DNA of 64,000 nt, from the NCBI GenBank assembly GCA_903871335.1, contig CAIQGE010000020.1, forward strand, positions 1 to 64,000, in the 5' to 3' direction. The position numbers and the translations under genes were made by a program. Under the pieces are notes generated by a model that ran no database searches, was not told where the DNA came from, and saw nothing but the letters and a program-made list of their open reading frames with translations. Shown piece by piece: positions 1-64,000 of this stretch. Source of the stretch: an uncultured Actinomycetes bacterium (GTDB lineage Bacteria; Actinomycetota; Acidimicrobiia; Acidimicrobiales; RAAP-2). Each line of letters begins with the position of its first letter. Within the stretch, counting starts at the first letter, position 1.

Positions 1-1
1 C

Positions 2-127
2 AATCTCGCCAAACGCGTCAAGCGGGTGGCGTTCGGCTTCCGGTCCTTTCGCAACTACAGAATCCGTGCGTTGCTCTACGCCGGCAAGCCAAATTGGGAT
101 CTACTCGCGACGATCACACCACGCTGA
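2..127 (+). mobile_element. ISL3-family transposase, C-terminal end (5' part outside window)
   Basis: Reading from base 2 gives 41 residues and a TGA at 125-127. The peptide contains RVAFGFRSFRNYRIRALLY followed by AGKPNW and ends in TITPR. This matches the usual C-terminus of ISL3-family DDE transposases, where a basic segment runs into an AFGF..F.NYRIR block. Only the tail is present, so it cannot be judged whether the gene is complete. The stop lies just 16 bases before the stop codon of the converging DAHP synthase gene, so the right inverted repeat of the element must lie in or against the end of that gene. The family assignment rests on motif recognition alone. Confidence 0.72.
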
Positions 128-143
128 AGTCCGAAGCCCCGGA

Positions 144-1496
144 TTAGCCCTGCAGGAATTCCGAGACGCGGAACGCGAGATCGAGAGACTGGCTCGCGTT
201 GAGACGAGGGTCGCACATCGAGGTGTAATTGAGTCCGAGGTCACTCTCGTGGAGATCGAGTGCGCCGCCCAAGCATTCGGTGACGTTGTCACCCGTGAGC
301 TCGATGTGGAGGCCGCCGGCCCACGTGCCGAGGTCACGGTGGACGCCGAAGAACTGACGAACCTCCTCGAGGACGTCGTCGAATCGACGTGTCTTCACGC
401 CACCGGCGGCGGTGAAGGTATTGCCGTGCATCGGGTCACAGGCCCAAATCACTTCCGCCCCTTCGTCACGCAGGGCGGCGACGAGTGGCGGAAGGAGATC
501 GCTCACCTTGTCCTTGCCCATGCGAGAGATCAGGGTGAGACGACCGGGGATGTTGTGCGGGTTGAGCGTCGCGCACAAGGCCCGCAGGTCGTCGGTGGAG
601 GTCGTCGGCCCGACCTTGAGACCCAACGGATTGCCCACACCCCTCAGGAACTCGACGTGAGCTCCGTCCAATTGGCGCGTACGATCACCAATCCAGAGCA
701 TGTGCGCCGAGCAGTCGTACCAGTCACCGGTCAGGGAGTCCTGACGAGTGAGAGCTTGTTCGTAGGGGAGGATCAGCGCTTCGTGCGAGGTGTAGAAGTC
801 CACCGAGTGCAGTGAACCTTCGCGTCCGAGGTCGATGCCGCAGGCGCGCATGAATCGCAGGGCGCGTTCAATATCGTCCGCGATGAGGGAGTACCGCTGG
901 CCTTCGACGGACGTGGCGACGAATTCTTGATTCCACGCGTGCACGCGCGACAGGTCTGCAAAACCACCCTTGGTGAAGGCGCGCAGCAGATTGAGGGTCG
1001 TGACGCTCTGGTGGTAGGCGGTCAATAAACGCTCGGGGTCCGGTCGACGACTCTCCTCCGTGAAGGGTTCGTCGTTCACGATGTGACCGCGAAAGGCGGA
1101 CAAGGTCACGCCGTCGCGCGTTTCTTCTTGTTGGCTGCGCGGCTTGGCGAACTGGCCCGCGATGCGACCCACCTTCAGCACCGGCACGCCGGAGGCGTAG
1201 GTGAGAGCGACGGCCATCTGCAGGATCACCTTGAGCTTGTCGCGGATTTTGTCCGCGGAACCGTCGTCAAAGGATTCGGCGCAGTCACCGGCCTGGAGCA
1301 GGAAGGCCCGACCTTGGGCGACGTCACCCAGTTGTTCGGTCAGGCGACGGGCTTCACCCGCGAAGACCAGCGGGGGTTGCGCGGCCAGGCGGCGCTCGAC
1401 GTCGGCGAGGTGGTCGAGGTCGGGCCACGCCGGGCTCTGCGCGGCGGGAAACCCCGTCCAACTGTCGAGGGACCACGTTGAAGGTGCAACCGTCAT
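144..1496 (-). CDS. class II 3-deoxy-7-phosphoheptulonate (DAHP) synthase
   Basis: Condenses phosphoenolpyruvate and erythrose 4-phosphate, the first step of the shikimate pathway, in the cytosol. The 450-residue length and the motifs are those of the plant/actinobacterial class II enzyme: [10 protein letters not shown] near residue 86, then [21 protein letters not shown]-like sequence and a C-terminal block with [15 protein letters not shown] and [12 protein letters not shown]. The GDNVTEC and MCDPRLN blocks are the family's conserved C-terminal substrate and metal region. The ATG at 1496 is the natural start, 57 bp from the divergent nadD start, so the two share a short promoter region. The 3' end abuts an ISL3 transposase tail, but the C-terminus still looks full length. 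Confidence 0.95.
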
Positions 1497-1553
1497 CGTT
1501 CAAGCGTAGAAGGTGAAACGTGCCAAAAGAAATCGACCTCCTAGGGTGGGGCG

Positions 1554-2123
1554 GTGGCACGCACGCGACTCGGTCTCTTCGGGGGCACGTTCGACCCCCC
1601 GCACCTCGGTCACGTGGCGGCCGTACGCGCCGCGTGGGCGACGGGTCAATACGACCAGATTCTCGTCGTGGTGGCGGGCGACCCGTACCAGAAGACCGCG
1701 CAACGTTTCGTGTCCTCCGCCGCCGACCGCTTGGCCATGGCCGAAGCGGCCTTCGCTGAACTCGAGGGTGTCGAGGTCAGCGATCGTGAGCTGCGCCGCA
1801 CCGGGGCGTCCTTCACGATCGACACGGTGCGTGAACTGTTGCGCGACGACGTCGAGATTGAACTGCTCGTCGGGGCCGACACCGCGAACGCGTTGCCGGG
1901 CTGGCACGACGCGGAAGGCCTGTGCGACCTCGTGACCGTCGGGGTCTTCCCGCGCCCGCAGACGCCGATCACCCTCGGGGCGCCGTGGCGCGTTAGAGAA
2001 ATTCCAATGGAACCGGTGGATTTATCCAGCACGGGGATTCGCCTTGAAATTGCTGATGTTTCGCTGCTCGAACGCCAGTTACCCGGCCCGGTGGTACCCC
2101 TCTACCTAAAAATACGGGGTTAA
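1554..2123 (+). CDS. nadD: nicotinate-nucleotide adenylyltransferase
   Basis: Transfers AMP from ATP to nicotinate mononucleotide in NAD synthesis. The protein (189 aa) opens with the nucleotidyltransferase signature GGTFDPPHLGH at residues 10-20, which includes the (H/T)xGH nucleotide-binding motif. A late LSSTGIR block matches the family's second ATP-binding motif (ISSTxxR). The start is GTG at 1554, immediately before the conserved first strand (TRLGLFGG). It is followed by a small membrane-protein ORF and rsfS; nadD-rsfS linkage is common in bacteria. Length and motifs are normal for NadD. Confidence 0.95.
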   Translation: MARTRLGLFGGTFDPPHLGHVAAVRAAWATGQYDQILVVVAGDPYQKTAQRFVSSAADRLAMAEAAFAELEGVEVSDRELRRTGASFTIDTVRELLRDDVEIELLVGADTANALPGWHDAEGLCDLVTVGVFPRPQTPITLGAPWRVREIPMEPVDLSSTGIRLEIADVSLLERQLPGPVVPLYLKIRG

Positions 2124-2135
2124 AGTATTTCGGTC

Positions 2136-2315
2136 ATGGCAGTTCGAGTCTTCGACCTGACCGAGCCGCAGTCGACTCGACTGACGGTCGTTGAGGCGGC
2201 GCCCCTGCGCCGTCAGGACGTTCGACGAACCCGTCGCCACTGGATGATGGTGGGAATGGCTGCCCTGATCGTGCCCTTCGCCGCCGCCCTGCTCGCCGTG
2301 GGAGTCGCGCACTGA
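2136..2315 (+). CDS. small single-pass membrane protein (59 aa), hypothetical
   Basis: An ATG at 2136 opens a 59-codon frame ending in TGA at 2313-2315. A basic segment (RRQDVRRTRRHW) precedes one hydrophobic helix of about 20 residues rich in Ala, Val, Leu and Ile near the C-terminus, so a positive-inside, N-in topology is expected. It lies 12 bp after nadD and just before rsfS, so it is probably co-transcribed. I do not recognise a family. The gene fills an otherwise empty gap and has a good start and a sensible topology, but its coding status is inferred. Confidence 0.55.
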   Translation: MAVRVFDLTEPQSTRLTVVEAAPLRRQDVRRTRRHWMMVGMAALIVPFAAALLAVGVAH

Positions 2316-2416
2316 GCGATCACCTGCGCGCGGAGCGTCGACCGACGTGGCCCTTTGACGATTTCACCTCCGCCCTCCTCGATGCGGCCCTCGACGGCGC
2401 CGAAGAGAAGGTCGGC

Positions 2417-2713
2417 GTGGACCCCGTGGTCCTCGCCATGGCGGAGCTCATGGATGCTTTTGAGGCCCTGGTCATCGTGGCGGGACGTAACGACCGACAG
2501 GTCCGTGCCATTGCGGAAGAAGTTGAACGGGTGGTCGGGGAGCGAACGGGGATCAAGCCACTGCGCGTGGAAGGTCGCGACGCCGGCGAGTGGATCGCGC
2601 TCGACTACGGCGACATCATCGTGCACGTCTTCGACGAGGCTGTGCGGGAGTACTACGACCTCGAACACTTGTGGAACGCGGCGCCGAGTTTCCGACGCTC
2701 AGTGGCTGAGTAG
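2417..2713 (+). CDS. rsfS: ribosomal silencing factor RsfS (Iojap family)
   Basis: Binds ribosomal protein uL14 and blocks subunit joining when nutrients are short. The recognisable core runs from FEALVIVAGRNDRQVRAIAEE through EWIALDYGDIIVHVFDEAVR to EYYDLEHLW, the standard RsfS/Iojap fold ending. From GTG 2417 the protein is 98 aa, shorter than usual, because the N-terminal helix is missing. The same open frame continues upstream without a stop (SALLDAALDGAEEKV reads like the missing helix), but I find no ATG, GTG or TTG there. CTG at 2312, which overlaps the preceding TGA, is the best alternative start. The 3' end overlaps the converging lipoprotein gene by 15 bp. Confidence 0.88.
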   Translation: MDPVVLAMAELMDAFEALVIVAGRNDRQVRAIAEEVERVVGERTGIKPLRVEGRDAGEWIALDYGDIIVHVFDEAVREYYDLEHLWNAAPSFRRSVAE

Positions 2714-3289
2714 CGAGCGGTAGTCGGCCTCGCCGACGGTGAAGGCGGCGGTTGATCCGGGACGAGCCACCCGCACGGGTCGTCCATTGAGCACCACCCG
2801 CACCGCCGTGGCGTTGGTGGAACCGAGGGCCGTCAGGACCAATTGCCCGTCAGCCTCGGCCTCGCTCGCGCTGCCGGCGTTATCAGTGATCGAGCCCGCG
2901 AGCGCCAGCGTGATGGTCGCGCCGCTCTGGCTCGCCGAGAGAATTTGCAGACGACTCGAGAGCAAGGTGGTCGTGCCGTTGAGCAACTCGTCCTCGGTCG
3001 GTCCCGCGAGAAGGGCCAACATGGTGGTCATCGTGTTCGCGGGAACGGCAACCAGGCGGCCGGCCGCCACCACGTGACCCGAGGAGGTCACGAGGAAGAT
3101 CGAACGTTGCACGTACGTCGTTGGCGTCGTCGTCACGGTCGGGTGATGCGGCGCGTTTTTGCTCAACAGATTGAACGGGACGTACTGAGCGTCAATCGTG
3201 CGGGGGGCCGAGTCGCCGGGAACAAAGGTGCACCCGGCCAGGGTGAGGCCGGCCGCGACGGCCACGAGTGCGGGTCGCCACTTCATCAC
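2699..3289 (-). CDS. GerMN-domain lipoprotein, LpqB-like
   Basis: A 196-residue exported lipoprotein. The signal peptide is followed by a lipobox LAGC with Cys at about residue 20. The C-terminal part, with LLAGPTEDELLNG and a VRVVLNGRPV ending, fits a single GerMN (spore germination/LpqB-type) domain. It is the last gene of a response regulator-histidine kinase-lipoprotein operon, and its start (GTG/ATG at 3289/3286) overlaps the kinase stop. In other actinobacteria LpqB sits at this place after MtrAB and modulates the kinase. This protein is much shorter than LpqB (about 580 aa), so it is at most a minimal equivalent. Confidence 0.75.
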   Translation of the reverse strand: MMKWRPALVAVAAGLTLAGCTFVPGDSAPRTIDAQYVPFNLLSKNAPHHPTVTTTPTTYVQRSIFLVTSSGHVVAAGRLVAVPANTMTTMLALLAGPTEDELLNGTTTLLSSRLQILSASQSGATITLALAGSITDNAGSASEAEADGQLVLTALGSTNATAVRVVLNGRPVRVARPGSTAAFTVGEADYRSLLSH

Positions 3290-4677
3290 ACACTCTCCTC
3301 ATCCGGCTCGCGCCGCGGCAGACGTACCTGGAATCTCGAGCCACCCGTCGGCGTGTCCAGCAATTGGATGGTGCCCTGGAAGTGGGTGACGTGGTCCGCC
3401 ACGAGCGCGAGACCGAGACCCGTGCCGCGAGAACTGCCGCGAGCATTCGCCGCCTCGCCCCGGTAGAAGCGGTTGAAGATATGTGCGCGGTCCTCAGAGC
3501 TGACGCCGGGACCTTCGTCGTCGACGTTGATGACGACCTCGTCACCCTCCACTTGCACGCTCACCGCCGTCGCGCCACCGGCGTAGCGCGAGGCGTTGTC
3601 GAGCAGATTGGTCACGACACGTTCGAATCGACGGCGGTCGACGGTGACGTAGGCCTCCTCGGCCCCGTCGTCGTGAACGGGAACGTCGTTCAGTTGGTGG
3701 CGGCGCACGGCCGAACGCACGCACTGACGCACCAGCTCGTGCGCGTCGAGTGTTTCGAGGTGGGTGGAGGCCGCTCCCGCGTCGTACCGCGCGATCTCGA
3801 GGAGGTCCTCAACGAGGACCTGAAAGGTGTGCACGTCCGCGGCGAGGAGGTCGAAGGCGGCCTTCGAGTCGGGATCGAAGGTGTCGCGGTGGTGTCGCAT
3901 TACTTCAACACTGGTGGCGAGAGTGGTGAGGGGACTGCGCAGTTCGTGGCTGACGTCACCGGCGAAGCGCGCGTCCCGGTTGAGGCGTTCGACCAACCGC
4001 TCGACCATGGCGTTAAATGAGGACGCCAGAGCGGCCACTTCGGTGTTGCGCGGGTCCTCGGGAATCCGGGTGTCGAGGGCGCCGCCGGCCACCTCGGTGG
4101 CGGCGCGCGAGGCCACTTCGAGCGGCGCCATCGCTCGCTTGGTGATCCAACGACCGGCCAGAACGCCGAGTCCCGTCGTGAACAGGGCCCCGAGGAGGAG
4201 GATGAGAAAACTAAGACGCAGGGTGCGATCGAGGTCCGAAAGATTGTCGCTGACGTAATACTGCGCGTGAATGGCCGGGATGGGCACGCCGATGACGATC
4301 TCCGGCACACCGTCTTCGACGACCACCTGTCGCGAGACGACGCCGGCATTGGCGAGCCGACGCACGCCAATGGGAATGAGGAGGGGATTCGGTACGGACT
4401 TCGCGTACCAGACGTCGTAGCGATGCAGGAGCGACACCGACGAGGTCGCGGTGTCGACCGAAGCGATGAGGGCGGGGATGGTGGGTGTACCCGCAATGAC
4501 GGCGCCGCGGATCAGAGCGGCGTTGACGTAGGCCTGTCGTAGGTCGTGGTTTTGACGTTCCGTCACCGCAATGTGACGCACCCCGACGTAGGCGAGAGTC
4601 CCAAATATCAAGCTCAGCACCGCAGCACCCAGCCCGAAGGCCACGGTGAGTCGTAGCCGCAGGCTCCGGCGGCGCAC
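3286..4677 (-). CDS. sensor histidine kinase, MtrB-like
   Basis: A membrane kinase of 463 aa. The first membrane helix is at about residues 11-32, followed by an extracytoplasmic domain of about 120 residues, a second helix at about 153-175 and a HAMP linker (ITKRAMAPLEVASRAA). Next come HisKA with the phospho-acceptor His in DVSHELRSPLTTL (His244), and HATPase_c with an N-box (NLLDNASRYAGG), VDDEGPGV and GTGLGLALV. The GTG start overlaps the regulator's stop by one base, so the pair is translationally coupled. Operon order with the regulator and a GerMN lipoprotein suggests the MtrAB-LpqB envelope and cell-division system. The name is inferred from context. Confidence 0.9.
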   Translation of the reverse strand: MRRRSLRLRLTVAFGLGAAVLSLIFGTLAYVGVRHIAVTERQNHDLRQAYVNAALIRGAVIAGTPTIPALIASVDTATSSVSLLHRYDVWYAKSVPNPLLIPIGVRRLANAGVVSRQVVVEDGVPEIVIGVPIPAIHAQYYVSDNLSDLDRTLRLSFLILLLGALFTTGLGVLAGRWITKRAMAPLEVASRAATEVAGGALDTRIPEDPRNTEVAALASSFNAMVERLVERLNRDARFAGDVSHELRSPLTTLATSVEVMRHHRDTFDPDSKAAFDLLAADVHTFQVLVEDLLEIARYDAGAASTHLETLDAHELVRQCVRSAVRRHQLNDVPVHDDGAEEAYVTVDRRRFERVVTNLLDNASRYAGGATAVSVQVEGDEVVINVDDEGPGVSSEDRAHIFNRFYRGEAANARGSSRGTGLGLALVADHVTHFQGTIQLLDTPTGGSRFQVRLPRREPDEESV

Positions 4678-5351
4678 TAGATGACCAACTTGTAGCCCGC
4701 TCCCCGGACCGTTTGCAGGAATCGGGGATTCGCGGGGTCCGGCTCGATCTTCGTGCGCAGACGACGGATATGCACGTCGACCAGTCGGCCGTCACCGAAG
4801 TAGTCGTATCCCCACACGCGCTCGAGGACGTCTTCACGGGAGAGAACCTTCCCGTTCGCGGCCGCGAGTTCGGTCACTAGCCGCATCTCGGTCGCGGTCA
4901 AGTGGACGTCGGTGCCGTCGGGGAGAAGCGCGGTGCCTTCGTCCGGCGTGATCGTGAGATCGCCGAGGTGAATGACCTTGGTCTGGTCGGCCGGGCGGCG
5001 TCGCAGGTGGGCGCGCACTCGCGCCAGCAATTCCTGGGGTTCGAAGGGCTTGGTGACGTAGTCATCGGCACCGGCTTCGAGCCCGGCGATGATGTCGGTC
5101 GTGTCGTCTCGCGCCGAGACGACGACGATGGGCACGTCGCTCGCGGATCGCAGGGTGCGGCAGGCCTCAATACCGTTCATGCCGGGCAACATGATGTCGA
5201 CGATCACGACGTCGCTGCGTCGCGCGGCGAATAACTCAATGCCCATCTCCGCGGTCGCGGCGTCGTCGACCTCGAAACCCTCGCCGTCGAACATCAGGCG
5301 CAGGGATTCCCGGATGCGGTCGTCGTCTTCGATGATCAAGATGCGTGCCAT
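4677..5351 (-). CDS. OmpR-family response regulator, MtrA-like
   Basis: A receiver domain and a winged-helix DNA-binding domain in 224 aa. Acidic-pocket residues are in IIEDDDR (residues 6-12), the phospho-acceptor is Asp52 in VIVDIMLPGMNG, and the conserved Lys is in VTKPFEPQELLARV. The C-terminal trans_reg_C domain ends with VWGYDYFGDGRLVDVHIRRL and a VRGAGYKL ending, very close to MtrA/PhoB-type regulators. It is the first gene of the operon with the sensor kinase and lipoprotein, and is divergent from the xer gene with about 50 bp between starts. Confidence 0.92.
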   Translation of the reverse strand: MARILIIEDDDRIRESLRLMFDGEGFEVDDAATAEMGIELFAARRSDVVIVDIMLPGMNGIEACRTLRSASDVPIVVVSARDDTTDIIAGLEAGADDYVTKPFEPQELLARVRAHLRRRPADQTKVIHLGDLTITPDEGTALLPDGTDVHLTATEMRLVTELAAANGKVLSREDVLERVWGYDYFGDGRLVDVHIRRLRTKIEPDPANPRFLQTVRGAGYKLVI

Positions 5352-5402
5352 GGGAACCTCGTGCGAAGCCTACCGAGGAGAACTCGCCGATATCCTGAGT
5401 TT

Positions 5403-6329
5403 GTGTTGCAAGACGATGACTCGTCGGTCGCACGCCACGCGTGGCGCACCGACGAGTACCTCGCGTCACTGCGCGCGGCCGACCGTTCGCCACAAACTCT
5501 GCGGGCCTACGGTGGTGACCTCACATCCTTCATCACGTGGGCCGCGACTGAAGGTGTGCAAACGCCGTTGGAGGTGACGCGGCGGGTACTGCGGAACTTC
5601 TTGGCCGCTCGAGCTGCGCTGGGGGACGAACGCACCTCGCTCCAGCGTCGCGCGGCGACCCTGCGAGGCTATTTCCGCTGGTTGCGGGAGCGAGGGGTGA
5701 TTGAGAACGACCCCTCGGCGGGACTCAGCGCACCGAAGGCCCACCAGGTCCTGCCGGACCTGGTGAATCGCGAACAATTGGACGTCCTGCTTGATGCGGA
5801 CTGGGGTGATGATCCCTGGGCCCTGCGCGACCGTGCGGTCTGTGAAGTCCTCTACGGTGCGGGTCTGCGCGTGAGCGAGTTGTGTGACCTCGATCTCGAC
5901 GACGTCGATTGGACTCTCGGCACGTTGCGGGTCACCGGTAAGGGCCGCAAGACGCGACTGGTTCCGCTCCACACGACGGCTCTCGCCGCCCTGCATCGTT
6001 GGCGCGGCCAGGCGAGACCCCTCGTGCTCCGCGAGACCTCGCCGGCGGGAGTTCTGTTCGTGAATCGCCGGGGACATCGGCTCAGCCCTCGAGACGTGCG
6101 GCGGCTGCTGGACGCTCGCGTGGCGAGGGGGCACGTCCACCCCCACGCCCTGCGCCACACCTACGCCACGCACCTGCTCGAGGGCGGGGCGGACCTGCGA
6201 GTTGTCCAGGAATTACTGGGGCACGAGAGTCTCACGACCACCCAGATCTACACGCACGTCTCGAAATCTCGTCTACAGAAGGTCCACTACGACACCCACC
6301 CGCGAAGTCGGCGTCCGCCGAGCGAGTAA
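5403..6329 (+). CDS. tyrosine recombinase XerC/XerD
   Basis: Site-specific recombinase that resolves chromosome dimers with its partner and FtsK. An N-terminal SAM-like core-binding domain (SPQTLRAYGGDL) precedes the catalytic domain with Arg in GAGLRVSELCDL, Lys in VTGKGRKTRLVPL, HxxR in HALRHTYATHLLEGG, a second His in LLGHESLTTTQIYTHVS and the nucleophilic Tyr in IYTHV. From GTG 5403 the protein is 308 aa, normal for XerC/D. An upstream in-frame start at 5361 would intrude on the divergent regulator's promoter. XerC and XerD cannot be told apart from sequence alone; position before rpsB is usual for XerC. Confidence 0.92.
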   Translation: MLQDDDSSVARHAWRTDEYLASLRAADRSPQTLRAYGGDLTSFITWAATEGVQTPLEVTRRVLRNFLAARAALGDERTSLQRRAATLRGYFRWLRERGVIENDPSAGLSAPKAHQVLPDLVNREQLDVLLDADWGDDPWALRDRAVCEVLYGAGLRVSELCDLDLDDVDWTLGTLRVTGKGRKTRLVPLHTTALAALHRWRGQARPLVLRETSPAGVLFVNRRGHRLSPRDVRRLLDARVARGHVHPHALRHTYATHLLEGGADLRVVQELLGHESLTTTQIYTHVSKSRLQKVHYDTHPRSRRPPSE

Positions 6330-6443
6330 CATTGGCGAGCCTCCTCACGGTGGGGTGGCATCTAGTGGTGAGTTCGGGTATTCGTACGGTCGGCGTTCGC
6401 GTCGCACTCCGAACCTCATTGAAACCGACGAAAGGAATTACCA

Positions 6444-7178
6444 GTGGCACTTGTCACGCTCCAGGAACTGCTCGACTCGGGCGTCCACTTCGGACACCAG
6501 ACCCGTCGGTGGAACCCCAAAATGCGCCGATTCATCCTTGGCGAGCGCAACGGCATCTACCTGATCGACTTGCGCAAGACCCTCGCCGGCATCGAGACGA
6601 GTTACACGTACGTGCGTGACCTCGTCGCCAACGGCGGCACCATCCTCTTTGTGGGTACGAAGAAGCAGACGCAGGGTCCGATCGCGGACTACGCCGACGC
6701 CTGCGGAATGCCCTACGTCAACCAGCGCTGGCTGGGTGGCATGCTCACCAACTTCTCGACCGTCGCCGGTCGCGTGAAGCGCATGGTGGAACTGCGCGCG
6801 ATGGAGCGCGCGGGTGACTTCGAGAACATGCCGAAGCGTGAGGCCCTGCGCCACACGCGCGAACTCGAGAAGTTGCAGCGCAACCTCGGCGGTATCGCGA
6901 ACCTCGACCACCTGCCCGACGCCATCTTCGTGATCGACACGAAGAAGGAGCACATCGCGGTCACCGAGGCTCGCAAGTTGGGTCTTCCGGTCGTGGCGGT
7001 CGTGGACACCAACTGTGACCCCGACCTCATTGACTACGTCATCCCCGGAAACGACGACGCCATTCGCGCCGGCGCCCTGCTGTGCCGCGTTATCGCCGAC
7101 GCCGTCGTCGAAGGTCGCTTCATCAATCAGAACCGCCCGAAGGTGGCCCCGAAGGCCGCCGTCACGGCGAACGCCTAA
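6444..7178 (+). CDS. rpsB: 30S ribosomal protein uS2
   Basis: Small-subunit ribosomal protein of 244 aa. It starts [19 protein letters not shown], the invariant S2 opening, and contains [23 protein letters not shown] and [21 protein letters not shown] ribosome-binding site (GAAAGGAA) lies just upstream of the GTG start. It leads a run with tsf, pyrH and frr, the standard rpsB-tsf-pyrH-frr order. The 114 bp between the xer gene and rpsB must hold its promoter, but I could not pick a convincing -35/-10 pair. Confidence 0.97.
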
Positions 7179-7208
7179 TCACACCAGCTGCTACGAAGGA
7201 GATTCACG

Positions 7209-8000
7209 GTGTCTTTCACCGCTAAGGACGTACAGACCCTGCGCCAGTCCACCGGCGTGGGCATGCTCGACGCCAAGAAGGCGCTCGAGGCCAACAACGG
7301 CAACATGGACGAGGCCACGCAGTGGCTGCGTGTTCAGGGACTCGCCTCGGCCGCCAAGCGCGCCGACCGTGACGCTTCCGAAGGCGCCGTCTCGGTCGTG
7401 AAGAACGGCAACATTGCCGCCATCGTCGAGGTTCGTTGTGAGACGGACTTCGTGGCGAAGTCCGAGGAGTTCGTCAATTTCGTCGACGAACTCGCCGCGA
7501 CGGTCGCCGCCGAGGGTGAGGGTGCGGTCGAGAAGTTCACGCCGCAGATCGAGAAGATGCTGACCACGCTGAAGGAAAACATCTCGATCGGCAAGGTCTA
7601 CCGACTCGTCGGCGGCGAGGGTGAGATTGTCGACACCTATCTGCACGTCCAGTCGGGTCGCGGCGTCAACGCCGTGGCCGTGGTCGTCAAGGGTGCCAAC
7701 GAAGAAATCGCCCACGAAGTCGCCGTGCACATTGCCTTCGCCAAGCCGCTCTACTTGTCGCGCGAAGACGTGCCGACCGCCGAGGTCGACGCCGAGCGCA
7801 AGACGGTCGAGGAAATTTCTCGTAACGAGGGCAAGCCCGAGGCCGCTCTGCCGAAGATCATCGAAGGACGCCTCAACGGCTGGTTCAAGGACCGCGTGTT
7901 GTTGGAGCAGAACTTCGTCAAGGACGAGAAAGTCTCCATTGCGCAGTACTTGAACGGCGGCACCATTACGTCGTTCGCTCAGGTCGTCGTCGGCGCGTAG
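7209..8000 (+). CDS. tsf: translation elongation factor Ts
   Basis: Guanine-nucleotide exchange factor for EF-Tu. The N-terminal UBA-like domain has [16 protein letters not shown]. The core has the exchange motif [11 protein letters not shown] near residue 80, and the C-terminal segment contains [14 protein letters not shown], conserved in EF-Ts. Total length is 263 aa, slightly under the E. coli protein. The start is GTG 7209, preceded by GAAGGAGA at good spacing. It sits 30 bp after rpsB. Confidence 0.97.
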
Positions 8001-8004
8001 GGCC

Positions 8005-8715
8005 ATGCGCCGCGTCGTCCTCAAGTTGTCCGGCGAGGCGCTGGCCTCGAGTGCCAGTGACGAAACGATCGACGCGTCGGTCGTGGACTTTCTGGCGACC
8101 GAGATCGCGTATTCCGTGGAGGCCGGAGGGCTCGAACTCGCGGTCGTCGTGGGCGGCGGCAACATCTGGCGTGGCGCCACCGGCGCCATGGCGGGTATGA
8201 ACCGAGCCAACTCCGACTTGATGGGCATGCTCGGGACCGTCATTAACGCCCTCGCGCTGCAGGACGCCATCGAGAACCACGGTCGACCCACTCGCGTCAT
8301 GTCGGCCATTGGGATGGACCAGGTCGCCGAACCGTATATCCGCCGTCGGGCCGTTCGACACCTGGAGAAGGGCCGCGTGGTCATTTTTGCCGCCGGCATG
8401 GGCAACCCCTACTTCACGACCGACACGCCGGCCGCTCAACGAGCCGCCGAAATTGAGGCCGAAGTCGTCCTCAAGGGAACGCACGGTGGTGTGGACGGTG
8501 TCTACTCCGAGGATCCCCGTAAGAATCCCCACGCCACCAAGTACGAAGAATTGTCCTTTGACGAAGTTCTCGCCAAGGATTTGCGCGTCATGGACTTGAC
8601 GGCAATCACTTTCTGCAAGGACAACAAGTTGCCGCTCCGCGTGTTTGACCTGATGGCCCCCGGGAACCTGCGCCGCGCCCTCGCCGGCGAGGCCGTGGGT
8701 ACGCTGGTGAAGTGA
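8005..8715 (+). CDS. pyrH: uridylate kinase
   Basis: Phosphorylates UMP to UDP; amino-acid kinase fold, 236 aa. Visible signatures are [12 protein letters not shown] at the N-terminus, [10 protein letters not shown], the [19 protein letters not shown] block and [19 protein letters not shown], with [16 protein letters not shown] near the end. It begins 5 bp after the tsf stop and its stop overlaps the frr start (GTGATG), so it is co-translated with its neighbours. Confidence 0.96.
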
Positions 8716-9284
8716 TGGACGACGAGATGATCGAGCTGGTGCTCGAGGACGCGCGTGATCGTTTCGCGAAGGCCTTGGAACACTTGCGTAACGAATTTGG
8801 CGGCGTGCGCACCGGACGCGCCTCTTCGACGCTCGTCGAGGGACTCATCGTTGACTACTACGGCACCGCCGTGCCACTCAAGCAACTCGCGGGCTTCTCG
8901 GTTCCCGAGCCGCGTTTGCTCGTGATTAGCCCCTTCGACAAGGGCGCCATGGCGTCTATTGAAAAGGCAATCCAGAACTCCGACCTCGGACTCAGCCCCT
9001 CGAATGACGGAAACGTCATTCGCCTCGGCTTTCCTCCGTTGACCGAAGATCGCCGCAAGGCGCTCGTCAAGATTGTTCGTCAGAAGGCCGAGGAGGGCAA
9101 GGTCGCCCTGCGCGGTGTGCGACGTCACGCCCGCCAGGAGCTCGAGGCCCTCGAGAAGGACCACGGCCTGTCGAAGGACGAACTCGAGCGTCTCGAAAAG
9201 ACCCTCGACAAGTTGACCCAGGACGAGGTGGCCCAAGTGGACACCCTGCTCGCTCAGAAGGAGCGTGAGCTTCTTGAAGTATGA
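8712..9284 (+). CDS. frr: ribosome recycling factor
   Basis: Splits post-termination ribosomes with EF-G. It is 190 aa with the RRF core: [73 protein letters not shown] and the C-terminal helix [21 protein letters not shown] 8712 overlaps the pyrH stop; ATG 8715 is an alternative. Its 3' end overlaps the cdsA start by about 20 bp. Confidence 0.96.
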
Positions 9285-10569
9285 CGACGAGGACGCGCAG
9301 GGTTTTGACCCGACCGGTGAGATTCCGGTCGTGAGCCCTGTCGATCCTCGCGTCACGATCGTCGGCGCGGAGATTGCCTCCGAAGTTGCCGAATCCGTCG
9401 AAGAAGAATCCATCCTGCCGCACTGGACCGAAGCACCGACCGGTCAGATCCCGGCCGTGTTGTCCCGCGAGTCCGACGCCGTGGTGGACGATCCGTGGGC
9501 GTCGATTCCCGCCCCCGCGTGGCGTGAGGGTGAAGCGGACTGGGTGGCGCACGACGAACAATTCGATCCCTCGCTCCTCGGTGACGCGGTGGTGGCCGAG
9601 GACAAGCAGCCATGGGAATTCAACGACGAGCCCGTCGTCGACGAGGAAGAACTCCTCCACGAGGCGCCGCGTCCGGCGCCCACGCGCGCACAGCGCACAC
9701 GCCGTCCGGCTCGCGAGAACCCCCTCGAAGGTCGCGCCGCACGAGCCGGGACCCAAAAGAACATTCCGGTCGCCATCGCGACGGGCCTGCTCGCTGCCGC
9801 CGCGGTGATTTTGATCTTCATGCTGGGCACCATTCCGGTCATGGTGCTGATCTCGGCGGCTCTCGTACTCGCCTGCGTCGAAGCGTTCGCCGCCTTCCGC
9901 GCGGTGGGTGCCCACCCGGCCACGTTGCTCGGGATCGTCGGCACACTCGCCTTGTCGATCACTTCCTACAACCGTGGTGAGGCGGCGATGCCGCTGGTGA
10001 CCGCGTTGTTCCTCTTTTTCACGGTGCTCTGGTATCTCGGGGCGGAAAAGAAGGTCGACGTCCTCGATGGCGTCGGCGCGACGGTTTTCGTCTACGCGTG
10101 GATCGGGATCCTCGGATCCTTTGCGGCCTTGATGGTCTCACCCATCAATTACCCGAACAAGCACGGCCTCGCCTTCCTGATCGGCGCGATCATTTTGACG
10201 GTCGCCAATGACACGGGCGCCCTGTTCGTGGGCCGCGCTCTCGGACGCCGCAAGTTGGCCCCGGACATTTCTCCCGGCAAGACCGTCGAAGGGTTGATTG
10301 GTGGCACCGTGGTGTCGCTGCTCTTCGCCGCGATCATTTTGCCGATGATCAGTCCGTGGACCATGAAGGACGCTCTGATCATCGGCGTGGCGATTGCGAT
10401 CGTGGCCCCCATTGGAGACCTTTTTGAGTCAATGGTCAAGCGCACCCTCGGACTCAAGGACATGGGTCAGATTTTGCCCGGACACGGTGGTGTGCTCGAC
10501 CGCGTTGACGGACTCCTTTTCGCGCTGCCCGTGACGTATTACCTCGTCCACGTCTTGCACTTGGGCTGA
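9265..10569 (+). CDS. cdsA: phosphatidate cytidylyltransferase with long acidic N-terminal extension
   Basis: Makes CDP-diacylglycerol from phosphatidate and CTP at the membrane. The first 165 or so residues are hydrophilic and acidic (many Asp, Glu and Pro) and have no counterpart in usual CdsA proteins of about 270-300 aa. Then about eight membrane helices follow, with FVGRALGRRKLAPDISPGKT and the CDS signature KRTLGLKDMGQILPGHGG before LDRVDGLLFALP. The GTG start overlaps the end of frr. The extension is in frame throughout; no better start close to the first helix is obvious. Its role is unknown. Confidence 0.93.
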   Translation: MSFLKYDDEDAQGFDPTGEIPVVSPVDPRVTIVGAEIASEVAESVEEESILPHWTEAPTGQIPAVLSRESDAVVDDPWASIPAPAWREGEADWVAHDEQFDPSLLGDAVVAEDKQPWEFNDEPVVDEEELLHEAPRPAPTRAQRTRRPARENPLEGRAARAGTQKNIPVAIATGLLAAAAVILIFMLGTIPVMVLISAALVLACVEAFAAFRAVGAHPATLLGIVGTLALSITSYNRGEAAMPLVTALFLFFTVLWYLGAEKKVDVLDGVGATVFVYAWIGILGSFAALMVSPINYPNKHGLAFLIGAIILTVANDTGALFVGRALGRRKLAPDISPGKTVEGLIGGTVVSLLFAAIILPMISPWTMKDALIIGVAIAIVAPIGDLFESMVKRTLGLKDMGQILPGHGGVLDRVDGLLFALPVTYYLVHVLHLG

Positions 10570-10571
10570 GC

Positions 10572-11747
10572 GTGGCGAACAGAGCGCGCTCGGTGGCGCT
10601 GCTGGGAGCGACGGGCTCGATTGGTCAACAGACCCTGGACGTGCTGCGTAAAGAACCTGATGCTGTGTCGCTCGTCTCCATTGCGGGCGGGCGACGCGTG
10701 GACGATCTGATCGCCATTGCGCGGGAATTCCGCGTGCCGCGTGTCGGTGTGCGTAACGCCGCGGACGCCAGCGTCATCGCCCGTGAGCTACCCGGCGTCG
10801 AGGTCGTCGTGGGCGACGAGGGCCTCAGCGACCTCGCGTCGAACGCGGACGTGGTGGTGAACGCCGTTCTCGGATTCGCGGGTCTGCCGGTGACGCTCGC
10901 GGCGCTCACGTCCGGCCGCCGTCTTGCGCTCGCCAATAAGGAATCTCTCATCGCCGCCGCTCCGCTCGTGGACCGAGCACGCGCGGTTAGTGGCGCCGGG
11001 GAGATCGTGCCCGTGGACTCCGAACACTGCGCGATTTATCAGTCCCTCGCGGGTTCGACGCACGAGACCGGCTACCCCGACGTGCGACGACTGCTCGTGA
11101 CCGCGTCGGGCGGACCCTTTCGAGGCAAGACCCGCGAGGAACTCGAGCACGTGACCAAGCAGGACGCCCTGCAGCACCCGACGTGGTCCATGGGGGAGAA
11201 GATCACGATTGATTCCTCGACCCTCATGAACAAGGGTCTCGAAGTCCTCGAGGCGTCCGCATTGTTTGGGATTTCCGTCGAGCGGGTGGAGGTCGTGGTG
11301 CACCCCCAATCGGTGGTGCATTCCATGGTCGAGTACGTCGACGGCTCCACGATCGCGCAATTGTCGATGCCGGACATGCGTCTACCGATCGCGTACGCGC
11401 TGGGTCGGCCCGTGCGTTTCGACCACGCCTGGGGATCCATCGATTTTTCCACGGCGCTCACTTTGACCTTTGAGCCACCGGACCGCGAGGCGTTTCCGGC
11501 CCTCGACCTCGCCTACGCGGCGGGACGCCGCGGCGGAGCGGCGCCGGCGTGGCTGTCCGCCGCCAACGAAATCGCGGTGGCGTCGTTCCTGGCGGAGGAG
11601 ATCCGTTGGTGCGACATTGTTCCGGTCGTCGAGGGCGTCCTGACGGACTACGTAGACGATCCGCTCGATAGTCTCGAAGCGTTACGGGATAACGACGCGC
11701 GAGCGCGCGCCCTCGCCCGTGAAAGGATCGAGCGCCTGCGCACATGA
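10572..11747 (+). CDS. dxr: 1-deoxy-D-xylulose 5-phosphate reductoisomerase
   Basis: Second step of the MEP isoprenoid pathway (DXP to MEP, NADPH-dependent). GATGSIGQQ (residues 12-20) forms the Rossmann loop. LANKESLIAA, VPVDSEHCAIYQSL and the STLMNKGLEVLEASALFG block carry metal- and substrate-binding residues. The length of 391 aa is normal. It starts at GTG 10572, 3 bp after cdsA, and its stop overlaps the rseP start in ATGA. Together with ispG two genes on it gives two MEP-pathway steps in one operon. Confidence 0.96.
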   Translation: MANRARSVALLGATGSIGQQTLDVLRKEPDAVSLVSIAGGRRVDDLIAIAREFRVPRVGVRNAADASVIARELPGVEVVVGDEGLSDLASNADVVVNAVLGFAGLPVTLAALTSGRRLALANKESLIAAAPLVDRARAVSGAGEIVPVDSEHCAIYQSLAGSTHETGYPDVRRLLVTASGGPFRGKTREELEHVTKQDALQHPTWSMGEKITIDSSTLMNKGLEVLEASALFGISVERVEVVVHPQSVVHSMVEYVDGSTIAQLSMPDMRLPIAYALGRPVRFDHAWGSIDFSTALTLTFEPPDREAFPALDLAYAAGRRGGAAPAWLSAANEIAVASFLAEEIRWCDIVPVVEGVLTDYVDDPLDSLEALRDNDARARALARERIERLRT

Positions 11748-13066
11748 GTACTGATGTGAGCACGTTGAGCGTGGAGAACGACACCCCCGTGGTGAATCCC
11801 GCGCCCTCGGCCGCGAACCGACCCCTGTGGCAGGTGTTCGCCGGTGCCGGCCTCGTCATTGCCGCGCTCTACGCGTGGGGTGGTTGGGCGTTGCCGGTGG
11901 TGGTGGTGTCCATCATTGTCATGGTGATGTTCCACGAACTGGGGCACTTCGCCACCGCGAAATGGACCGGCATGCGAGCGACGGAATTCTTCGTCGGTTT
12001 CGGACCCAAACTCTGGTCCAAGCAGATCGGGGACACGGAATTCGGCATCAAGGGAATTGTCCTCGGCGGGTACGTCCGGATCATTGGCATGACCTCGATG
12101 GAAGAGGTCGCCGACGTTGACGAACCCCGTAGTTTCCGGCAAGCCACTTTTCCTCGTCGCGTGCTCGTCGCTTCCGCGGGTTCGATCATGCACCTCCTCA
12201 TGGCGCTCGTGCTCGCGTGGTGCTCACTCGTCTTCGTCGGACAGATTGCCGGGGAGCACGCGCAGGTGGGCTCCTTTACGCAGTGGGAAGGTCACCCCCA
12301 AAATGCGGCCCAGATCGCGGGGCTGCGTGTGGGTGACACGATCACCTCTCTCGATGGCGTCGCCATTACGTCACTCGATCAATTCGACCAGATCATCGCT
12401 CGGTCCTCCGACGTCGCCTTGCCCGTTGTCGTTGAACGTGACGGCCACACCGTGTCACTTTCCGTCACACCCCGCGACGGGCGCACGATCACGGTCGTGG
12501 GTCAAAAGGAGCCGCTCGTCGCCGCGGATCAGCCGGCGCACGGCTACATCGGTATCAGCGCGGGTGGACAGAGCTTCTATTCCGGGGTGCCGGCGCTCTC
12601 GGCAATCCCGAAGTCCTTCTCCCTCCTGTGGAGCACGCTCGTGTCCACGGTGAGTTACGTCACCCATATCTTCACGCCGTCAGGCATCGGTAGCCTCGCG
12701 CACCAGGTCACCAACAACCAGGCGGCGAGTAACCCGCAGAATCAGTTGAGTCGACCGACATCCATTATCGGCGCGGCGAACATCGCCGACCAACTCGCGG
12801 CGGTCAACCCCGCCAATTTGTTCGTCGTCTTCATGGCCCTCAACCTCTCGGTCGGGGTGCTCAACATGCTGCCGATGCTCCCACTCGACGGTGGGCACGT
12901 CGCCATTGCCGTCTACGAACGTCTTCGCAGCCGCCGAGGACGCCCGGCCTATCACGCCGACGCCGCCAAATTGCTGCCCGTGATCTACGGATTCGTCTTT
13001 GTTCTGTTCATGATTTTCGCGTCCACCATTTATTTGGACATCACGCACCCAGTTTCTTTGCCGTAA
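11744..13066 (+). CDS. rseP: RseP-like site-2 (M50) zinc metalloprotease
   Basis: Intramembrane protease of the site-2 family. The zinc motif HELGH is at residues 64-68 inside the second hydrophobic segment. A PDZ domain covers roughly residues 150-235 (IAGLRVGDTITSLDGVAI). The C-terminal LNMLPMLPLDGGHV supplies the third zinc ligand (LDG). Length is 440 aa with about four membrane helices. It is placed dxr-rseP-ispG, the usual actinobacterial and clostridial order. In mycobacteria the homologue (Rip1) cleaves anti-sigma factors; the substrate here cannot be inferred. Confidence 0.93.
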   Translation: MSTDVSTLSVENDTPVVNPAPSAANRPLWQVFAGAGLVIAALYAWGGWALPVVVVSIIVMVMFHELGHFATAKWTGMRATEFFVGFGPKLWSKQIGDTEFGIKGIVLGGYVRIIGMTSMEEVADVDEPRSFRQATFPRRVLVASAGSIMHLLMALVLAWCSLVFVGQIAGEHAQVGSFTQWEGHPQNAAQIAGLRVGDTITSLDGVAITSLDQFDQIIARSSDVALPVVVERDGHTVSLSVTPRDGRTITVVGQKEPLVAADQPAHGYIGISAGGQSFYSGVPALSAIPKSFSLLWSTLVSTVSYVTHIFTPSGIGSLAHQVTNNQAASNPQNQLSRPTSIIGAANIADQLAAVNPANLFVVFMALNLSVGVLNMLPMLPLDGGHVAIAVYERLRSRRGRPAYHADAAKLLPVIYGFVFVLFMIFASTIYLDITHPVSLP

Positions 13067-13103
13067 CGAGCGGCGAGCGCGAGGAACACGGCAGAATGGT
13101 CCC

Positions 13104-14348
13104 GTGGAAATCGTCTCGAACCTGCTCACGCCGCGTCGCAAGACCCGCCAGATCGCACTCGGATCGGTGAAGGTGGGTGGGGATGCACCGGTGTCGGTGC
13201 AGTCCATGACCACCACCAAGACCGCCGACGTCAACGGCACCCTGGAGCAGATCTACGCCCTGGCCGCCGCGGGCGCCGACATCGTGCGCTGCACCTGCAA
13301 TGAGACGGCCGCCGCGGAGGGGCTCGCCCAGATCGTGCCGCGATCGCCCGTGCCGATCGTGGCCGACATTCACTTTCACGTCGAGATGGCGTTGGCGGCT
13401 CTCGAAGCGGGGGTCCACGGGCTTCGCCTCAACCCCGGCAATCTCCGCAAGCCCTCGGAAATCAAACTGGTGGCCAGCGAGGCGAAGGATCGTGGCGTAC
13501 CCATTCGCATCGGCGTGAATGCGGGTTCTCTGCACCCGGAGATCTACGAGCGCTTCGGTGGCGCGACGCCCGAAGCATTGGTGGAGTCCGCTCGTCAGGA
13601 ACTCGCGTACTTCGAGGAAGTCGGTTTCTCGGACGTCAAGATCTCGGTTAAGGCGTCCTCGGTCGCCACCATGATCGCCGCCTACCGACTGGCGTCAGAA
13701 ACCTTTGACCACCCGTTGCACTTGGGTGTCACCGAGGCGGGTCCGCTGCCCGGAGGACTTCTGAAGGGCACCGCCGGCATTGCGACACTGCTCGCTGAAG
13801 GCATTGGCGACACCATTCGGTACTCGCTCACGGCCGATCCCGTCGAGGAGGCGAAGGCCGGTCGTCAATTGCTCGAGGCCCTCGGACTCCGCGAGCGCAA
13901 GGGACTGGACCTCATTGCCTGCCCGAGCTGTGGCCGCGCGGAGGTCGACGTCATTGCGGTCGCCAACGCGGCCCAAGCGGCGTTGCAGGAACTCAATCTG
14001 CCGATCCAAGTCGCGGTCATGGGATGCGTAGTGAACGGACCGGGTGAGGCCCGTCACGCGGACCTCGGCATCGCCGCCGGCCGCAAGCGTGGACACCTCT
14101 TCATTCGGGGCCAGATCATCCGGGTCGTGCCCGAGGACGAAATGGTCGCCGCGCTGGTCGATGAGGCGAAGAAGTTGGCGGCTGAAGGTGTCGAGGCGCG
14201 TCTCGCCGCACGCGACCTGTCAGCCGAAAAAGAGGCCGAAGCCGATCGCGCCGCGCTGCTCGACGCCAAGGGTCTCGACGCCAACCACGCCACGGAGCGC
14301 ATCGAGAAGATTCGTCGCCGCACGGAGGGTGACGACTCCTCTCACTAG
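13104..14348 (+). CDS. ispG: 4-hydroxy-3-methylbut-2-enyl diphosphate synthase (flavodoxin/ferredoxin)
   Basis: Penultimate step of the MEP pathway, a 4Fe-4S enzyme. The TIM-barrel part has VSVQSMTTTKTADV and IVADIHFHVEMAL. The cluster domain has CPSCGRAEVD with Cys273 and Cys276, then GCVVNGPGEARHADLG with Cys308 and the Glu ligand. Length is 414 aa from GTG 13104, with a Lys/Glu/Ala-rich tail of about 45 residues after the cluster domain. It follows rseP by 37 bp and precedes proS. Confidence 0.96.
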   Translation: MEIVSNLLTPRRKTRQIALGSVKVGGDAPVSVQSMTTTKTADVNGTLEQIYALAAAGADIVRCTCNETAAAEGLAQIVPRSPVPIVADIHFHVEMALAALEAGVHGLRLNPGNLRKPSEIKLVASEAKDRGVPIRIGVNAGSLHPEIYERFGGATPEALVESARQELAYFEEVGFSDVKISVKASSVATMIAAYRLASETFDHPLHLGVTEAGPLPGGLLKGTAGIATLLAEGIGDTIRYSLTADPVEEAKAGRQLLEALGLRERKGLDLIACPSCGRAEVDVIAVANAAQAALQELNLPIQVAVMGCVVNGPGEARHADLGIAAGRKRGHLFIRGQIIRVVPEDEMVAALVDEAKKLAAEGVEARLAARDLSAEKEAEADRAALLDAKGLDANHATERIEKIRRRTEGDDSSH

Positions 14349-14374
14349 GCTTGGCGCACCAACAAAGGAGCACC

Positions 14375-15781
14375 GTGGCATCCCCGAACGTTTTGACCGC
14401 ACCGAGCGACGATTTTCCCCGCTGGTATCAAGACGTCGTCGCCAAGGCCGAGATGGCCGACAACGGCCCGGTGCGCGGCACCATGGTGATTCGCCCCTAC
14501 GGCTACGCCATTTGGGAGCGCATGCAGGCCGCCATTGACGAACGCATCAAGTTGGCGGGTGCCGAAAATGCGTATTTTCCTTTGTTTATCCCTCAGAGTT
14601 ACCTCGCCAAAGAAGCGGAACACGTCGAGGGCTTCAGTCCCGAACTGGCGGTCGTGACGCACGCGGGCGGCGAAGAACTCGCCGAGCCCATCGTGGTTCG
14701 CCCGACGTCGGAGACGGTGATTGGTGAATTCATGGCGAAGTGGATCCAGTCGCATCGCGATCTGCCGCTGCTGCTTAATCAGTGGGCCAACGTGGTGCGG
14801 TGGGAGATGCGCCCTCGGTTGTTCCTGCGCTCTTCGGAGTTCCTCTGGCAGGAGGGTCACACGGCGCACGCCACCTACGAGGACGCTTCCGCCTACGCCA
14901 CCACCGTTCACCGCGACGTCTACAACGACTTCCTCGTGAACGTGCTCGCCATGGCCAGTCACCTCGGCATCAAACCGCCGAGTGAGCGTTTCGCCGGCGC
15001 CATCAACACCATGACCGCCGAGGGCATCATGGGCGACGGCAAGGCCCTGCAGCTGGCGACGAGCCACGAGCTCGGACAGAATTTCGCCAAGGCCTTCGAC
15101 ATTGTGTTCCAGAGCGACGAAGGTCAAAGTCAGCACTGCTGGACGACGTCCTGGGGTGCATCCACGCGACTCGTGGGTGGACTCATCATGGGTCACGGGG
15201 ACGAGAACGGCTTGGTGGTGCCGCCGCGACTTGCGCCCACGCAAGTCGTGCTCCTGCCCGTGCGTGAGGACGACGAGTTGGCGACCGTCTGTGACCGACT
15301 GGCGGCGGATATGCGCGCCGCCGGCGTGCGCGTGAAGATCGACGCCGGCCGCGGCAGTTTTGGTCGCCGCGTCACCGACTGGGAGATCAAGGGTGTGCCG
15401 CTGCGGGTCGAAGTTGGTCCGCGCGACCTCGCCAATGGCCTGGTGACCGTGGCGCGTCGCGACACCGGAGAGAAGTTGCCGGTGACCCTCGACGCTCTCG
15501 CGAACGTGGTACCCGAGCTTCTCGAGTCCATGCAGAACGACCTTCTCGCGGCCTCGCGAGCTCGACTCGCGGCGAAGACCACCGACGTCTCGACGTTTGA
15601 AGAGGCGATCGCCGCCGCCGAGACCGGTTTCGCGCGTTTGCCGTGGTCCATCGTGGAGCCGCGCGAGAAGGAACTCAAGGCGCACGCCCTCACGGTGCGC
15701 TGCCTGCAGCGTGCGGACGGTTCGATCCCGCAGAACGGTGACGAGCCCGACCTCGTGTGTTTCGTCGCGCGCTCGTACTAG
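14375..15781 (+). CDS. proS: prolyl-tRNA synthetase, archaeal/eukaryotic-like short type
   Basis: Charges tRNA-Pro. From GTG 14375, which has AAAGGAG at ideal distance, the protein is 468 aa; the in-frame TTG at 14351 lacks such a site. Class II motifs are seen in VRPTSETVIGEFMAKWI, NQWANVVRWEMRPRLFLR and LFLRSSEFLWQEGHTAHAT. There is no bacterial-type INS editing insertion between motifs 2 and 3, and the C-terminus ends in LVCFVARSY. This is the archaeal/eukaryotic-type ProRS, which also occurs in some bacteria. The short ORF upstream on this frame is only the start ambiguity, not a separate gene. Confidence 0.94.
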   Translation: MASPNVLTAPSDDFPRWYQDVVAKAEMADNGPVRGTMVIRPYGYAIWERMQAAIDERIKLAGAENAYFPLFIPQSYLAKEAEHVEGFSPELAVVTHAGGEELAEPIVVRPTSETVIGEFMAKWIQSHRDLPLLLNQWANVVRWEMRPRLFLRSSEFLWQEGHTAHATYEDASAYATTVHRDVYNDFLVNVLAMASHLGIKPPSERFAGAINTMTAEGIMGDGKALQLATSHELGQNFAKAFDIVFQSDEGQSQHCWTTSWGASTRLVGGLIMGHGDENGLVVPPRLAPTQVVLLPVREDDELATVCDRLAADMRAAGVRVKIDAGRGSFGRRVTDWEIKGVPLRVEVGPRDLANGLVTVARRDTGEKLPVTLDALANVVPELLESMQNDLLAASRARLAAKTTDVSTFEEAIAAAETGFARLPWSIVEPREKELKAHALTVRCLQRADGSIPQNGDEPDLVCFVARSY

Positions 15782-15790
15782 TTTCGGGGC

Positions 15791-17050
15791 GTGATCACGT
15801 CCGAGCCGGAGGGCGGTGCTGACGAGGCGGCTGGCTCGCCCGAGAGTGTGGCTGACGTGCAACTCGAAGGTCGCCGACGTTGGTATCGACGTCCTCGCGG
15901 GATTTTCGCCTGCGGCGGAGTCATTGTTGCCATTGTGCTTGTGGTGTCTCTCTTCAGCGGCGACACACAATGGGTGCAAGTGTCGAACCCCATTGCGAAC
16001 ACCGGCAACATGTCCACGGTCTCGTGTTCGCCGGCTGGGTGCGCCATATTGGGTGAGAGCGACCTGGTTTTATGGTTGGGCCGAGGAGATGACTCCTGGA
16101 AGGTGCAAAGTCCCCCGGCCTCCATTCAATACAGCGGAAACATCGCCATTTCGTGTGCGCGAGACAGTTGCTGGGAAACGGACGGGTCAGGAGACTTGGC
16201 ATCGATTCCAACAGGCGTCACCGAGGGGAGCCGGTCAAAAGCTCAGCCTTTCGGGGACTGGTTTTCGGGGGGCTTCTCTTGCGCTCCCGAGTTCCAGGGA
16301 CTGTGCGTGAATCTACGTGATTGGGACATCAGCTCAAATGGATTGGGCCCGCGGGATCCGCAGGTCCTTGATGTGTATCGGACGGTTTTCGGTACGTTGA
16401 ACTCCTTGCGCGAGCCCATCGACCTCAAAGTCGGCGTCCCACTAACCCCCGATTGTGTCAACAACGAGGTGTGTTTCGCCCTGGGTTCGCCCGGAGGGAC
16501 CGGCGTCTGGCGAACAATGGACGCCGGACGAACGTGGACGCCGCAGGCATCGACCGGCGCCTGGAACGACACGAGCGCAATCTCATGCACATCCACCTCA
16601 TCGTGTGCCGTCAGCCGAGGGAGTTCGGTGTATTTCACCACTGACGCGGGACGTTCGTGGCGAAAGAGCGTGGTGTCGGACTTCGCCCGCGAGCAAGAGG
16701 AATGTGTCTCGGCTGATGGTTCCGTCGGAAATTGCGACGACCCGCGTGTATATGACCAGCGAGCAACCGTAAACGCGCTGACCTGCCTCTCGGCAGAATG
16801 GTGTTTGGCCGGCTCTCAGGGCAACCTCAACGTCTCCTGGTTTACGACGAAAAAGCCCTCCGGATTGAACTATCCCGAAGGCGGCATCGAAGTCACCTCA
16901 AACGGAGGTCGAACATGGACCGCGGAATCCATCCCGTCGAACGTGGCGATTGATTCGATTGCGTGTGAGTCACGCCATTCGTGCTGGGCCGTGGGTGAGA
17001 CTTCGTCAGTCGATAATCCTCAAGGTGTCATTCTCCGACTCGCCTCGTAG
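15791..17050 (+). CDS. membrane-anchored Cys-pair/Asp-box repeat protein, function unknown
   Basis: A 419-residue protein with a basic cytosolic N-terminus, one membrane helix at about residues 36-55 and a large exported domain. The domain repeats a short pattern in which a pair of Cys brackets 4-6 residues before a Gly: VSCSPAGCAILGE, ISCARDSCWE, ISCTSTSSCAVSRG, LTCLSAEWCLAGS and IACESRHSCWAVGE. Several repeats are followed by Asp-box turns (TMDAGRTW, TTDAGRSW, TSNGGRTW). This suggests a disulfide-pinned beta-propeller. Asp-boxes occur in sialidases and many unrelated propellers, so no enzyme activity is claimed. It follows proS by 9 bp. Confidence 0.8.
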   Translation: MITSEPEGGADEAAGSPESVADVQLEGRRRWYRRPRGIFACGGVIVAIVLVVSLFSGDTQWVQVSNPIANTGNMSTVSCSPAGCAILGESDLVLWLGRGDDSWKVQSPPASIQYSGNIAISCARDSCWETDGSGDLASIPTGVTEGSRSKAQPFGDWFSGGFSCAPEFQGLCVNLRDWDISSNGLGPRDPQVLDVYRTVFGTLNSLREPIDLKVGVPLTPDCVNNEVCFALGSPGGTGVWRTMDAGRTWTPQASTGAWNDTSAISCTSTSSCAVSRGSSVYFTTDAGRSWRKSVVSDFAREQEECVSADGSVGNCDDPRVYDQRATVNALTCLSAEWCLAGSQGNLNVSWFTTKKPSGLNYPEGGIEVTSNGGRTWTAESIPSNVAIDSIACESRHSCWAVGETSSVDNPQGVILRLAS

Positions 17051-17111
17051 GGGGGAGGAGCGTCGAACTCGAAGAGTCGCTTGTCGGGCCGCCAGGCGTC
17101 CAGTTCCGTAG

Positions 17112-17150
17112 ACACAGCATTCGGCGTTTAGTGGAGTTCTGAGTGGTTTT
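17112..17150 (+). repeat. repeat copy A (degenerate)
   Basis: Shares CAGCATTCGGCGT and TTAGTGGAG with copy B, 170 bp further on, and CGTTTAGTGGAG with the inverted copy C. The 3' half (after TGGAG) has diverged. It looks like a decayed duplicate of the terminal repeat-like sequence. Confidence 0.55.
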
Positions 17151-17282
17151 AGAGCCAGACCGACCGAATTTTGGCGAATTAGCTGCACGAAATATCTGAT
17201 CAGTCAGGGGCGCCCTTGCTACAGCTTCGTCCAGGTTGCGCATTGAGCCAACATGCGCCATCGGCTGCGCCATTATCGCAGG

Positions 17283-17320
17283 CAGCATTCGGCGTGTAGT
17301 GGAGATTTTGGTTGATTTTG
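17283..17320 (+). repeat. repeat copy B (left arm of inverted pair)
   Basis: Contains TGGAGATTTTGGTTGATTT, found exactly in inverted orientation in copy C at 18591-18630; identity extends a few bases further on the left. Copies B and C face each other across the rhuM-fic gene, about 1.3 kb apart, like the ends of a small mobile unit. Confidence 0.65.
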
Positions 17321-17461
17321 CTCCATAACGACTCTGTATGGGCGATTTGCGTACTTGTCAAGGGGGCAAGCTCGCTGACCAATGCACTGGCGGGAGTTGG
17401 CCAGCAGACGGGTAGATCTGCCATTCGACCCTGCGTAAATGAAACAGTCTCGTGGTCGCTG

Positions 17462-18418
17462 TTAGAGGTCTGTCCCTGAGAGCATGCGGGTGATCAATGC
17501 CACCATGAGGTCCTTCTCGCTCGGGTCACTCATGGCCACCATTAGCGTCATGGCGGCCAGGGCGTTGTTGGAGATCCTTGGTTTGCCGTCGATATCGTGG
17601 AGGATGCCGTTTCGGTCGAGGAAGGTAACAAAGAGGGCGGCGGCGCTGCGCTTATTCCCGTCGGCCAGGGGATGGTCCTTGACGACTAGGTACAGCAGGT
17701 TGGCCGCCTTGTCCTCTACGGTCGGGTAGATGTCTTGACTACCGAAGCCCTGGTAGACGGCACCGATGGTTCCATCTAGTTTGTCCTGAGGGTCGTGTCC
17801 GAAAAGCTTGTCCTGAGGGAACTCGGCGCCCACGCGGCTAATGATGGCCCTAGCCTCCTCGACGGTGAGTTCCCAGCCAGGTTCAGCCCCATCATGGATG
17901 GAAATGTGGCCTTCGTCGTATTCGCGGAGCAGCTGCAGACCTGGGATATAGCCTGCGAGTACGTCAGCTACACCGGAGACGAGTTCGTTGTCCGCTCGCG
18001 ACAGCAGGCGCACGATCGACCCGAGCTCGTCCAGGCGCTTGCTATTGATAGCCACGCCCGTAACGATGTAGTCCTTGAGTATGTTGCTCGCCCAGCGGCG
18101 AAACTGTATTGCCCGCCCGGAGTTCGCTCGGTATCCGACAGCGAGGATGACGTCCAGGCTGTAGTACGTCACGGGGCGGTCGGAAGAAGGAATTTGCGTT
18201 TTTCGCAAATTGCTTTCTTGATCCACCTCTTCATCAGCGAATACGTTGTTGATGTGACGGGATACGTTAGATCTAGCAATTCCAAATAATTCTTCAATTT
18301 GGGCCTGCGAAGCCCAAATCGTTTCTCGTTCCGGATCGAACGGCAAGGAAAGCTCTACCCCGGGACCAGCGTAGACAACAATCTTTTGGGCCAAGTCACC
18401 AGAAATCTTTTCAGGCAC
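17462..18418 (-). CDS. RhuM-Fic fusion protein (virulence RhuM family with Fic/Doc domain)
   Basis: The N-terminal part (about residues 15-120) has the RhuM pattern: ETIWASQAQIEELFGIARS, HINNVF, YYSLDVILAVGYRANS and FRRWASNILKDYIVTG. A linker leads to a Fic/Doc fold (about 180-310) with the active-site loop HPLADGNKRSAAALFVTFL at 249-267. His249, Asp252, Gly253, Asn254, Lys255 and Arg256 match HxFx(D/E)GN(K/R)R, but the Phe is Leu. Fic enzymes transfer AMP or phosphate to protein hydroxyls, and Doc-type members are toxins. The GTG start at 18418 has GAGGAGA at good spacing. It lies in an AT-rich island with an HTH gene upstream in the same direction. The target is unknown. Confidence 0.85.
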   Translation of the reverse strand: MPEKISGDLAQKIVVYAGPGVELSLPFDPERETIWASQAQIEELFGIARSNVSRHINNVFADEEVDQESNLRKTQIPSSDRPVTYYSLDVILAVGYRANSGRAIQFRRWASNILKDYIVTGVAINSKRLDELGSIVRLLSRADNELVSGVADVLAGYIPGLQLLREYDEGHISIHDGAEPGWELTVEEARAIISRVGAEFPQDKLFGHDPQDKLDGTIGAVYQGFGSQDIYPTVEDKAANLLYLVVKDHPLADGNKRSAAALFVTFLDRNGILHDIDGKPRISNNALAAMTLMVAMSDPSEKDLMVALITRMLSGTDL

Positions 18419-18590
18419 GGCTCTCCTCGTCAGGACATCGGGGACAGGGCTTCATGCGAAGAACCGTGCCCATCCGGTTTTACCATGCACTCGACTCTCA
18501 GCAACGATCGGAGAGCCGTTCATTGCTCAAGCGGGCTAGGAGCCAGATCCGCGGATAAGAAATAAATCGCCTACGTAGAGATATTTGAGA

Positions 18591-18630
18591 CCGAAATCAA
18601 CCAAAATCTCCACTAAACGACGAACAGTGT
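18591..18630 (-). repeat. repeat copy C (right arm of inverted pair)
   Basis: Read on the minus strand it gives CGTTTAGTGGAG followed by the same 19-base core as copy B. It sits between the HTH gene and the rhuM-fic gene, pointing toward rhuM-fic. The 264 bp between the two genes holds no other recognisable coding sequence. Confidence 0.65.
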
Positions 18631-18681
18631 AGACACTGACGCTTGACAGTATGCGCGCAAATGAGACTGTGCGCGATGAAT

Positions 18682-18885
18682 TCACGTCGATCGCAGCTTC
18701 ACGACAAGTTCAAGGCCGAGGGCCTCGAGAACATTTTCCAATTTGTCGAGACGGACCGTCTTCTTGTGGTGCTCCACGAAATACACAAAGCTCGTCGAGA
18801 CGCCCGCCAAGTTTGCGAGATCTTGTTGATCGAGGCCGAGGCGACGCCTGCGCTCCTTCACTTCCTCGCCCAAGGTGTTGGTCAT
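18682..18885 (-). CDS. Y4mF/HipB-type HTH transcriptional regulator (antitoxin-like)
   Basis: A 67-residue XRE-family protein from ATG 18885, which has GAGGAGG eight bases upstream; the longer frame to 18942 is less likely. EEVKERRRRLGLDQQDLANL and AGVSTSFVYFVEHHKKTVRL form the helix-turn-helix, and LENVLEALGLELVV is the tail typical of the Y4mF group. These are usually HipB-like antitoxins encoded directly before hipA. No hipA follows; the next gene on this strand is rhuM-fic, 264 bp away. Three operator-like palindromes lie upstream, consistent with autorepression (inferred). Confidence 0.82.
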   Translation of the reverse strand: MTNTLGEEVKERRRRLGLDQQDLANLAGVSTSFVYFVEHHKKTVRLDKLENVLEALGLELVVKLRST

Positions 18886-18949
18886 TTCGGATTCCTCCTC
18901 AGGGCTACAGCGTGGATCCGATGTCAGCCACGTACGTTTCAACTAAAAA

Positions 18950-18965
18950 CAATACGATCGTACTG
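18950..18965. promoter_or_regulatory. operator-like palindrome 1
   Basis: CAATACGATCGTACTG, one base away from the perfect palindrome CAGTACGATCGTACTG, and followed by ATTTT as in site 2. It lies about 65 bp upstream of the HTH gene start on the minus strand. Confidence 0.6.
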
Positions 18966-19010
18966 ATTTTACCGGTGAGGGGGCATTTTGTAGCATCTTC
19001 GAGAGTATTT

Positions 19011-19026
19011 CAGTACGAACGTAATG
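19011..19026. promoter_or_regulatory. operator-like palindrome 2
   Basis: CAGTACGAACGTAATG, same 16-base motif with two changes from the palindrome, again followed by ATTTT. Its start is 61 bp from site 1 and 60 bp from site 3. Confidence 0.6.
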
Positions 19027-19070
19027 ATTTTCTGGCGCCCACTCTGTACGAGGAGTAATCAAGACACTTT

Positions 19071-19086
19071 CAGTACGATCGTCCTG
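19071..19086. promoter_or_regulatory. operator-like palindrome 3
   Basis: CAGTACGATCGTCCTG, one change from the palindrome. The near-constant 60-bp spacing, about six helical turns, would place all three sites on the same DNA face. Confidence 0.6.
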
Positions 19087-19250
19087 TTATGCGTTCGGGC
19101 AAGCATTGCTGAGTTTTCGAGTCGATCCGTTGGATCCGACGTACCAAGGCCTATGCCGCCGGTCCGTGCCGGCCACATCCCGAAGAAGCAGAACGCAACC
19201 ATCTCTCGAAATGCGCTGATCGGGGCCTCACTTCAGAGGTAGTACTTCAA

Positions 19251-19279
19251 TTGAACGTAGAAAATGGGCCTGCTACACT
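19251..19279 (+). promoter_or_regulatory. sigma70-type promoter of the rimP-nusA-infB operon
   Basis: TTGAAC at 19251-19256, a 17-bp spacer and TACACT at 19274-19279. Transcription would start near 19286, about 100 nt before the rimP start codon and about 30 nt before the attenuator hairpin. Confidence 0.65.
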
Positions 19280-19315
19280 GGGCGGACAGTCCGCCAAGGA
19301 CGTCTGGACTCGTTT

Positions 19316-19350
19316 AAGCGCGGGCCTCGTGCCCGCGCTTTCTCTTTTCT
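19316..19350 (+). terminator. intrinsic-terminator-like attenuator upstream of rimP
   Basis: A perfect 10-bp stem AAGCGCGGGC / GCCCGCGCTT (19316-19325 with 19331-19340) with a 5-base loop CTCGT is followed by TCTCTTTTCT. It lies between the promoter and rimP, so it would cut transcription before the operon unless read through. As nusA is in the operon, feedback by NusA on this hairpin is a plausible inference. Confidence 0.75.
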
Positions 19351-19386
19351 GGACGGCCTGACGGTGCCGAACAGGAAGGAGCAAAA

Positions 19387-19884
19387 GTGGACCTCGAGAC
19401 GCCCTTTCGCACCTTGCTGGCCGAAATGAACGTTGATCTCTACGATGTTGAAGTTACCAATGGTGCCCTCAACGTCACGGTCACCCAAGAGGGTGGCATC
19501 GATCTCGACACCTTAACCGCTGCCAATCACGCATTGTCGGCGTGGCTGGACGAGCACGATCCCGTCTCCGGTCGCTACACCCTGGACGTCTCGAGCCCAG
19601 GTCTGGAACGGCGTTTGCGCCTTCCGCGCCACTTTCAGAGCGCCGTCGGGGAGACCGTGACGTTCCGAGAACTGCGCGGAAACGAGCCGACCCGACGCCT
19701 CGAGGGGCGCCTGGTCGCAGCGGACGAGAACGGCGCCACGATCGACGACCCCGAGGCGGGCCAGGTCACCGTGACCTACGAGAACCTCGAGCGCGCCCGC
19801 ACAGTCTTTGTCTGGGGCGCCGCCCCGAAACCATCACCGTCCAAGGGTCGACCGACGACGAGTAAAGCGAGTGGGAGAAAGTAA
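19387..19884 (+). CDS. rimP: ribosome maturation factor RimP
   Basis: Needed for 30S subunit maturation. The protein (165 aa) has the RimP pattern: VDLYDVEVTNGALNVTV, IDLDTLTAANHALSAWLD, and the conserved YTLDVSSPGLERRLRLPRHF leading into an Sm-like C-terminal domain. The C-terminal 15 residues are Lys/Ser/Pro-rich. The start is GTG 19387, eight bases after an AGGAG. It is the first gene of the operon and ends 2 bp before nusA. Confidence 0.93.
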   Translation: MDLETPFRTLLAEMNVDLYDVEVTNGALNVTVTQEGGIDLDTLTAANHALSAWLDEHDPVSGRYTLDVSSPGLERRLRLPRHFQSAVGETVTFRELRGNEPTRRLEGRLVAADENGATIDDPEAGQVTVTYENLERARTVFVWGAAPKPSPSKGRPTTSKASGRK

Positions 19885-19886
19885 CT

Positions 19887-21047
19887 ATGGCGAATTTTGA
19901 ATTCCTCGACGCGCTCGGACAGATTGCGCGTGACCAGAACATTGACGAGGCCGAGCTGCTCCAGGCCCTCGCCAACGCACTTCTCGCCGCCTACAAGCGC
20001 CGCGACGACTCCGCCGAAGAAGCCGAAGTCGAGATCAACCCCGAGACCGGTGAAATCAAGGTGTGGGGCTTGGAACTCGACCTCGAGGGCAATGTTGTGA
20101 AGGAGTGGGACGCCACCCCGAAGGACTTCGGCCGTATCGCCGCCCAGACCGCGAAGCAGGTGCTCATGCAGCTCATTCGCGACATCCAGCGCCGCCAGAT
20201 GTACGAAGAGTTCGCGAATCGTGAGGGTGACATCGTCTCCGGTACGGTCCAGCAGAACGACAACCGCTACACGCTGCTCGACATTGGTCGCGTGGAGGCC
20301 CTCCTGCCGCAGGCGGAGCAGATTGCCTTTGAGCGCTACGACCACGGTGCACGCATCAAGGTGTACATCGTCGAGGTTCGCAAGACCAACAAGGGTCCCC
20401 AGATCGTCGTGAGTCGCACGCACCCGGCGCTGGTGGCCAAGTTGTTCGAGATCGAAGTACCCGAGATTGCCTCCGGTCTCGTTGAGATCAAGGCTCTCGC
20501 TCGCGAACCCGGCCACCGCTCGAAGATTGCCGTGGCGTCGAACGACTCGATGGTCGACCCGGTCGGAGCCTGTGTCGGCGCGCGTGGTTCACGCGTGCGC
20601 AACGTCACTAACGAACTACGCAGCGAGCGCATCGACGTGGTGCCCTACAGCGACGACCCGGTGCAATTCATCCAGGCCGCCCTGCAACCGGCGCGCGTGC
20701 GCGAGGTCCGATTGGACGAGGCCGAAGGCGTCGCTACGGTGATCGTTCACGACCAGCAGCTCTCCTTGGCCATTGGCAAGGAAGGCCAGAACGCCCGTCT
20801 CGCCGCTCGCTTGACGGGTTGGCGCATCGATATCCGTTCGGAATCTCAGGAGTCCGACGAGGCCGAGGGTCTGCCCGACGGCGACCAGGTGATCGTGATC
20901 GACGAAATCGTCGAGATGGAGGACGGCTCGGTGGTTGAAGTGGTCGACGTCATTGAAATCAATGACGACGGTGAGATCGTCGACGAGGCCGTCTTTGTGG
21001 CCGAGATCGAGGAATCATCCGCCGACAGCGAAGAGGAAACGGCATAG
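19887..21047 (+). CDS. nusA: transcription termination/antitermination factor NusA
   Basis: RNA polymerase-binding elongation factor. The N-terminal domain ([18 protein letters not shown]) is followed by S1 ([20 protein letters not shown]), KH1 and KH2 ([33 protein letters not shown]). An acidic C-terminal tail of about 65 residues rich in Asp, Glu and Val is present, and E. coli-type AR repeats are absent, as usual in actinobacteria. Length is 386 aa. Its stop overlaps the region where the ylxR frame begins. Confidence 0.96.
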
Positions 21048-21283
21048 GACCGATTCGTACCTGCGTCGTCTGCCGACGACGCGGCGAAGCGGCGACGTTC
21101 GTTCGGGTCTCCTGGAACGCTCAGCGCGGCTGGTACCGCGGCGCCGGCGATGGACGAGGAGCACACGTGTGCGGGGTGGGAGAGTGCGTGACAGCGCTGC
21201 GCCCGGCCACCGTGTCACGAGCGCTCCGCCGATCAGTGGCCCCGGAGGATTGGGACATCGTTCGGCAAATACTTCTCGGGTAG
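21044..21283 (+). CDS. ylxR: YlxR-family (DUF448) RNA-binding protein, apparent non-AUG start
   Basis: Found by reading the frame between nusA and infB. It contains PIRTCVVCRRRGEAATFVRV with the family CxxC and basic patch, an RGAHVCGVGECVTALRP segment with a second Cys pair, and SRALRR. YlxR lies between nusA and infB in most Gram-positive genomes, which supports the call. No ATG, GTG or TTG is available that keeps the CxxC region. ATA at 21044, overlapping the nusA stop as ATAG, or ATT at 21053 are the only near candidates, so the protein is about 76-79 aa. Gene finders would miss it. Confidence 0.82.
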   Translation: MGPIRTCVVCRRRGEAATFVRVSWNAQRGWYRGAGDGRGAHVCGVGECVTALRPATVSRALRRSVAPEDWDIVRQILLG

Positions 21284-21363
21284 TGAAAGCACCCCGCGAA
21301 GTGTGAGAGACTAGAAATCGCGTCTGAGAGCCCCCGCGACCGGCGCAAAGGTGAAGGAACGTC

Positions 21364-24099
21364 TTGGCGACAAAGAAAATTCGTGTACACGAGCTCGCGC
21401 GTGAGCTCGGCATGACCAACAAAGAGATCCTCGATCTCTCGCAGACCCTCGGTATCGGGGTGAAGAGCGCCTCGTCGTCCATTGAGGACGCCCAGGCCGA
21501 CCGCGTGCGCCGTAAGGCCGACGCGGAAGGACTCCGACGCGAGCAGCAGCCCGAGGAGGTGGCGCCCAAGAAGGCGACCCGCAACGCGAAGGAGGACGAG
21601 ACACCATCGTCCCGCCCCGAACCCGCTCCGCGCGACGAACCCGTCGTCGCGGCGACCCCGACCGCCGCGCCCGCGGCGGATGTCGCCGAGGCGACCGAGT
21701 CCGTCGCCACACCCGCGCCCGCTGAGGCGCCTCGCGTGGTCCGTACTCGTACCGCGCCCCCGAAGCCCGCGCCCGTTCGCACGGTGTCGCCCGATGGGCC
21801 CACCACCATTCGTCCGACGCAGCGTCCCGCAGCCGGTGATGGCGAAGCGCGGACCGCGCCTCCGTTGTCCGCAACCGGTCGACCGATCCCGCCGCCCATG
21901 CGTCCTCCGCTGTCGGCCACGGGTCGCCCCATTCCTCCTCCGCCCATGCGTCGTTCACCGACGCCGGGCGCGACCGGTCGACCCGGTGGCCCGGGTGCTC
22001 GACCTGGTGGACCCGGCGCACGTCCGGGTGGACCCGGCGGTCCGGGTGGCCCGCGCACGGGTGGCGCTCCGCGTCCCGGTGGCGGTCCCGGTAGTCGTCC
22101 CGGCGGAGCCGGAGCCGGTGGTGGGAGTTTTGGTGGACCTAGTGCACGTCCGGGCGGACCCGGTGGTCCCGGTGGTCCTCCGCGCGGTGGTGCGGCTCGA
22201 GGTGGTGGTGGTCCTCGCGGATCTCAGCGCAAGCAGACCCGACGTCGCCGCCGCAACGTCGAAGAGCTCGAGCCGACTCTCGCTACCGCGTACATGCCGA
22301 GCAACGCGCCGGTGCCCGAGGGCGAAATCATTCTCGAGCGCGGCTCTACGGCCAAGGACGTCGGTCCGAAGCTGAATCGTTCGGCCGCGGACATCGTCCG
22401 ATTCCTGTTCTTGCAGGGCGAAATGGTCACGGCCGTCCAGTCCCTGACGGACGACATGATCGAGCTCTACGCCGCCGAAATTGGTGCGACGGTGCGTCTC
22501 GTGGATCCGGGTGAAGAACAAGAGGCGGCCCTGCTCGCCAAGTTCTTTGACGACGACGAGGACGATGACGAGATCGACCCCGAACCGCGTCCGCCGATCG
22601 TGACCGTCATGGGTCACGTCGACCACGGTAAGACCTTGTTGCTCGACCGTATTCGTTCCGCGAACGTGGTCGCCGGTGAGGCCGGTGGCATCACCCAGCA
22701 CATCGGTGCGTATCAGGTCGACTGGCACGGACGCATCATCGCGTTCATCGACACTCCGGGTCACGAGGCGTTCACCGCCATGCGTGCTCGTGGTGCCAAA
22801 GTCACCGACATTGTCATTCTCGTGGTGGCGGCGGACGACGGCGTGATGCCGCAGACCGTTGAAGCCATCAACCACGCCAAGGCGGCCGACGTGCCGATCA
22901 TCGTGGCCGTGAACAAGATGGACAAGCCGGACGCCAATCCCGACCGTGTTCTCCAACAGCTCTCCGAGCACGGTCTCGTGCCCGAAAAGTGGGGTGGCGA
23001 CACGATTGTTGTCGAGATCTCCGCGCTGCAGAGCACAGGTATCGACGCGCTGCTCGAGCAGGTTCTGCTCGTGGCTGACATCGAAGAGCTCGAGGACCGC
23101 GCCACCGGACACGCCGTCGGCACGGTCATCGAAGCGAATCTCGAAGTGGGACGCGGCCCAGTCGCGACCGTGATGATCCAGCGCGGTGAACTGCGCGTGG
23201 GTGATCCCGTGGTCGCTGGTGCCGGTTGGGGCAAGGTCAAGGCTTTGATCAACGACAAGGGCCAGCAGGTCAAGTTCGCGGGTCCCTCGACCCCGGTGCA
23301 GGTACTTGGTTTCTCCGAACCGCCGTTCGCGGGTGACGAGATGCGCGTGGCGAGTGACCTCGGTCACGCTCGCACGTTGGCCGAGGCTCGTGCGCAGCGC
23401 GTTCGCTTGACGGGTCACCAGCCGGCTATCGCCGGTGGTGGTGCTCGTCTCGAGGACCTCTTCGAGCAGATTCAGCGTGGCGAAACCGCCACTCTCAACA
23501 TTGTCCTGAAGGCCGACGTGCAGGGTTCGCTCGAAGCCTGCACCGAGTCGCTCAAGAAGCTCGAACGCGACGAGGTCAAGCTCGCCATTGTGCACCGCGG
23601 CGTCGGCGGAATTACCGAGAACGACGTCCAGCTGGCGCGAGCCTCCAACGCGACGATCATTGGTTTCAATGTTCGACCCGATAAGCGCAGTCGTGATCTC
23701 GCCGAGAGTGAGCACGTGGAAGTGCGCACCTACGAAATCATCTACAAACTCATCGAAGAGATCGAATCGGCCATGCTCGGTTTGCTCGCTCCGGAGTTCG
23801 AAGAGATTGTCACCGGCGAAGCCGAGGTGCGCGAAGTCTTCCGCGTGCCGAAGATCGGTGCCATCGCGGGTTGCTTCGTGCGCGACGGTGTCATCACGCG
23901 TGGATCGAAGGTTCGATTCCTGCGCGAGGGCACGATCATCTGGAAGGGCTCGATCACCTCGCTGCGTCGTTTCAAGGACGACGCTCGTGAAGTGAACGCC
24001 GGCTTCGAGTGCGGTATCGGTCTGTCCGACTACCAGGACCTCAAAGAAGGCGACATCATCGAAACGTTCGAGGAACGGGAAATTCCTCGGACCGCCTAA
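21364..24099 (+). CDS. infB: translation initiation factor IF-2
   Basis: GTPase that brings initiator tRNA to the 30S subunit. IF2N begins [20 protein letters not shown]. An intrinsically disordered stretch of about 280 residues follows, rich in Pro, Arg and Gly with repeated RPGGPG units (about 195-295), then the second IF2N. The G domain has GHVDHGKT at 417-424, DTPGHEA and NKMDKPD. Domains II-IV end in [18 protein letters not shown]. Length is 911 aa, typical for actinobacteria. The start is TTG 21364 with GAAGGAA upstream. Confidence 0.97.
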
Positions 24100-24104
24100 C
24101 GACG

Positions 24105-24470
24105 GTGGCCTACGACCGCGGAGGGGGCAAGCCGCCCTATCCCCGCAGCGCGCGGGTGAATCAGATTTTGCGCGAAGTCATCTCGGACACCATTGTGCGT
24201 CTGGGCGACACCGATGACCGGTTGGGGCTCCTGACGGTCACCGGTGTCGAGACGACGCCCGATCTTCGTAACGCCACGGTCTTCTTGGACTCCCTCACGC
24301 CCGAAGCACGCGAAGCCCTCGACGAACGTCGCGCGCAGATTCAGTCCTCGGTCAACGCCCAAACGCGTCTCAAGCGCACGCCGAAGTTGTCCTTCGTGAT
24401 TGACCCGGCGGTCAAGAGTGGTGAGTCGGTTGAGGAGATCATCCGCCGACTGCACGATGACGAGTCGTAA
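24105..24470 (+). CDS. rbfA: ribosome-binding factor A
   Basis: 30S maturation factor with a KH-like fold. From GTG 24105 the protein is 121 aa: RSARVNQILREVISDTI, LLTVTGVETTPDLRNATVFLD and TPKLSFVIDPAVKSGESVEEII. An upstream ATG at 24009 would overlap infB by 90 bp and adds residues unlike RbfA, so it is rejected. Its end overlaps truB by 14 bp. Confidence 0.93.
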   Translation: MAYDRGGGKPPYPRSARVNQILREVISDTIVRLGDTDDRLGLLTVTGVETTPDLRNATVFLDSLTPEAREALDERRAQIQSSVNAQTRLKRTPKLSFVIDPAVKSGESVEEIIRRLHDDES

Positions 24471-25338
24471 CGGGTTACTCCTCGTCGACAAGGCGACGGG
24501 CATGACGAGTCACGACGTCGTCGCTCGTGTTCGTCGACTCTTTCAGGAACGTTCGGTGGGCCACGCGGGCACGCTCGATCCATTAGCGACCGGGCTCTTG
24601 GTACTCGGCATTGGTCGATCGACTCGATTGCTACGTTTCGCGCAAGCCGAGACCAAGCGTTACACGGGCGCCGTGCGTTTTGGGGTGGCCACCGATTCCC
24701 TCGACGCCGACGGTGCGGTGGTTGGTGAAGCACCGGTTCCGGACCTAAGGGCGGAGGTGGTGGCCGCGGCGGCCGTTCCGTTGCACGGCGACATCCTCCA
24801 AATCCCGCCGATGGTGTCAGCCATCAAACAGGGTGGGCGCAAGCTCTACGAAATTGCTCGCGAGGGTGGGGAAGTGGAACGCGCGCCGCGTCCCGTCACG
24901 ATCGACTCCTTCACTCTCGCACCCACCGCCGACCCGACGATCTGGACTTTTGATGTTCGGTGCTCGGTGGGCACGTACGTTCGCGTCCTCGCGGCCGATC
25001 TCGCGACGAATCTCGGAACCCTCGGTCACCTGGTCGCGCTGCGCCGCGAGGCCAGCGGTGACCACGAGGTGGCGAGCGCTCACACGCTCGACGAACTCGA
25101 GTCGCTACTCGAGCGTGGCGATGACCCGATCGCGCCGCCGCTCGACTTCGTTTCGCACTTGGAACGCGTCATTCTTGACGACGCCGGCGTGCGAGCAATT
25201 GGTCAGGGCAAACGTATTGCCTACAACGGAGCGAGCGATGACGCGGCGGCCGTCGACGAGGCCGGTGAATTGGTCGCGATTCTGCGGCGTCGCGGCGAAA
25301 CGTGGCAACCGGACGTTGTCTTGCGCCCGGTGTCCTGA
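24457..25338 (+). CDS. truB: tRNA pseudouridine(55) synthase
   Basis: Makes pseudouridine 55 in the tRNA T-loop. From ATG 24457 the protein is 293 aa. GLLLVDKATGMTSHDVV is followed by the catalytic motif VGHAGTLDPLATGLL with Asp41. QIPPMVSAIKQGGRKLYEIAR and CSVGTYVRVLAADL are also conserved. A PUA-like C-terminal segment closes the protein. It overlaps rbfA by 14 bp, consistent with translational coupling. Confidence 0.95.
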   Translation: MTSRNGLLLVDKATGMTSHDVVARVRRLFQERSVGHAGTLDPLATGLLVLGIGRSTRLLRFAQAETKRYTGAVRFGVATDSLDADGAVVGEAPVPDLRAEVVAAAAVPLHGDILQIPPMVSAIKQGGRKLYEIAREGGEVERAPRPVTIDSFTLAPTADPTIWTFDVRCSVGTYVRVLAADLATNLGTLGHLVALRREASGDHEVASAHTLDELESLLERGDDPIAPPLDFVSHLERVILDDAGVRAIGQGKRIAYNGASDDAAAVDEAGELVAILRRRGETWQPDVVLRPVS

Positions 25339-25375
25339 GGTATCTCCAGTCAAAGGACATCGGACCTGGTCTGTG

Positions 25376-25903
25376 TTACCAGAGAGCCTTGGGCAATCGA
25401 TCGTCGAATTCCACGAACGCGTGACGCGCCACGGTATGAAGCTCGGTCATGAGCGGATCATGGTCGATGTTGTTGAGCGTGGCGAACACCTTGACCGTTC
25501 GAGTCTTTTTCTCCGTGACGCGCGACGTCACCGCCGCGACGCCCACCGTCCGTGAACCCATGACGCTGACTGGTTTGTAGGTCGAGATCTCCATGGAAGC
25601 GAGATCGTCAAAGGCAATCACGTATCGGCGGAGCGGATTTCGTATCTCCAGCGTGTTCTTCTCGTAATCCACGAGGATGTCGGTCAGGAGATAACGAAGG
25701 GAACTCAGTACGAAACACAGTGCGAGAGTCGTCACAAAAACCGTTCCACTCGCGTGCGCCGAGGGATGGACGACGTTCGCGATCACGATGTTCAGCACGA
25801 TGGCGACCGCGGCGACCGCGCACAGATTCAGCGGATTGAAAATGAAAACCGCCGCTACCGAAAGGCGGTGAGGTGCCAGCCGTCGACGCGATGCAAAGTC
25901 CAC
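25376..25903 (-). CDS. membrane protein with bacterial PH-like domain, hypothetical
   Basis: On the minus strand, the long open frame reaches into ribF, but only the part from GTG 25903 avoids that gene and begins sensibly (basic residues, then two hydrophobic helices: LCAVAAVAIVLNIVIANVV and VFVTTLALCFVLSSL). The remaining 100 or so residues (DYEKNTLEIRNPLRRYVIAF, then ISTYKPVSVMG) look like the beta-rich PH fold of small two-helix membrane proteins. It is 175 aa, convergent with truB and divergent from ribF. Function is unknown; the start is inferred. Confidence 0.65.
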   Translation of the reverse strand: MDFASRRRLAPHRLSVAAVFIFNPLNLCAVAAVAIVLNIVIANVVHPSAHASGTVFVTTLALCFVLSSLRYLLTDILVDYEKNTLEIRNPLRRYVIAFDDLASMEISTYKPVSVMGSRTVGVAAVTSRVTEKKTRTVKVFATLNNIDHDPLMTELHTVARHAFVEFDDRLPKALW

Positions 25904-25981
25904 TCGTTGAAGGTACCAGTCACGGGTCGCGCATTTGGCGGGCGCATCGACGCATTCACGGTGACCGGTAACTTGTAGGCG

Positions 25982-26950
25982 ATGAAGGTTCTCTACGACC
26001 ACGATCCCGTGGGGGATCCGCGCGGCGCCGCGGTCACCATCGGCGTGTTCGATGGTGTGCACCGTGGACATCAGTCTGTGCTGCGTCAATTGGTGGACGA
26101 CGCAGCGCGTCGGGACCTGACGTCGACCGTGGTGACCTTTGATCCCCACCCCGCGCTGGTACTCGCCCCGGAAAAAGCACCCGCCCAAATTGAGCCGCTC
26201 GCCCGACGGGTGGAGCGTTTCGCCGCCCTCGGGATCGACCAGGTTCGTGTCATCACCTTTGACGCCCTCGCCTCGCGCGAGGAAGCTGAAGACTTCGTTG
26301 ATCGGGTCCTCGTTGATCAATTAGCCACCCGGCACGTGCACGTGGGTCATGACTTTCACTTCGGCCGTGATCGCGGCGGGAATGTGGAGAAACTGGAGGC
26401 CTGGGGGAGTACTCGTGGCTTCGACGTTGCGGGACTCGAGCTGGTGACCGATGGCGGTCGTATTTCCTCCACACGAATTCGTGACCTCATCGCCCAGGGA
26501 CGCGTCGAAGAAGCCGGTGACTTGCTCGGACACTTCGTGGTCATCACGGGCACGGTCGAGCACGGTGACGCCCGAGGCGGCGCGGAACTCGGCTACCCGA
26601 CCGCCAACTTGGCTCTACCAACCCACGCGGCGCGACCGGGTCTCGGCATCTACGCCGGTGCGGCGGAATTGGCCAGCGGTGAGTGGCACGCGGCGGCGAT
26701 TTCGGTGGGACGACGACCCCAGTTCTACGAGCACGGGGACGTTCTGATCGAAGCCTTCCTTCTCGATTTCGACGGCAACCTCTACGGCCAGGACGTTGAT
26801 CTCGTGTTCTTCAAGTTCTTGAGAGGTGAGGCCACGTTCAATTCCGTCGACGAACTGGTGGAGCAGATTGAACGGGACGTCGCGCACGCCGCCAAGGAGT
26901 ACGAGCGTTTCTCCGGGAATCCCGGCGTTTTGCTCCGGTTTCACGTCTGA
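25982..26950 (+). CDS. ribF: bifunctional riboflavin kinase / FMN adenylyltransferase
   Basis: Makes FMN and then FAD from riboflavin. The N-terminal FAD synthetase has IGVFDGVHRGHQSVLRQLV and, further on, VGHDFHFGRDRGGN and ISSTRIRDLI. The C-terminal kinase has GTVEHGDARGGAELGYPTAN with the conserved PTAN, then FLLDFDGNLYGQ with the catalytic Glu region. Length is 322 aa, normal. Its position after truB is the usual one. Confidence 0.95.
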   Translation: MKVLYDHDPVGDPRGAAVTIGVFDGVHRGHQSVLRQLVDDAARRDLTSTVVTFDPHPALVLAPEKAPAQIEPLARRVERFAALGIDQVRVITFDALASREEAEDFVDRVLVDQLATRHVHVGHDFHFGRDRGGNVEKLEAWGSTRGFDVAGLELVTDGGRISSTRIRDLIAQGRVEEAGDLLGHFVVITGTVEHGDARGGAELGYPTANLALPTHAARPGLGIYAGAAELASGEWHAAAISVGRRPQFYEHGDVLIEAFLLDFDGNLYGQDVDLVFFKFLRGEATFNSVDELVEQIERDVAHAAKEYERFSGNPGVLLRFHV

Positions 26951-26953
26951 GCA

Positions 26954-27173
26954 GAGTCGCGGCCTCAAGGCTCGCCTGACCCTCGTCGGTGACCAGCCGC
27001 ACCTCACCCAGGCGACGCCACTGCGCCGGTACGTCGATCCCGGTGTGCTCCTTTCCGAGGCTCAGTGGAATTTCCCTTCAATGGTGAGTGTTTCGTGCGC
27101 ACCCGCAGGTGACTGCGCGATCGTCGGATCCCGGGGTTCTTCCGCCGCCGTCTCGGTTTTGGCTCCCCGCTAG
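26954..27173 (+). pseudogene. possible remnant of a Cys-pair repeat protein
   Basis: The frame downstream of ribF ends with VSVSCAPAGDCAIVG before a stop at 27173. This is the same Cys-x(n)-Cys-x-x-x-Gly unit as in the 15.8-17.0 kb protein. Only one unit is left, and there is no sensible start outside ribF. It may be a decayed tail of a second family member; chance resemblance cannot be excluded. Confidence 0.3.
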
Positions 27174-27226
27174 CCCTCGGAAAAGCCGGCACAGGGACGA
27201 CAGCAGGGTCGCCCCGACGGGTTTTC

Positions 27227-27254
27227 TTGATCTGGCGGCATTTGCTGCTAGCAT
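27227..27254 (+). promoter_or_regulatory. promoter-like sequence upstream of rpsO
   Basis: TTGATC at 27227-27232 and TAGCAT at 27249-27254 with a 16-bp spacer, about 90 bp before the rpsO start. Confidence 0.45.
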
Positions 27255-27341
27255 TTCCACCTGGTCAGCGTCGCTGATCGTGCGGGTCGCCACGGCGGCG
27301 GTTCGCAACGGGACCCCCGATTCATAAGGCGAAACCACTCC

Positions 27342-27599
27342 ATGGCCGAGAAGCAGCAGATCATCAAGGAATATCAGCATCACGAGACGGACACCGGCTC
27401 GCCCGAAGTCCAGATCGCGATCTTGACCGACCGGATCTCTCACCTCACCGAGCACTTGAAGGTTCACAAGGGTGATCACCACACCCGCCGTGGTCTCATG
27501 AAGCTCATCGGCCAGCGCCGTCGACTGCTCGATTACGTGCAGCGCGATGACGTGGAGCGCTACCGCGCTCTGATCGGTCGTCTCGGCATTCGTCGCTAG
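27342..27599 (+). CDS. rpsO: 30S ribosomal protein uS15
   Basis: 85-residue small-subunit protein. [42 protein letters not shown] and [17 protein letters not shown] are the standard uS15 blocks. It is four residues shorter than the E. coli protein. It starts at ATG 27342 and is followed by pnp, the conserved rpsO-pnp pair. Confidence 0.96.
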
Positions 27600-27607
27600 A
27601 CGAGCCC

Positions 27608-27626
27608 CCGCCGGCGCCGCCGGCGG
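27608..27626 (+). terminator. GC hairpin between rpsO and pnp
   Basis: A perfect 8-bp stem CCGCCGGC / GCCGGCGG with a 3-base loop lies 9 bp after the rpsO stop. No T-run follows, so it is more likely a processing or stability hairpin than an efficient intrinsic terminator. Confidence 0.45.
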
Positions 27627-27637
27627 TTAGGAGCCTG

Positions 27638-27705
27638 CCGGTATTTCGGAGGCCAGTGGAGAATCCCCGCACGCAGCGGAGGTTGCCCACTGGGATCCGA
27701 ACCGG
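27638..27705 (+). promoter_or_regulatory. nested stem-loop in the pnp leader
   Basis: Three concentric pairings can be drawn. The outer is CCGG...TTCGGA (27638-27650) with TCCGAACCGG (27696-27705). The middle is CCAGTGG (27653-27659) with CCACTGG (27687-27693). The inner is CCGC/GCGG (27667-27670 with 27676-27679). The structure ends 30 bp before the pnp start. In E. coli a long pnp leader hairpin is cut by RNase III for autoregulation; a comparable role here is inferred. Confidence 0.6.
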
Positions 27706-27735
27706 TGCGCTCCACTACAGAAAGAGGAGCAATCC

Positions 27736-30168
27736 ATGACCGACGCTATTCGCGTTGAAGGTCCCATTACGGGCACCGAAAAAACCCTTTCCTTCGAAAC
27801 CGGAAAGCTGGCAACGCTGGCTGACGGGGCCGTTGTTGCCCGCATCGGGGACACCGTACTGTTGGCCACCGCGGTGGCCGCTCGTTCGGTCCGTGACGGC
27901 ATCGACTTCTTCCCGTTGACGGTGGACATCGAAGAACGTTCCTACGCCGCGGGCAAAATCCCCGGTGCGTTCTTCCGCCGCGAAGGCCGTCCCTCGGACC
28001 AGGCGATCTTGATCTGTCGCTTGATTGACCGACCGCTGCGTCCGTCATTCCCGAAGGGATTCCGTAACGAAGTACAAATCGTCGGCACCGTGTTCTCGGC
28101 CGACCAGGAGAACCCGCACGACATTCTGGCTATCAACGCGGCCTCGGCCGCGTTGATGCTCTCGGGTATTCCCTTTGACGGCCCCATCGGTGCCGTGCGC
28201 TTGGCGTACACCACCGATGGTGTCTGGGCCCCGCACCCGACGTTCGCCGAGGGCGACGCCGCGGTGTTTGAACTCGTCGTGGCCGGACGCGCATTGTCCG
28301 ACTCGGTCGAGAGCGAAATCGCGATCATGATGGTCGAAGCCGGTGGCACCGAGGGTTCCTACGAGAAGTACAACGACGGCGCCCCGAAGGTGACCGAAGA
28401 AGTGCTCGCCGAAGGACTCGAAGCCGCCAAATTGTGGATCCGTGAGTCCATCAACCTGCAGCGCGAACTGGTCAAGGCCTACGTCGCCGAGCACGGTGAG
28501 ATCACGACGATTCCTTACAAGGTGATGGCCGACTACGCGCCCGAGATTCTCGAGCGTGTCGAGGCCGTGGGTGCCGACCTGTTGAAGGCCGCCAACTCCC
28601 TGACCGAAAAGACTCCTCGCGCCCTGGCGCTCGACGAGGCCACCGCCGGCATTCAGGCGCAGTTGGCTGACGAGTTCCCGGACCGCGCTGGTGAGATCAA
28701 GGCTGCCGTTCGCTCGGTGACCAAGAAGATCGTGCGTCAGCGCATCGTCGAAGACGGTCTGCGCATCGACGGCCGTAACGCGAGCCAGATTCGCCCGCTG
28801 TCGGCCGAAGTCGACCTCTTCCCGATGACCCACGGTTCCGCGCTGTTCCAGCGTGGTGAGACCCAGGTCCTCAACGTGACGACTCTCGGCATGCCGCGCA
28901 TGAAGCAGCAGCTCGACACGATCACGCCGGACGAGTGGCGCCGTTACATCCACCACTACAACTTCCCCCCGTACTCGGTGGGTGAGTCGGGTCGCGTCGG
29001 TTCGCCGAAGCGTCGCGAAGTGGGCCACGGCATGCTCGCCGAGCGCGCGCTGACCCCGGTGCTGCCGAGTGAAGAAGAGTTCCCGTACACGGTGCGCGTG
29101 GTTTCGGACATCATGCAGTCCAACGGTTCGACTTCGATGGGTTCGGTCTGTGGCTCGACGCTGTCGCTCATGGCCGCCGGTGTGCCGATCAAGGCTCCCG
29201 TCGCTGGTATTGCGATGGGACTCGTCTACGAGGGTGGCAAGTACGTCACCCTGACCGACATCCTTGGTGCCGAAGACGCGTTCGGCGACATGGACTTCAA
29301 GGTCGCCGGCACGGCTGACGCGGTGACCGCGTTGCAGCTGGACACCAAGATCGACGGTCTCCCGGCCGACGTCTTGGCGCAGGCGCTCTTGCAGGCCAAG
29401 GAAGCCCGTCTCACGATTCTGAAGGTCCTCACCGACACCATCGCCACCCCGCGCGAGAAGGTGGCCGAAGTGGCGCCGAAGATCGTGAGCCTCGAGATTC
29501 CGATCGACAAGATCGGTGAGGTCATCGGGCCCAAGGGCAAGGTCATCAACACCCTCCAGCAGGAGACGGGTGCGGACATCGCGGTCGACGACGACGGCGT
29601 CGTCGGTACCGTGACCATTGGTGCCAAGGACGGCCGTGCGGTCGCCGAAGCCCGTCGTCGCATCGAACTCATCCTGGACCCCCCGACGGCGGAAGTCGGC
29701 GCGGTGTACCCGGGCAAGGTCGTCAACCTGACGAAGTTCGGCGCATTCGTGTCGATCCTCCCGGGCCGTGACGGTCTCTTGCACATCTCGAAGATGTCGC
29801 CGCTCAACGACGGCAAGCGCATTGGTCAGGTGGAGGATGTTCTCACCCTCGGCCAGGCCATTGACGTCAAGGTTGACGACATCGACCCGCAGGGCAAGGT
29901 GTCCCTCTCGCTCGCCGGCTACGCCAGCGTCGAAAGTGACAGCGAGCCGCGCGAACCCCGCGAAACTCGTGAGCGTCGTGAGCCGCGTGAACCCCGCGAG
30001 GCTCGTGAGCCGCGCGCGGACGCGAACCCCTCGCGCCCGGTGGCCTCCTTCGAGGAGAGCTTCGAGGCTGAACTGGCCGGCGAGATCGGTGACTTGGGCC
30101 CCGGCGGTCCGGGTCTCAACGACGGTGACGGTGGTGACCGCCGCCGTTCGCGTCCTCGTCGTCGCTAA
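27736..30168 (+). CDS. pnp: polyribonucleotide nucleotidyltransferase with Arg/Glu-rich tail
   Basis: Phosphorolytic 3'-5' exoribonuclease. Two RNase PH domains are present (AVVARIGDTVLLATAV and FFRREGRPSD in the first; LFQRGETQVLNVTTLG, SVCGSTLSLMAAGVP and DILGAEDAFGDMDFKVAG in the second). Then come KH (IDKIGEVIGPKGKVINTL) and S1 (GAVYPGKVVNLTKFGAFVSI). A tail of about 70 residues follows S1, beginning with repeated EPRE/ERRE units and ending in RRRSRPRRR. Length is 810 aa against about 710-750 for most. ATG 27736 follows AAAGAGGAG. Confidence 0.96.
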   Translation: MTDAIRVEGPITGTEKTLSFETGKLATLADGAVVARIGDTVLLATAVAARSVRDGIDFFPLTVDIEERSYAAGKIPGAFFRREGRPSDQAILICRLIDRPLRPSFPKGFRNEVQIVGTVFSADQENPHDILAINAASAALMLSGIPFDGPIGAVRLAYTTDGVWAPHPTFAEGDAAVFELVVAGRALSDSVESEIAIMMVEAGGTEGSYEKYNDGAPKVTEEVLAEGLEAAKLWIRESINLQRELVKAYVAEHGEITTIPYKVMADYAPEILERVEAVGADLLKAANSLTEKTPRALALDEATAGIQAQLADEFPDRAGEIKAAVRSVTKKIVRQRIVEDGLRIDGRNASQIRPLSAEVDLFPMTHGSALFQRGETQVLNVTTLGMPRMKQQLDTITPDEWRRYIHHYNFPPYSVGESGRVGSPKRREVGHGMLAERALTPVLPSEEEFPYTVRVVSDIMQSNGSTSMGSVCGSTLSLMAAGVPIKAPVAGIAMGLVYEGGKYVTLTDILGAEDAFGDMDFKVAGTADAVTALQLDTKIDGLPADVLAQALLQAKEARLTILKVLTDTIATPREKVAEVAPKIVSLEIPIDKIGEVIGPKGKVINTLQQETGADIAVDDDGVVGTVTIGAKDGRAVAEARRRIELILDPPTAEVGAVYPGKVVNLTKFGAFVSILPGRDGLLHISKMSPLNDGKRIGQVEDVLTLGQAIDVKVDDIDPQGKVSLSLAGYASVESDSEPREPRETRERREPREPREAREPRADANPSRPVASFEESFEAELAGEIGDLGPGGPGLNDGDGGDRRRSRPRRR

Positions 30169-30180
30169 GTCTGTCGCTCG

Positions 30181-30220
30181 AACGCGGGGCTCGACCTTCG
30201 GGTCGGGTCCCGCGTTTCGT
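30181..30220 (+). terminator. intrinsic terminator-like hairpin after pnp
   Basis: AACGCGGG (30181-30188) pairs with CCCGCGTT (30209-30216), with an inner CGACC-TTCG-GGTCG hairpin. A short T-containing run follows. It sits 12 bp after the pnp stop and closes the rpsO-pnp unit. Confidence 0.65.
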
Positions 30221-30335
30221 GCTTATGGGGTGCGTGTTCGAGCGTCCCCACTCCTGGTCGGCCGTGGGAACGTCTGAAATGACCGAGGCGGCAACTTCGT
30301 CCGAGCATCGGTAGGGGTGCTTTATCGTCGTCAGG

Positions 30336-31595
30336 ATGGCGAACCAGAAACCGACAACGTCCCACTCCACATCTCGAGCGCCCGCGGCAGCCAAGTCGGC
30401 CGGAGGTGCAACGACGACGACCACGAAGGCCACCAACGTGGCAGCGACCAAAAAGGTGTCGGGCACCACGCGTTCTCGGGCACGCAACAGTTCCTCGTCG
30501 CCCACGCCGACGGCGAACCCCGAGGAGTTGAAGGCTCTGATGTTGTCGTGTGAGAGGTTTCTCAACGGACACGGTCGACGAAGTGTCGACACACACCTCG
30601 CGCAAATTCCCACCGATACCGAAATGGACATCTACGGTCGCGGCGGGGTGGTGGCGGAACTCGAATCCGAAGTCGCGACACTTCTCGGCGCAGAAGCGGC
30701 GCTCTTCGAAGTGAGTGGCACCATGGCCCAGCAAGCGGCGCTGCGCGTGCACGCGGACCGGCGTGTGACCCGTTCCGTCGTTTTTCACCCCGCGTGCCAC
30801 CTCGATATCTACGAAGAACGGGCGTACGAGAGGCTGCACCACTTGGTGGGCGTGACGCCCACCTCGATGATGTCGCCGCTTACCAGCGCGGACCTCGCCA
30901 ACGTGAAAGAACCCGTCGCCGCGTTGGTCGTCGAATTGCCGCAACGAGAGCTCGGCGGCACACTGCCCACGTGGGACGATCTCGTCGACCAAGTCGCATG
31001 GGCGCATGAACGCGGCGCGGCCGCGCACCTCGACGGTGCACGGTTGTGGGAGGCGGCTCCCTATTACGAACGCAGCGCGGGCAAGTCAATCGCCGACGTG
31101 GTGTCGCTCTTTGATACGGCCTACGTCTCTTTCTACAAGGGTCTCGGTGGAATTTCCGGATGTTGTGTCGTGGGCGACCAGCAGACGATCGACGAACTCG
31201 CCCTCTGGCGCGCCCGCCACGGCGGCCGACTCTTCGGCATGTGGCCACTCGCGGCCTCGTCGCTCAGCGTGCTGCGTCAGCGCAAGGACAATTTCGCGGC
31301 CTACGGCGCCCACGCGCGGGCGATCGCTGACGCGCTCAAGGGCCTCTCACACCTCGAGATACTCCCTACGCCGCCGGAGACGAACATGATGCATTGGCGG
31401 GTCACCGGTGAGCGCGAACAGGTGCTTGAGCGCATGCGCGCGCTGGCCCGCGACGACAAAGTGTGGATGTTCGCCGCCCCTTACGCGGTCGAGGGTCCGC
31501 GAACGCAGCGTTTCGAGTTCAACGTCGGCGACGCGACCATGGACTTCTCACCCCAGGAGATCCGCGATCTGGTCGAAAAGATCGTTGCGCCCTAG
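30336..31595 (+). CDS. threonine aldolase-like PLP-dependent beta-eliminating lyase
   Basis: Fold-type I PLP enzyme of the Beta_elim_lyase family. Blocks are IYGRGGVVAELESEVATLLGA, FHPACHLDIYEERA, HLDGARLWEAAPYY (PLP Asp and substrate Arg region) and VSFYKGLGGISGCCVVG with the likely Schiff-base Lys. The late NMMHWRV segment fits L-threonine aldolase-type enzymes, but substrate cannot be fixed from sequence. The first 60 or so residues are Ala/Thr/Lys-rich low complexity and not part of the enzyme fold; the true start could be later than ATG 30336. It stands alone after the pnp terminator and converges on the mannosyltransferase pair. Confidence 0.8.
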   Translation: MANQKPTTSHSTSRAPAAAKSAGGATTTTTKATNVAATKKVSGTTRSRARNSSSSPTPTANPEELKALMLSCERFLNGHGRRSVDTHLAQIPTDTEMDIYGRGGVVAELESEVATLLGAEAALFEVSGTMAQQAALRVHADRRVTRSVVFHPACHLDIYEERAYERLHHLVGVTPTSMMSPLTSADLANVKEPVAALVVELPQRELGGTLPTWDDLVDQVAWAHERGAAAHLDGARLWEAAPYYERSAGKSIADVVSLFDTAYVSFYKGLGGISGCCVVGDQQTIDELALWRARHGGRLFGMWPLAASSLSVLRQRKDNFAAYGAHARAIADALKGLSHLEILPTPPETNMMHWRVTGEREQVLERMRALARDDKVWMFAAPYAVEGPRTQRFEFNVGDATMDFSPQEIRDLVEKIVAP

Positions 31596-32866
31596 GGACG
31601 CTGAGTGACGGGCAGCAGGTTCGCGGGCCCCCGACGTCGTTGCACGACGATCATCGCGACGAGAGTCGCGACCATGGCGAAGAAGTAGGAGTTGCCGACG
31701 ACCGAATAGAACGCGTTCCAGTGCAGGGGGAGTGTCCCGTCATTCGGCGGCCACCAGATGACCTGCTGCCAGCAGGTGAAGGCGAGCAGCAGCGCCCACC
31801 ATGGTCCCGTTCGCGGTCGGTCGTGCGCCAGGGTTAACCACACCAACAGCGGCAAGAACCAGACCAAATGGTGCGACCACGAAATTGGTGACGCCAGGTC
31901 ACCTGTGAAGCCAACCGCGACCAGAGTGGCGAGCTGCGAGAGGTGCGGGGCGACGCGCACGGCCACGTACATGCCGAAGACGAACGCCACAGCCTCCAAG
32001 ACGGTGAGGAGTCCGTGGCTTAGGTATTCGTGGGCGAGGCGCTGAGAGGCGCCGCGAATCGACTGATTCGAGTTGTACCAGACGGTACCGATGTGACTCG
32101 CGTTAACGGCGTAGTGCTTCCAGTAGGTGAGGGTCCCGTGGAAGTTCACCGCGAACATGACGAGCTCGACGGCGACCAAGGTCGCGACCGAGACGAGTGC
32201 CGCGCGAAATTGACGGCGCAACACGAAGTAGATGACGAACACGAAGGGTACGAGTTTGATGGCGGTCGCGAGACCGAGCAGGACGCCGCGGGGAAGCCGA
32301 CGCTTCGGCCGCTCGAGTACGTCGTAGAGGACCATCACCGCGAGGACGAAATTGATCTGGCCGAAGTGAAAGTTCTGCCACACCGGTTCCAGCGCGAAGA
32401 CGGGACCGAGGAACAACAAGGTGGCGGCGCGGCGCCCGGCGGTTGAGAGATCGGGTCGCGCGAGACGCAGGGACGTGGAGAGAAGGGTCAACATGGCGGC
32501 GAGGTTGAGCGTGGTCCACACGAATGTCGCCACGCGAAACGGCAGAACCGTGAGGGGCGAGAAGAACAGGGCCGCGATCGGCGGGTAGGTAAAGGGCAGG
32601 TGCGGTTCGTACGAGATGCGCGCGAGATACAAATTCGGATCGGTCAAGTGGTGGGCGCCCATGAGGTAGACCCGAAAATCCAAGCAGGGCTTCACCTCAC
32701 TCATGGCGTAGATCAAGATCAGCGCGGGCACCGCAAGAACGGCACCAATGGCGGCGCACATCCGCGTGCGCGTGTTCGCGAAACTGACGAATGCGTCACC
32801 CCACCGGTTCGCGTGGGGGACGGGTGGGGCGTAGGTGAGGGGAGTATCGGGCGCCGCGAGGTTCAC
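31592..32866 (-). CDS. GT87-type polyprenol-phosphate-mannose-dependent mannosyltransferase
   Basis: Multi-pass GT-C glycosyltransferase (about 424 aa, roughly ten helices). An early Asp in CLDFRVYLMGAHHL and the PFTYPPIAALFFSPL loop are typical of the DUF2029/GT87 family, which uses lipid-linked mannose on the outer face of the membrane. GTG 32866 overlaps the stop of the preceding gene as GTGA; an earlier frame start at 32947 would overlap by 85 bp. It is paired with a PIG-V-like enzyme upstream, so both may act on one cell-envelope glycan or glycolipid (inferred). Confidence 0.8.
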   Translation of the reverse strand: MNLAAPDTPLTYAPPVPHANRWGDAFVSFANTRTRMCAAIGAVLAVPALILIYAMSEVKPCLDFRVYLMGAHHLTDPNLYLARISYEPHLPFTYPPIAALFFSPLTVLPFRVATFVWTTLNLAAMLTLLSTSLRLARPDLSTAGRRAATLLFLGPVFALEPVWQNFHFGQINFVLAVMVLYDVLERPKRRLPRGVLLGLATAIKLVPFVFVIYFVLRRQFRAALVSVATLVAVELVMFAVNFHGTLTYWKHYAVNASHIGTVWYNSNQSIRGASQRLAHEYLSHGLLTVLEAVAFVFGMYVAVRVAPHLSQLATLVAVGFTGDLASPISWSHHLVWFLPLLVWLTLAHDRPRTGPWWALLLAFTCWQQVIWWPPNDGTLPLHWNAFYSVVGNSYFFAMVATLVAMIVVQRRRGPANLLPVTQRP

Positions 32867-34044
32867 GGGGTCCAGACCCACGGACTGGAAACGATGATGA
32901 GGAATCCGAGGATCGCGCACGAACCAGCGAGGATGACGCCGAACCACCGTCGATTGAGCCTCGATCCGACGGTCGCGAGCAAGGGCGAGTCACGAAGGAG
33001 GAGGCGAGGAGTGATACCGATAATGGGCGAGAGCAGACCCATGAAGATCACGGTGATCACGTAGATCACGATCGAGAGATGGGGTCGGATGCGCGAGAAG
33101 AGAATCAGCATGATCACGGCGAGAAGCAGGCTCATGGTCTTGACCGGAGGATTGAGATTCGTGAAACCGTGCGCGATGAAGCTGTAGATCGCGTTGGGCG
33201 CACCGTTGAAGTAGTGACCACCCTGCCAACCACGCCGTTGGGCGTGGAACCACGTGAAGAACGAACCCGCGTGAAAGTAGAGGTAGGTAAAGAAGCCGAG
33301 TATGCCGAGCGGCGCGATCACGATCGCCACGAACGGTCGCCACGTCTTCTCGCGGTAGATGGCCAAGAGGGCGATCACGATGCAGGTGAAGACGGCCGCG
33401 CAACCAACGGGGTCGGCGAGTGAACACATGGCCGCGACGAGTCCCGCGAGCAGCCACTTCTCTCGACGCAGCGCCCAGATGGTGAGACACGCGAAGGTGA
33501 CGATCAGGCCCTCGGAATACACGAAGCTGAGGACCAAAGCTCCCGGCGTGAAAAACACGAGCGAGATGCCTCGTCGTGATTCCGAGAGGGTGCCACTGTC
33601 GCGCAACATGAACCACACGGCGAGTGACGCGGTAAGTCCGGTCACGAAGGCCGCCGTGAGGCCACTCGTCTTCCAACTCAAGGGCGTGAGCGTGTGCACG
33701 AGACGTACGGCGAGCGGCATGAGGGGAAAGAAGCCAAGATTGGATTGGGCGGCGTTACCGACACCCGGGGGAATCGAGTGCACGTAGCCGTTCTCCGCGA
33801 TGCTGAGGTACCACTGGGAATCCCAGGGCGTGAGCGCGTAGGTCAAGGTGCGGTGCAGGATTTTGGAGACCGCGAGAAACATCGAGATGACGTAGAGACG
33901 CGAGAGCAGGTAGATACCGACGGGAATCCAGAGTTCCTTGACGCGTACCGGTTCGGGCGTCGCGTGTTCCGAATTCAGCACCGCTCGTTCCAAGCCGTCG
34001 GCGAGACGGCGGAATCGGGAAGGGGTGCTGGACGTGTTCGCCAC
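32863..34044 (-). CDS. PIG-V-like GT-C mannosyltransferase
   Basis: About 393 aa with many membrane helices. An N-terminal loop carries PWDSQWYLSIAENGYVH, the D-x-x-(H/W)-Y motif of PIG-V and related GT-C enzymes, followed by NLGFFPLMPLAVRLV. The start is GTG 34044 with GAAAGG upstream; the longer open frame runs backwards into dapB and is rejected. It is translationally coupled to the GT87 gene. In mycobacteria PIG-V-like proteins act in protein O-mannosylation or lipoglycan synthesis; the acceptor here is unknown. Confidence 0.8.
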   Translation of the reverse strand: MANTSSTPSRFRRLADGLERAVLNSEHATPEPVRVKELWIPVGIYLLSRLYVISMFLAVSKILHRTLTYALTPWDSQWYLSIAENGYVHSIPPGVGNAAQSNLGFFPLMPLAVRLVHTLTPLSWKTSGLTAAFVTGLTASLAVWFMLRDSGTLSESRRGISLVFFTPGALVLSFVYSEGLIVTFACLTIWALRREKWLLAGLVAAMCSLADPVGCAAVFTCIVIALLAIYREKTWRPFVAIVIAPLGILGFFTYLYFHAGSFFTWFHAQRRGWQGGHYFNGAPNAIYSFIAHGFTNLNPPVKTMSLLLAVIMLILFSRIRPHLSIVIYVITVIFMGLLSPIIGITPRLLLRDSPLLATVGSRLNRRWFGVILAGSCAILGFLIIVSSPWVWTP

Positions 34045-34141
34045 TGGCCATGGACCTTTCGCCGGGAACTCGGCAAGTGTACTAATGATGGCTCCGAGGC
34101 GACATCGACGCTCTCGGAGGTCGATCTCGTAAAGTGCTGTC

Positions 34142-34891
34142 ATGACACGAATCGCCGTGGTGGGTGCCGCGGGGCGCATGGGCACGATGTTGTGCGCCGC
34201 CTTCAATGACGCCGAGGACACGACGGTGACCGCGAAGATTGACCCCTCGGATCCCACTTGCTGGGCGTCGCTCGAGGAAGTTGCCGCCGACGACATTGAT
34301 GTGGTGGTGGATTTTTCGACCGCCGAAGTGGCGCGAGCGTCCGTGGCCTGGGCCGCCGCGCACGACCGTGGGGTCGTCGTGGGCACCACGGGCTTTACGT
34401 CGGACGAGTTGGACCAGTGGGAGACGACCTACGCGAATGCTCACGTCGTCGTGGCGGCGAATTTTGCCCTCGGTGCGGTGTTGGCCCAACGTTTCGCCGC
34501 CGAGGCCGCGCCCTATTTCGATCGGGTCGAGATCATTGAGTACCACCACGACCGCAAGGTCGACGCGCCGTCGGGCACCGCTCTTGAGACGGCGCGAGTT
34601 ATTCGTGAGGCGCGCCGCGCCGCGGGTCGGGCGGCCGTGAGCGAACCCACGACCGCCGAAACCGTTAAGGGATCGCGCGGTGCGGACAGTGGCGACAATG
34701 TCCGCGTGCACGCGGTGCGCATGCCGGGGATGACCGCGCATCAGGACATCATCTTCGGCGGACCGGGCGAGGGACTCACTCTCCGTCACGACGCCTACGA
34801 CCGCACCAGTTTCGCCGCGGGTGTCCTCCTCGCTGTTCGGCGCGTGCGCGAACGTCCCGGTGTGACCCGCGGATTGGCACCGCTGTTGTGA
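34142..34891 (+). CDS. dapB: 4-hydroxy-tetrahydrodipicolinate reductase
   Basis: NAD(P)H-dependent step of diaminopimelate/lysine synthesis. The Rossmann loop GAAGRMG is at residues 8-14; the catalytic block EYHHDRKVDAPSGTA and the RMPGMTAHQDIIFGGPGE segment are both intact. Length is 249 aa. It is divergent from the mannosyltransferase pair with about 100 bp between starts; an inverted repeat CTCCGAG/CTCGGAG lies there. Its stop overlaps the double-TetR gene. Confidence 0.95.
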   Translation: MTRIAVVGAAGRMGTMLCAAFNDAEDTTVTAKIDPSDPTCWASLEEVAADDIDVVVDFSTAEVARASVAWAAAHDRGVVVGTTGFTSDELDQWETTYANAHVVVAANFALGAVLAQRFAAEAAPYFDRVEIIEYHHDRKVDAPSGTALETARVIREARRAAGRAAVSEPTTAETVKGSRGADSGDNVRVHAVRMPGMTAHQDIIFGGPGEGLTLRHDAYDRTSFAAGVLLAVRRVRERPGVTRGLAPLL

Positions 34892-36087
34892 GTGACGCGG
34901 CCGAGGCCATTCTCGACGCCGCGGGTCGCAACGTCATCGCCGTCGGCTTTCACGCCACCACCGTGGACGCGGTCGCGCGCGACGCGGGTGTGTCGCGCGC
35001 GACCGTCTACCGCGTCTTTCCGGGTGGTCGGGCCGACATCCTCGACGGATTCCTCGCTCGCGAGGTCGAGAGATTCTTCAGTGATCTCTATGACCACGTT
35101 CGCGACCTCGATGATCTCGAGGCCGTTCTCGTCGAGGGTCTCACCTACGCGCGCCGCCGCATCATTGCCCACCCGGTTCTCAACGTGGCGCTGGTCGAAG
35201 ATTCGAGCGTCCTCGAGTCCACGTTCTCCAAGACCATTGAATCGATCACCGCGACCATCGCCGAGTTCGTGACCTCCTACCTACCGCCCAGCCCTCATCG
35301 AGGGGAGCGGGGTGACTTCCTCGCGCGCATGGCGTTGTCGTATCTGTCCGCACCCGGTGCCTGGGACTTCGCCGACCCCGCCCAAGTCGAAGCGCTCGTG
35401 CGATCAGAGCTCATTCCGTCGGTGTCCTCCGGTAAGCGCGTATCGAAGGTGCGCCCGAGGCCGTTGCCGAAGGCGGAAAATACGACCCTGCAACAGCGCG
35501 TCGCGCGAGCGCTGCAGAAGGAGTTCGTGAGCGGTGGCTCACTCTCCATGGAGTCTGTCGCGCGCAGCGCCGAGGTGTCTCGCGCGACCCTGTATCGCGC
35601 CTTCCCAGGAGGGAGGTGGCAACTCGTCGGCGCCACCGTGGAGATCGAAACCGCCCGCATCCTCTCCGCGGTCGCCGCCGGGCTCAACGACGCTCGTTCG
35701 CTCGACGACGCGGTCGTGGGGTCACTGACCACGATCTGGCACCACGCGGCGACACACCCCGCCCTCACTCGTCTGCTCGCGGTGCGTCCTGATCTCATTC
35801 ACGACCAGATGAGATTCGCTAAAGCCCAACGAAACTTTGAGGTTTTCACGGCCCAAATGGCCCCGCTGCTCGCCCGCTGGGTGGGCCGCGAGGCCTCCGA
35901 ACGCGTCGCGGAATGGACACTGCGGGTGATGTTTTCTTACTGGTTGGATCCCGCACCCAGTTTGGACGTCACCGATCCGGCCTCCGTCGCGAGCTTCTAC
36001 AACCGTCACCTGGCCGCCGGCGTGGACGCCCTCGCCGCCCTCCCGGATCAACGGCGCGTCGCCGCTGTGCTAGGAAAGCGTCATTAA
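34888..36087 (+). CDS. tandem double TetR-family regulator
   Basis: One 399-residue chain carries two complete TetR units. The first has TTVDAVARDAGVSRATVYRV (helix-turn-helix ending at residues 35-48), and the second has SMESVARSAEVSRATLYRAF (ending at 230-243). The units are offset by 195 residues and each is followed by its own helical ligand domain, so this is an internal duplication that could bind DNA as a single-chain pseudodimer. It overlaps dapB by 4 bp and is followed by the ferritin-like diiron gene, so it may control that gene or itself. The ligand is unknown. Confidence 0.88.
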   Translation: MSDAAEAILDAAGRNVIAVGFHATTVDAVARDAGVSRATVYRVFPGGRADILDGFLAREVERFFSDLYDHVRDLDDLEAVLVEGLTYARRRIIAHPVLNVALVEDSSVLESTFSKTIESITATIAEFVTSYLPPSPHRGERGDFLARMALSYLSAPGAWDFADPAQVEALVRSELIPSVSSGKRVSKVRPRPLPKAENTTLQQRVARALQKEFVSGGSLSMESVARSAEVSRATLYRAFPGGRWQLVGATVEIETARILSAVAAGLNDARSLDDAVVGSLTTIWHHAATHPALTRLLAVRPDLIHDQMRFAKAQRNFEVFTAQMAPLLARWVGREASERVAEWTLRVMFSYWLDPAPSLDVTDPASVASFYNRHLAAGVDALAALPDQRRVAAVLGKRH

Positions 36088-36111
36088 TTTCTTCTCTCGC
36101 GGGGGGTTGCG

Positions 36112-37263
36112 ATGACGACAGTGGACAACAACGCACCAATGCTTTCGAATCAGGAAATCATCGGTCGCGAGGACATCAACGACCTACAGGCCATTTTTGA
36201 GTCCGTCGGTCGCGACGACGGCAGCGTCGTCAAGACGGTGGACAACAACTGCCCGACGATGTTCACGTGGGACTACGAGAAGGGTTCGCGCCCGAAGCTC
36301 GACAAGCTCTACGAGAAGGCCAAGACCGCGCAGTGGAATGGTTCCACCGACCTACCCTGGGACACGCTCGTCGACCAGGAGAAGATTGCCCACCAGTCCT
36401 ACCTCGACGGGTCCCGCGGACCGATCGCGTCAGCGAGCCTCGACGGCACGCAGTTGGCGACGTGGGGTGAGAAGGAATGGGTCACTCTCAACATGGAGTA
36501 CCAGAACTGGATGCTGAGCCAGTTCATGCACGGTGAGCAGGGCGCCTTGTTGTGCACCGCCAAGATCGTCGAAACCGTTCCGTGGATTGACGCCAAGTAC
36601 TACGCCTCCACGCAGGTGATGGACGAAGCGCGCCACGTCGAGGTCTTCTCCCGCTACCTCGACACCAAGTTGAACGGCCACTACGTGATGAACAGTCACC
36701 TCGGCCTCCTGCTCGACGACATTGTGCAGGACTCGCGCTGGGACATGACGTACTTGGGCATGCAGATCATGGTGGAGGGTTTGGCGCTCGCCGCGTTCGG
36801 GTACATGCACGCCATGACCGAAGAACCGCTACTCAAGAAGTTGCTGCGCTACGTGATGGCCGACGAGGCGCGTCACGTTGCCTTCGGTGTGCTCAGCCTG
36901 CAGGAGATCTACTCCGAGATGAACGCCGCGGAGATCCGCGAGCGTCAGGAGTTTGCCTTCGAGGCCGCTCTGCGCATGCGTGACCGCATGCAGGGTCAGG
37001 AAATCTGGGACCGCGTCGGTGTCACCCCCCGTGACGCCGCCCAGGTCACGATGATGGACCCCGACCGCGTTCTCTTCCAGTCGGCCCTGTTCTCCAAGAT
37101 TGTGCCGAACTGCAAGAAGCTCGGTCTGCTCGATGCCGCGGACGGTTGGTTGCGCACGAAGTTCACCGAGATGGGCGTCATTGCCTTCGAGGACTTTGAG
37201 GACACCACCTTGGACCTCGACGCGAACGCGGAGGGCTCTCCGGTCCTACGTGGCGTTGAGTAG
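36112..37263 (+). CDS. ferritin-like diiron protein (AurF-like)
   Basis: 383 residues of mostly helix. Two DEARH motifs at 171-175 and 251-255, with Glu142 (HGEQGAL) and Glu222 (MVEGLAL), give the four-helix-bundle diiron ligand set E...DEARH...E...DEARH. This pattern is shared by AurF-type N-oxygenases and related actinobacterial ferritin-like proteins; substrate cannot be assigned. It starts at ATG 36112 after a GC-rich site, 24 bp from the TetR-like gene, and is followed by dapA. Conserved placement in this lineage is recalled, not tested. Confidence 0.8.
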   Translation: MTTVDNNAPMLSNQEIIGREDINDLQAIFESVGRDDGSVVKTVDNNCPTMFTWDYEKGSRPKLDKLYEKAKTAQWNGSTDLPWDTLVDQEKIAHQSYLDGSRGPIASASLDGTQLATWGEKEWVTLNMEYQNWMLSQFMHGEQGALLCTAKIVETVPWIDAKYYASTQVMDEARHVEVFSRYLDTKLNGHYVMNSHLGLLLDDIVQDSRWDMTYLGMQIMVEGLALAAFGYMHAMTEEPLLKKLLRYVMADEARHVAFGVLSLQEIYSEMNAAEIRERQEFAFEAALRMRDRMQGQEIWDRVGVTPRDAAQVTMMDPDRVLFQSALFSKIVPNCKKLGLLDAADGWLRTKFTEMGVIAFEDFEDTTLDLDANAEGSPVLRGVE

Positions 37264-37299
37264 TCCGTTCCTCACGAACAGACTGGTAACTTCGTAGGC

Positions 37300-38196
37300 G
37301 TGTCCACTCCTCGCTTTGGTCGTGTCGTCACGGCCATGGTGACGCCGTTCTACGACGACGGTTCGGTCAACTACGCGGCCGCCGCCGACGTGGCGAGATT
37401 TCTCGTGGCGAATGGCACCGACGGCATCGTGGTCGCGGGATCGACCGGCGAGGGATCCACGTTGGGTGACGACGAGAAGCTCTCGCTGTTCGCCGCCGTC
37501 GCCGAAGCCGTCACCGTTCCCGTGATCGCCGGCTCCACGTCCGCCGACACGCAGCGTTCGGTCACTCTCACCTCGCAAGTGGCCACGACCGGCGTCGCGG
37601 GGGTTCTCGCGACCACCCCGGCCTACGTGCGCCCGAGTCAGCGGGGCATCGCTGGCCACTTCGCCGCCATCGCCGCGGCGACGGACCTGCCGATCATGCT
37701 CTACGACATCCCTTCGCGCACCGGTCGCAAAATCGCGGCCGCGACCACCATTGAACTCGTGCGCACGACGTCCAATGTCGTGGCCTTAAAGGACGCCTCG
37801 GGCGACCTCCCGGGCGCCGCACACGTGAAAGCCACCCTCGGGGACCGCCTCGATCTCTACAGCGGAGACGATGCCTTGCTTCTTCCCTTCTTGTCCATTG
37901 GCGCCGTGGGCGTCGTCTCGGTCGCCTCCCATTGGGCGGGACCCGAGTTTCTCGGCATCGTCGAAGCCTTCGACCGTGGCGATCTCGCGACTGCGTGGGC
38001 GCTCAACGAACGTGTCGCGGCGAGTTGTGCCTTTGAGGGAACGGACGACTACCCGAACCCTCTGCCCTCCAAGGCGGCGATGCGGGCACTCGGTCTCGCC
38101 GTTGGTCAGTGTCGCTGGCCGCTCGGACCGAGTGACGATGTGCTCGATGACCGCGCGTCTGCCATCGTGAATGAATTGCACGCCCACCGTGGCTAA
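37300..38196 (+). CDS. dapA: 4-hydroxy-tetrahydrodipicolinate synthase
   Basis: Condenses pyruvate and aspartate semialdehyde, the entry step to lysine/DAP. TIM barrel of 298 aa with GSTGEGSTL (residues 48-56), Tyr135 in YDIPSRTG and the Schiff-base Lys164 in VVALKDASGD. The start is GTG 37300. The end overlaps the RNase J start. Confidence 0.95.
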   Translation: MSTPRFGRVVTAMVTPFYDDGSVNYAAAADVARFLVANGTDGIVVAGSTGEGSTLGDDEKLSLFAAVAEAVTVPVIAGSTSADTQRSVTLTSQVATTGVAGVLATTPAYVRPSQRGIAGHFAAIAAATDLPIMLYDIPSRTGRKIAAATTIELVRTTSNVVALKDASGDLPGAAHVKATLGDRLDLYSGDDALLLPFLSIGAVGVVSVASHWAGPEFLGIVEAFDRGDLATAWALNERVAASCAFEGTDDYPNPLPSKAAMRALGLAVGQCRWPLGPSDDVLDDRASAIVNELHAHRG

Positions 38197-39850
38197 CGAC
38201 GCCGTTCGCATTGTCTTCCTGGGTGGTCTCGGCGAGATCGGTCGGAACTGCATGGCCATTGAGGCCAATGGTCGCATCGTCGTCATTGACGCGGGCCTCA
38301 TGTTCCCCGAGCCGAACATGTACGGCATTGACCTCATCCTCCCGGACTTCACGTGGCTGCGCGAGCGAGCCGACCGCGTGGACGCCATTGTCCTCACCCA
38401 CGGGCACGAGGATCACACCGGTGCACTGCGGTACCTGACGCGCGACGTGAAGGCCCCGATCTACGGGTCCCCGCTCACCATTGGTTTCGCGAGACATCGC
38501 CTCGAAGAAGCGAAACTCGCCGGCAAGCTGACCTTCATCGAAGTCGAAGACGGTGCGCGTCGCAAGATTGGTCCCTTCGAGATCGAATTCATTCCGGTCA
38601 CCCACTCGGTGCCGAGCGCTCACGCGCTGGCCTTGCACACGCCCGCTGGCGTCGTGGTGCACTCCGGTGACTTCAAGCTGGACCTCACGCCCATTGACGG
38701 GCGCCGCACCGACGTCGCTCGCCTCGCCGCCCTCGGCGACGAGGGGGTGGCACTCCTCATGGGGGATTCGACCAACGCCGAGGAGCCGGGTTTTACGGCC
38801 TCGGAGGCCACCGTGGGTGGAGCGTTGCGTCGTTTGTTCTTGGAGCGTCCGAATAAGCGCATTGTCGTGGCGTGTTTCGCGAGCCACATTCACCGCGTCC
38901 AGCAGATCATCAACGTGGCCAACGAACAGGGTCGCAAGGTCGTGCTGCTCGGACGTTCCATGGAGACCAACGTCAAGTTGGCCCGCAAATTGAATCTCCT
39001 CCACGTGGAGACGGCCACATTCGAGGATTCCGCCAATATCGACCGCTACGAGCCTGGTCAGATCTGCGTCATCTGCACGGGCTCCCAGGGCGAGCCGCTC
39101 TCGGCGCTCGCGAAATTGTCGCGCGGTGACGGTCGTTTTCTCGCGGTCGGGGGCCAGGACACCATCATCTTGAGTTCGCACCCCATCCCCGGCAACGAGT
39201 GGTCGGTGGGACGTGTGATTGACGACCTGCACCGTTCCGGGGCCGAAGTGATTCACTCCGGCGTTGAGCAGGTGCACGCGTCGGGTCACGCGCGTCAAGG
39301 CGAACTGCGCACGTTGCTGCAACTCGTGCGCCCCCGGTCCTTTGTGCCCATTCACGGCGAATATCGCCACATGATCCACCACGCCGAACTCGCCGTGGAG
39401 ATGGGCGTGCTCGAGAACCGCGTGTGGGTGTGCGAGGACGGCGACGTTCTGGAACTCACCGAAGCCGGCGTGCGTCGAGCGGGCACCGTGCCGGCGGGCT
39501 TTCACTACATCGACGGAACGACGGGTGATCTCGACGAAGCTCCGCTCGAGGACCGCCGGATGCTGGCCGAACACGGAGTGGTGTTGATCACGGCCGGGGT
39601 CGACAAGGCGTCGGGTCGGCTCGAAGAGCGAGCGCGGGTGACCGCGCGTGGCTGGTTCGAAGGTGAGCACGAAGAACAGCTCATGACGGTCGTCGCCGAG
39701 GCGGTCAACGCCGCTCTCCTCGAAGCCCTCGACGGTGGGGAGCGCGACGCCGCGAACTTGACCAAGGTCGTTCAACGCACCGCGGGTCGACTGATTGGGC
39801 AGAAGTTCCGCCGTCAGCCGGTCATCATGCCGGCCGTCGTCGTTCTCTAG
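38171..39850 (+). CDS. rnj: ribonuclease J
   Basis: Metallo-beta-lactamase/beta-CASP RNase that acts as 5'-3' exonuclease and endonuclease. The HxHxDH motif is at residues 77-82 (THGHEDHTGAL). FIPVTHSVPSAHAL, the GDSTNAE segment, the beta-CASP FASHIHRVQQII, and HASGHARQGELRTLL with a later FVPIHGEYRHM are all present. It is 559 aa from ATG 38171; GTG 38189 is an equally possible start. dapA-rnj linkage is widespread in Gram-positive bacteria. No RNase E is seen nearby. Confidence 0.95.
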   Translation: MNCTPTVANDAVRIVFLGGLGEIGRNCMAIEANGRIVVIDAGLMFPEPNMYGIDLILPDFTWLRERADRVDAIVLTHGHEDHTGALRYLTRDVKAPIYGSPLTIGFARHRLEEAKLAGKLTFIEVEDGARRKIGPFEIEFIPVTHSVPSAHALALHTPAGVVVHSGDFKLDLTPIDGRRTDVARLAALGDEGVALLMGDSTNAEEPGFTASEATVGGALRRLFLERPNKRIVVACFASHIHRVQQIINVANEQGRKVVLLGRSMETNVKLARKLNLLHVETATFEDSANIDRYEPGQICVICTGSQGEPLSALAKLSRGDGRFLAVGGQDTIILSSHPIPGNEWSVGRVIDDLHRSGAEVIHSGVEQVHASGHARQGELRTLLQLVRPRSFVPIHGEYRHMIHHAELAVEMGVLENRVWVCEDGDVLELTEAGVRRAGTVPAGFHYIDGTTGDLDEAPLEDRRMLAEHGVVLITAGVDKASGRLEERARVTARGWFEGEHEEQLMTVVAEAVNAALLEALDGGERDAANLTKVVQRTAGRLIGQKFRRQPVIMPAVVVL

Positions 39851-39933
39851 CGCGTCGCGAGGCGATTGCCTTCGTACTGTGACGGTGCGCTCGAGGAGAC
39901 CCACCTAATTCATCGAGCCGCAACACCGACGGC

Positions 39934-39969
39934 GGTGCGATCGTCGTACGATTCTCACGAGGTCGCACC
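39934..39969. promoter_or_regulatory. inverted repeat upstream of the 135-aa hypothetical gene
   Basis: GGTGCGA (39934-39940) and TCGCACC (39963-39969) bracket a second smaller palindrome ATCGT-CGT-ACGAT (39940-39952). It could be an operator or leader hairpin; it ends about 24 bp before the next start codon. Confidence 0.35.
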
Positions 39970-39992
39970 GCTGACCTCGATGAGGGGGTGTC

Positions 39993-40400
39993 ATGCCAGA
40001 AGGTACGAAGGACATGCCGTGGTCCCTGACCACCCCGCCGGGTTCCTCGTCCTTTACGATCTACCGCGATGAGACGGCCGAGCCGGCCCAGCTCGTCTGC
40101 CAGGTGGGCTCGACCAAATTGACCTACCTAGCCCGCGTCATCGATGACTTGCACGCGTGGCTCGTCGCGCAGGGAGACTGGGTTGACCTCGGGGCGGCCG
40201 ACGAGCAAAAGGACGCGAAGCCCGGCACGGTGGAAGCGTGGGCGCGAGCGGACGACAATCCCGTCGGCGGTTGGTACGGGCTGAAGAAGGGCTATCGCGG
40301 TCGCGTCGGTATGTACATTCCGCCCCTGATGGAACACCTCGGTCTCGCGGAAGTCACGCACGAGGCGCGCAACAACAAGATGCGCGCGAAGAGCGTCTAG
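39993..40400 (+). CDS. conserved hypothetical protein, 135 aa
   Basis: Soluble, no signal peptide or membrane helix. Mixed composition with SSFTIYRDETAEPAQLVCQV near the N-terminus and a well-formed C-terminus VGMYIPPLMEHLGLAEVTHE followed by a basic end. It starts at ATG 39993 after a GAGGGGG site. It converges on the GNAT gene with a 4-bp overlap. I recall similar actinobacterial proteins of unknown function but cannot name a family. Confidence 0.7.
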   Translation: MPEGTKDMPWSLTTPPGSSSFTIYRDETAEPAQLVCQVGSTKLTYLARVIDDLHAWLVAQGDWVDLGAADEQKDAKPGTVEAWARADDNPVGGWYGLKKGYRGRVGMYIPPLMEHLGLAEVTHEARNNKMRAKSV

Positions 40401-41212
40401 TTGTCGGCGACGACGTCTTCGGGTGGGCGACGCGAGATGTGGAATTGCGTCTCGGTGTCACTGAAGCCCACGGATCGGTAGAGATCAATGGCGAAGTAGT
40501 CAGGGTCGGCGACCATGACCAAGGTGGAGGCTCGAAGTTCGTCGAGGCCGAAGCGACTCACGGTGTAGACCAGATTGGCCGCGAGTCCCTGACGGCGAAA
40601 ATCGGGGTGGGTTTCGACTGACTGAAAGCGCGCGAGTCCCGCTCCGGCGCGAAAGAGGCCCATCTGGCACGCGAGGCGCCCGTCGACGAACGCGCCGAAC
40701 CACTTTCCGTGACCCGCGGCGACGAGACGCCGATGGGACGTCGTCTTGTCGGACACGTAGGCGCGGTAGGAGACCGGTTCTAAGCCCATGTCATTGCACG
40801 CACAGCGCAGCTCGATGCTCTGCGCCCAGTCATCCTCGCTGACCAGGGGTCGGTACGTGGCCGCCGAATTGACCCGCGCCGGCGGCGTGACGGACTGCGT
40901 CGTCATGACCGTTGAGTACTCGACCTCGAGTCCCAGGTCGCGAAAACCTTGCAGTGACTCGTCATCAGCGCGAGTTTCGTTAATGCCGATGGCGATGTGG
41001 CGACTGGTCGGAAAGGCGTCGTGGAAGCGGTCCACCCAGGCCGATGCGCTCTCGCGCTCGGGGGCACGGTCGAGCAGCAGAAAATTGCCCCACCAAAAGG
41101 TCGGACTATGGGGACTGCGGACAATGATCGCGTCACCCTCATTGTTGACCTCACTGCCGCCGAGCCGCAAGATCGCGATGTCGGTCGCGTATCCGAGAGA
41201 ACGAAATTCCAT
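40397..41212 (-). CDS. GNAT-family N-acetyltransferase
   Basis: 271 aa. The C-terminal half has the GNAT fold: LACQMGLFRAGAGLARFQSV (beta4), VETHPDFRRQGLAANLVYTV (motif A with RRQGLA for acetyl-CoA) and AIDLYRSVGFSDTE. The N-terminal 120 residues look like a degenerate second GNAT-like half. Substrate is unknown. It is convergent with the hypothetical protein at 39993, and its start is close to the SIP-family gene on the same strand. Confidence 0.82.
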   Translation of the reverse strand: MEFRSLGYATDIAILRLGGSEVNNEGDAIIVRSPHSPTFWWGNFLLLDRAPERESASAWVDRFHDAFPTSRHIAIGINETRADDESLQGFRDLGLEVEYSTVMTTQSVTPPARVNSAATYRPLVSEDDWAQSIELRCACNDMGLEPVSYRAYVSDKTTSHRRLVAAGHGKWFGAFVDGRLACQMGLFRAGAGLARFQSVETHPDFRRQGLAANLVYTVSRFGLDELRASTLVMVADPDYFAIDLYRSVGFSDTETQFHISRRPPEDVVADN

Positions 41213-41248
41213 GCTGACAGTGTGGCCGACGTTTGTGTCCGACGCCGA

Positions 41249-42022
41249 CTAGTCCTTGACCGGCTCACCGTGGTCGGCATTGCCGCGTCCGGCCCGCCAG
41301 AACGCCTTGAGTGAGATCTGCTCCTCGCTGAGACCGCGGTCGAGCAGCGCCACTTTCGCGGCGCGCACCGCCGAGAATTCACCGAAGAGGTAGGCGTGTC
41401 CCGTGTCGGGAGGAAAGGCGAAGGCCGCGAGGCCACTCATGAGCCCGGCGGGATCACTCGGCGCTCGGCCGTCGCGGTCGACGAAGATGCCCGTGACGCC
41501 GATTCCCTCGGGAAGATTCGGCGTGAGGGCGTCATTCGGGTCGGGAATCTCGACGATGAAGATCGCCCGTCCGGGCTCTTCGATGGCTTCGGCCATGCGG
41601 TAGAAGGCGCCGAGAGCGACGGTGCCTCCCACGAAGAGATGCCAGTCGGCGAGCGGGTCCAAGGGAATCTTGCCCCGGGGACCCACCACGTCAATGGTGC
41701 TGCCGACCTCGGCCTCACGAGCCCAATTGGCCCCAGGTCCGTCGTGCGTCGTGGCGATCCACAGCGTGAATTCCTTGGTCTCGGTGTTGACGGACCTCAC
41801 CGAGTACCGGCGACGTCGAATCTGACCGTCGTGTTCTCCGGCGTAGAGCATCACGTCCTGTCCGGGTTCGCCGGCGAGGGCCACGGCGTCCTCGTGGGCG
41901 AGGGTGATCGACCGAAGAGTCGGGGAGATGGTGTCATTCGCGACCACCGTGGCGACGGCGCTCGTGGCGCCCAGACGTGTGGCGAGTTCGACCGAGGAGG
42001 GATGGGGTGCGGGGGCGGACAT
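41249..42022 (-). CDS. siderophore-interacting protein (FAD/NAD(P)H oxidoreductase)
   Basis: 257 aa SIP-type flavin reductase. The FAD-binding barrel has RRRRYSVRSVN and WAREAEVGSTIDVVGPRGK. The C-terminal NAD(P)H domain has AYLFGEFSAVRAAKVALL, and the terminal FWRAGRGNADHGEPVKD is the family's characteristic end. Such enzymes release iron from ferric siderophores. No siderophore synthesis or uptake genes are beside it. Its start faces ftsK with a LexA-box-like site in between. Confidence 0.88.
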   Translation of the reverse strand: MSAPAPHPSSVELATRLGATSAVATVVANDTISPTLRSITLAHEDAVALAGEPGQDVMLYAGEHDGQIRRRRYSVRSVNTETKEFTLWIATTHDGPGANWAREAEVGSTIDVVGPRGKIPLDPLADWHLFVGGTVALGAFYRMAEAIEEPGRAIFIVEIPDPNDALTPNLPEGIGVTGIFVDRDGRAPSDPAGLMSGLAAFAFPPDTGHAYLFGEFSAVRAAKVALLDRGLSEEQISLKAFWRAGRGNADHGEPVKD

Positions 42023-42051
42023 GCGGCAAATCCTAGGCAGTACCCGAAAAG

Positions 42052-42065
42052 CGAACTTGCGTTCG
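42052..42065. promoter_or_regulatory. LexA (SOS) box upstream of ftsK
   Basis: CGAACTTGCGTTCG fits the actinobacterial SOS box CGAAC-N4-GTTCG, with one more paired base on each side (G...C). It lies 16 bp before the ftsK start and 30 bp before the divergent SIP-gene start, so LexA could repress either. Confidence 0.75.
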
Positions 42066-42080
42066 CTAACTTGGACTGTC

Positions 42081-44462
42081 GTGGCGAACGCTCAACACAA
42101 GAAGAAGCCGACCTCGAGTCGCTCGAAGGCCGCTGCGAAGCCTTCGAGCGCGTCGGCGTCGGTGTGGACCCGCCACGCCCGAGATTTCTGGGTCCTCGGG
42201 CTCTTCGTGGTGGGCGTCTTTCTTCTCCTGGCGGAAGTGGGGGCCCTCGGGCCCGTCGGGCGCGGGATCGAGATCGCGCTCGCGACCACGTTTGGGCTGG
42301 CGCGCTGGGCGCTGCCCGTCCTGCTGGTGTCACTCGCCGGACTCCTGTTGTGGGGCAAGCTCGACACCGAACGAATGCGTCTGTTCGTCGGCATGGGCCT
42401 GGTGCTCGTGTCCCTCAGCGGCCTCGCGCATTTCGTCGGCGACGAGCCCGGCTATCACGCCACGCGACACTCGCTCTCGAGCGCCGGCGGCATCGTGGGT
42501 GTCGCGGTGGGCGGGGGACTGCACTCACTGATCGGAACGGCGGGCGCGCTCGTGGTGCTCGTGGCGCTGCTCATTCTCGCCGTCATTTTGCTCACCGGAC
42601 TGACGTTGCGGGCGCTCGTGACCGCGTTGGTTGCGGGATCCAAGGTCGCGCTGCGGCGCTTCGCGCTCTGGTGGCGCGCTCGACCGAAGCCCGAGCCCGT
42701 CGTCGAAACACCCACGGTGCCGGTCCTCGACGACGAACCCGAGCCCGAACCGGCGGTGCGCGTCGCACCTGTTCCCGTCGTCGTTGTTCCCGAGCCCGAC
42801 GAGGACGTGGAACCCATGATCGAATTCGACGAGTACGACGAGGGTGACGAGGGCAGCGATTCGGATATCTACAGCGAGTCCGACGACGACCCACCGCCCC
42901 CGCCGCCGCCCGCACCACGACCGGCGGCCGTCGGCGCCTCTCACCACTGGGACCTGCCGTCACTCGATCTCCTCCAGCGCGTCAAGGAACAACGCCAGGA
43001 TCGCACCGCCATTGACGCGGCCGGAGCGGAACTGGTGACCGCGCTCGCGGCCCACGGTGTGGAGACGACGTTGCTCGGCTACACCGTCGGACCAACGGTG
43101 ACGCGCTTTGAGCTGGAGTTGGGACCCGGCGTGAAGGTTGCTCGCGTGACATCACTGCACCGCGACATCGCCTACGCCATGGCGAGCCCCGACGTACGTA
43201 TTCTCGCGCCGATCCCGGGGCGTTCTGCCATTGGTGTCGAGGTGCCGAATCGGCAGCGAACCCTCGTGGCGCTCGGCGACTTGTTGGCGGCGGAGGACTC
43301 ACTCAAGGCGACGCACCCCCTCGACGTCCCGCTCGGTCGCGATATCTCGGGCAAGACGGTGATCGTGAATCTCGCCGAAATGCCCCACGTGCTGATTTCT
43401 GGTGCGACGGGCGCGGGAAAGAGTTCGTGCATCAACTCACTGATCACGTCGCTCGTCATGCGCGCCACGCCGGAACAACTGCGGCTCATCCTCGTGGACC
43501 CGAAGCGCGTCGAGCTCGGTCAGTACAACGACTTGCCTCACTTGCTCTCACCGGTCGTCGTCGACCCGAAGAAGGCGGCCGGCGCCCTGGCGTGGGCGGT
43601 CAAGGAGATGGAGCGTCGTTACGACATCCTCGCCGAGCACGGAGTGCGCGACATCACGAGCTACCAGATGCTGCTCGCGAGTGGTGAGATCGTGCCGCCG
43701 ACAACCGTGCGCCAGGCGGTCGCGGACGCGGTCGAGCGAGCGTCGGGTCTCGAGACGGAGATCGAACCACCCAAGGGTCCCGAAGATCTGCCCTACATCG
43801 TCATCGTGGTCGACGAGCTCAATGACCTGATGATGGTGGCGGCCCGGGACGTCGAAGAATCGGTCGTGCGCATCGCGCAGATGGCTCGCGCGGTCGGAAT
43901 CCACTTGGTGCTCGCCACCCAGCGCCCGAGCGTCGACGTCATCACCGGCGTCATCAAGGCGAATATTCCCAGTCGCATGGCCTTTGCCGTCTCCTCTCTC
44001 GCCGATTCGCGCGTCATCTTGGACCAGGCCGGTGCCGAACGCCTCATCGGCAAGGGTGACATGTTGTTGCTGACGGCGTCGAGCAACGTGGCGCGTCGAC
44101 TCCAGTCGCCGTGGGTGAGCGAAGAAGAGGTCCGCCGGGTCGTCACGCAGTGGCGCTCGCAGGGTGGCACCACGGAGACCGTGGTCGCCCTCGACCTGCC
44201 GAATGAGAGCGGTTCGGTCACGGGCGCCAGTGGAAATGACGACGACGACACCGTCCTCGTTGAGGCTCGTCGCCTGGTGCTGTCGACCCAGTCCGGATCG
44301 ACCTCGATGCTCCAGCGCAAGCTCCGCGTTGGCTTCGCGCGGGCCGGTCGCCTGATGGATCAATTGGAAGAAGAAGGCATCGTCGCCCCGGGCGAGGGGT
44401 CCAAGGCCCGAAAGGTGCTCTACACCCTCGAGGACTACGAGCGGCTGCATCCCTCGGCGTAG
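42081..44462 (+). CDS. ftsK: DNA translocase FtsK
   Basis: Pumps chromosome DNA at the septum and activates Xer recombination. From GTG 42081 the protein is 793 aa. Four or five membrane helices lie in the first 200 residues, followed by an acidic, Pro-rich linker with a run of prolines, then the motor with Walker A SGATGAGKSSCINS, IVVDELNDLMM and VLATQRPSVDVITG. The winged-helix gamma domain (TSMLQRKLRVGFARAGRLM) that reads KOPS is present. The frame upstream to 41904 lacks a good start. An SOS box overlaps its promoter region. Confidence 0.95.
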   Translation: MANAQHKKKPTSSRSKAAAKPSSASASVWTRHARDFWVLGLFVVGVFLLLAEVGALGPVGRGIEIALATTFGLARWALPVLLVSLAGLLLWGKLDTERMRLFVGMGLVLVSLSGLAHFVGDEPGYHATRHSLSSAGGIVGVAVGGGLHSLIGTAGALVVLVALLILAVILLTGLTLRALVTALVAGSKVALRRFALWWRARPKPEPVVETPTVPVLDDEPEPEPAVRVAPVPVVVVPEPDEDVEPMIEFDEYDEGDEGSDSDIYSESDDDPPPPPPPAPRPAAVGASHHWDLPSLDLLQRVKEQRQDRTAIDAAGAELVTALAAHGVETTLLGYTVGPTVTRFELELGPGVKVARVTSLHRDIAYAMASPDVRILAPIPGRSAIGVEVPNRQRTLVALGDLLAAEDSLKATHPLDVPLGRDISGKTVIVNLAEMPHVLISGATGAGKSSCINSLITSLVMRATPEQLRLILVDPKRVELGQYNDLPHLLSPVVVDPKKAAGALAWAVKEMERRYDILAEHGVRDITSYQMLLASGEIVPPTTVRQAVADAVERASGLETEIEPPKGPEDLPYIVIVVDELNDLMMVAARDVEESVVRIAQMARAVGIHLVLATQRPSVDVITGVIKANIPSRMAFAVSSLADSRVILDQAGAERLIGKGDMLLLTASSNVARRLQSPWVSEEEVRRVVTQWRSQGGTTETVVALDLPNESGSVTGASGNDDDDTVLVEARRLVLSTQSGSTSMLQRKLRVGFARAGRLMDQLEEEGIVAPGEGSKARKVLYTLEDYERLHPSA

Positions 44463-44471
44463 CCTGACCGG

Positions 44472-45692
44472 GTGGCGAAGCACCAGCGAACAACAACGTC
44501 GCCGTGGCGTTGGGTGATGTCGGGGGCGGTGGCCGTCGCTCTCGTGGCCGCCTCGGGCCTCTATCTCGCGTCGCGACTGCCACCCATCTCGACTTACGCG
44601 AATGTGGCGATTCGTCCGACCGTGGCGGTACTTCCCGTCGGTACCGCCGGTTCCTTCGTCTTTCCGTCCCAGGGCAGCGCGGCGGTGTCAATTCCCGACG
44701 CGCAAGTTCGCGCGACGACCAGCGGGCAACCCGAAGTCCCGATCGCGTCACTCACCAAAATGATGACGGCCGAAGTGGCCCTCGAACTCCTGCCACTCTC
44801 GCTCGGTCAACTCGGCCCGTGCCTGCGCGTGACCCCCGATGACGTGGCGGAATACGTGCACGACCGGGCGACGGATCAGTCCACCGTGCGAGTCGTCGTT
44901 GGTGATCAGCTCTGTGAGCGACAACTACTGGACGGCCTCTTCGTTCACTCGGCCAGTAATTACGCGACGATGCTCGTGCGCCTCACGGGACTGTCGATGA
45001 GTTCCTTCATCGACCAAATGAATCACACCGCCATCGTGCTCAGCATGAATCACACCACCTACGCGGACGTCTCCGGGTACGACCCGGCGTCCGTGTCCAC
45101 GGCGCTCGACCAGTTGCGACTCGCCGAGCACGTGATGCAGTGGCCGGTGGTGGCGAACATCGTGCAGCAAACGGCTGTCACGCTCCCAGGGGCCGGAACA
45201 GTGGGCACCTACACCCCGCTCCTGGGTGAGAACGGAGTGGTCGGCATCAAATCGGGTCGCACCTCGCAGGCCGGGGGCTGTGACGCGCTGGCTCTTCGTC
45301 GCACCGTCAACGGCACGACGTTCCTCACCTTCGCCGTCGTGCTGTCGCAACACGGCGGCGACGTTCTGACTGCGGCCGGGAACGCGGCCTACGCCTTGGC
45401 CGACTCCGCGGCCGCGCAGGTCGTGGGTCGCACCTGGGTGAAGGGTCAACGGGTGGGTAACGTCGGGTGGGCCGGTTACACGCAGCCCCTGGTCGTGGGC
45501 GCGACGGTGAGCGCGCTGTGGCTGGCGTCGCAGAGCGAATCGGCGAGTTACGGGCCGCTCGCGCCCGCGACGCACTACGCGAAAGGTGACGTGGTCGGCA
45601 CCTTGATCCTGAGTGGTCCCGCACCGCGCGTCGTGTCCTTGGTCGCCGGTGGCGACGTCTCCCCGCCGTCGTGGTGGGAGCGTTTACGCTGA
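44472..45692 (+). CDS. D-alanyl-D-alanine carboxypeptidase (peptidase S11)
   Basis: Trims peptidoglycan pentapeptides outside the membrane. 406 aa with a membrane anchor at about residues 13-33. Catalytic motifs are SLTK (Ser93, Lys96) in PIASLTKMMTAEVAL, SASN for SxN, and GIKSGRTSQAGG for the KTG motif, here KSG. A C-terminal domain of about 100 residues contains VGWAGYTQPLVVGATV. It starts at GTG 44472, 9 bp after ftsK. Confidence 0.88.
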   Translation: MAKHQRTTTSPWRWVMSGAVAVALVAASGLYLASRLPPISTYANVAIRPTVAVLPVGTAGSFVFPSQGSAAVSIPDAQVRATTSGQPEVPIASLTKMMTAEVALELLPLSLGQLGPCLRVTPDDVAEYVHDRATDQSTVRVVVGDQLCERQLLDGLFVHSASNYATMLVRLTGLSMSSFIDQMNHTAIVLSMNHTTYADVSGYDPASVSTALDQLRLAEHVMQWPVVANIVQQTAVTLPGAGTVGTYTPLLGENGVVGIKSGRTSQAGGCDALALRRTVNGTTFLTFAVVLSQHGGDVLTAAGNAAYALADSAAAQVVGRTWVKGQRVGNVGWAGYTQPLVVGATVSALWLASQSESASYGPLAPATHYAKGDVVGTLILSGPAPRVVSLVAGGDVSPPSWWERLR

Positions 45693-45696
45693 CGTG

Positions 45697-46548
45697 ATGC
45701 GAGTTCGCGTTCCCGCCAGCACAGCCAATCTCGGACCGGGTTTTGACGCCCTCGGTCTCGCCCTCTCCTTGTACGTCGAGGTCACCCTCACCCCCGCCGA
45801 CGAACTCACGGTCACGAGCGAGGGTTTCGGCGCCGGCCTCTTCGATGACGACCGACACCTCGGCGTGCGCGTGGCGCGCGACGTGCTCGGTCACACGAAA
45901 TTCGCGCTCCACGTGAACTCCCAGATTCCTCTGGCGCGCGGTCTTGGTTCTTCGGCCTCCCTGGCCCTCGCCGCGGCCGCGGCCGCCGGGTCCCGTGATC
46001 CACTCGCCGTCGCCATTGCGCGCGACGGACACGCCGAGAACGCCGCCGCGTCCTTCTACGGCGGGCTCGTGGTGGCGACGTTGGCGCACGGCAATGCGCT
46101 CGTGGAGCCACTGCCGCTCGATGAGACTCTGCGCTTCGTCGTCGTGATCCCCGATCAGGAACTCGCGACGGAAGAAGCGCGGGAGGTCCTGCCGGCCTCC
46201 GTCGCGTTCACCGACGCGGTCTTCAATCTTTCGCGGGTCGGACTCGTTCTCGCCGGACTGGCCGACGCCACCCGACTGCGGCCAGAAGCAATGGAGGACC
46301 GGTTGCACCAGCGCTACCGCGCGAGCCTGTTCCCGCACGCCGAGACCATTCTCACGGGTCTTCGCGAGGGTGGCGCTCTCGCCTCGTGCTGGTCCGGTGC
46401 GGGTTCCACCCTGCTCGGGGTCGCCACTGCAGAAACGGCCGCCGACGTGGCCGCGTGCGCGACGTCACTCATTTCGTCACTGTCGGTGCCGGGAACGGTC
46501 CTCGTCCTCGAAGCCGACCGCGACGGTATGACCACGTACACGGAGTGA
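45697..46548 (+). CDS. thrB: homoserine kinase
   Basis: GHMP kinase that phosphorylates homoserine for threonine synthesis. From ATG 45697 the protein is 283 aa: VPASTANLGPGFDALGLAL, the ATP loop PLARGLGSSASLALAAA (GLGSSASLA at 82-90) and WSGAGSTLLGVA near the C-terminus. An earlier frame start at 45613 overlaps the preceding gene and is rejected. Its stop overlaps the GTG of the RhtA-like exporter. Confidence 0.92.
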   Translation: MRVRVPASTANLGPGFDALGLALSLYVEVTLTPADELTVTSEGFGAGLFDDDRHLGVRVARDVLGHTKFALHVNSQIPLARGLGSSASLALAAAAAAGSRDPLAVAIARDGHAENAAASFYGGLVVATLAHGNALVEPLPLDETLRFVVVIPDQELATEEAREVLPASVAFTDAVFNLSRVGLVLAGLADATRLRPEAMEDRLHQRYRASLFPHAETILTGLREGGALASCWSGAGSTLLGVATAETAADVAACATSLISSLSVPGTVLVLEADRDGMTTYTE

Positions 46549-47426
46549 AGTTCGCGCGCCTCGCCGAGCCCCCGAAGAGTGCCTTCGGTGCCGCGGGCCT
46601 CGTCCTCTTCGGCGCCTTCTCGATTCAGTGGGCCGCCGCTCTCGCGGTGCCGACCTTTCCGGCCGTGGGTGCGCTCGCGGTGTCCGGATGGCGCTTTTTG
46701 ACCGGAGCGGTCATCCTGATCGCGCTCGTGCGACCGAAGGTGCGGGCGTGGGGGACAGGGGAGTGGCGGGCCGCCGTGTTGCTCGGCGTCTCCACCGCGG
46801 TCATGAACCTCACCTTCTTTCAAGCCATCGCGCGCATTCCGCTCGGGACCGCGGTCGCCATTGAGTTCATGGGACCCTTCGTCGTCGCGGCGCTCGGGCA
46901 CAAGAGTTGGCGGCACCTCGCGTTCATTCTCTTAGCCGCCGGTGGGGTGGTGGCCCTGTGTCGCCCGGGTGGGAACCTCGACCTCGTCGGGGTCCTCTTC
47001 GCCCTCCTCGCGGCCGTCAGCTACGGCGCCTACGCGTACTCTTCGCACCACGTCGGGGGCGCGACGGAGGGCTTCGAGGGTCTCGCGGTCGCCATGGGTG
47101 TCGCCGCTGCCTTGACCTTTGTTTTCGTGGTGCCGAGCATCGGCCACGTCGCGAGTCACCCGAGTCTTCTCGTGAGATTCATCTGTATGGGACTCCTCGC
47201 CACGGTCTTCGGCTTTGCCGCCGAGATGCAGGCCCTCCGTCGTCTCCCGCCACCGATCGTCGGAGTGCTCCTAGCCTTCGACCCGGCGGTCGCGTTCTTG
47301 TCGGGCTTCGTCTTCCTCGGCCAGGGCGTCAGCGCGCTCGATCTGTTGGGCCTCGCACTCGTGGTGATAGGTGGCATCGGGGTGACGATGGACGCTGACG
47401 ATTCAGTGATCGAAGTGGCTCGGTAG
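46545..47426 (+). CDS. EamA-family exporter, RhtA-like
   Basis: About 293 aa with ten helices in two five-helix EamA repeats: AAGLVLFGAFSIQWAAALAV... GTAVAIEFMGPFVVAALGH in the first and SYGAYAYSSHHVG... PPPIVGVLLAFDPAVAFLSG in the second. The PLGTAVAIEFMGP block is characteristic of RhtA, the threonine/homoserine exporter. Overlap with thrB (GTGA) supports a role in homoserine/threonine efflux, which remains an inference. Confidence 0.82.
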   Translation: MKFARLAEPPKSAFGAAGLVLFGAFSIQWAAALAVPTFPAVGALAVSGWRFLTGAVILIALVRPKVRAWGTGEWRAAVLLGVSTAVMNLTFFQAIARIPLGTAVAIEFMGPFVVAALGHKSWRHLAFILLAAGGVVALCRPGGNLDLVGVLFALLAAVSYGAYAYSSHHVGGATEGFEGLAVAMGVAAALTFVFVVPSIGHVASHPSLLVRFICMGLLATVFGFAAEMQALRRLPPPIVGVLLAFDPAVAFLSGFVFLGQGVSALDLLGLALVVIGGIGVTMDADDSVIEVAR

Positions 47427-47435
47427 GCTGAATCG

Positions 47436-48827
47436 GTGGATTCGCCCCGTACCTTTGCCATCCGCACCTTCGGCTGCCAGATGAACGAGCACGACTCGGA
47501 ACGTCTGGCCGGCATGTTGGCCGCGGACGGTCTGGTTCCCGCCGTCAACGACGAGGACGCCGACGTCATTGTCCTCAACACCTGCTGCATCAGAGAGAAC
47601 GCCGACAACCGTCTCTACGGCACCCTCGGGCACTTAAAGGCCCTGAAGGACGAACGCCCGGATCTCCAGATCGCGGTGGGCGGGTGTCTCGCCCAAAAGG
47701 ACCGCGACAGCATTCTGCAGCGCGCCGGGTGGGTCGACGTGGTCTTCGGCACCCACAATCTTGGTAGCGCCCCCGGACTCCTGCGCCGGGCCCGCAGTGA
47801 GGGCCCCCAGATCGAGATCCTGGATGCGCCCGACCCCGAGTCCGTCGCTGACATGGTGCCGGCGCTCAACGCGGTGCGCGAAGTGCCGTGGGCCGCGTGG
47901 ATGACGATTCAAACGGGGTGCAACAACTCGTGTGCCTTCTGCATCGTGCCCTCGGTGCGCGGCGAAGAGATCTCCCGTCCCTTCGAGGACTTAGTCGTCG
48001 AAGCACGCACCCTCGCGCAGCAGGGCGTGACCGAGATCACCCTGCTCGGCCAGAACGTCAACTCCTATGGTCGCGACCTCACCAAACGCCGCCCGCTGTT
48101 CGCCGACCTGCTGCGTGCGGTGGGCGCCGTCGACGGTATTGAGCGCGTTCGCTTCACCAGTCCGCACCCGAAGGACCTGCGTCCCGAAACAATCGCCGCG
48201 ATGGCCGAGACCGACGCCGTGTGCAATCAGTTACACCTGCCGATCCAGTCTGGATCCAACCAAGTGCTCACCGCCATGCGCCGCGGGTATACGGCCGATC
48301 GCTACCTCGAGAAATTGGCCGCCGCGCGCGCGGCGATTCCGGACCTCGCGGTCACGACGGACCTGATCGTTGGTTTCCCGGGGGAGACCGAAGCCCAGTT
48401 CGAAGAGACGCTCGCGGTGGCGGCCGAGGCCCAGTTCGACAGCGCCTACACCTTTATCTTCTCGCCGCGTCCCGGCACGCGTGCGGCCGAGATGACCGAG
48501 AGTTTCATTCCCGAGGACGTGATCTCCGACCGCTTCGCGCGTTTGTGTGACGTGATTGATCGTTCGGGACTCTTGAAGCACGAGGCGCGCGTGGGCGTGA
48601 TCGAAGAAGTGCTCATTGAAGGGCCGTCGCGTCGCGACCCCGACGTTCTCGCCGGACGCACGCGTCAGGGCAAGCTCGTGCACTTCAGTCCACCCGAGGG
48701 TGGGCTGCGCGCTGGCGCTCTCGCCACCGTGCGCATCCACCACGGTGCCCCGCACCACCTCCTCGGCACGCACGTCGAGACGTTGCGCGGACCCCGCCAC
48801 AAGGTGCGCATCCCCGTCCTCTCGTGA
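47436..48827 (+). CDS. miaB: tRNA-2-methylthio-N6-dimethylallyladenosine synthase
   Basis: Radical-SAM methylthiotransferase acting on A37 after MiaA. The N-terminal UPF0004 domain has Cys14 in TFGCQMNEHDS, NTCCIRENAD and GGCLAQ (three cluster Cys). Radical-SAM motif CNNSCAFCIVPSVRG follows, with LLGQNVNSYG and the late QSGSNQVLTAMRRGY. A TRAM domain ends the protein at 463 aa. It is directly upstream of miaA, overlapping by 4 bp. Confidence 0.95.
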   Translation: MDSPRTFAIRTFGCQMNEHDSERLAGMLAADGLVPAVNDEDADVIVLNTCCIRENADNRLYGTLGHLKALKDERPDLQIAVGGCLAQKDRDSILQRAGWVDVVFGTHNLGSAPGLLRRARSEGPQIEILDAPDPESVADMVPALNAVREVPWAAWMTIQTGCNNSCAFCIVPSVRGEEISRPFEDLVVEARTLAQQGVTEITLLGQNVNSYGRDLTKRRPLFADLLRAVGAVDGIERVRFTSPHPKDLRPETIAAMAETDAVCNQLHLPIQSGSNQVLTAMRRGYTADRYLEKLAAARAAIPDLAVTTDLIVGFPGETEAQFEETLAVAAEAQFDSAYTFIFSPRPGTRAAEMTESFIPEDVISDRFARLCDVIDRSGLLKHEARVGVIEEVLIEGPSRRDPDVLAGRTRQGKLVHFSPPEGGLRAGALATVRIHHGAPHHLLGTHVETLRGPRHKVRIPVLS

Positions 48828-49762
48828 GCACGACGCCGCGCCCTCGCGTGGTGGCGGTGGTGGGAACGACGGCCTCGGGAAAATCCGCTCTGGCGCACCG
48901 GGTAGCTCGCGACCTCGGCGACGTGGCCATCGGGACCGTGGATTCAATGACGGTGTACCGGGGCATGGATATCGGCACCGCCAAGGCCACGCCGGCCGAA
49001 CGCGCCGAGGTGCCGTATTACTTGCTCGATCTCGCTGATCCGTCCGAAGAGTTCACGGTCGCGGCCTTTCAGGACGAGGCCCGACGCGTCGAGGACCAGC
49101 AACGAGAGGTGGGCGCGGGTCTGCTCTATGTCGGGGGCACCGGACTCTACGGACGAGCGGTCATTGACGCTCTCACGATTCCCGGTCAGTATCCCGAGCT
49201 GCGCGAGGAACTGAACGACCGCGCCTATGACGAACTCGACGTGCTGTACGCGGACTTACAGCGTCTCGATCCACTGGCGGCCTCGCGCATGGAGCGCAAG
49301 AATGCGCGCCGCATCGTGCGAGCGCTCGAAGTCACGATCGGCAGTGGTCGACCATTTTCTTCCTACGGTGACGGACTCGAGTCCTACGGGACCGAACGTA
49401 TTTTCCAAATCGGCCTTCGGATGGGCCGCGACGAACTCGACGAACGAATTGCGGCACGGTTTTCTACGTGGATGGAGCAGGGCCTGCTCGACGAAGTGCG
49501 TACGTTGGCCGAACGACCGCAGGGTCTCTCGCGTACCGCGTGCCAGGCGGTCGGCTACAAGGAGTTACTCAGTTACCTCGACGGCGAACTCACGCTGGAC
49601 GAGGCCATCGAACAGGCCATTTCGTCGACCCGCCGTCTCGCCCGACGCCAACGTCGTTGGTTCGCGCGCGATCCACGGGTGCGGTGGTTCGATGACGCGG
49701 ACGAGGCCGAAGATGCCCTGCGCCAACTGATCGCGCCGCCGGTGAGCGGCGTGGGAAACTGA
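48824..49762 (+). CDS. miaA: tRNA dimethylallyltransferase
   Basis: Prenylates A37 of tRNAs reading UNN codons. The P-loop GTTASGKS is at residues 14-21, followed by DSMTVYRGMDIGTAK, then VGGTGLYGRAVID and the ERKNARRIVRALEV block. Length is 312 aa. The start is GTG 48824 overlapping miaB. It supplies the substrate for MiaB, so the pair is functionally complete here. Confidence 0.94.
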   Translation: MSTTPRPRVVAVVGTTASGKSALAHRVARDLGDVAIGTVDSMTVYRGMDIGTAKATPAERAEVPYYLLDLADPSEEFTVAAFQDEARRVEDQQREVGAGLLYVGGTGLYGRAVIDALTIPGQYPELREELNDRAYDELDVLYADLQRLDPLAASRMERKNARRIVRALEVTIGSGRPFSSYGDGLESYGTERIFQIGLRMGRDELDERIAARFSTWMEQGLLDEVRTLAERPQGLSRTACQAVGYKELLSYLDGELTLDEAIEQAISSTRRLARRQRRWFARDPRVRWFDDADEAEDALRQLIAPPVSGVGN

Positions 49763-49766
49763 ACCC

Positions 49767-50537
49767 GTGAGTACACGCACGCTGTCGAAGTGGCACGGGG
49801 CCGGGAATGACTTCCTGGTCGACGTCACGACGAACGAGGGCGCCTCGTTCTGGAACCCCGCGCTCGCGGCCGCGGCGTGTCACCGCATGCTCGGCGTGGG
49901 TGCCGATGGTCTCCTCGTGGCCGCCGTTGACGCAGAGCGCGTCGCGATGACGCTGTATAACGCGGACGGTTCGATTGCCGAGATGAGCGGTAACGGGGCC
50001 CGTTGCCTCGCGGCCGCTGTCGCGAAAGACTGGGGCCTCGCGCGCGCCAATGTCCTGGTCGACACGCTGGCGGGTGAACGACTCGTCGCCATCGAGCTCA
50101 ACGGCAACGACGGATACGGATCCTTGGAGATGGGCCGCGTGAGTTTTGGCGACACCATTCCCGGCACGATCGGTGTTGCGGGAGTCGGTAATCCTCACGT
50201 CGTGGTGGACGACGACGCGGCGTGGACTCGCGGTGACCGGGAACTCATCGCGCAGCGACTGTCCGAACAGGTCGGTGGCGCCAACGTCGAGTTCGTCACG
50301 GTGCTCGATCCCGGCCATGTCTCTCTCACCGTCTACGAGCGCGGGGTCGGCTGGACTCTCGCCTGCGGGACGGGTTCGGTGGCGAGTGCCGCGGTCCTGC
50401 ACCGCGCGGGTCGCGTGGAGACCCAGGTGTGCGTCAGTAACCCGGGCGGCGACCTCGTCGTCAACTTGCAGGGGGATCAGGCGACGCTCGCCGGCCCGGT
50501 CCGCTTCGTGGCGGACATAACGTGGGCCCTTTCGTGA
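49767..50537 (+). CDS. dapF: diaminopimelate epimerase
   Basis: Converts LL- to meso-diaminopimelate. Two catalytic Cys are visible: Cys80 in EMSGNGARCLAAAVA and Cys200 in ACGTGSVASAA. KWHGAGNDFLV near the N-terminus and GVGNPHVVV are conserved. Length is 256 aa. It lies 4 bp after miaA and overlaps the hflX start. Confidence 0.95.
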   Translation: MSTRTLSKWHGAGNDFLVDVTTNEGASFWNPALAAAACHRMLGVGADGLLVAAVDAERVAMTLYNADGSIAEMSGNGARCLAAAVAKDWGLARANVLVDTLAGERLVAIELNGNDGYGSLEMGRVSFGDTIPGTIGVAGVGNPHVVVDDDAAWTRGDRELIAQRLSEQVGGANVEFVTVLDPGHVSLTVYERGVGWTLACGTGSVASAAVLHRAGRVETQVCVSNPGGDLVVNLQGDQATLAGPVRFVADITWALS

Positions 50538-51814
50538 CCTATATACCGACCACCCTCATTGACCGTTCCTTCCGCGAGCGCATCGTGCTCGTGGGCGTGC
50601 TCTTTCCTGGCCATAGCGCGGACGAACTCGATCGTGAACTCGACGAACTCGCCCTGCTGGTCGACACTGCGGGCGCCGACGTGGTGGCTCGCGTCATCCA
50701 GCGTCGCGACCGACCCGACCCGGCAACTTTTCTCGGCTCCGGCAAGGTGGACGAGTTGCGTGAGATCAGCCTCGCCGTTGACTCCGACACGGTGGTCTTT
50801 GACCACGATCTCTCGCCCGCGCAGCAGAGAAACTTAGAACGACTCCTCGGCCGAACGGCCATTGACCGCACCGCCGTGATCCTCGACATCTTCGCCCAGA
50901 ACGCGCGTAGTCCCGAGGGCAAGGCGCAGGTGGAACTCGCACTCCTGCAGTACCGGTTGCCCCGACTTCGGCGGGCGAGTGGTTCGCTGAGCCAGCAGGC
51001 GGGTGGTATTGGTACTCGTGGTCCCGGTGAAACCCAGCTCGAGGTCGACCGTCGTCGTCTCGTCCAACGCATGCACAAATTGCAGCGGGACCTAAAGGAA
51101 GTCTCGCGCACCCGTGGCGTGCAACGTCAGAGTCGCGCTCGTGGTCGCCACCGTGAAGTGACCCTGGTCGGCTACACGAACGCCGGGAAGTCTTCGCTGC
51201 TCAACCGTCTCACCGACGCCGGCGTGCCCGCCGAGAATCGCCTCTTCGTGACCCTCGATCCACGCACACGACAACTGCAGATGCCCGGTGGTGAAACCGT
51301 CCTCGTCACCGACACGGTGGGTTTCATTTCCAAGTTGCCCCACGAACTCGTGGACGCCTTTAAGTCAACCCTGGATTCAGTGCGCCTCGCCGACCTGCTC
51401 GTCCACGTGGTCGACGGTTCGAGTGACGTGGCGCTGGATGAGATCGAAGCCGTGCGTGAAGTGCTGCGCGAGATCGGGGCCGATAGCGTCCCCGAACTAC
51501 TGGTGTTCAACAAGTGCGACGTGGAGGGTTCCGAGTCTCGTGACCTCGCCCAGGAGAACCCGGGTTCCGTCGCGATCTCGGCGCTCACGGGTGAAGGCAT
51601 TGAGGGGTTGATCGCCACGATTGGTGACCGCTTGCGCGTGGACGACCGCGTGGTCACGCTGGCGCTGCCGGTGGAACGTGGTGACCTCATCGCCGCGGCG
51701 CATCGTGAGGGTGACGTGCTCGATCAGGAGTCCCGTGACGATGTCGTGGTGCTGCGTGTCGTGCTCGACGCCGTTGGCGCCGCGCGCTTTGATGAGTGGC
51801 GGGTGAGCGCGTGA
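50534..51814 (+). CDS. hflX: ribosome-associated GTPase HflX
   Basis: Splits stalled ribosomes. The N-terminal glycine-rich domain (RPDPATFLGSGKVDEL; RRASGSLSQQAGGIGTRGPG) and a helical linker precede the G domain with GYTNAGKSSLLNRL and VTDTVGFISKLPHELVDAFK and NKCD. Length is about 426 aa from GTG 50534, which overlaps the dapF stop as GTGA; GTG 50522 is the alternative. It is embedded between dapF and dapC, although not a lysine gene. Confidence 0.94.
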   Translation: MTYIPTTLIDRSFRERIVLVGVLFPGHSADELDRELDELALLVDTAGADVVARVIQRRDRPDPATFLGSGKVDELREISLAVDSDTVVFDHDLSPAQQRNLERLLGRTAIDRTAVILDIFAQNARSPEGKAQVELALLQYRLPRLRRASGSLSQQAGGIGTRGPGETQLEVDRRRLVQRMHKLQRDLKEVSRTRGVQRQSRARGRHREVTLVGYTNAGKSSLLNRLTDAGVPAENRLFVTLDPRTRQLQMPGGETVLVTDTVGFISKLPHELVDAFKSTLDSVRLADLLVHVVDGSSDVALDEIEAVREVLREIGADSVPELLVFNKCDVEGSESRDLAQENPGSVAISALTGEGIEGLIATIGDRLRVDDRVVTLALPVERGDLIAAAHREGDVLDQESRDDVVVLRVVLDAVGAARFDEWRVSA

Positions 51815-52917
51815 GTTTCACCCCGCCGCCCTATCCCTACGCCCGCCTCGACGCCCTGCGCCTCGTGGCCGACCGCCACGACGGCGGGGTGATCGATTGT
51901 TCGATCGGGACCCCGGTGGACGCCCCGCCGCAGATCGTGCTCGACGTCCTGGCGCGCAGTGAAGGCGTGCGGGGCTATCCACCCTCGGCCGGTACCGAGG
52001 TCTACCGCCGGAGCGCGGCTGGATGGTTGCAGCGCCGATTCGACGTGGAACTCGGGATTGATGATCTCGCGGCCTGCGTGGGAACCAAGGAGTTCGTGGC
52101 CACCCTCGCCGGGTACCTGCATCTTCGTTACCCCGAGCGCGACACCGTGCTCTATCCCGCCATTAGTTACCCCACCTACGCCATGGGCGCGACCCTCGCC
52201 GGCCTGCGGGCAGTCAGTGTGCCGATGGTCGACGGGAATCTCGATCTCGCTTCGATTGCACCTGACGACATCTCGCGCGCCCTCGTGCTCTGGAGTAACT
52301 CGCCCTCCAACCCGACCGGGGAACTCGACGATCTCGCGGCCGTGGCCGCGTGGGGCCAGAAGCACGGTGTCCTCGTGGCGTCCGACGAGTGTTACTGCGA
52401 ATTCTCGTGGCGAGGCTCGCCCCAGTCGATCCTGCAGTTCGCGCGCGAGGGCGTGCTCGCGGTGCACTCCATCTCCAAGCGGTCCAATCTGGCGGGCGCC
52501 CGTGCGGGCTTCTACGCGGGCGACCCGGACATTGTGGGATATCTCCGCTCGGTGCGACAGCACGGCGGTTTCATGGTGCCCTCTCCGGTCCAGGCCGCGG
52601 TGGCCGTCGCGTACGACGACGACGAACACGTGGTCGCTCAACGGGAGCGGTACCTCGAGCGCCTGACGCTGCTGTCGAACGCGCTGCAGCATCGCGGCAT
52701 TGACGCACCGGTGCCCGCCGGCACGTTCTATCTCTGGATCAAGCGCGACGGCGTAGATGGCTGGGACCTCGCCCGCGAACTCGCGGAGGTGTCGGGTCTA
52801 CTCACCAGTCCCGGCGAACTCTACGGGGACGCCGGCGCGGGGTACGTGCGCGTCGCGGTCGTGCAACCGACCGAGCGTTTGGCCCTCGCCGCTCACCGCC
52901 TCACCGCGAGCCTCTGA
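51811..52917 (+). CDS. dapC: succinyldiaminopimelate aminotransferase (DapC-like)
   Basis: Fold-type I aminotransferase, 368 aa. CSIGTPVDAPP, GYPPSAGTEVYRRSAAGWL, SNSPSNPTGELDD and the PLP Lys in HSISKRSNLAGARAGFYAG are typical of the DapC/AspC class. The start is GTG 51811 overlapping hflX. Placement just before dapD and dapE, and absence of another DAP aminotransferase in the window, support the DapC role; the specific substrate is inferred from context. Confidence 0.88.
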   Translation: MSFTPPPYPYARLDALRLVADRHDGGVIDCSIGTPVDAPPQIVLDVLARSEGVRGYPPSAGTEVYRRSAAGWLQRRFDVELGIDDLAACVGTKEFVATLAGYLHLRYPERDTVLYPAISYPTYAMGATLAGLRAVSVPMVDGNLDLASIAPDDISRALVLWSNSPSNPTGELDDLAAVAAWGQKHGVLVASDECYCEFSWRGSPQSILQFAREGVLAVHSISKRSNLAGARAGFYAGDPDIVGYLRSVRQHGGFMVPSPVQAAVAVAYDDDEHVVAQRERYLERLTLLSNALQHRGIDAPVPAGTFYLWIKRDGVDGWDLARELAEVSGLLTSPGELYGDAGAGYVRVAVVQPTERLALAAHRLTASL

Positions 52918-52955
52918 TCGCGCGCGGCACTCGCCGCTCTCATTACGATTGATGC

Positions 52956-53780
52956 GTGCCGTCACTCGAAGAACGAATTTCTCAATGGTTTTCTGTCATT
53001 GGCGACCTGTCGCCGAAAGACGTGGAGGCTCGTCGCGACGTCGAGCAGGTCATCACGCACTTGGACGAGGGCCAGATTCGGGTGGCCGAGATCACTGAGG
53101 ACGGTGACGTGGTGGTCCACGACTGGGTGAAGCAGGCGATCTTGTTGCTGTTCCGCCTGCGCGGCCTGGAGACGAGTGAGGTCGGCCCCTTCGAATACGT
53201 CGACAAGTTGGACTTGAAGCACGACTACGAGCGCGCCGGCGTCCGGGTCGTGCCGGGGGCGTCCGCGCGCCGGGGGAGCTTCCTCTCCCGCGGGGTCGTG
53301 CTGATGCCCAGTTACGTGAATATCGGCGCCTGGGTGGGACCGAACACGATGGTCGACACCTGGGCCACGGTCGGTAGTTGCGCCCAGATCGGCGCCAACG
53401 TCCACCTCTCCGGTGGCGTTGGTATCGGTGGCGTTCTCGAGCCCCCGAACGCGGTGCCGGTCGTCATCGAGGACGACGCCTTCATCGGGAGCAGGTCCAT
53501 GATCGTCGACGGCGCTCGGGTCGGCAAAGGCGCCGTTCTCGGCGCCGGCACGGTACTCAATCCGTCGATTCCCGTCATTGACGCGAACACGGGGGAGACC
53601 CTGTCGCGCGGCTACGTCCCCGACTACTGCGTGGCCGTCAACGCGCAGCGCAAGCGCGAGTATCCGGGTGGCGACTTCTACCTCCCGTGCGTGCTCGTGG
53701 TGCGACGCCTCGAAGAAGGTGAGCGCCACAACAAGACCGCGCTCAATGATCTGTTGCGCGACCACGGGATCGCCACGTGA
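52956..53780 (+). CDS. dapD: 2,3,4,5-tetrahydropyridine-2,6-dicarboxylate N-succinyltransferase
   Basis: Left-handed beta-helix acyltransferase of the succinylase route. Hexapeptide-repeat region YVNIGAWVGPNTMVDTWATV, SCAQIGANVHLSGGVGIGGV and EPPNAVPVVIEDDAFIGSRS identify the shorter proteobacterial-type DapD (about 274 aa), not the longer mycobacterial form. Start GTG 52956 is 38 bp after dapC; its stop overlaps dapE. Confidence 0.94.
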   Translation: MPSLEERISQWFSVIGDLSPKDVEARRDVEQVITHLDEGQIRVAEITEDGDVVVHDWVKQAILLLFRLRGLETSEVGPFEYVDKLDLKHDYERAGVRVVPGASARRGSFLSRGVVLMPSYVNIGAWVGPNTMVDTWATVGSCAQIGANVHLSGGVGIGGVLEPPNAVPVVIEDDAFIGSRSMIVDGARVGKGAVLGAGTVLNPSIPVIDANTGETLSRGYVPDYCVAVNAQRKREYPGGDFYLPCVLVVRRLEEGERHNKTALNDLLRDHGIAT

Positions 53781-54826
53781 GCCTGCTGGATGACACGCTG
53801 GCCCTCGTGGCCACGCCGTCGATCTCGAGGGACGAGGGCGCTCTCGCGGGTCACGTGTTCACCACTCTTCGCGCGGCGTCGCACCTCGACGTTGAGCGCA
53901 TTGGTGACAATGTGGTCGCCGCTACTCGCGGACACCGCACGCGGCGCGTCATTGTCGCCGGCCACCTGGACACCGTGCCCGGGGATCCCACGCTCGCCAC
54001 GATCACCGGCGACACGCTCGTCGGGCTCGGCGCGGTTGATATGAAGGGATCTCTGGCCGTCATGTTGGCCGAGGCCGTGCGTGACACGCCACGTTCGGTC
54101 GAGGTCACCTGGATCTTTTACGCGCGCGAGGAGATTGCGCGCCACGAATCCGGACTCGTCGAACTCTGCGAACTCCGTCCCGACCTGCTGGTCGCCGACG
54201 CCGCTTTGCTGGGTGAGCCAACGGGCGGGGTCGTGGAGGCTGGGTGCCAGGGCACTCTGCGGCTGGGGGTCACCCTCTATGGCGCCCGAGCCCACACCGC
54301 TCGACCGTTCACTGGCCGCAACGCCATCCACCGAATGGGGGAGCTGATCACGGCGGTCGCGGACTACGTTCCGCGCTCGGCCGAGGTCGACGGCATCACC
54401 TACCTCGAGCAATTACAAGTCGTCAGTGTCGACGGCGGCGTCGCGCCGAACGTGGTGCCCGACGTGGCCCACTGCACGCTCAATCACCGGGTCGCCCCGG
54501 ACCGACAGCTCGATGACGCGGTGACCTCGGTGAGCGCGCTGCTATCGGACGTACTCGACGACGGCGACGTCATCGAGGTACTGGACTGGGCCCCGGCCGC
54601 GGCTCCGTCCCTCAGCCACGACCTGATCGACAAGTTGGTGCGGGCCACCGGGGCGCCACCGCGCGCGAAGGTGGGGTGGACCGACGTGGCGACCTTCGCC
54701 GAGCGAGGGATTCCCGCGACCAACTTCGGCGCGGGGGATCCTCTCCTCGCGCACCGCAGTGACGAATTCATCACGCTCGGTGAACTCGACGCCTACGCCG
54801 AAGCCCTGGCCGCGTTTCTCGCCTAG
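53777..54826 (+). CDS. dapE: succinyl-diaminopimelate desuccinylase
   Basis: M20 di-zinc hydrolase releasing LL-DAP. The metal motif is VAGHLDTVPGD, then GLGAVDMKGSLAVML, FYAREEIARHESGL with the catalytic Glu, and LGEPTGGVVEAGCQG; KVGWTDVATFAERGIP and the terminal DEFITLGELD complete the set. 349 aa, in the actinobacterial DapE subgroup. It overlaps dapD (GTGA) and converges on the transglutaminase gene with a 4-bp overlap. Confidence 0.93.
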   Translation: MSLLDDTLALVATPSISRDEGALAGHVFTTLRAASHLDVERIGDNVVAATRGHRTRRVIVAGHLDTVPGDPTLATITGDTLVGLGAVDMKGSLAVMLAEAVRDTPRSVEVTWIFYAREEIARHESGLVELCELRPDLLVADAALLGEPTGGVVEAGCQGTLRLGVTLYGARAHTARPFTGRNAIHRMGELITAVADYVPRSAEVDGITYLEQLQVVSVDGGVAPNVVPDVAHCTLNHRVAPDRQLDDAVTSVSALLSDVLDDGDVIEVLDWAPAAAPSLSHDLIDKLVRATGAPPRAKVGWTDVATFAERGIPATNFGAGDPLLAHRSDEFITLGELDAYAEALAAFLA

Positions 54827-55674
54827 CGCGTGCGGGTCATCTCGACGACCACGCCGAGTCCCGACGCCGCGGGTCCCTCGTAGATGCCCTTCAGGGGAGC
54901 CACGTCGTCGTAGTCGCGTCCGCGCGCGACGATGATGTGGCGTTCGGTCTCGCGCGTGCCGTTAGTTGGATCACTACCGGTCCAGGCGCCCGCGTAGTAC
55001 TCGAGCCAGGCGTGACTTTGTCCCGCCACCGTGCGACCAATCTCCTCGGAGGTGTCGGGGTAGAGGTACCCCGAGACGTAGCGGGCCGGGACCCCGAGCT
55101 GACGCAAGAAACCAATCGTGACGTGAGCAATGTCCTGACAGACGCCCTCGCCTCGCGACCAGGACTCCTGGGCCGTGGCTTCAACGGTGGTGGCGCCGGC
55201 GACGTAGGCGACGTGGGCGCGGACGAAAGCGCTGATGGCTTCCACTCCCTCGTGAAGGTCGATCCCCGCAACGAGGTCGCGCAAGCTCTCGACGTGATCC
55301 TCGTCCATGGCGGTACGGGGGGTCGAGAACAAGAATTCGGAGTACTGGTCCACGAGGTCGGGATCGGTCAAGTCCCGCCACGCGAGGGGCGAGGAAAGCG
55401 AGGGTGCCTGACTTTCAACGGAGGAGGTCGCGGTCACCTGCAAGCGCTCGTGAGGTTGCTGCACGTCAAAGGCGTTGACCACGGTGCCGAAGTAGTCGAC
55501 GTAGCGGTAGACCGCGACATTCGGGTCCACGACGAGTTGTGTACTGCGGACCTCTTGAGTCGCGCCCGACAGCGGGGTCATGCGCGCCTCGTTGAAGGAC
55601 GAGGTGGCGCGTCCGTCGTAGGTGAACCCGGTGTGGTGAATAATCGCGAGGCCCCAGGGCGCAGTGGTACTCAC
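54823..55674 (-). CDS. transglutaminase-like cysteine protease family protein
   Basis: 283 aa from GTG 55674, which overlaps the stop of the alpha-E gene. N-terminal beta-rich domain (HHTGFTYDGRATSSFNEARM) followed by a transglutaminase core with Cys in RGEGVCQDIAHV, His in AGQSHAWLEYY and Asp in GSDPTNGT. It is the last gene of the ATP-grasp / alpha-E / transglutaminase operon. Such operons have been proposed by comparative genomics to make and cut amide- or peptide-linked products; the substrate is not known. Confidence 0.88.
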   Translation of the reverse strand: MSTTAPWGLAIIHHTGFTYDGRATSSFNEARMTPLSGATQEVRSTQLVVDPNVAVYRYVDYFGTVVNAFDVQQPHERLQVTATSSVESQAPSLSSPLAWRDLTDPDLVDQYSEFLFSTPRTAMDEDHVESLRDLVAGIDLHEGVEAISAFVRAHVAYVAGATTVEATAQESWSRGEGVCQDIAHVTIGFLRQLGVPARYVSGYLYPDTSEEIGRTVAGQSHAWLEYYAGAWTGSDPTNGTRETERHIIVARGRDYDDVAPLKGIYEGPAASGLGVVVEMTRTR

Positions 55675-56627
55675 AGTGCCCCCTCGCTCGACCACACCAC
55701 GGCGTTGACGTGGCGAAAGAACTTGGCGCTGATCGCGTCGTTGACCTGCCAGCAGGTCTCCTCGATCATGGGGAGAAGATCGGGGAGTTGTTCGATCATG
55801 TTCGCGGGATCAATGAACTCGAGGCGACTGCGCGCACGGGCGAGGGACTGACGGGCGAGGTCGGGCGAGGCGATTCGTTCGTTGCTCGGGTGGAGTTCTA
55901 CGAGACACGCGTCCGCGGTATTGAGAGCCGACAGGATCGAACGGGGAAAGAGTCGGTCCAGCAGGAGAAAGGCCGCGATCTCGTTGGACTGGTTCTCCTG
56001 ACGCGCGCTGCGCAAGAAGGCCTCCATGGCCCCACACGCCCGAAGGAGGGCCAACCAGTCCGGAGCGTGATCGGCGCCGACCAGGCGCGCGGTCAGCAAG
56101 CGGGCGGTCATGTCGATGCGCTCGATGGAACGCCCGAGCATCAGGAATTGCCAACCGTCGTCACGCGACAGAGTGGTCTCGGTGAGCCCCGTGAATAATG
56201 CGGCGCGTTCGCGCACGTATTGCAGGTAGGTCGCGGGACCGAGCTGTCGGGCGTTCATCTCGGTGTGGGGCAGACGAAGTTGGGTGGTGTTGAGACACAC
56301 CCACATCTCTGAGGAGATGTGGTCCCGACTGCGGCGCGCGTTTTCAAAGGCACCGCGCAGTGCGCCACTGATGGCGCTCGGGTTCTCGTCGTCGTAGACA
56401 ATGACCTCGAGCGTGTTCTCGACCGTGCGCTGTTCGTCCTCTCTCACCTCGAGTCCGAGAATGGAGAGCAGGGAGCGACACGCGGCGTCTTCGTTGTTGA
56501 GGGGGTCCTCCACCATGCGGTGGACATAGGAATCGACAATGCGCGCCGTGTCGTCGGCGCGTTCGATGTAGCGGCCAATCCAGTACAGCGATTCCGCCAA
56601 GCGCGAGAGCATGCCGCGGTCGCTCAC
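55671..56627 (-). CDS. alpha-E domain protein (DUF403)
   Basis: 318-residue all-helical protein starting close to MLSRLAESLYWIGRYIERAD, the family's signature opening. It has no signal peptide and no obvious enzymatic motif. The GTG start overlaps the stop of the ATP-grasp gene (GTGA) and its own stop overlaps the transglutaminase start, so the three products are made together. Function is undefined; it is always seen with these partners, to my knowledge. Confidence 0.9.
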   Translation of the reverse strand: MSDRGMLSRLAESLYWIGRYIERADDTARIVDSYVHRMVEDPLNNEDAACRSLLSILGLEVREDEQRTVENTLEVIVYDDENPSAISGALRGAFENARRSRDHISSEMWVCLNTTQLRLPHTEMNARQLGPATYLQYVRERAALFTGLTETTLSRDDGWQFLMLGRSIERIDMTARLLTARLVGADHAPDWLALLRACGAMEAFLRSARQENQSNEIAAFLLLDRLFPRSILSALNTADACLVELHPSNERIASPDLARQSLARARSRLEFIDPANMIEQLPDLLPMIEETCWQVNDAISAKFFRHVNAVVWSSEGAL

Positions 56628-58159
56628 TGATCGCTCCCGTGGGGCAGACTCTCGTCACTCTGGCGTCGCGGGTCGAGGTGCGCCATCACGGGTTGGGTGG
56701 GTGGTGGAGATTCCGAGTGAGAGGGCGCCACCGTGTCGCTGATGACCCAGGTGTCCTTGGAACCCCCACCCTTAGAGGAGTTGACGACGAGTTCGCCCTC
56801 ACCGAGCGCGACGCGCGTGAGCCCGCCCGGTAGGACCCACACGTCACGTCCGTCGTTCACGGCGAAGGGCCGTAGGTCAATGTGACGAGGGGCGATCGTG
56901 TCGTCGATCAACGTGGGGTGGGTCGACAGCGCGACGGGTCGCTGCGCGATCCAGTTCCGTGGGGCTCGGAGTACCGCGTCGCGAGTGGCGAGCAGAAGTT
57001 CCTCGCTCGCCTGGGGGCCGATCACGATGCCCTTGCCGCCGGAGCCGTCAACGGGCTTGATGACGAAGTCACCGAGGTGGGAGACGACGTCGGCGAGAAC
57101 GTCCGGATCATCGAGTCGGTAGGTCTCGACATTGTCGAGCAGGGGTTCTTCACGCAGGTAGTACCGGATGAAGTCGGGTACGTAGGTATAGACGAGTTTG
57201 TCGTCGGCGACCCCGTTGCCGAGTCCGTTGGCGATGGACACGTGACCCGCTCGTGCCGCGTTGACGAGACCGGCCACCCCGATGACGGACTCGGGACGGA
57301 ACTGCAATGGATCTAGCCAGTCGTCGTCGACGCGCCGGTAGATGACGTGCACCGGGTGTTCGCCGTGCGTGGTGCGCATAAAGACACGATTGCTGCGACA
57401 GACGAGATCGCGACCCTCCACGAGTTCGATGCCCATCATGCGAGCGAGCAGCACGTGCTCGAAGTACGCGGCGTTGTGAACCCCCGGCGACAGCACGACG
57501 ACCACCGGATCTGCGACGGCCGGCGGAGCGGACGCGCGCAGCGCCGCGAGGAGTCGCGCGGGATAGACGTCGACGGGGTGCACTCGATGGTCGGCGAAGA
57601 GTGACGCGAAGGTCTGGGTCATGGCGCGCCGGTTTTCGATCACGTAGCTGACGCCCGAGGGAATGCGCACGTTGTCCTCGAGGACACAAAAGGCTCCTCG
57701 TTCGTCGCGGATGAGGTCGATGCCCGCCACCGCGATGCGCACACCGTTCGCGGGGGTGACGCCCATGGCTGGTCGACAGAAGTGGGGACTGGAGGTCACG
57801 ACCGCCCGTGGGATCACGCGATCCGCGAAGATGGCTCCTGGTCCGTAGACATCGCCGAGGAACGCTTCCAGAGCTCGCACCCGCTGGGAGATGCCACGCG
57901 AGAGGTGGTCCCATTCGGCGGCGTCGATCAGTCGCGGAACGAGGTCGAGGGGGAAGGGTCGGTCCTCACCCTCGTGGGCGAACGTGACGCCGCGGTCCAG
58001 AAAGGTTCGTGAGAGCTGTTCGGCTCGCGAACGCAGTTCGGGAACTGGAATTCGTTGGAGTTCGTCAAAGAAGCCCTTGTAGATCGCCCGCGGACGACTC
58101 GGGGCTTCGAACATCTCGTTCCACGCGCCCGACAAGTCGTCGGCAAAAATGACCGCCAC
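56624..58159 (-). CDS. circularly permuted ATP-grasp type 2 protein
   Basis: 511 aa. Begins with FADDLSGAWNEMFEAPSRPR and has the permuted ATP-grasp blocks LERFLGDVYGPGAIF-like sequence (LEAFLGDVYGPGAIFADRV), AVAGIDLIRDERGAFCVLED, FVIKPVDGSGGKGIVIGPQA and LPGGLTRVALGEGELVVNSS. ATP-grasp enzymes form amide or thioester bonds through acyl-phosphates, so this is the presumed ligase of the three-gene operon. It starts at ATG 58159 and the upstream DNA is AT-richer. Confidence 0.9.
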   Translation of the reverse strand: MAVIFADDLSGAWNEMFEAPSRPRAIYKGFFDELQRIPVPELRSRAEQLSRTFLDRGVTFAHEGEDRPFPLDLVPRLIDAAEWDHLSRGISQRVRALEAFLGDVYGPGAIFADRVIPRAVVTSSPHFCRPAMGVTPANGVRIAVAGIDLIRDERGAFCVLEDNVRIPSGVSYVIENRRAMTQTFASLFADHRVHPVDVYPARLLAALRASAPPAVADPVVVVLSPGVHNAAYFEHVLLARMMGIELVEGRDLVCRSNRVFMRTTHGEHPVHVIYRRVDDDWLDPLQFRPESVIGVAGLVNAARAGHVSIANGLGNGVADDKLVYTYVPDFIRYYLREEPLLDNVETYRLDDPDVLADVVSHLGDFVIKPVDGSGGKGIVIGPQASEELLLATRDAVLRAPRNWIAQRPVALSTHPTLIDDTIAPRHIDLRPFAVNDGRDVWVLPGGLTRVALGEGELVVNSSKGGGSKDTWVISDTVAPSHSESPPPTQPVMAHLDPRRQSDESLPHGSDQ

Positions 58160-58587
58160 CTACACACCGTACGCAATCAGTATTTCCGGAGTATTTCGTA
58201 GGTCCTTCACTGCAGGGTTTCATAGGACAAATTTCAGCGGGAACTTTTCTGCCGACTGATGCGAAGTTTTTGCTTACTCACGACTGAGTCACGTTGAACA
58301 ACCAAGGCGTTGCTTGGCTGAGCCTGATGTCGGTAACGCCCCGCGGAACGTCACGGACGCTGCTCATTTTCTGAACCTCACCCCTCGGTTCGATCGATGC
58401 CTGACGTTAAAATCTTGAAGCAACCCGACGGTCTAACTTTTGGCCGGACGTACAGTGCGATCATGTGCCGCTGACATCTGGGGTTACGAGGTTGTTACGG
58501 ACTTTTCATGTCTGTTGGGTGGCGCGACCGTTGTTCTAGACATCTACCGTGGTAAAGTTGGTCCGACAAGAGGACGAGGGAGCGGCC
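58160..58587. other. intergenic, AT-richer; no gene recognised
   Basis: About 430 bp containing the promoter of the leftward ATP-grasp operon and of the rightward small-peptide/GNAT unit. Small hairpins can be drawn (ACTCA-CGAC-TGAGT at 58276-58289; CCAAG-GCGTTG-CTTGG at 58302-58317), neither with a T-run. No tRNA or convincing ORF. Confidence 0.5.
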
Positions 58588-58716
58588 ATGAAAAGTGGCA
58601 AGAAGAATGGCGTGCTGAGTGTCAGCGCTACTCCTAAGCGTAAGGCTGCGTTCGATAACTTGCGTAGCAAGAGCAAGGTCGTACGAGTTTCACCTTCCTT
58701 GCGATTCAGCAAGTAA
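58588..58716 (+). CDS. small basic protein (42 aa), hypothetical
   Basis: ATG 58588 is preceded by GAGGGAG at good distance. The 42-residue product is strongly basic (11 Lys/Arg in the first 30 residues) and begins MKSGKKNGVLSV, with no membrane helix. It ends 18 bp before the GNAT gene and both sit in AT-richer DNA, so they probably form one transcript. No family recognised. A leader peptide, a small partner of the acetyltransferase, or chance are all possible. Confidence 0.5.
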   Translation: MKSGKKNGVLSVSATPKRKAAFDNLRSKSKVVRVSPSLRFSK

Positions 58717-58734
58717 CCATCTAATTCTCTGCTA

Positions 58735-59238
58735 GTGGGCGATCGGGAGTACCTGTATCGTTTCTACCGCGATGAGGATCAAAGTCAGGTTGAGGCATTT
58801 CGTTGTGCCGCACGTCGACGTCCATGGGAAGCAAAGGCACAAGTTGTAATTCGTGAGGCTCCGTCCTGCTTGGGTACGGAAGAGGGAAACGAGATTTTCG
58901 TCGCGGTAGCAGGCGATTTGGTCGTAGGCGTGGTGGTTTGTGCACCCGACCCGTTTGAACCGAACACAGTTTGGATCAAATCACTCGGAACACACGTTGA
59001 CTACAAGAAGCAGGGAATTGCGACCAACATGAAGTTTCGAGTCATGGGCGAGTTCGCATTACGAACTGGGTCGGCCGTTGCGGTTGTTTCGGAAGTTCAT
59101 AAGTACAACATTCCAATGCTTCGTCTCAATGACAAACTGGAAGTCTCGCGAGCTCCGTCAACTGAGCATGGGAAGTACTTCGACTGCGTCATCCAAGCGG
59201 AACCAGATATTGAGACACAGAACAATTTCCACAGCTAG
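58735..59238 (+). CDS. GNAT-family N-acetyltransferase
   Basis: 167 aa. Motif A region LGTHVDYKKQGIATNMKFRV contains the Q-x-x-G-x-A type acetyl-CoA loop (KKQGIA), and HKYNIPMLRLNDKLEV matches the motif B end (N..ML.L..KL). It starts at GTG 58735. Base composition is lower in GC than the housekeeping genes, suggesting acquisition. Substrate unknown; linkage to a small basic ORF recalls GNAT toxin units but the small protein does not resemble a ribbon-helix-helix antitoxin. Confidence 0.75.
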   Translation: MGDREYLYRFYRDEDQSQVEAFRCAARRRPWEAKAQVVIREAPSCLGTEEGNEIFVAVAGDLVVGVVVCAPDPFEPNTVWIKSLGTHVDYKKQGIATNMKFRVMGEFALRTGSAVAVVSEVHKYNIPMLRLNDKLEVSRAPSTEHGKYFDCVIQAEPDIETQNNFHS

Positions 59239-59294
59239 CTAGGTGGCTTGGACTCGCGCCGGACATTCCTGAAAACCCGCTCCACGAAGTTCGA

Positions 59295-60056
59295 TCATTC
59301 AGAACGTATTTCGCGAGCACGACGGGGTCGATTCGTCGTGAGAACGGACACCTTCTTGTCCAACCATTCGCGCTGGGTCTCCTCGCGATCAACCGTCCAG
59401 ACGACCATTTCCACGCGAAAGATGCGACACCAGGTTCGTAGGGGTCGGGTGGCGAGTCGGTGGTAAACAGCGACCCCCGTGGCTTTGGTGCGCCAGATGG
59501 CCACAAAGGGTGCGAGTTCGTGAGAACGAAGTCGGAAGGTTCTCCAGCGTGAGAGTCCGTGGGAGGACGTGCCGAGAGTCAAGAAAGCGTCTTCCTCTGG
59601 TCGCTCGTCTCGCAGCAACCGGACGGATCGCTCCGACGGGGTTGTCACAAAGAAAGCTCGACCGTCAGAGATGAGTTGGTCCACCGCGTCAAGTTCGTAC
59701 CCTTCATCCTTGAGATCGAGGTGGATGATGATCCGACGCTGCGGATCAAGTTCCCTGAGGTCGGCGAGGAAGGTGTCGTAGGTCAGCACGTCACGAGCGA
59801 TCTCGGGCGCGAGCTCGCTCCAGTTCAAATGGGTCACGAGTCCCGCACCGGGAATATCGGCGTCGTGCACGCAGACCAACACACCGTCCCTAGTGCGCCG
59901 CACGTCGATCTCGATGGCGTCGGCATTTTCGAGCATCGCGTCGCAGAAGGCGGCTCGAGTCGCGGAGGGTTGGACCTCGCTGCCGCCACGGTGCCAGGAG
60001 ATGAGGGTGGCGACCTCGCGCTCTCGCTTCGTTCTCGCGATCACGCCGAGGGCCAC
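59295..60056 (-). CDS. glycerophosphodiester phosphodiesterase
   Basis: GDPD TIM-barrel hydrolase, 253 aa. WHRGGSEVQPSATRAAF gives the HR and catalytic His; AIEIDVRRTRDGVLVCVHDA carries the EID metal ligands and the second His; IIIHLDLKDEG and a late VWTVDREE complete the barrel. Start is GTG 60056; GTG 60014, just ahead of ATLISWHRGG, is a plausible alternative. It is divergent from the YjbR-like gene. Confidence 0.88.
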   Translation of the reverse strand: MALGVIARTKREREVATLISWHRGGSEVQPSATRAAFCDAMLENADAIEIDVRRTRDGVLVCVHDADIPGAGLVTHLNWSELAPEIARDVLTYDTFLADLRELDPQRRIIIHLDLKDEGYELDAVDQLISDGRAFFVTTPSERSVRLLRDERPEEDAFLTLGTSSHGLSRWRTFRLRSHELAPFVAIWRTKATGVAVYHRLATRPLRTWCRIFRVEMVVWTVDREETQREWLDKKVSVLTTNRPRRAREIRSE

Positions 60057-60101
60057 AAGGGGACACTAGCGAGCGCAACCGGTGACCCGTAGTCTCACTG
60101 C

Positions 60102-60425
60102 GTGATGACGTGGCGCGACATTGAAGACTGGGCGACGACCTTGCCCGAGACGACCGCCGACCTCTGGTACGGAACACCGGGTCTCAAAGTCGCGGGCAAG
60201 GGGTTCGCCCGCTTTCGCAGTGACGAAGAAGGCGGCGTCGTCATCTTGTGCTCGATTGAAGAAAAGGACCGTCTACTTGCGACGGGTGACGACAGTTATT
60301 ACACGACTCCGCACTACGACGGTTACGGCGCGATCATTGTGGACTTGGACCAGATCCCCTGGGACGAGCTCACCCGACTCTTACTCACCGCGCGCGAGAG
60401 CAAGGCTCCCAAGCGACTGCGCTGA
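60102..60425 (+). CDS. MmcQ/YjbR-family DNA-binding-like protein
   Basis: 107 aa from GTG 60102 (ATG 60105 also fits). TLPETTADLWYGTPGLKVAG, FARFRSDEEGGVVIL and a C-terminal PWDELTRLLLTARE match the YjbR double-wing fold (CyaY-like). Members are common stand-alone small proteins with uncertain roles. It converges on the membrane-protein gene with about 10 bp between stops. Confidence 0.8.
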   Translation: MMTWRDIEDWATTLPETTADLWYGTPGLKVAGKGFARFRSDEEGGVVILCSIEEKDRLLATGDDSYYTTPHYDGYGAIIVDLDQIPWDELTRLLLTARESKAPKRLR

Positions 60426-60434
60426 GTACGGGAT

Positions 60435-60893
60435 CTAGCGAATGGTGGACGTGCGAAAACGCGACGCCCGACGGATCAAGTGGACACCCAGGGCGACGAG
60501 CAGCAACAAGGCCGACAAGGTGTGCCACTTCACGGGTTGGCCGAAACCGATGGAAACGCGCACCGCCATGCCGCCCTTGGTCAGATCAATGACGCCGGAC
60601 ACGAGCACATTGAGGAGAAGAAACGTCAAGATAGCGTCGCCCGCCGCCCGTGTTCGACGACGCGTGGACGCCCTCGACCATCGACGCACTCGTGACAACA
60701 AAACAGAGATGGCCTGACGACGTTGGCGCAAGTGAACGACCACGAGTCCCACGAACCCCACGGCGATCAACGTGTGGAGCGCGATGGTCAAGTGAAAGTA
60801 GATGACCGCGAGAGAACCGACGAACGTCACCAGGAGCCATACGTGCACCAGCCAGCGCTCCCGCTGTGCGGAGGTGAGATTGACGCTGGCCAT
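60435..60893 (-). CDS. four-helix membrane protein with conserved His, hypothetical
   Basis: 152 aa, four membrane helices: WLLVTFVGSLAVIYFHLTIA, LHTLIAVGFVGLVVVH, ILTFLLLNVLVSGVID and WHTLSALLLLVALGVHL. His residues near helix ends (FHL, LHT, VHL, KWHTLS, GVHL) resemble membrane b-type cytochromes or the DUF4405 group. Heme binding is possible but not shown. Confidence 0.65.
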   Translation of the reverse strand: MASVNLTSAQRERWLVHVWLLVTFVGSLAVIYFHLTIALHTLIAVGFVGLVVVHLRQRRQAISVLLSRVRRWSRASTRRRTRAAGDAILTFLLLNVLVSGVIDLTKGGMAVRVSIGFGQPVKWHTLSALLLLVALGVHLIRRASRFRTSTIR

Positions 60894-61208
60894 GGCTCAC
60901 CATAACCACAGTTCACTGATTGCACTCACGCCGTTCAGGAAGATTTTGGGTTGCCCTGAGGGGGTCATATGTAGTCGACCCAAGGCCGAGCCTTGATGCT
61001 CTTTCGAAAATGGGTCGGCCTGTGTCACTAGAGGTAGATTTGGCGACGTCTCGGCGGGAGGCGTTACCACCTGACTAATGAACATCTACGTCACTGCTGG
61101 ACTTTGTTCGATTTCAACAGTCTGCTCGCCGAAACTCGTGAGGACAAGAAAGGTCTACATCCTCATCACTAACGTCGAACGTCGACTGACGCGCGATCGT
61201 TAGACGGA
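60894..61208. other. intergenic, no gene; possible structured RNA or terminator region
   Basis: CAAGGC-CGA-GCCTTG (60981-60995) forms a clean hairpin, and CGACCC (60976-60981) can pair with GGGTCG (61012-61017) around it. No T-run follows. I see no ORF with a credible start. Confidence 0.45.
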
Positions 61209-61466
61209 CTAGAGGTCGGCGAGGAACCTCGAACGCTCGATTTTCACTGTTCCGTCGAAGTAGTTGGCATGGGTGATCTTGACCGTTTCCATTGAATCTG
61301 ATCCGATCAGCACAATTTCGATCTCGGGCTTGTCGTGGTAGTAAGCCTCATTAACTGCGTATTCGCTGAGAGCCAAACGCTGGTCCGAGCCAAAGTCACG
61401 GTGACTTACGAGTTTCCCAGAACTGTGATCGAATACCAAGAGATAGTGGTTCATTGCTGAACTCAT
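61209..61466 (-). CDS. small partner of alarmone synthetase, candidate antitoxin (85 aa)
   Basis: The preferred start is ATG 61466, which has GGGAGG five bases upstream; an in-frame ATG at 61481 overlaps the synthetase stop as ATGA. The product begins MSSAMNHYLLVFDHSSGKLV and continues with a PEIEIVLIGSDSMETVKITH block, giving an alpha/beta pattern without membrane helices. I recall similar small proteins beside RelA/SpoT-domain genes in actinobacteria. Stop-start overlap with the synthetase and AT-richer composition suggest a two-gene unit. The antitoxin role is an inference from toxSAS systems. Confidence 0.68.
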   Translation of the reverse strand: MSSAMNHYLLVFDHSSGKLVSHRDFGSDQRLALSEYAVNEAYYHDKPEIEIVLIGSDSMETVKITHANYFDGTVKIERSRFLADL

Positions 61467-61477
61467 GGCTGCCTCCC

Positions 61478-62203
61478 TCATGATTCCCGACTTGACAAAA
61501 ACTCTACTGCACGCTCTTGGAGAACTGCGAAGTGTTCTAAATCAACTTGCTCGACCGATGCACCCGTTTCTTCAAGCGCCATCAGTCGCGAAGCTTCAGC
61601 GTAGAGGTTCCTGAGGGCGATCGGTGCGTCAGCCGCTTTCAAATTGATTTTAAACCTGCCTGAAAGTGTTTCCATCGCAATGGCCCATTCGTGCATGACG
61701 CGAGTCCTGAGTTGGACTTCGATCAATCTCTCGTTGTAGTTCACGACTACATGAACGCCTCGATACCCCGAAGGTTTCGGGCGCGTCACGTAGTCCTTGA
61801 TCGGGTGCGGATCTCGTCCGCAACGCTCTCGATGAGCCTTGCCCAGCCTCGATTGGACTGCGCGTATTTCGTCAATCGAAGACAAAACAGCTCGGCAGCC
61901 GCCATAATCCTGCATTCTGGATGAATCGATGCTGGGCTCGCGGATGAGCTTGTCGATAATTGTCGGGACACGTTTCAGCCGCTGTGAAACGATCACATCA
62001 GCGCCAACCGTTTGGACCATTGATCGGAGTCCGCTCGTGGCTTTCATCAATGGATACTGGTGCGATGCACGCCACGCCGTAATGACTTCGATCGCTTCGA
62101 AATATCGTGGCTCATCGGTGGCCCTGCCCAAAATGAGCTTACGAAGATCCGAGCCCGCTTTGCGGACTGCTGATCTCGTAGGGCTGAGATCGATATTTGT
62201 CAT
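61478..62203 (-). CDS. RelA/SpoT-domain small alarmone synthetase (toxSAS candidate)
   Basis: 241 aa with only the synthetase domain; no HD hydrolase, TGS or ACT domain. The domain shows RLKRVPTIIDKLIREP (75-90), MQDYGGCRAVLSSI (97-110), IKDYVTRPKPSGYRGVH (135-151) and IEVQLRTRVMHEWA (161-174), matching R.K...SI..KL, D..G.R, K.Y...PK..GYR..H and E.Q.RT of (p)ppGpp synthetases. In toxSAS toxins the same domain makes ppApp or pyrophosphorylates tRNA and is neutralised by a neighbouring small protein. ATG 62203; AT-richer than flanks; lies next to lexA on the same strand but with 235 bp between. Confidence 0.88.
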   Translation of the reverse strand: MTNIDLSPTRSAVRKAGSDLRKLILGRATDEPRYFEAIEVITAWRASHQYPLMKATSGLRSMVQTVGADVIVSQRLKRVPTIIDKLIREPSIDSSRMQDYGGCRAVLSSIDEIRAVQSRLGKAHRERCGRDPHPIKDYVTRPKPSGYRGVHVVVNYNERLIEVQLRTRVMHEWAIAMETLSGRFKINLKAADAPIALRNLYAEASRLMALEETGASVEQVDLEHFAVLQERAVEFLSSRES

Positions 62204-62438
62204 TGCCCCCCAACTGTCGTGAAAGCAATCGAACGTTTCTTGACCTGCATGGCGCTCGTCATGATCGAAGTGTCTGCGGCCGTCATCAGAAAACCTCGTT
62301 TCACTTGGGATTGGTCAAGTTGTCCGTCGGCCACGCCTCGTGCACTGTTAGCAACGGGAGCGTTACCGGGTGACGGGTCATACTTGGATCGCGACGTGGC
62401 TCGAGGCCTTCCGCGAAGCGCGGTAACGCGACTCGGTT

Positions 62439-63071
62439 CTAGTAGCTGCGCAGAACGGAGATGACCTTACCGAAGAGGGTGACCTCATTGGCGTCGAACT
62501 CCATGGGTTCCATGCTGGCGTTCTCGGGCTTCAGCACCACGCGACGACCCTGAGGGAAATAGCGCTTCACGGTTGCTTCGTCACCGGGAATGCCCGCGAC
62601 CACGATCTCACCCTTGTTGGCTTCGGCCTGACGCTGCACCACGACGAAGTCACCGGGCAGGATGCCGGCGTCAATCATTGACTCACCGCGCACCTGCAAC
62701 ATGAAGCTCTCGCCGCGGCCGGCGAACTGCTCGGGCAGGGCGACGAGGTCGACGGACTCCTGGCTGGCGAGCACCCCGGTACCGGCGGCAACGTCTCCAA
62801 TGAGGGGAACGTGGCGAACGGGCGAGGGGAGTTGACTGATGGTGGACGAACCCGCGTCGTAGCGGACGGTCAGTGTGCGCGGCTGCTGCGGGTTCTTTTC
62901 GATGTAGCCGGCGTTCTTTAACACCTCGATGTGGTTCGCGACCGTGGCCGGGGACTTGAGACCCACGTGGTCACCAATCTCGCGGATGGTCGGCGGGAAG
63001 TTGCGCTCGCGCTGACAGGCGACGATGAAGTCGAGAATCTGGCGACGCATCGGTGTGAGGACTTCAGCCAT
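62439..63071 (-). CDS. lexA: LexA repressor
   Basis: SOS regulator, 210 aa from ATG 63071. The N-terminal winged helix has RRQILDFIVACQRERNFPPT and IREIGDHVGLKSPATVANHI. The cleavage site is the AG pair in DVAAGTGVLA, the catalytic Ser is in VRGESMIDAGILPGD and the Lys is in GDEATVKRYF. The frame extends to 63281 but the region upstream of 63071 holds the SOS boxes and promoter. Two LexA boxes upstream show autoregulation. Confidence 0.95.
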   Translation of the reverse strand: MAEVLTPMRRQILDFIVACQRERNFPPTIREIGDHVGLKSPATVANHIEVLKNAGYIEKNPQQPRTLTVRYDAGSSTISQLPSPVRHVPLIGDVAAGTGVLASQESVDLVALPEQFAGRGESFMLQVRGESMIDAGILPGDFVVVQRQAEANKGEIVVAGIPGDEATVKRYFPQGRRVVLKPENASMEPMEFDANEVTLFGKVISVLRSY

Positions 63072-63087
63072 GGGAACCTTCCTTGAA

Positions 63088-63101
63088 CGAACAAACGTTC
63101 G
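63088..63101. promoter_or_regulatory. LexA (SOS) box 1 of lexA
   Basis: CGAACAAACGTTCG, a perfect CGAAC-N4-GTTCG site, 17 bp upstream of the lexA start codon and just downstream of the predicted -10. Confidence 0.85.
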
Positions 63102-63102
63102 T

Positions 63103-63131
63103 AGGTTATCGCCACTTCCCCCAAAAGGCAA
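63103..63131 (-). promoter_or_regulatory. lexA promoter
   Basis: On the minus strand TTGCCT (63131-63126), a 17-bp spacer and TAACCT (63108-63103). It lies between the two SOS boxes, the second of which overlaps the -35. Confidence 0.65.
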
Positions 63132-63142
63132 ACATACGTTCG
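63129..63142. promoter_or_regulatory. LexA (SOS) box 2 of lexA
   Basis: CAAACATACGTTCG, one mismatch to CGAAC-N4-GTTCG. Its start is 41 bp from box 1, and it overlaps the -35 element. Confidence 0.7.
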
Positions 63143-63251
63143 TGTCACCTTCAAGTTCACGACAGGGCCTGTAACGAGGGAAATCTCGCGATTCTTCGGG
63201 CGCGCCGACCGTTGGGACGTCACACCACGACGGGTGGGCGAGAGGAGAGTC

Positions 63252-63995
63252 ATGGCCTTGATGGTCGAGAGCGACGCGCATGTAGATGAGGTTCCCCTAG
63301 CGCAGGGATGGCGGGATTTTGCCGACGTGTTGGCGGCGGGGGTGGATCGGGTCATCCTTTATGGTCCCCCCGGGACGGGAAAAACGTTCGCCGCTTTGCA
63401 CTTCGCCACGCTCGGCGGTGCGGCGGAGCGACTCATCTGTACCGAGGATCTCACCACCGCCGACGTCACGGGAACGTGGATGCCGGCGGGACACGACCGT
63501 TGGGAATGGCTCGAAGGACCTGCGGTTCGAGCGTGGCGACGAGGGGGACGGTTGGTCGTGGACGAAGTGGACCGCGCCGCCGGGGATGTGCTGAGTTTGT
63601 TGTTGGCCATGACCGACACGGACGGTTCGGCGCAGTGGCAACATCCGCACACCGGCGAGATCGTGCGGCCGGCCGAGAGTTTCACGGTCGTGATGACGAC
63701 CAATATCGAGCGCCTCGAAGAATTGCCCGTGGCGTTGCGCGACCGATTTCCCGTAGCCGTTCGCATTGATCGTCCCCACCCCGCGAGCGTTCGGCGCTTG
63801 AGTGCCGATCTGCGTCGCCCTGCGCTGAGCGGCACGCTCGGCGAGGAAGATCGTCGCGTGTCGCTACGCACGTTCTACGCCTTTGATCAACTGCGAGAGC
63901 GACACGGCGCGGAGCGCGCGGCTCACCTGTTATTCGGTGAGACTCGAGCTCAGGCGTTTCTCGACGCCCTCGTGATCGGGGCTCTCGAGCGGTGA
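63252..63995 (+). CDS. AAA_5-type MoxR-like AAA+ ATPase
   Basis: 247 aa from ATG 63252, with GAGGAGAG upstream. Walker A GPPGTGKT is at residues 38-45; Walker B is in RLVVDEVDRAAGDVL; sensor 1 in VVMTTNIERLEELP and the Arg finger/sensor region in VALRDRFPVAVRID follow. It resembles the AAA partner of VWA-domain proteins in MoxR/CbbQ-type pairs. A GTG at 63992 overlaps its stop and may start the next gene, which is cut by the window edge. It is divergent from lexA and the SOS boxes lie between the two starts. Confidence 0.88.
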   Translation: MALMVESDAHVDEVPLAQGWRDFADVLAAGVDRVILYGPPGTGKTFAALHFATLGGAAERLICTEDLTTADVTGTWMPAGHDRWEWLEGPAVRAWRRGGRLVVDEVDRAAGDVLSLLLAMTDTDGSAQWQHPHTGEIVRPAESFTVVMTTNIERLEELPVALRDRFPVAVRIDRPHPASVRRLSADLRRPALSGTLGEEDRRVSLRTFYAFDQLRERHGAERAAHLLFGETRAQAFLDALVIGALER

Positions 63996-64000
63996 ACGCG

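Follow-up and report, generated by a model that had tools for sequence, protein, structure and literature searches.

Does the open frame that follows dapB at this locus encode one regulator or two, how did such a chain come about, and what might it control? We analyzed a 64,000-nucleotide stretch of DNA (the window, from a 2.23-Mb draft genome) in which a single open frame with a GTG start (34888–36087, plus strand) encodes 399 amino acids. The original prediction that this chain holds two full TetR units was borne out: the Pfam TetR_N profile matched two stretches of the product (E = 1.5e-16, 60.3 bits against a cut-off of 24), and the N- and C-terminal halves could be aligned with each other at 28% identity across 162 residues (E = 1e-13). 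Both recognition-helix strings that had been quoted, VSRATVYRVFPGG and VSRATLYRAFPGG, are present in the frame. The N-terminal unit, TetR-A (residues 1–180; 34888–35427), has a TetR_N match at residues 8–46, HTH helices at about residues 26–43, and nine predicted helices; the C-terminal unit, TetR-B (residues 201–399; 35488–36087), has the second TetR_N stretch, HTH helices at about residues 221–238, and eleven predicted helices between residues 201 and 395, the last of low confidence (from residue 389). A linker of residues 181–200 (35428–35487) joins them. The start codon overlaps the stop of dapB (34142–34891), as predicted, in the tetranucleotide GTGA at 34888–34891. A gene for a 383-residue diiron ferritin-like, R2-like oxidase, here called F (36112–37263), begins 24 bp after the regulator’s stop, and dapA (37300–38196) lies beyond it, all on the plus strand; both dap genes were identified by Pfam and locus comparison. 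Directly upstream of dapB, the window has two minus-strand ORFs (451 and 508 residues; 31592–34389), at a place where many relatives have a pnp/M16 block or a large conserved ORF.

We found the same fusion in relatives. A search of the family matched 116 of 172 genomes at a threshold of 0.001, and the full-length fused protein was present in 11 of the 172, all within the window’s genus (99 genomes); the other matches in the genus (E between 1e-3 and 1e-8) were counted as generic TetRs. The ten further proteins are 35–79% identical to that of the window (a second comparison gave 80% for G164, contig C67), and A and B share one ORF at all ten fetched loci. Outside the genus, the loci fetched from 17 further genera of the family carry A and B as two genes (56 loci have both). 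The search of the order gave matches at 1e-12 in 148 of 397 genomes, and we fetched 51 loci from 22 other families, most of them picked for closely spaced matches to A and to B; every one has two separate genes except that of G415. Further fusions hinted at by open-frame lengths in the genome search turned out to be separate frames when the ORFs were read. In the phylum, 89 of 396 genomes matched at 1e-10; one genome from within the class, G566, groups dapB, A, B, and F at one locus, and outside the class the matches listed comprise one TetR unit each. There, one locus (G677, contig C86, 2633–4715) has a pair of TetR-like matches separated by about 1.1 kb.

The fused gene is an in-frame fusion of adjacent old paralogues. 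A tree of 108 half-proteins resolves A and B as separate clades (support of 100 each), which places the two units in distinct TetR subgroups; the 11 fused N-terminal halves make up one clade inside A (SH-aLRT 100) and the 11 fused C-terminal halves one clade inside B (SH-aLRT 99), with long branches of 0.73 and 0.88 leading to them. A recent internal duplication was therefore rejected. In G415, a member of a different family (f14), an open frame of 426 residues (L191:4568–5848) holds A and B with a longer, proline-rich linker, and its halves each pair with those of the unfused G377 of the same family (support of 82 and 94). Since the G415 halves group with this unfused relative, the fusion arose at least twice among the sampled genomes. 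When outgroups were added, A and B grouped together with a support of 84; the outgroups were picked by similarity and one branch is very long, and the grouping is weakly suggestive of an old duplication behind the pair.

The unfused relatives share a widely recurring gene order: pnp, M16, dapB, A, B, F, dapA, and rnj (pnp and M16 are our own reading of the sequences; the other names come from Pfam). Across the sampled loci, dapB and dapA usually flank the A and B genes together with the adjacent F. The order is not universal: no dapB turned up close to A in g5, g6, and several further families, and neither dap gene was found within 11 kb in G211. A and B are at least 400 bp apart in 22 of 105 pairs. 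In one genome of f9 (G235; L189:4838–7400), A lies on the strand opposite to B and F, the sole such case in the 105 pairs. The original prediction asked whether the ferritin-like gene always lies downstream, and for the unfused genes this largely holds: F follows within 500 bp at 104 of 107 unfused B loci, and the remaining three run off their contigs (124 loci were fetched, and six without a B assignment were left out: L057, L076, L077, where the second TetR was assigned by score to A and not to B, L079, L112, and L192). It fails at the fused loci, of which there are 12 (the window, the ten genus loci, and G415): F is present in six and absent, with room for it, in six, and no F match was found anywhere in those six genomes, G415 among them.

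Members of the block can also be missing. Six genomes, five of f7 and one of f53 (L258–L261, L263, and L264), selected for a match to a single unit only, carry B with F at the locus but lack A there. B can therefore probably act without A, presumably as an ordinary homodimer. In three g14 genomes (L254–L256) and in G042 (L112), F is kept between dapB and dapA with both regulator genes missing from the locus. It directly follows dapB in the g14 genomes (a fourth g14 genome is cut at a contig start), and about 3.7 kb separate dapB from F in G042. Within the window’s genus, dapA was matched in 94 of 99 genomes; 24 of the 30 dapA loci listed have dapB directly beside dapA, with no regulator or F, and six have the fused gene. 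The genus thus shows three states of the locus: dapB-AB-F-dapA, dapB-AB-dapA, and dapB-dapA.

Among known regulators, the nearest to the fused protein is Mce3R of Mycobacterium tuberculosis (Rv1963c; PDB ID code 9b7y), also a single chain of about 400 residues with two complete TetR units. According to the report on its structure (PMC11667970), Mce3R belongs to an infrequent subfamily of double TetR-family regulators (TFRs), of which it gave the first structure in 2024 and of which an earlier prediction cited there counted 204 in actinomycetes. Double TetR repressors are thus already known, and the window’s protein is a further member of that kind, one with unfused relatives at hand. When the PDB was searched with a profile, Mce3R ranked first (5.7e-10), with ordinary TetRs right behind (1.5e-9). 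By sequence, however, only one HTH matches (E = 0.013 over residues 3–52; positions 3–59 in the profile search), and identity in structural alignments is 16–17%. If the phmmer alignment of residues 3–52 to 14–63 is gapless, Arg53, a DNA-binding residue of Mce3R, aligns with R42, which is invariant here. We rejected the idea that the window’s protein is an Mce3R orthologue, since sequence homology extends to one HTH and not to both units and since the neighbors are dapB, F, dapA, and RNase J rather than mce or yrbE genes.

An AlphaFold2 model of the whole chain had a mean pLDDT of 84.7 and a pTM of 0.81, with values below 50 only at residues 389–399. The model rests on the 11 fused sequences as input, because an alignment that combined these with A and B proteins was dropped after MAFFT had placed B proteins on the N-terminal half. 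The sole Foldseek match under E = 1e-3 was 9b7y, across the chain (TM 0.45, rmsd 9.0), and VIA also ranked Mce3R first (Z = 15.8; 333 residues spanning model residues 1–384; rmsd 7.5), with single-unit TetRs at 14.3. Each half matches well, and a common geometry of the whole chain, including the arrangement of the two domains, is only suggested, given an rmsd of 7.5–9.0, a TM of 0.45, and a Z score little above that of single TetRs. An asymmetric four-helix bundle formed within the chain around a single ligand-binding module, as in Mce3R, may be present: the pTM is 0.81 and 9b7y is the best match, but at that rmsd. By analogy with Mce3R, the chain most likely folds into one TetR-like pseudodimer.

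We then considered the DNA that such a chain would read. The original prediction proposed an asymmetric operator, an idea that finds no support in the window, where the recognition helices VSRATVYRVFPGGR and VSRATLYRAFPGGR differ at two of 14 columns. Because they are nearly alike, the operator here is expected to be near-palindromic, in contrast to the nonpalindromic site described for Mce3R in PMC11667970. Among 105 A/B pairs (104 split pairs and the fused G415), the motif SRAT(V/L/I)YR occurs in nearly all members of both sets, and the clearest difference is the residue that follows it, mostly Y or H in A and V, A, or L in B. The other fused members differ more: identity between A and B helices over the 14 columns averages 0.61 in the 11 fused proteins vs. 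0.784 in the pairs, the lower agreement being most visible in G170, G105, G171, and G111, and asymmetry may have grown after fusion in these members. Helices of the same genome were slightly more alike than permuted ones in the pairs (0.784 vs. 0.767; 1 of 1,000 permutations as high), a comparison confounded by kinship, and not significantly so in the fused members (102 of 1,000 as high, with the same confounding). Shared 6-mers were sought in the 160 bp that precede each of A, B, and F at family loci from 17–19 genera, and none rose above shuffles.

Taken together, we consider it probable, if well short of assured, that the window encodes a single-chain double-TFR repressor that acts as an Mce3R-like pseudodimer on one operator and represses its own operon, including F, and at least one further target. 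The A and B halves would fold together through their C-terminal helices, as in Mce3R, and both HTH units would sit on one operator, near-palindromic in the window’s case. An apolar, perhaps lipid-like ligand would cause release; the one hint of its nature is the appearance of the lipid-responsive single-unit TetRs FadR, AlkX, KstR, and FasR in the Foldseek list. Besides its own operon with F, the repressor would control at least one further target, as the fused gene persists in genomes that have lost F.

A more tentative proposal, to which we give somewhat less than even credence, is that TetR-A and TetR-B form a preferred or obligate heterodimer, that the two fusions record it, and that the genomes present a series from B alone through the A/B pair to the single-chain pseudodimer. 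In the 104 split pairs (effective depth of 75 sequences), we asked whether the A–B position pairs with the highest mutual information concentrate at the helix 8/9 interface. One of the top 50 pairs of positions fell there, against 4.07 expected or 3.3 with narrower limits, and the larger sets gave 6 of 100 (6.6 expected) and 11 of 200 (13.1 expected), so no excess of co-evolution at the dimer interface was seen at this depth. The control recovered helical periodicity inside each protein, at 7 of 50 and 13 of 50 vs. 1.7. This result, together with the loci that have B only, disfavors a strict A/B heterodimer before fusion.

The same observations lend something to a model of two symmetric repressors on one string, in which A pairs with A and B with B across two chains, the two resulting ordinary dimers, held together, each read a palindrome, and fusion fixes only stoichiometry or co-expression. 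B stands without A at the locus in six sampled genomes, the interface carries no A–B co-evolution signal, and the recognition helices of the split pairs are so nearly alike that homodimers of either protein would read similar sites. Against it, the authors of the Mce3R work (PMC11667970) posed this very model and report the intramolecular M1–M2 fold as the functional form; the whole window chain, moreover, was predicted as one arrangement (pTM of 0.81). We therefore regard paired symmetric dimers as unlikely and the single-chain pseudodimer as the preferred reading.

Less plausible still is that the fusion is a neutral by-product, a stop codon and spacer lost in small genomes, with A and B having no joint function and each half working alone; we think this improbable. 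The 11 fused genomes of the genus are indeed small (1.2–2.2 Mb), and the three states of the locus are what an eroding block would leave. Yet the same pair was fused at least twice, the listed matches from the genus include no unfused A/B pair, and both halves are under purifying selection, the linker being freer: in five pairs of fused genes, dN/dS was 0.02–0.19 in both halves and 0.26–0.94 in the linker, rough ratios because dS is near saturation in several pairs. Two pairs that lack F (G170/G105 and G170/G171; dN/dS of 0.020–0.075) are constrained to the same degree as two pairs that have it. Finally, an artefact that wrongly joined two genes in assembly or sequencing, the objection foreseen in the original prediction, can be rejected: relatives do carry two genes, but 11 genomes carry the fusion, the other ten at 35–79% identity to the window and all in frame with linkers of differing length.

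In related genomes the pair is found unfused, fused on two separate occasions, reduced to B only, and stripped of the partner gene, and such a series makes possible a direct test of whether fused repressors begin as heterodimers and of what fusion changes. The heterodimer reading, if true, would be unusual in a family of homodimers, and the window illustrates how a rare two-in-one repressor can arise. A literature search on natural TetR heterodimers or fusions returned nothing relevant except uses of scTetR (the word start “tetr” drew many chemistry papers), and it found no double TetR with an unfused pair still in neighboring genera. scTetR was engineered from TetR by placing two monomers in one chain, which forms an intramolecular dimer; the window’s protein, in contrast, is natural and derives from two diverged paralogues.

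The conserved partner F had been described as AurF-like. A diiron ferritin-like gene does lie downstream, but its likeness to AurF is weak: it scored 24.3 bits against the Pfam AurF gathering score of 29.6, and in predicted fold it comes closest to R2-like ligand-binding oxidases (R2lox). Like these, F combines a ferritin-like fold with E ... ExxH, E ... ExxH metal sites, and the ligands E142, E172xxH175, E222, and E252xxH255 are invariant in 50 alignment rows. It differs from them in sequence, with 18–20% identity in the leading R2lox rows and an NCBIfam score of 40.2 against a cut-off of 194. The residues of the R2lox Val–Tyr ether cross-link (V72 and Y162, named in R2lox along with E69) are replaced in F by A145, three residues after the first ligand, and M217, five before the third, both invariant; we take M217 to be the Y162 position from the presumed number and spacing of the third R2lox ligand. 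Since the cross-link residues are absent, F is not an R2lox proper. In f29, a second F-like gene lies beside F (L157:6787–8996 and L160:2920–5118), and many genomes of the family carry an F paralogue of about 50–55% identity elsewhere.
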